Assembly (NCBI GenBank): GCA_009839585.1
Contig: VXPI01000054.1
Location: forward strand, 1 to 11,306
Length of the DNA: 11,306 bases
Reading direction: 5' to 3'
From: Gammaproteobacteria bacterium
GTDB lineage: Bacteria; Pseudomonadota; Gammaproteobacteria; Arenicellales; Poriferihabitantaceae
Position 1 is the first letter of the stretch. Every line of letters begins with the position of its first letter. The position numbers and the translations under genes were made by a program. Positions 1 through 11,306 of this stretch are shown in pieces. Below the pieces are notes generated by a model that saw nothing but the letters and a program-made list of their open reading frames with translations, did no database searches and had not been told where the DNA came from.

Positions 1-1
1 G

Positions 2-856
2 TCCTGGTTCGACAGTATCGATCTTGATCTCGAGCTGAATGTTGGCCACTATCGGGACACGGTGTTTGTTCTCGAAGATTTTTCCGGTGATTTGAAGATC
101 AAGGATGGTTCACTAAGAGCGGTGATGGCCGGACATGCTGAAAACAAGCCTGTCGACATGCAGCTTGTCCTGTATCCATCCGGGTCAGGCTGGAAAACCG
201 ATATGATCATACAGGGAGATGAGGTCAGTGTTGATGCACTTGATCACAATTTCCGGGGGTCCGAGGCTTTGGACAGTGCGTTTTCGCTTGATCTTGACTT
301 GACGGCCGAAGGCCGTTCCATGTCTGAAATGGCCTCAAAAGCCAATGGGCACATCAATTTGGAAGTGAGTGATGTGAATGTCAGGATAGAAGAGAGTTTT
401 GTGTATGGGGACTTGATTTTTGGCATGTTCAACTTGATCCTTGCCCTGCAGTCACAGGAAGAGTTTGACTTGATGGAATGTGGCGTTGTAAATTTCCGGA
501 TCCAGGATGGCATCGCGGTTCTGGATAATTCCCTGGCCCTGAAACTGAGGGACTTCACAATTCTCGGATCTGGACAGATTGATCTGGCCAGCGAAAAACT
601 GGATATCGTGTTCTCGTCCAAAGCCCGGAAAGGACTTGGTATCAGCATCAATACCGTCGCCAAGCTTTTCAAGGTCGGTGGCACGTTGCGTGATCCCGAA
701 CTGGTTGCTGATACCGAGGGTCTGGCCAAAACCGGCGCATCGATTTTTGCGGGCCTCCTGACCGGTGGGTTGAGTATTGTTGTACAAGGCCTGCTTGATC
801 GTGAAATTGCAAATTCCGATGTTTGTGAAGTGGCGCGCTCCACCAGCAGGTCCTGA
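2..856 (+). CDS. AsmA family protein, C-terminal part (5' end outside window)
   Basis: The reading frame is open from base 2 through the TGA at 854-856, so the gene begins before the window; the GTG at 62 is simply an internal valine. About 284 residues are visible. They have the alternating beta-strand texture of the AsmA-like C-terminal region, and the end carries the pattern usual in that family: a strand-rich part (IDLASEKLDIVFSSKAR near 190-206 of the visible part), then a V-G-G-T-L-R-D-P-E-L stretch and a short glycine/hydrophobic tail (IFAGLLTGGLSIVVQGLL). AsmA-family proteins are inner-membrane-anchored periplasmic proteins related to TamB/YhdP, which are linked to envelope lipid homeostasis; the specific role here cannot be read from the sequence. 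The DUF938 gene follows after 28 bases on the same strand, so co-transcription is possible. The family assignment rests on pattern recognition of the C-terminal part only. Confidence 0.75.
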   Translation, partial: SWFDSIDLDLELNVGHYRDTVFVLEDFSGDLKIKDGSLRAVMAGHAENKPVDMQLVLYPSGSGWKTDMIIQGDEVSVDALDHNFRGSEALDSAFSLDLDLTAEGRSMSEMASKANGHINLEVSDVNVRIEESFVYGDLIFGMFNLILALQSQEEFDLMECGVVNFRIQDGIAVLDNSLALKLRDFTILGSGQIDLASEKLDIVFSSKARKGLGISINTVAKLFKVGGTLRDPELVADTEGLAKTGASIFAGLLTGGLSIVVQGLLDREIANSDVCEVARSTSRS

Positions 857-884
857 ATTTCCCAGACACCACTGCCGTTGAATC

Positions 885-1520
885 ATGGCCGCATATTCTC
901 CTTTGTCAGAAGCAGCAGAGCGTAACAAGCTGCCCATTTTGGAAGTTATACGCGACCACTTTCCCGAGCACGGCAATATTCTGGAGATTGGATCAGGCAC
1001 GGGGCAGCATGCCGTTTTTTTCGCAAGTCAAATGCTGGATATTTTCTGGCAAACCAGTGATCTTGCCTGTAACCATGCATGGATAAAGCAGAACCTTGCG
1101 CAGGCGGGGTGCAGGAATGCGGGCGGCCCTTTCGAACTGGATGTCGGAATTGACCAGCATTGGAGCCGTATCGACATGCCGACCGGCAGATACGATGGGG
1201 TTTTCAGTTGCAATACAGCACACATCATGCCCTGGAACCGGGTTGTTGACATGTTCAAGGGAGTCTCCCGGGTTCTTGCTCCGTTACGAAAATTCCTGAT
1301 TTACGGTCCGTTCAATCAAGATGGCGAATATACCAGTGTCAGCAATGCCTCTTTTGACCGATACCTGAAGTCGCAGAATCCGGAGCAGGGTATACGTGAT
1401 GACCAGGAAGTATATCGTCTTGCTGAATCCTGTAATCTGGATTTTCAAAAATCGATTGACATGCCGGCAAACAACCGCATTCTGGTATTTAGCAGGGCGT
1501 CAAAAGACTTTGAACCATGA
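885..1520 (+). CDS. DUF938 family SAM-dependent methyltransferase-like protein
   Basis: This 211-residue protein matches the DUF938 family (METTL26-like) over its whole length, which is the family's usual size. Hallmarks in order are a conserved opening (PLSEAAERNKLPILEVIRDH, residues about 6-25), the SAM-binding glycine loop EIGSGTGQHAVFF (34-46), a W-Q-x-S-D segment ending the second strand, the C-N-T-A-H-I-M-P-W motif near 110-118, and YGPFNQDGEYTSVSNASFD near 141-159, followed by a late M-P-A-N-N-R motif. The fold is a class I Rossmann methyltransferase; no substrate is established for the family to my knowledge. The ATG at 885 starts the family's conserved N-terminus, although the upstream sequence has no strong Shine-Dalgarno. 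It lies 28 bases after the AsmA-family gene and 63 bases before selO. Family identity is well supported; function is unknown. Confidence 0.88.
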   Translation: MAAYSPLSEAAERNKLPILEVIRDHFPEHGNILEIGSGTGQHAVFFASQMLDIFWQTSDLACNHAWIKQNLAQAGCRNAGGPFELDVGIDQHWSRIDMPTGRYDGVFSCNTAHIMPWNRVVDMFKGVSRVLAPLRKFLIYGPFNQDGEYTSVSNASFDRYLKSQNPEQGIRDDQEVYRLAESCNLDFQKSIDMPANNRILVFSRASKDFEP

Positions 1521-1531
1521 GTCGAAATCGG

Positions 1532-1549
1532 CCGATCATTGTTGATCGG
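1532..1549 (+). other. Small hairpin between DUF938 gene and selO
   Basis: CCGATCA and TGATCGG form a perfect 7-bp stem around the loop TTGT, 12 bases after the DUF938 stop codon and 34 bases before the selO start. No run of T follows on the plus strand, so it does not look like a classical intrinsic terminator. It could stabilise a processed 3' end or be chance. Confidence 0.4.
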
Positions 1550-1583
1550 AGTGTCAGAATAAACAGCCGCATCTGCGATCAGC

Positions 1584-3077
1584 ATGTTCAGCATTTCATT
1601 TGAAAATCAATACGTGACTCTGGGCGAAGGCTTCTTTGCCAGAACCCGACCGACACCTGTATCCGATCCAGTCCTGATTCGATTCAATCATGATCTGGCA
1701 GAGCAGATGAATCTGGATATGGGTGATGCCGCCCCGGATCAGCTGGCGCAGTGGTTTTCCGGAAATCAAGTTCCGGAGGGTGCAGAGCCATTGTCGATGG
1801 TTTATGCAGGGCATCAATTCGGATTCTACACGCCGCGACTTGGTGATGGCCGTGCCATCCTGCTTGGCGAGGTGATTGGCAAGGAGGGGCAGAATTACGA
1901 AATCCAGCTCAAGGGCTCAGGTCGGACCGTTTACTCGCGCAATGGGGATGGGCGCTCTCCACTTGGCCCAGTGCTCCGCGAATATCTGGTGAGCGAAGCC
2001 ATGTATCGCCTGGGCGTGCCAACAACCCGGGCCCTGGCCGCTGTAGCCACCGGCGATGCCGTGTATCGGGAAGAGGTCTTGCCTGGCGGCATATTGACTC
2101 GTGTCGCCAGCAGTTTCGTGCGGGTCGGAACATTTGAATATCATGCACGTCATTCGGATCAGGAGGGTGTCAAAAAACTTGCTGATTATGTAATCAGCAG
2201 AAGTTTCCCGGAGTTGTCCGATTCGGGAAATCCTTATCTCTCCTTGCTCGAAACAGTGGTTGAGCGGCATGCATGCCTGGTCGCCAAATGGATGCAGTTC
2301 GGTTTTATCCATGGCGTGATGAACACGGACAACATGTCGATAGTAGGGGAGACGATCGATTATGGACCATGTGCGTTCATGGATGGCTTTGCAATCAACA
2401 AGGTGTTCAGCTCGATTGATCAACAGGGTCGTTATGCCTATGACAATCAGCCGGGCATCGCACTTTGGAACCTGGCTCGATTTGCCGAGTGTCTGGTGCT
2501 GATTATTGATTCAGAAGTGGATGCTGCCGTTGAAGCCGTCAGGCCGGTGCTGGAGAAGTTCCAGACCCTTTATGAAAAGGCCTGGATGACGGGTATGCGG
2601 GCTAAGTGTGGTTTCATCAGGGAGGCACAGAATGCCAACCCATCGCAGAGCTTGCTTACCAAGGAACTGTTAGCCCTCATGCATGAGTGCTCTTCCGATT
2701 TTACGATCACATTCTACGAATTATCAAGACTGAGTGATCAGGCAGACAAACAGGATCATGCGTTTCTCAGGCAATTCGCTTCTAGGCAGCCGGTAGCCCG
2801 TGACTGGCTAGTGAAATGGCGCACGATCATGAGTACTCATGGAATCAAGCAGAAGCAGCGCCAATCCCAAATGCAATGCGTCAATCCGGTATATATTCCA
2901 CGCAATCACTTGATTGAAGCGGCAATCCGTAGGGCGGAAGATCATAGGGACTTCTCAGCATTCCATGAATTGCATGAAGTCTTGAAGACGCCATATGCCA
3001 AACAGAAAGGCAAACAACGATATCAATGTCCACCTGGTCCCGGGCAGGAAGTGATACAGACATTTTGTGGAACCTGA
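1584..3077 (+). CDS. selO: Protein adenylyltransferase SelO (YdiU/UPF0061)
   Basis: This 497-residue protein matches the SelO/YdiU family at full length. SelO has a pseudokinase fold that binds ATP upside-down and transfers AMP to Ser, Thr or Tyr of target proteins; in bacteria it has been linked to redox-stress responses. Motifs seen are YAGHQFG (74-80), LGDGRA (86-91), the nucleotide-binding QLKGSGRTVYSRNGDGR (108-124, with Lys110 the family lysine), REYLVSEAMYRLGVPTTRAL (132-151), and HGVMNTDNMSI with DYGPCAFMD (243-253 and 259-267). By family comparison Asp249 is the likely catalytic base and Asn250/Asp259 bind metal. The C-terminus ends in F-C-G-T, placing Cys495 as the antepenultimate residue, the position occupied by selenocysteine in vertebrate SelO. 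The start at 1584 gives the normal N-terminus but has only a weak ribosome site. It is convergent with the sterol-methyltransferase-like gene downstream. Confidence 0.95.
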   Translation: MFSISFENQYVTLGEGFFARTRPTPVSDPVLIRFNHDLAEQMNLDMGDAAPDQLAQWFSGNQVPEGAEPLSMVYAGHQFGFYTPRLGDGRAILLGEVIGKEGQNYEIQLKGSGRTVYSRNGDGRSPLGPVLREYLVSEAMYRLGVPTTRALAAVATGDAVYREEVLPGGILTRVASSFVRVGTFEYHARHSDQEGVKKLADYVISRSFPELSDSGNPYLSLLETVVERHACLVAKWMQFGFIHGVMNTDNMSIVGETIDYGPCAFMDGFAINKVFSSIDQQGRYAYDNQPGIALWNLARFAECLVLIIDSEVDAAVEAVRPVLEKFQTLYEKAWMTGMRAKCGFIREAQNANPSQSLLTKELLALMHECSSDFTITFYELSRLSDQADKQDHAFLRQFASRQPVARDWLVKWRTIMSTHGIKQKQRQSQMQCVNPVYIPRNHLIEAAIRRAEDHRDFSAFHELHEVLKTPYAKQKGKQRYQCPPGPGQEVIQTFCGT

Positions 3078-3407
3078 AAGTCAGCGATTGAAGCCTGGCA
3101 CCGGGATTGAGCCTGCACAAGGGATCCCTCCTGCACGTTGGTCCTTTCATCAGTTGATGCTTGATGCAGCACAATCCATGCTGTCCTACATCTACCTGAT
3201 TCCTGCCCCCGCTGTAATGCGGAGACAATATCACCTCGTCAGCGATTGTTCCTGGTTTCTACGATGTCCGGGTTGCCTCTGAAACCTCCGGTCCTGTTCC
3301 AGATCCGACAACCGATATGGGTGTGGCTACTTCCCTAATCCATAAATAGAGCAGTCCGTGTCAGGCGCAAAGATTCGAATAGATACGGGAACTATACCAA
3401 ATACGGT
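3078..3407. other. Intergenic region between convergent genes, no gene seen
   Basis: This 330-base stretch separates selO from the convergent methyltransferase gene. The open frames crossing it (plus 3067-3282, minus 2881-3234) resemble no family I know and have no start signals. I looked for a terminator that could serve the two convergent genes and found no stem followed by a T run. Small features present are a 10-bp palindrome AGGGATCCCT near 3120-3129, a tandem TTGATGC pair near 3154-3167, and the 11-base word GTCAGCGATTG occurring directly at 3080-3090 and 3238-3248. Confidence 0.6.
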
Positions 3408-4517
3408 TCAGCGATCGGGTTCCATTGTTTTTTGCACGACTTCGGGCTTGCGGGCCAAGAAGAAATACATCGGCGTGAAAGTGTCCGTGCGTCCTCCGGC
3501 AACAAGTGCGTCGGCACCTTTGTTCAGGAAGGTGCTGACGGCACGTGAACCCTGTGGAACCAAATGAAGCTTTTCACCAATACGCAGTGTAAGATTGGTG
3601 AGAGAGCGTCCAAGGGGCGTTCGCGGAATACTTGCGAATGTAAAATCGCGTCCCTCCAGCGCGCGGTACCAAGACATTTTCGGATCCGATTCACATGCCT
3701 GATCGTGCACTTTCAGAATCTCGAATCCGGCTTTCTTGAGAGACTCACTTACATCTGATGTACGCGGAATATCCTGCAGCCCGTTACCAAGCATGATATT
3801 TTCCTTGATCTTCCGGTGCTCACTCTTTTCGGGATCGTAAGTTTCGGTGAGACACCATTCGTAGCTGGCAAAACAGCCTCCCGGACGCAGGATGCGGAAA
3901 ACCTCACGGAACAGCTGTGTTTCGTCGGGAGCATGAACCGTGGCTGCAAAAGCGTATGCGGCATCGAACTTGTTGTCTCTTTCGGGAATATGCATAAAGT
4001 CTCCCTTGATGAAGCTGCACAGGGCGCTTACATCTTTTGTATTCTTCATGGCAATTTCGATCTGATAGCCATTATTGTTTATACCGGTGATACTGGCTCC
4101 CGTACTGCGCACGAGATTGCTCAACGGCCCGCCAACGCCACATCCAAGGTCGATAACATTCATTCCCGGTTTCAAGGACAACTGTTCAGCAAGGTAATTC
4201 TGGTGCCGATTGATGGCATCTTTCAGGGATTCACCGCGTTGACGCGGCGCAAAGTGAAAAGACTTTCCCCAACCGAACAGGTAGAAGTCGGTAACGAGAT
4301 CGTAATACTGGTTCACGAATGAGCTGTACTGCTCTTTTCTGCATTCCACGCCAGCGTCAAAGGTCGATGTATATCCGTCGACGGTAGTTTTCATCTCGCT
4401 CGGCGAAAGGCCTGATGGGAGTTCAGGTTCGGATTGGATGGTATCTACATGCTTTCGCACTGCTTCATAACCCGGTTGCCTGATAGATATATGCCCGGTT
4501 CTCGTCTGGACAAACAC
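3408..4517 (-). CDS. Sterol C-24 methyltransferase-like protein (Erg6/SMT family)
   Basis: Numbered from the furthest upstream start (GTG at 4517, 369 residues), the protein lines up with yeast Erg6 from residue about 43 to the end. Region I is YLFGWGKSFHF (79-89, Erg6 YEYGWGSSFHF), the SAM loop is DLGCGVGGP (123-131), then G-I-N-N-N-G-Y-Q-I (145-153), region III YAFAATVHAP (188-197), and SYEW (218-221). The C-terminal part (about 300-358: R-T-P-L-G-R, E-K-L, LVAGGRTDTFTPM, ARKP) matches the sterol-methyltransferase C-terminal domain, which ordinary class I methyltransferases lack. Erg6-type enzymes transfer a methyl group from SAM to C-24 of the sterol side chain; that substrate is inferred. 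No other sterol gene is visible. The start is uncertain: GTG 4517 lacks a ribosome site and overlaps the small upstream frame, GTG 4460 lies four bases after that frame's stop (350 residues), and ATG 4394 gives 328 residues. I favour 4460 or 4394. Confidence 0.85.
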   Translation of the reverse strand: MFVQTRTGHISIRQPGYEAVRKHVDTIQSEPELPSGLSPSEMKTTVDGYTSTFDAGVECRKEQYSSFVNQYYDLVTDFYLFGWGKSFHFAPRQRGESLKDAINRHQNYLAEQLSLKPGMNVIDLGCGVGGPLSNLVRSTGASITGINNNGYQIEIAMKNTKDVSALCSFIKGDFMHIPERDNKFDAAYAFAATVHAPDETQLFREVFRILRPGGCFASYEWCLTETYDPEKSEHRKIKENIMLGNGLQDIPRTSDVSESLKKAGFEILKVHDQACESDPKMSWYRALEGRDFTFASIPRTPLGRSLTNLTLRIGEKLHLVPQGSRAVSTFLNKGADALVAGGRTDTFTPMYFFLARKPEVVQKTMEPDR

Positions 4518-4590
4518 CGTCCCGTACCAGTTGCTGCACGCGGCACCTCAGTGTTGGAAGATAGACGAATTCATATTCCTCATAAGTCAT
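4465..4590 (-). CDS. Putative 41-residue small protein or leader upstream of the SMT-like gene
   Basis: The ATG at 4590 is preceded by AAGGAGG with a 7-base spacer, by far the best Shine-Dalgarno on this strand of the window. The frame encodes 41 residues, beginning MTYEEYEFVYLPTLRCRVQQ and ending Q-A-T-G-L, with no membrane segment or known domain. Its TGA (4467-4465) lies four bases before a GTG (4460) in frame with the methyltransferase, an arrangement typical of translational coupling. The frame is open upstream to an ATG at 4875, but that start lies close to the tail of a dead transposase and has no good ribosome site, so 4590 is preferred; the bases between 4591 and 4837 show nothing recognisable. 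An alternative reading is that this is the original N-terminus of the methyltransferase, detached by a one-base shift near 4465. Function unknown. Confidence 0.5.
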   Translation of the reverse strand: MTYEEYEFVYLPTLRCRVQQLVRDGVCPDENRAYIYQATGL

Positions 4591-4597
4591 TTCACGC

Positions 4598-4603
4598 CTC
4601 CTT
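4598..4603 (-). promoter_or_regulatory. Strong Shine-Dalgarno for the 41-residue frame
   Basis: On the minus strand the bases read AGGAGG (AAGGAGG with the next upstream base), followed by GCGTGAA and the ATG at 4590. This is a near-full complement to the 16S rRNA tail at optimal spacing. It decides the start of the small frame, and contrasts with the weak sites in front of the possible methyltransferase starts. Confidence 0.65.
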
Positions 4604-4837
4604 GCCCGATTTTTGAAAAGGCGGTCCAATTCACTGGTTGATGTCTCCTCGTTTCCCTTGGGGAAGTTCACATAGCGCTTGCTTGTTAATTTCCTGAATT
4701 GCCCCATGTGCGGCATAATTGCAATTTCGAAAATCGTTGTTTCCTTGAACACCGATCCGTTGACGCTCCGGCACTCCGCCTGTTTGCCGATGATATTTTC
4801 CCGCAACTTGCCCAATTGCACAACTGAGTGCGCGAGT

Positions 4838-5428
4838 TCACCATATGTGAGACATACGGGTTCGGTTACGCACATGCTTAGGGTATTCCATTGGGGTCAT
4901 GATTTCAAGTGCGTGCGAAGCGGGGCCTCACTCAGTTGCAGAAGTGCCGGCAGCCAGCGAGTGCGTGTCCGGCCTCGCGGACGCTGAGTTCCCCGGCGTC
5001 CTGGATCCGGAACTCGCTGCCGCCATCGACCTGGACCGGCTGGAGCGGGCATGGCAGGTCCTCGATGACGGCGGCCAGGAAGCGCTTCGCATTGCCGGCG
5101 GTGTCCCGGGAGAACTCCTGGGTCACCATGAACCTGCCGCTCGGGCAGGTGGTTTGGCACTGCTTGAGCGTCCTGCCGTCGCGGAGACCGTCATGTGGTC
5201 GATCTGTACTCCCCTGCCGGGTCCGGTTTCCTGGCCGTCCCGTGTCCAGCGCTGCGCATGATCGGCACGGAAGTCCCGCAAGCCCGAATTCGCCGAACTC
5301 TTCAGTGTCCTCTTCTCGACCACCAGCATCAGCACCGTTTCGAACAGCGCCGGCAGCGACCGGAACAACAGGACCGCCTCGTCAGAGCACTTGCCGGAAG
5401 TCTGGAGATTCTCGAACTCTACTTTCAG
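4838..5428 (-). pseudogene. Degenerate DDE transposase/integrase (rve-type) remnant
   Basis: Reassembled across frames on the minus strand. From 5428 an open frame (starting CTGAAAGTAGAG, possibly a decayed ATG behind AAGGAG) runs through L-P-A-L-F-E-T-V-L-M-L and S-S-A-N-S-G-L, then ADHAQRW and VQIDHMTVS, the first catalytic strand of an integrase core (Asp codon at about 5200). A one-base shift near 5181 continues it as DGRTLKQCQTTC, FMVTQEFSRDTAGNAKRF and VQVDGGSEF (second Asp near 5027). Next, roughly 45 residues expected to hold the third catalytic Glu (P-x-L-N-G-x-V-E-R in relatives) are missing, and the frame resumes at GELSVREAGHALAGCRHF, hits TGA at 4934-4932, shifts again and ends with MTPMEY and SHIW before TGA at 4838. 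The end matches the usual C-terminus of IS481/IS3-like integrases. The first 50 residues look more like the N-terminus of an IS66-type transposase, so the remnant may be a fusion of two elements. It is clearly non-functional. Confidence 0.8.
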
Positions 5429-5464
5429 ACCGGCCCAGTCTCCTTTCGATCACGGACGTGCCCA

Positions 5465-6134
5465 CTACTCGGCCTCCACCGCCATGATGGCACCCAGCAT
5501 CGCAATCCGCTCCGCCTGCGGCATTGACCGATAGCCCGAGCCCAACGCTCCGCCTTGCGTTTCACATCCTGGCGGTGATTCGGATTGTCTCCCGCATGGC
5601 GCGACCAGTGTAGCCGGTCAATCTCGAAGTTGTACCAGATCACTTCGGTAACCACTCCAGCCTGGTTCATGACCTGAAGCTCAAGACTTCGCCAGTCTGC
5701 AAGCGTCTCGTCATACAGTGCCGAAGCATAGCCCGAAAGCATTACCTGGTACGGCAACGACTTCAGGATTTTCAGCAGTGCGACATGATCCTGCTCTTTA
5801 TAGCCGTAACGGTAATGATAGCGTTCCGGGGCCTTGCGGGTGCTCTTCAGGTACGGTGGATCAACGTACCACTAGGTGTATTCCTGTTCACCTCGGACGT
5901 CGACAGGAATTCATGACAGCCGCCACGCACCAACTCGACTGGGTAGTCACAGGCAAAGTCAGCCAGGGCCTGTGCATCAAGATCGATGCCGATATTGCGC
6001 ATCGTCGGCGGCTTGCGCTTCATGATCGCGGCTCCGCCCAGATGGGTTTCCTAGTACAGTCATGGGGGCATCATGCCAGTCAATGCCTGACACAACCCAG
6101 CCGTTGCCTTGGAACCCGGATAGGCCTTGCCCAT
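5465..6134 (-). pseudogene. Degenerate D12-class N6-adenine DNA methylase
   Basis: Read on the minus strand and crossing frames, the gene begins at the ATG at 6134 with MGKAYPGSK (the family's P-G-x-K motif), then A-G-L-C-Q-A-L-T-G-M-M-P-P. A frame disruption and a TAG (6053-6051) precede ETHLGGAAIMKRKPPTMRN and IGIDLDAQALADFACDYPVE, L-V-R-G-G-C-H-E-F-L. A frameshift near 5898 and a TAG at 5874-5872 follow, then WYVDPPYLKSTRKAPERY with catalytic DPPY at 5862-5851, S-L-P-Y-Q-V-M-L-S-G-Y and VMNQAGVVTEVIWYNF. A last shift near 5525 leads into MPQAERIAMLGAIMAVEAE and TAG at 5467-5465. Intact relatives are DNA adenine methylases of about this length, common in phages and mobile regions, methylating adenine in DNA either as orphans or with a restriction enzyme. 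At least four lesions in 670 bases while flanking genes are intact argues for real decay rather than sequencing error. No restriction gene is visible next to it. Confidence 0.85.
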
Positions 6135-6266
6135 GGAAATACCCCGTTATCGATTCAATGCCGATACCATAGGCAAGTATTGCATGAATGACAAGACGGC
6201 TGTCCGGGCTTTAGGTGAGTTACAATTGAGCGGGCAAGTAGTTCCCAAAAATCATTCCAAATTCTG

Positions 6267-6272
6267 TATAAT
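6267..6272 (+). promoter_or_regulatory. Candidate sigma-70 -10 box for glnA
   Basis: A perfect TATAAT, in an AT-rich stretch. The best upstream partner is TTCCCA (four of six matches to TTGACA) with a long 19-base spacer, so the -35 is weak and an activator may be needed. Transcription from here would give a leader of roughly 170 bases containing both small hairpins. Confidence 0.45.
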
Positions 6273-6322
6273 CCAATGCCGTTAATTACCAAGACTCCCT
6301 CCTTCAGCCGATCCTCCCGCTA

Positions 6323-6337
6323 TGGCTTGGATACAGC
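6323..6337 (+). promoter_or_regulatory. Possible sigma-54 (-24/-12) element before glnA
   Basis: The bases TGGCTTGGATACAGC have the obligatory GG-N10-GC spacing and the TGGC of the -24 box, but the -12 box is CAGC rather than TTGC. Nitrogen-regulated glnA genes of gammaproteobacteria commonly use a sigma-54 promoter, so the site is plausible. It is about 110 bases before the start codon, and no upstream NtrC site was recognised, so it may be chance. Confidence 0.25.
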
Positions 6338-6344
6338 CGGAGAA

Positions 6345-6366
6345 AGAATGACCCAAGCGTCATTCT
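6345..6366 (+). other. Hairpin in glnA leader
   Basis: AGAATGAC and GTCATTCT form a perfect 8-bp stem around the loop CCAAGC. No T run follows. It could act as an operator (inverted repeat) or an RNA structure in the glnA leader. Confidence 0.35.
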
Positions 6367-6390
6367 GGAATGTGGATAACAACCCTAATA

Positions 6391-6408
6391 GAGTCGATTA
6401 TCCGACTC
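6391..6408 (+). other. Second inverted repeat in glnA leader
   Basis: GAGTCG and CGACTC form a 6-bp stem around ATTATC, ending 39 bases before the glnA start codon. It may be a regulator site or chance. Confidence 0.3.
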
Positions 6409-6447
6409 CACGCTCGATCACTTTAGACAGACAGAGGTAGATAGAAT

Positions 6448-7857
6448 ATGTCGATCAAAGACGCACTGAATTTAATAAATGAAAGTGAAGCAGAGTTCGT
6501 TGACCTGCGCTTTACGGACACCAGGGGCAAGGAACAGCATGTAACCCTGCCGGCTTCCGAAGCAGGTGAAGATCTGTTCGAAGACGGTAAAATGTTTGAC
6601 GGTTCGTCAATTGCGGGGTGGAAGGGAATTAATGAATCGGACATGATCTTGATGCCCGACCCCGAAAGCGCAGTAGTCGATCCATTTTCGGACCTGAAGC
6701 AGGTCAATATCCGATGCGACATTATCGAACCGTCCGACATGCAGGGGTATGCCAGGGATCCGCGCTCGATTGCCAAGCGTGCAGAAGCCTATCTGGCCTC
6801 CACGGGAATCGGGGATACCGCGTATTTCGGCCCCGAGAATGAATTTTTCGTATTCGACTCGGTTCGCTGGGAAAACAGCATGGAACATTCGTTCTATGCA
6901 ATTGATTCGGAAGAAGGGGACTGGAGCAGTGCGAGCAAGCTGGGCGGCATGAACCTAGCCCATCGACCCAGAGTCAAGGGCGGATACTTCCCGGTTCCAC
7001 CGGTCGACAGTCTGTCTGACATGCGCGGCAGAATGTGCACCGTCATGAACGACATGGGTCTCGCTACGGAAGTCCATCACCACGAAGTGGGAACAGCAGG
7101 GCAGTGCGAAATTGGTGCCAGGTTCAATACCATGGTCAAAAAGGCCGATGAAGTGCAGATATACAAGTATGTGGTGCTCAACGTTGCCCACATGTTTGAC
7201 ATGACTGCTACCTTCATGCCCAAGCCGCTGGTTGGTGACAATGGTTCGGGAATGCATGTTCACCAGTCCATTTTCAATGGGGGCAACAACATCTTCGCTG
7301 GGGACGGCTATGGCGGCCTGAGCGACGAAGCCCTGTACTACATCGGCGGCATCTTCAAGCATGCCCGGGCGATCAATGCCTTTGCCAACGCAAGCACCAA
7401 CAGCTACAAGCGGCTGGTTCCGGGCTTTGAAGCACCGGTGCTGCTGGCCTATTCATCGAAAAACCGGTCCGCATCCTGTCGCATTCCCTTTGTTGCAAAT
7501 CCCAAGGCAAGGCGAATCGAGATTCGCTTTCCCGACTCGACAGCAAATCCGTATCTTGCGTTTGCCGCAATGTTGATGGCGGGTCTTGACGGGATCCAGA
7601 ACCGGATTGATCCGGGCAGTCCTTCCGACAAGGATCTGTATGATCTTCCTCCGGAAGAGGAAAGCAATATCCCAACCGTTGCACACGGTCTGGACATTGC
7701 CCTTGAAGCCCTGGATGCAGACCGGGACTTCCTGTTGGCCGGAGACGTCTTCAATAACGACATGATTGACGGGTACATCGAGCTCCTGATGGAAGATGTT
7801 ACCCGACTCAGGATGGCAACGCATCCGGTCGAGTTCGACATGTACTACAGCCTCTGA
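6448..7857 (+). CDS. glnA: Glutamine synthetase, type I
   Basis: The 469-residue product is the standard length for dodecameric bacterial GSI, which makes glutamine from glutamate, ammonia and ATP in the cytoplasm. Motifs include [17 protein letters not shown] near residues 51-67, the metal-binding [10 protein letters not shown] with Glu130 and Glu132, [12 protein letters not shown] from about 210, [10 protein letters not shown] (265-274), [11 protein letters not shown] near 340, and the adenylylation loop DLYDLPPEE with Tyr398. The tyrosine means activity is probably controlled by GlnE adenylylation. The start follows an AGAGG ribosome site. It is downstream of decayed mobile DNA and 97 bases upstream of hflK; ntrB/ntrC, which often follow glnA, are absent here. 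Identification is essentially certain. Confidence 0.98.
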
Positions 7858-7866
7858 TTGCTCTTG

Positions 7867-7906
7867 AATGCCGGCAGGAATGCCGGATATTCCCGGGCGA
7901 ACCGGG
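7867..7906 (+). other. GC-rich repeats and hairpins after glnA
   Basis: AATGCCGG occurs twice in direct order (7867-7874 and 7879-7886). CCGGC/GCCGG (7871-7875 with 7882-7886) and CCCGG/CCGGG (7892-7896 with 7902-7906) can each form a 5-bp stem. No T run follows, and the second stem abuts the TATAAT box at 7908, so these may be a weak 3' end for the glnA message or chance. Confidence 0.3.
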
Positions 7907-7907
7907 C

Positions 7908-7913
7908 TATAAT
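7908..7913 (+). promoter_or_regulatory. Candidate -10 box for the hflK-hflC-purA unit
   Basis: A perfect TATAAT, 41 bases before the hflK ATG. The sequence 16-18 bases upstream has no recognisable TTGACA, so the -35 is weak. If used, it would make hflK and the following genes independent of glnA transcription. Confidence 0.45.
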
Positions 7914-7954
7914 CAGGATTCACGCAATTCTTTAACTTTGAGCAGGAAATAGCA

Positions 7955-9226
7955 ATGCCTTGGAATCAGTCGGGTTCTGGCGGAAACGACAAGGACCCAT
8001 GGGGACAGCAAGACCAGCACTGGGGAAAGCGGGGCCGAAGACCCCAGCAAGGTCCACCTGAACTGGATGAAATTGCCCAGCAGATATGGTCGCGGTTCAA
8101 GGGCTTCAGGGGCCGCAAGGGCGGCAATGGGGATTCTGGCGACCGCGGTGATGACGGCGGTGAAAAGCGCCGCAGCGGTGGTCTGGGGAAATACCCGATT
8201 CTGGCGTTACTCGTCATTGGTCTCGGTTTCTGGGCATTTACCGGTTTCTACACGGTTGACCAGGGCGAGCAGGCCATAGAACTGCGGTTCGGAAAATTCT
8301 CCGAAACCAACGGCGCTGGACTGCACTGGCACATTCCATCCCCGATAGAAATCGTTGAGATCATTAACACCCAGAAGGAAAACACGGTTCAGGTTGGCTA
8401 TCGGGATGCTGGTCGAGGCAAACAGGATGTGCCAAAGGAAGCCCTGATGCTGACCGAGGATGAAAACATCATTCACATCCAGCTGGCGGTTCAGTATGAC
8501 ATAAAGGATCCGAACAACTTGCTCTTCAATGTCAGTGAATACAATCAGGAAAATCTCGCTGATGGCGTGGTTCGACAGGCGGCCGAGAGCGCAATCCGGG
8601 AAATCGTCGGCCGCTCAAGCATGGATTTTGCGATTACCGAAGGTCGAGCCCAGCTGGCTTCTGAAACCAAGTCACTGGTGCAGGAAATTCTCGATCGTTA
8701 TGAAACAGGCATCAATATCGTTACTGTTGAAATGCAGGATGCACAGCCTCCCGAGCAGGTGCAGGATGCGTTTGCAGATGTGGTGCGTGCCCGTGAGGAT
8801 GAAGAGCGGTTCAAGAACCTGGCCGAGGCCTATGCGAATGACATCATTCCCAAGGCACGTGGCTTTTCAGCCAGAATCATTGAGGAATCCGAAGCCTACA
8901 GGGCGGCGGTAATTGCCCGGGCCGAAGGTGAGACTGCGCGCTTCAACAAGGTACTGGATGAATACTGGAAGGCACCGGATGTAACTCGGGAAAGGCTGTA
9001 TATCGAGGCTATGCAGCAAGTGTTCAGCAATACCAGCAAGCTGCTTATAGATCAGCCTGAAGGAGGCAATTCCGTGATGTACTTGCCGCTAGAACAACTC
9101 CTGCGCTCACAGCGCAGCGGTTCAACCGACACTCTGAATTCCCCGCAAACCAGTCGCACGAACAGTCCGACGGTTGGCGATGCACAGAATACCGGAATTA
9201 GATCAACGACGCGAACGTCGAGGTAA
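7955..9226 (+). CDS. hflK: FtsH protease modulator subunit HflK
   Basis: This 423-residue protein opens with MPWNQSGSGGNDKDPWG and a long Gly/Arg-rich cytoplasmic tail (to about 78) typical of HflK. One membrane segment follows (about 80-99), then the SPFH/band 7 domain (VDQGEQAIELRFGKF onward, about 101-280), a coiled-coil-rich stretch with RAREDEERFKNLAEAYAND, and a low-complexity Ser/Thr tail. HflK and HflC form a large membrane complex that encloses and modulates the FtsH protease. The ribosome site AGGAA precedes the ATG at 7955. It ends five bases before hflC, whose ribosome site overlaps the hflK end, so the two are translated together. hflX and hfq, the usual upstream neighbours, are missing. 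Confidence 0.97.
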   Translation: MPWNQSGSGGNDKDPWGQQDQHWGKRGRRPQQGPPELDEIAQQIWSRFKGFRGRKGGNGDSGDRGDDGGEKRRSGGLGKYPILALLVIGLGFWAFTGFYTVDQGEQAIELRFGKFSETNGAGLHWHIPSPIEIVEIINTQKENTVQVGYRDAGRGKQDVPKEALMLTEDENIIHIQLAVQYDIKDPNNLLFNVSEYNQENLADGVVRQAAESAIREIVGRSSMDFAITEGRAQLASETKSLVQEILDRYETGINIVTVEMQDAQPPEQVQDAFADVVRAREDEERFKNLAEAYANDIIPKARGFSARIIEESEAYRAAVIARAEGETARFNKVLDEYWKAPDVTRERLYIEAMQQVFSNTSKLLIDQPEGGNSVMYLPLEQLLRSQRSGSTDTLNSPQTSRTNSPTVGDAQNTGIRSTTRTSR

Positions 9227-9231
9227 TTGAC

Positions 9232-10110
9232 ATGACTGCAAAATCAACCTTATCGCTGGTTCTGATAGCCATCGTCTCGGCCCTGGTTATCGCATCAGCG
9301 TATTACGTGGACGAGCGCGAGAAAGCAATCGTATTCAAGTTCGGTGAAATTGTCCGCTCTGATATTGATCCTGGACTGCACTGGAAGGTTCCATTCATCA
9401 ATAATGTGCGTTTTTTCGATGCCCGGGTGCAGACCCTGGATGCGGACCCGCAGCGCTATTTGACGGTTGAGAAGAAGAACCTGTCGGTCGATTCATTCGT
9501 AAAATGGAAAATTCGCGATGTATATCTCTATTACACGAGACTCCGTGGTCTCAAGTCGAATGCCCGTTCACGACTTGATCAGCGAGTCAATGATTCCCTG
9601 CGTCAGGAATTTGGCAAGCGCACCGTATCGGAAGTGATCTCGGGTGATCGGGCCCTGATCATGGAAGTGGTGCAGAAAGCCATGAATGAAGAGGCGGCAA
9701 CTCTCGGAATCGAGATTATCGATGTTCGCTTGAAGAGGGTGGATCTTGAAGAAGCAATCAGTCAACAGGTTTACCAGAGGATGGGCGCAGAGCGAGAGCG
9801 GGTTGCCAAGGAACTGCGTGCACAGGGTGAGGAAGAGGCCGAGAAAATCCGTGCTGACGCAGACCGTGAACGTGAAATTCTACTGGCGAATGCGGACCGT
9901 GAAGGTCAGATCATTCGTGGTGATGGCGATGCCACGGCTACCGCACTTTATGCCAGTGCATTTGGCCGTGACAAGGAGTTCTACAGTCTCTACCGAACCC
10001 TCAATGCGTATCGCGACAGTTTCAATAGCAAACAGGATCTAATGATCGTCGACCCGAGTTCGGAGTTTTTCCGTTACTTCAGAGAGCCAAATCCAGCATC
10101 CTCTCCATAA
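9232..10110 (+). CDS. hflC: FtsH protease modulator subunit HflC
   Basis: This 292-residue protein has a normal HflC length, an N-terminal membrane segment (about 5-25), then the SPFH/band 7 domain starting at YYVDEREKAIVFKFGEI, with GLHWKVPF and the Asp/Arg-rich strands of the family. An alanine/glutamate/arginine-rich coiled coil (ERERVAKELRAQGEEEAEKI, ADREREILLANADREGQIIRG) leads to the conserved FYSLYRTLNAY-type C-terminal region. It partners HflK in the inner-membrane complex around FtsH. The start is fixed by GAGGT overlapping the end of hflK and by the family N-terminus. The DUF2065 gene follows 22 bases later. Confidence 0.97.
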   Translation: MTAKSTLSLVLIAIVSALVIASAYYVDEREKAIVFKFGEIVRSDIDPGLHWKVPFINNVRFFDARVQTLDADPQRYLTVEKKNLSVDSFVKWKIRDVYLYYTRLRGLKSNARSRLDQRVNDSLRQEFGKRTVSEVISGDRALIMEVVQKAMNEEAATLGIEIIDVRLKRVDLEEAISQQVYQRMGAERERVAKELRAQGEEEAEKIRADADREREILLANADREGQIIRGDGDATATALYASAFGRDKEFYSLYRTLNAYRDSFNSKQDLMIVDPSSEFFRYFREPNPASSP

Positions 10111-10132
10111 AGGGCTCGCAGGAAAAGCCTAG

Positions 10133-11306
<1,174 letters not shown>

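Follow-up and report, generated by a model that had tools for sequence, protein, structure and literature searches.

We find that the window, by which we mean the whole 11,306-nucleotide stretch analyzed here, carries a gene that is by descent a bacterial sterol C-24 methyltransferase (SMT) and that probably belongs to the sterol pathway of its own genome, at a locus that looks like a side-chain choice point for its genus, and whose weakened constraint and loss of the residue equivalent to yeast Glu195 probably leave C-24 methylation weak, altered, or lost. The coordinates of the features discussed are collected in Table 1.

Table 1. Features of the window that bear on the SMT gene and its locus
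Feature	Position	Strand	Remarks
selO	1584..3077	+	left flank, common to sister genomes
SMT homologue	3408..4517	-	369 codons from GTG 4517; likelier starts GTG 4460 or ATG 4394
PF08498 Sterol_MT_C domain	3441..3623	-	residues 299-359, Pfam
Codon 191 GCA (Ala) at yeast Glu195 position	3945..3947	-	alignment and model
SAM-binding glycine loop VIDLGCGVGGP (presumed, name given by us)	4125..4157	-	residues 121-131
SMT Region I YLFGWGKSFHF	4251..4283	-	residues 79-89 (yeast Tyr81-Phe91), alignment
Leu80 codon CTG at yeast Glu82 position	4278-4280	-	alignment
U486 remnant (C-terminal part of a 486-aa gene)	4465..4875	-	homology to G003 and G006
Broken reading frames	4876..6240	.	integrase- and adenine-methylase-like pieces, by eye only
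glnA	6448..7857	+	right flank, common to sister genomes; named by eye

The original prediction described an Erg6-type SMT homologue with a C-terminal SMT domain, and both parts of this description held when the profile search was run. The uninterrupted frame of 369 codons encodes a protein that matches PF08241 (66.5 bits) and, at residues 299-359, PF08498 (79.1 bits against a cut-off of 21.7; E 2.7e-22), and thus shows the architecture of the Erg6 family, in which a class I SAM methyltransferase domain is followed by PF08498 at the C-terminal end. The protein is 38% identical to yeast Erg6, for which we used a reference sequence that is a 100% match to the Saccharomyces cerevisiae entry P0242. 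PF08498 is present in all of the best 120 of 2500 database matches (E <= 1e-10), which are 57-100% identical to the window SMT, the 100% match being the window's own protein. The AlphaFold2 model has a mean pLDDT of 83.5 and a pTM of 0.83, with residues 1-34 as its sole low stretch. In PDB sequence searches, no listed match covered the far C-terminal part of the protein, and 6f5z (231 aa), which is named a 24-sterol C-methyltransferase, matched the methyltransferase part only. We conclude that the window ORF is, judged by sequence, a bacterial SMT by descent, with a predicted activity on delta-24 sterols.

The phylogeny called for by the original prediction placed the window protein among 54 SMT rows and apart from seven other methyltransferases (L008, L009, L010, L013, and L015 among them). 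The split between the two sets has support of 87/94, which we read as moderate, as the program warns of long outgroup branches; for the same reason the deep branching order is unsure. The window SMT is sister to the database protein P0003 (100/99) and then joins P0004 and P0005 (100/99), and the four fall within a cluster of 34 proteins from metagenomes and MAGs (82/89). Eukaryotes are represented by 13 rows (12 fungi and one plant) that form a separate group (95/92), which is joined by four Acidimicrobiia-type bacterial rows (92/95), so that bacterial SMTs are not one clade in this tree. Recent capture from a eukaryote was considered and ruled out, since the nearest rows are metagenomic and taken as bacterial and the eukaryotic rows lie elsewhere. 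The proposal that the gene was acquired recently beside mobile DNA likewise gave way to these metagenomic neighbors, to the P0003 sister relationship, and to an SMT fragment found in the same-genus genome G002 on the same side of selO as the window SMT. The gene is as rare in its own group as had been supposed: at E <= 1e-50, an SMT was found in one of 369 sampled genomes of the class (the window's own) and in seven of 109 genomes of the order.

The gene had also been described as standing alone and perhaps acting on host or environmental sterols, and a search for squalene epoxidase and oxidosqualene cyclase elsewhere in the genome lent neither idea support. In the window's MAG (G000; 2.42 Mb in 420 contigs, 75.6% complete), contig C313 encodes a fusion of squalene epoxidase and oxidosqualene cyclase (1182 aa), accompanied by a P450 and a reductase of the ERG4/ERG24 family, and what is left of an SdmA-like Rieske protein, its tail, lies where the contig ends; SdmB was seen in its kin only. 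The fused enzyme matches PF08491 (98.6 bits), PF13243 (190.5 bits), and TIGR01787 (508.6 bits, above the cut-off of 322.7), and falls below the cut-off of TIGR03463 (715.4 bits against 851); two of its matches that are named gammaproteobacterial are 87 and 86% identical, and these, together with a reading of the window's flanks, are the grounds for taking the organism as a gammaproteobacterium. Sister genomes have the full row of SdmB-like, SdmA-like, ERG24-type, P450, and fused cyclase genes, the SdmA and SdmB matches both lying below the NCBIfam curated cut-off. In the window's MAG the SMT and the sterol operon are on different contigs. The SMT adjoins the fused cyclase, on the opposite strand, in G005, G013, G033, G055, and G059, and lies about 12 kb from it in G041; by hand, 13 of the 120 listed SMT matches could be paired with one of the 120 listed cyclase matches through an identical length of the longest contig. 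A squalene synthase (PF00494) was detected in 11 of 11 other genomes searched and not in the 75.6% complete G000, where its absence is probably an assembly gap. Given the cyclase and partial sterol operon of this MAG, and given that SMTs of its kin adjoin that operon, the natural substrate of the SMT is most likely the cell's own delta-24 sterol. As a side observation, we noted a fusion of GPP34 (Golgi phosphoprotein 3) with a P450, about 669 aa long (L047:132-2141, L089:4972-6978, and others, with domains scanned in L047), homologues of which occur in or near the sterol gene regions of G005, G006, G013, G033, G041, G055, and G059 and, in several genomes, beside LolA-like and MMPL transporter genes; we found no related literature on this fusion.

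We aligned the window SMT with 119 matches from a search with the window protein (its own entry, P0002, being dropped), 120 matches from a search with Erg6, mostly fungal, and 13 locus copies, some of them near-identical to each other. The original prediction held that the SMT signature regions were shared with yeast with one substitution. The frame of Region I, the limits of which were taken from PMC5711494, is kept (YLFGWGKSFHF against the family sequence YEYGWGSSFHF), whereas two acidic positions rather than one differ, and Phe190 is a further change. The position of yeast Glu82, which is Leu80 in the window, is Glu in 116/119 window-search matches, 120/120 Erg6-search matches, and 9/13 locus copies; Leu was found in the window, P0003, P0004, and P0005, and the copy G055a also departs from Glu. 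In the stretch after beta-4 the window reads FAATVHAP and yeast IEATCHAP, so that Glu195 is replaced by Ala191 and Ile194 by Phe190. The Glu195 position is Glu in 117/119 window-search matches, 120/120 Erg6-search matches, and 13/13 locus copies, which amounts to 250 Glu, two Asp (P0003 and P0084), and no Ala among the 252 other sequences; Ala occurs in the window alone, and P0004 and P0005, which share Leu80, keep Glu191. Residue 191 is the first after strand 184-190 in the AlphaFold2 model, and alignments place a Glu at the equivalent position in 3bus and 8zc8, two non-sterol methyltransferases of known structure. The loss of these two acidic positions, Glu82 to Leu and Glu195 to Ala, is new here.

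Details on acidic-residue mutants of SMTs are reportedly to be found in work by Nes from 2002 and 2004. One review mentions mutants of conserved acidic residues that were suspected of a part in the deprotonation (PMC10968281), and docking of the Naegleria SMT lists Glu190 among the ligand contacts, next to the SAM-site residue Ile189 (PMC9457665); we infer that these two residues correspond to yeast Glu195 and Ile194. The literature searched contained neither an effect of Glu195 mutation in yeast nor a demonstration that Glu195 is required, and the Ala191 protein offers a chance to test the role of this residue in SMTs. Separately, G013, G041, and G055 have a second, distant SMT-like clade (L052:8126-9235, L053:7716-8756, and L051:6346-7383), 39-42% identical to the window SMT, with Glu at the 195 position and none at the 82 position; the G013 contig with this gene also carries a squalene synthase and a GPP34-P450 homologue.

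The window SMT also appears to have diverged under relaxed constraint. Because 47 of 47 residues of the SMT fragment in G002 equal those of P0003, a record that comes with no DNA, P0003 is presumably the SMT of the G002 species and can stand for it. Between G000 and G002, the proteins of the sterol operon show 89.1-89.5% identity, compared with 79.8% between the window SMT and P0003. The ratio of SMT to cyclase distance for this pair, 2.04, is the maximum of 209 non-independent pairs (median 0.93, 95% quantile 1.20) from 21 genomes or contigs, with the near-identical pair G033-G059 left out; relative to the cyclase, the window SMT diverged about twice as fast as in other pairs. Over the 47 shared SMT codons, dN/dS is 0.385, compared with 0.128, 0.152, and 0.125 for three operon genes (Fisher p 0.009 on rounded counts), a test that is weak by itself, since 14 of 379 overlapping 47-codon segments of the operon genes reach a pN of 0.12 and the SMT piece has 0.114. 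At 76 universal columns the window departs at six, and 116 mainstream matches depart at a mean of 0.53 and a maximum of four; the count is seven in P0003, four each in P0004, P0005, and G005, and eight each in G041a and G055a, which are intact copies in order relatives, so that the departure count taken alone is not exceptional. Some constraint remains, given the intact frame and a dN/dS below 1. We dropped the idea that the SMT piece of G002 is a clear pseudogene, because this piece is cut off by the end of its contig and P0003 is full-length with the same 47 residues.

The locus itself lies between selO and glnA, and its flanks, with their order unchanged and at 74-88% DNA identity, are shared with the same-genus G002, G003, and G006. 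A 486-aa gene, referred to here as U486 (L088:6687-8147 in G003 and L115:7292-8731 in G006; no Pfam or NCBIfam match), is complete in G003 and almost complete in G006, and in both genomes adjoins a gene resembling DHCR24. The window keeps a remnant of U486, which matches the full-length gene over 116 aa at 72% identity (window 4477-4824). Because the annotated SMT codons 1-18 overlap the 3' end of this remnant, and because the window matches the DNA of G003, a genome without an SMT, as far as ~4448 and no further, GTG 4517 is probably not the start, and GTG 4460 or ATG 4394 is likelier. The broken reading frames beyond the remnant occupy the place that the rest of U486 and the DHCR24-like gene have in G003. 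None of five frames of broken DNA near the SMT passed a Pfam cut-off (one sub-threshold match, E 0.036), so the label of mobile DNA is one given by eye; positions 5790-6116 match DNA upstream of glnA in G002 at 71%, and the broken stretch shows no trace of DHCR24 or of U486 beyond the known tail (best E 2.3 and 0.41). On the other side of the SMT, the MMPL transporter gene that adjoins selO in G002 and G006 is absent at window 3078-3407, the gap between selO and the SMT being about 330 bases, and in G003 a transposase gene lies between selO and the MMPL transporter gene. G003 further has fragments of a second MMPL gene and a second DHCR24-like gene (L088:6047-6452 and L117:4032-4386), which are signs of locus turnover.

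We next consider how the SMT and the DHCR24-like gene are distributed. Nineteen genomes were chosen for the search, and 11 have the cyclase. A full SMT occurs in seven of these (G000, G005, G013, G033, G041, G055, and G059), and G002 has the fragment; in the remaining three, G003, G004 (only 80% complete), and G006, no SMT was found at E <= 1e-30. These three have a close DHCR24-like gene, so that the 11 cyclase genomes divide into eight with an SMT and three with the DHCR24-like gene, and none has both. The G003 gene, which lies within the interval from selO to glnA and there between glnA and U486, encodes a 519-aa FAD_binding_4 protein that is 44% identical (214/487) to a sequence that we take to be human DHCR24, with a score of 1050 against at most 54 in 100 shuffles. 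We conclude that the resemblance of this protein to DHCR24 extends beyond the FAD_binding_4 domain, and a reductase activity is predicted for it. Close matches to it are present in G006 (81%, 518 aa), where it again has U486 as its neighbor, on a different contig, and in G004 (two pieces in different frames, one of 82% over 418 aa and the other of 64% over 76 aa), and none was found in the other 16 genomes; as a separate point, the G004 gene (L116:997-2450) is split over two frames, being either broken or wrongly assembled. In the window's MAG, no DHCR24-like match was found at E <= 1e-10, which at 75.6% completeness could be a gap. Matches of 25-28% to the reductase, scoring 370-403 against the DHCR24 sequence used above, occur in G019, G046, and G051, which are without a cyclase, and in G033, G041, G055, and G059, which have cyclase and SMT; these could be reductases of some kind too.

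Since the window keeps the U486 tail, its ancestor probably had U486 at this locus, and perhaps the reductase too. The split between SMT and DHCR24-like gene may be one event in one clade, as G003, G004, and G006 are close kin. With this proviso, the selO-glnA locus looks like a side-chain choice point in the genus, and the reciprocity of SMT and DHCR24-like gene is new here; at the level of titles and openings of abstracts we found no earlier report of such an exchange or of a Glu-less SMT, which is weak evidence of absence. A tentative extension is that an ancestor had SMT and DHCR24 side by side, that the sister species each lost one of them, and that the window species, whose SMT is Glu-less and in which no reductase was found, would be left with delta-24 sterols.

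In the pathway that we favor, the fused enzyme would epoxidize and cyclize squalene to a delta-24 sterol, the nucleus of which the P450, the ERG24-type reductase, and the SdmA/SdmB-type proteins would trim. The SMT would then use SAM to methylate the side-chain double bond at C-24, and in other species the DHCR24-like enzyme would saturate that same bond, the species of the genus keeping either one or the other at the selO-glnA locus. In the window lineage, constraint on the SMT appears weakened and the Glu195 equivalent is gone from this copy, with weak, altered, or lost C-24 methylation as the likely effect; we regard present SMT activity as doubtful.

A harsher reading, which we hold to be a real possibility though short of an even chance, is that the gene is on its way out, with a non-working enzyme whose frame is open by chance after a recent loss of need. 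This would fit G003 and G006, which have the sterol operon and contiguous sequence across the place without an SMT match at the threshold given above, and G002, which keeps ~47 SMT codons at a contig end followed by unrelated sequence, as well as the raised SMT divergence and the remnant state of the neighboring U486; it sits less well with ~350 open codons, with a model of which residues 1-34 alone are low, and with a full-length P0003 in what is probably the sister species, and the break in G002 may be an assembly fault. Alternatively, the SMT may work fully and have a changed product, Leu80 and Ala191 reshaping the pocket at the C-24/C-25 cation so that another olefin or further methylation results. 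Leu80 is evidently tolerated, since P0003, P0004, and P0005, which are 72-80% identical to the window protein, have it as well; the reading frame is open throughout; and changes in Region I reportedly alter the product range of the yeast enzyme (PMC5711494, PMC6255433). However, Glu or Asp at the Glu195 position in 252/252 other sequences and Glu in the non-sterol 3bus and 8zc8 point to a general role for this residue, and we consider a fully working enzyme rather unlikely.

Two further readings carry little weight. SMT-bearing bacteria have been reported from sponges (PMC9531527, PMC10070321), which would suit an SMT that works on sterols from a host or the environment, but the cyclase and part of the nucleus-trimming operon in the same MAG, and the position of kin SMTs beside that operon, make this improbable. 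Still more remote is contamination or a chimeric contig: the MAG is in 420 contigs, but the flanks are collinear with those of three genomes of the same genus, the U486 remnant next to the SMT has its homologue at the corresponding position in G003, and the GC3 of the SMT (0.547) lies within the range of four neighbor genes (0.524-0.634).

Steranes from C28 to C30 are interpreted as fossil traces of eukaryotes or sponges, an interpretation that is weakened by the existence of bacterial SMTs. A genus with a constant sterol operon and a changing side-chain enzyme is a natural experiment, in which a cyclase, or even a gene annotated as an SMT, need not predict alkylated sterols. If the tentative extension given above, with an ancestor that had both genes, is true, the sterols of a single bacterial genus would alternate between side chains alkylated at C-24 and plain ones, and C27/C28 ratios would not follow lineage.

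An SMT in sterol-gene-bearing gammaproteobacteria is already a known kind, as reports on metagenomic SMTs and on clusters from Ircinia and Melophlus symbionts make clear, and the window copy adds a case. The notion that bacterial SMTs are nearly a blank does not fit Brown et al. (2023), who count 7966 SMT homologues in metagenomes and tested 24, of which 8/10 from symbionts and 12/14 from the environment were active, and who suggest host or environmental sterol use for a Chlamydiae SMT (PMC10070321). Their SMTs have the same domain architecture as the window protein, 13 of the 24 tested come with an oxidosqualene cyclase homologue, and some lie in clusters with sdmA/sdmB (PMC10070321); the window copy differs from the conserved pattern in being without both acids. 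In symbiont MAGs of Ircinia, steroid clusters from 10 phyla, Gammaproteobacteria included, have a row of ERG24, CYP51, and LSS that is followed at its 3' end by SMT1/ERG6 or FDFT1 in the opposite orientation, and in the account of these clusters we saw neither a loss of the SMT nor a partner locus with DHCR24 nor the Glu substitution described (PMC9531527). By its description, the msb cluster of a gammaproteobacterium that lives in symbiosis with the sponge Melophlus has the same gene set, namely an NAD(P)-dependent oxidoreductase, a Rieske protein, a sterol reductase, a C-14 (C30) demethylase, a fused squalene epoxidase-cyclase, and the sterol methyltransferase msbF (PMC7074536); in the window's MAG, by contrast, the SMT is on another contig than the operon. 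Relative to yeast Erg6, the window SMT has the likeness of 38% identity, the Region I frame, the SAM loop, and the C-terminal domain, and differs in Leu for Glu82, Phe for Ile194, and Ala for Glu195. Finally, bacterial C-24 sterol reductases comprise a canonical enzyme of Enhygromyxa salina and the different Bsr (PMC12004948), and DHCR24 homologues have been tabulated (PMC4919349); what sets the 519-aa DHCR24-like protein of the window's genus relatives apart from these is that it replaces the SMT within one genus.
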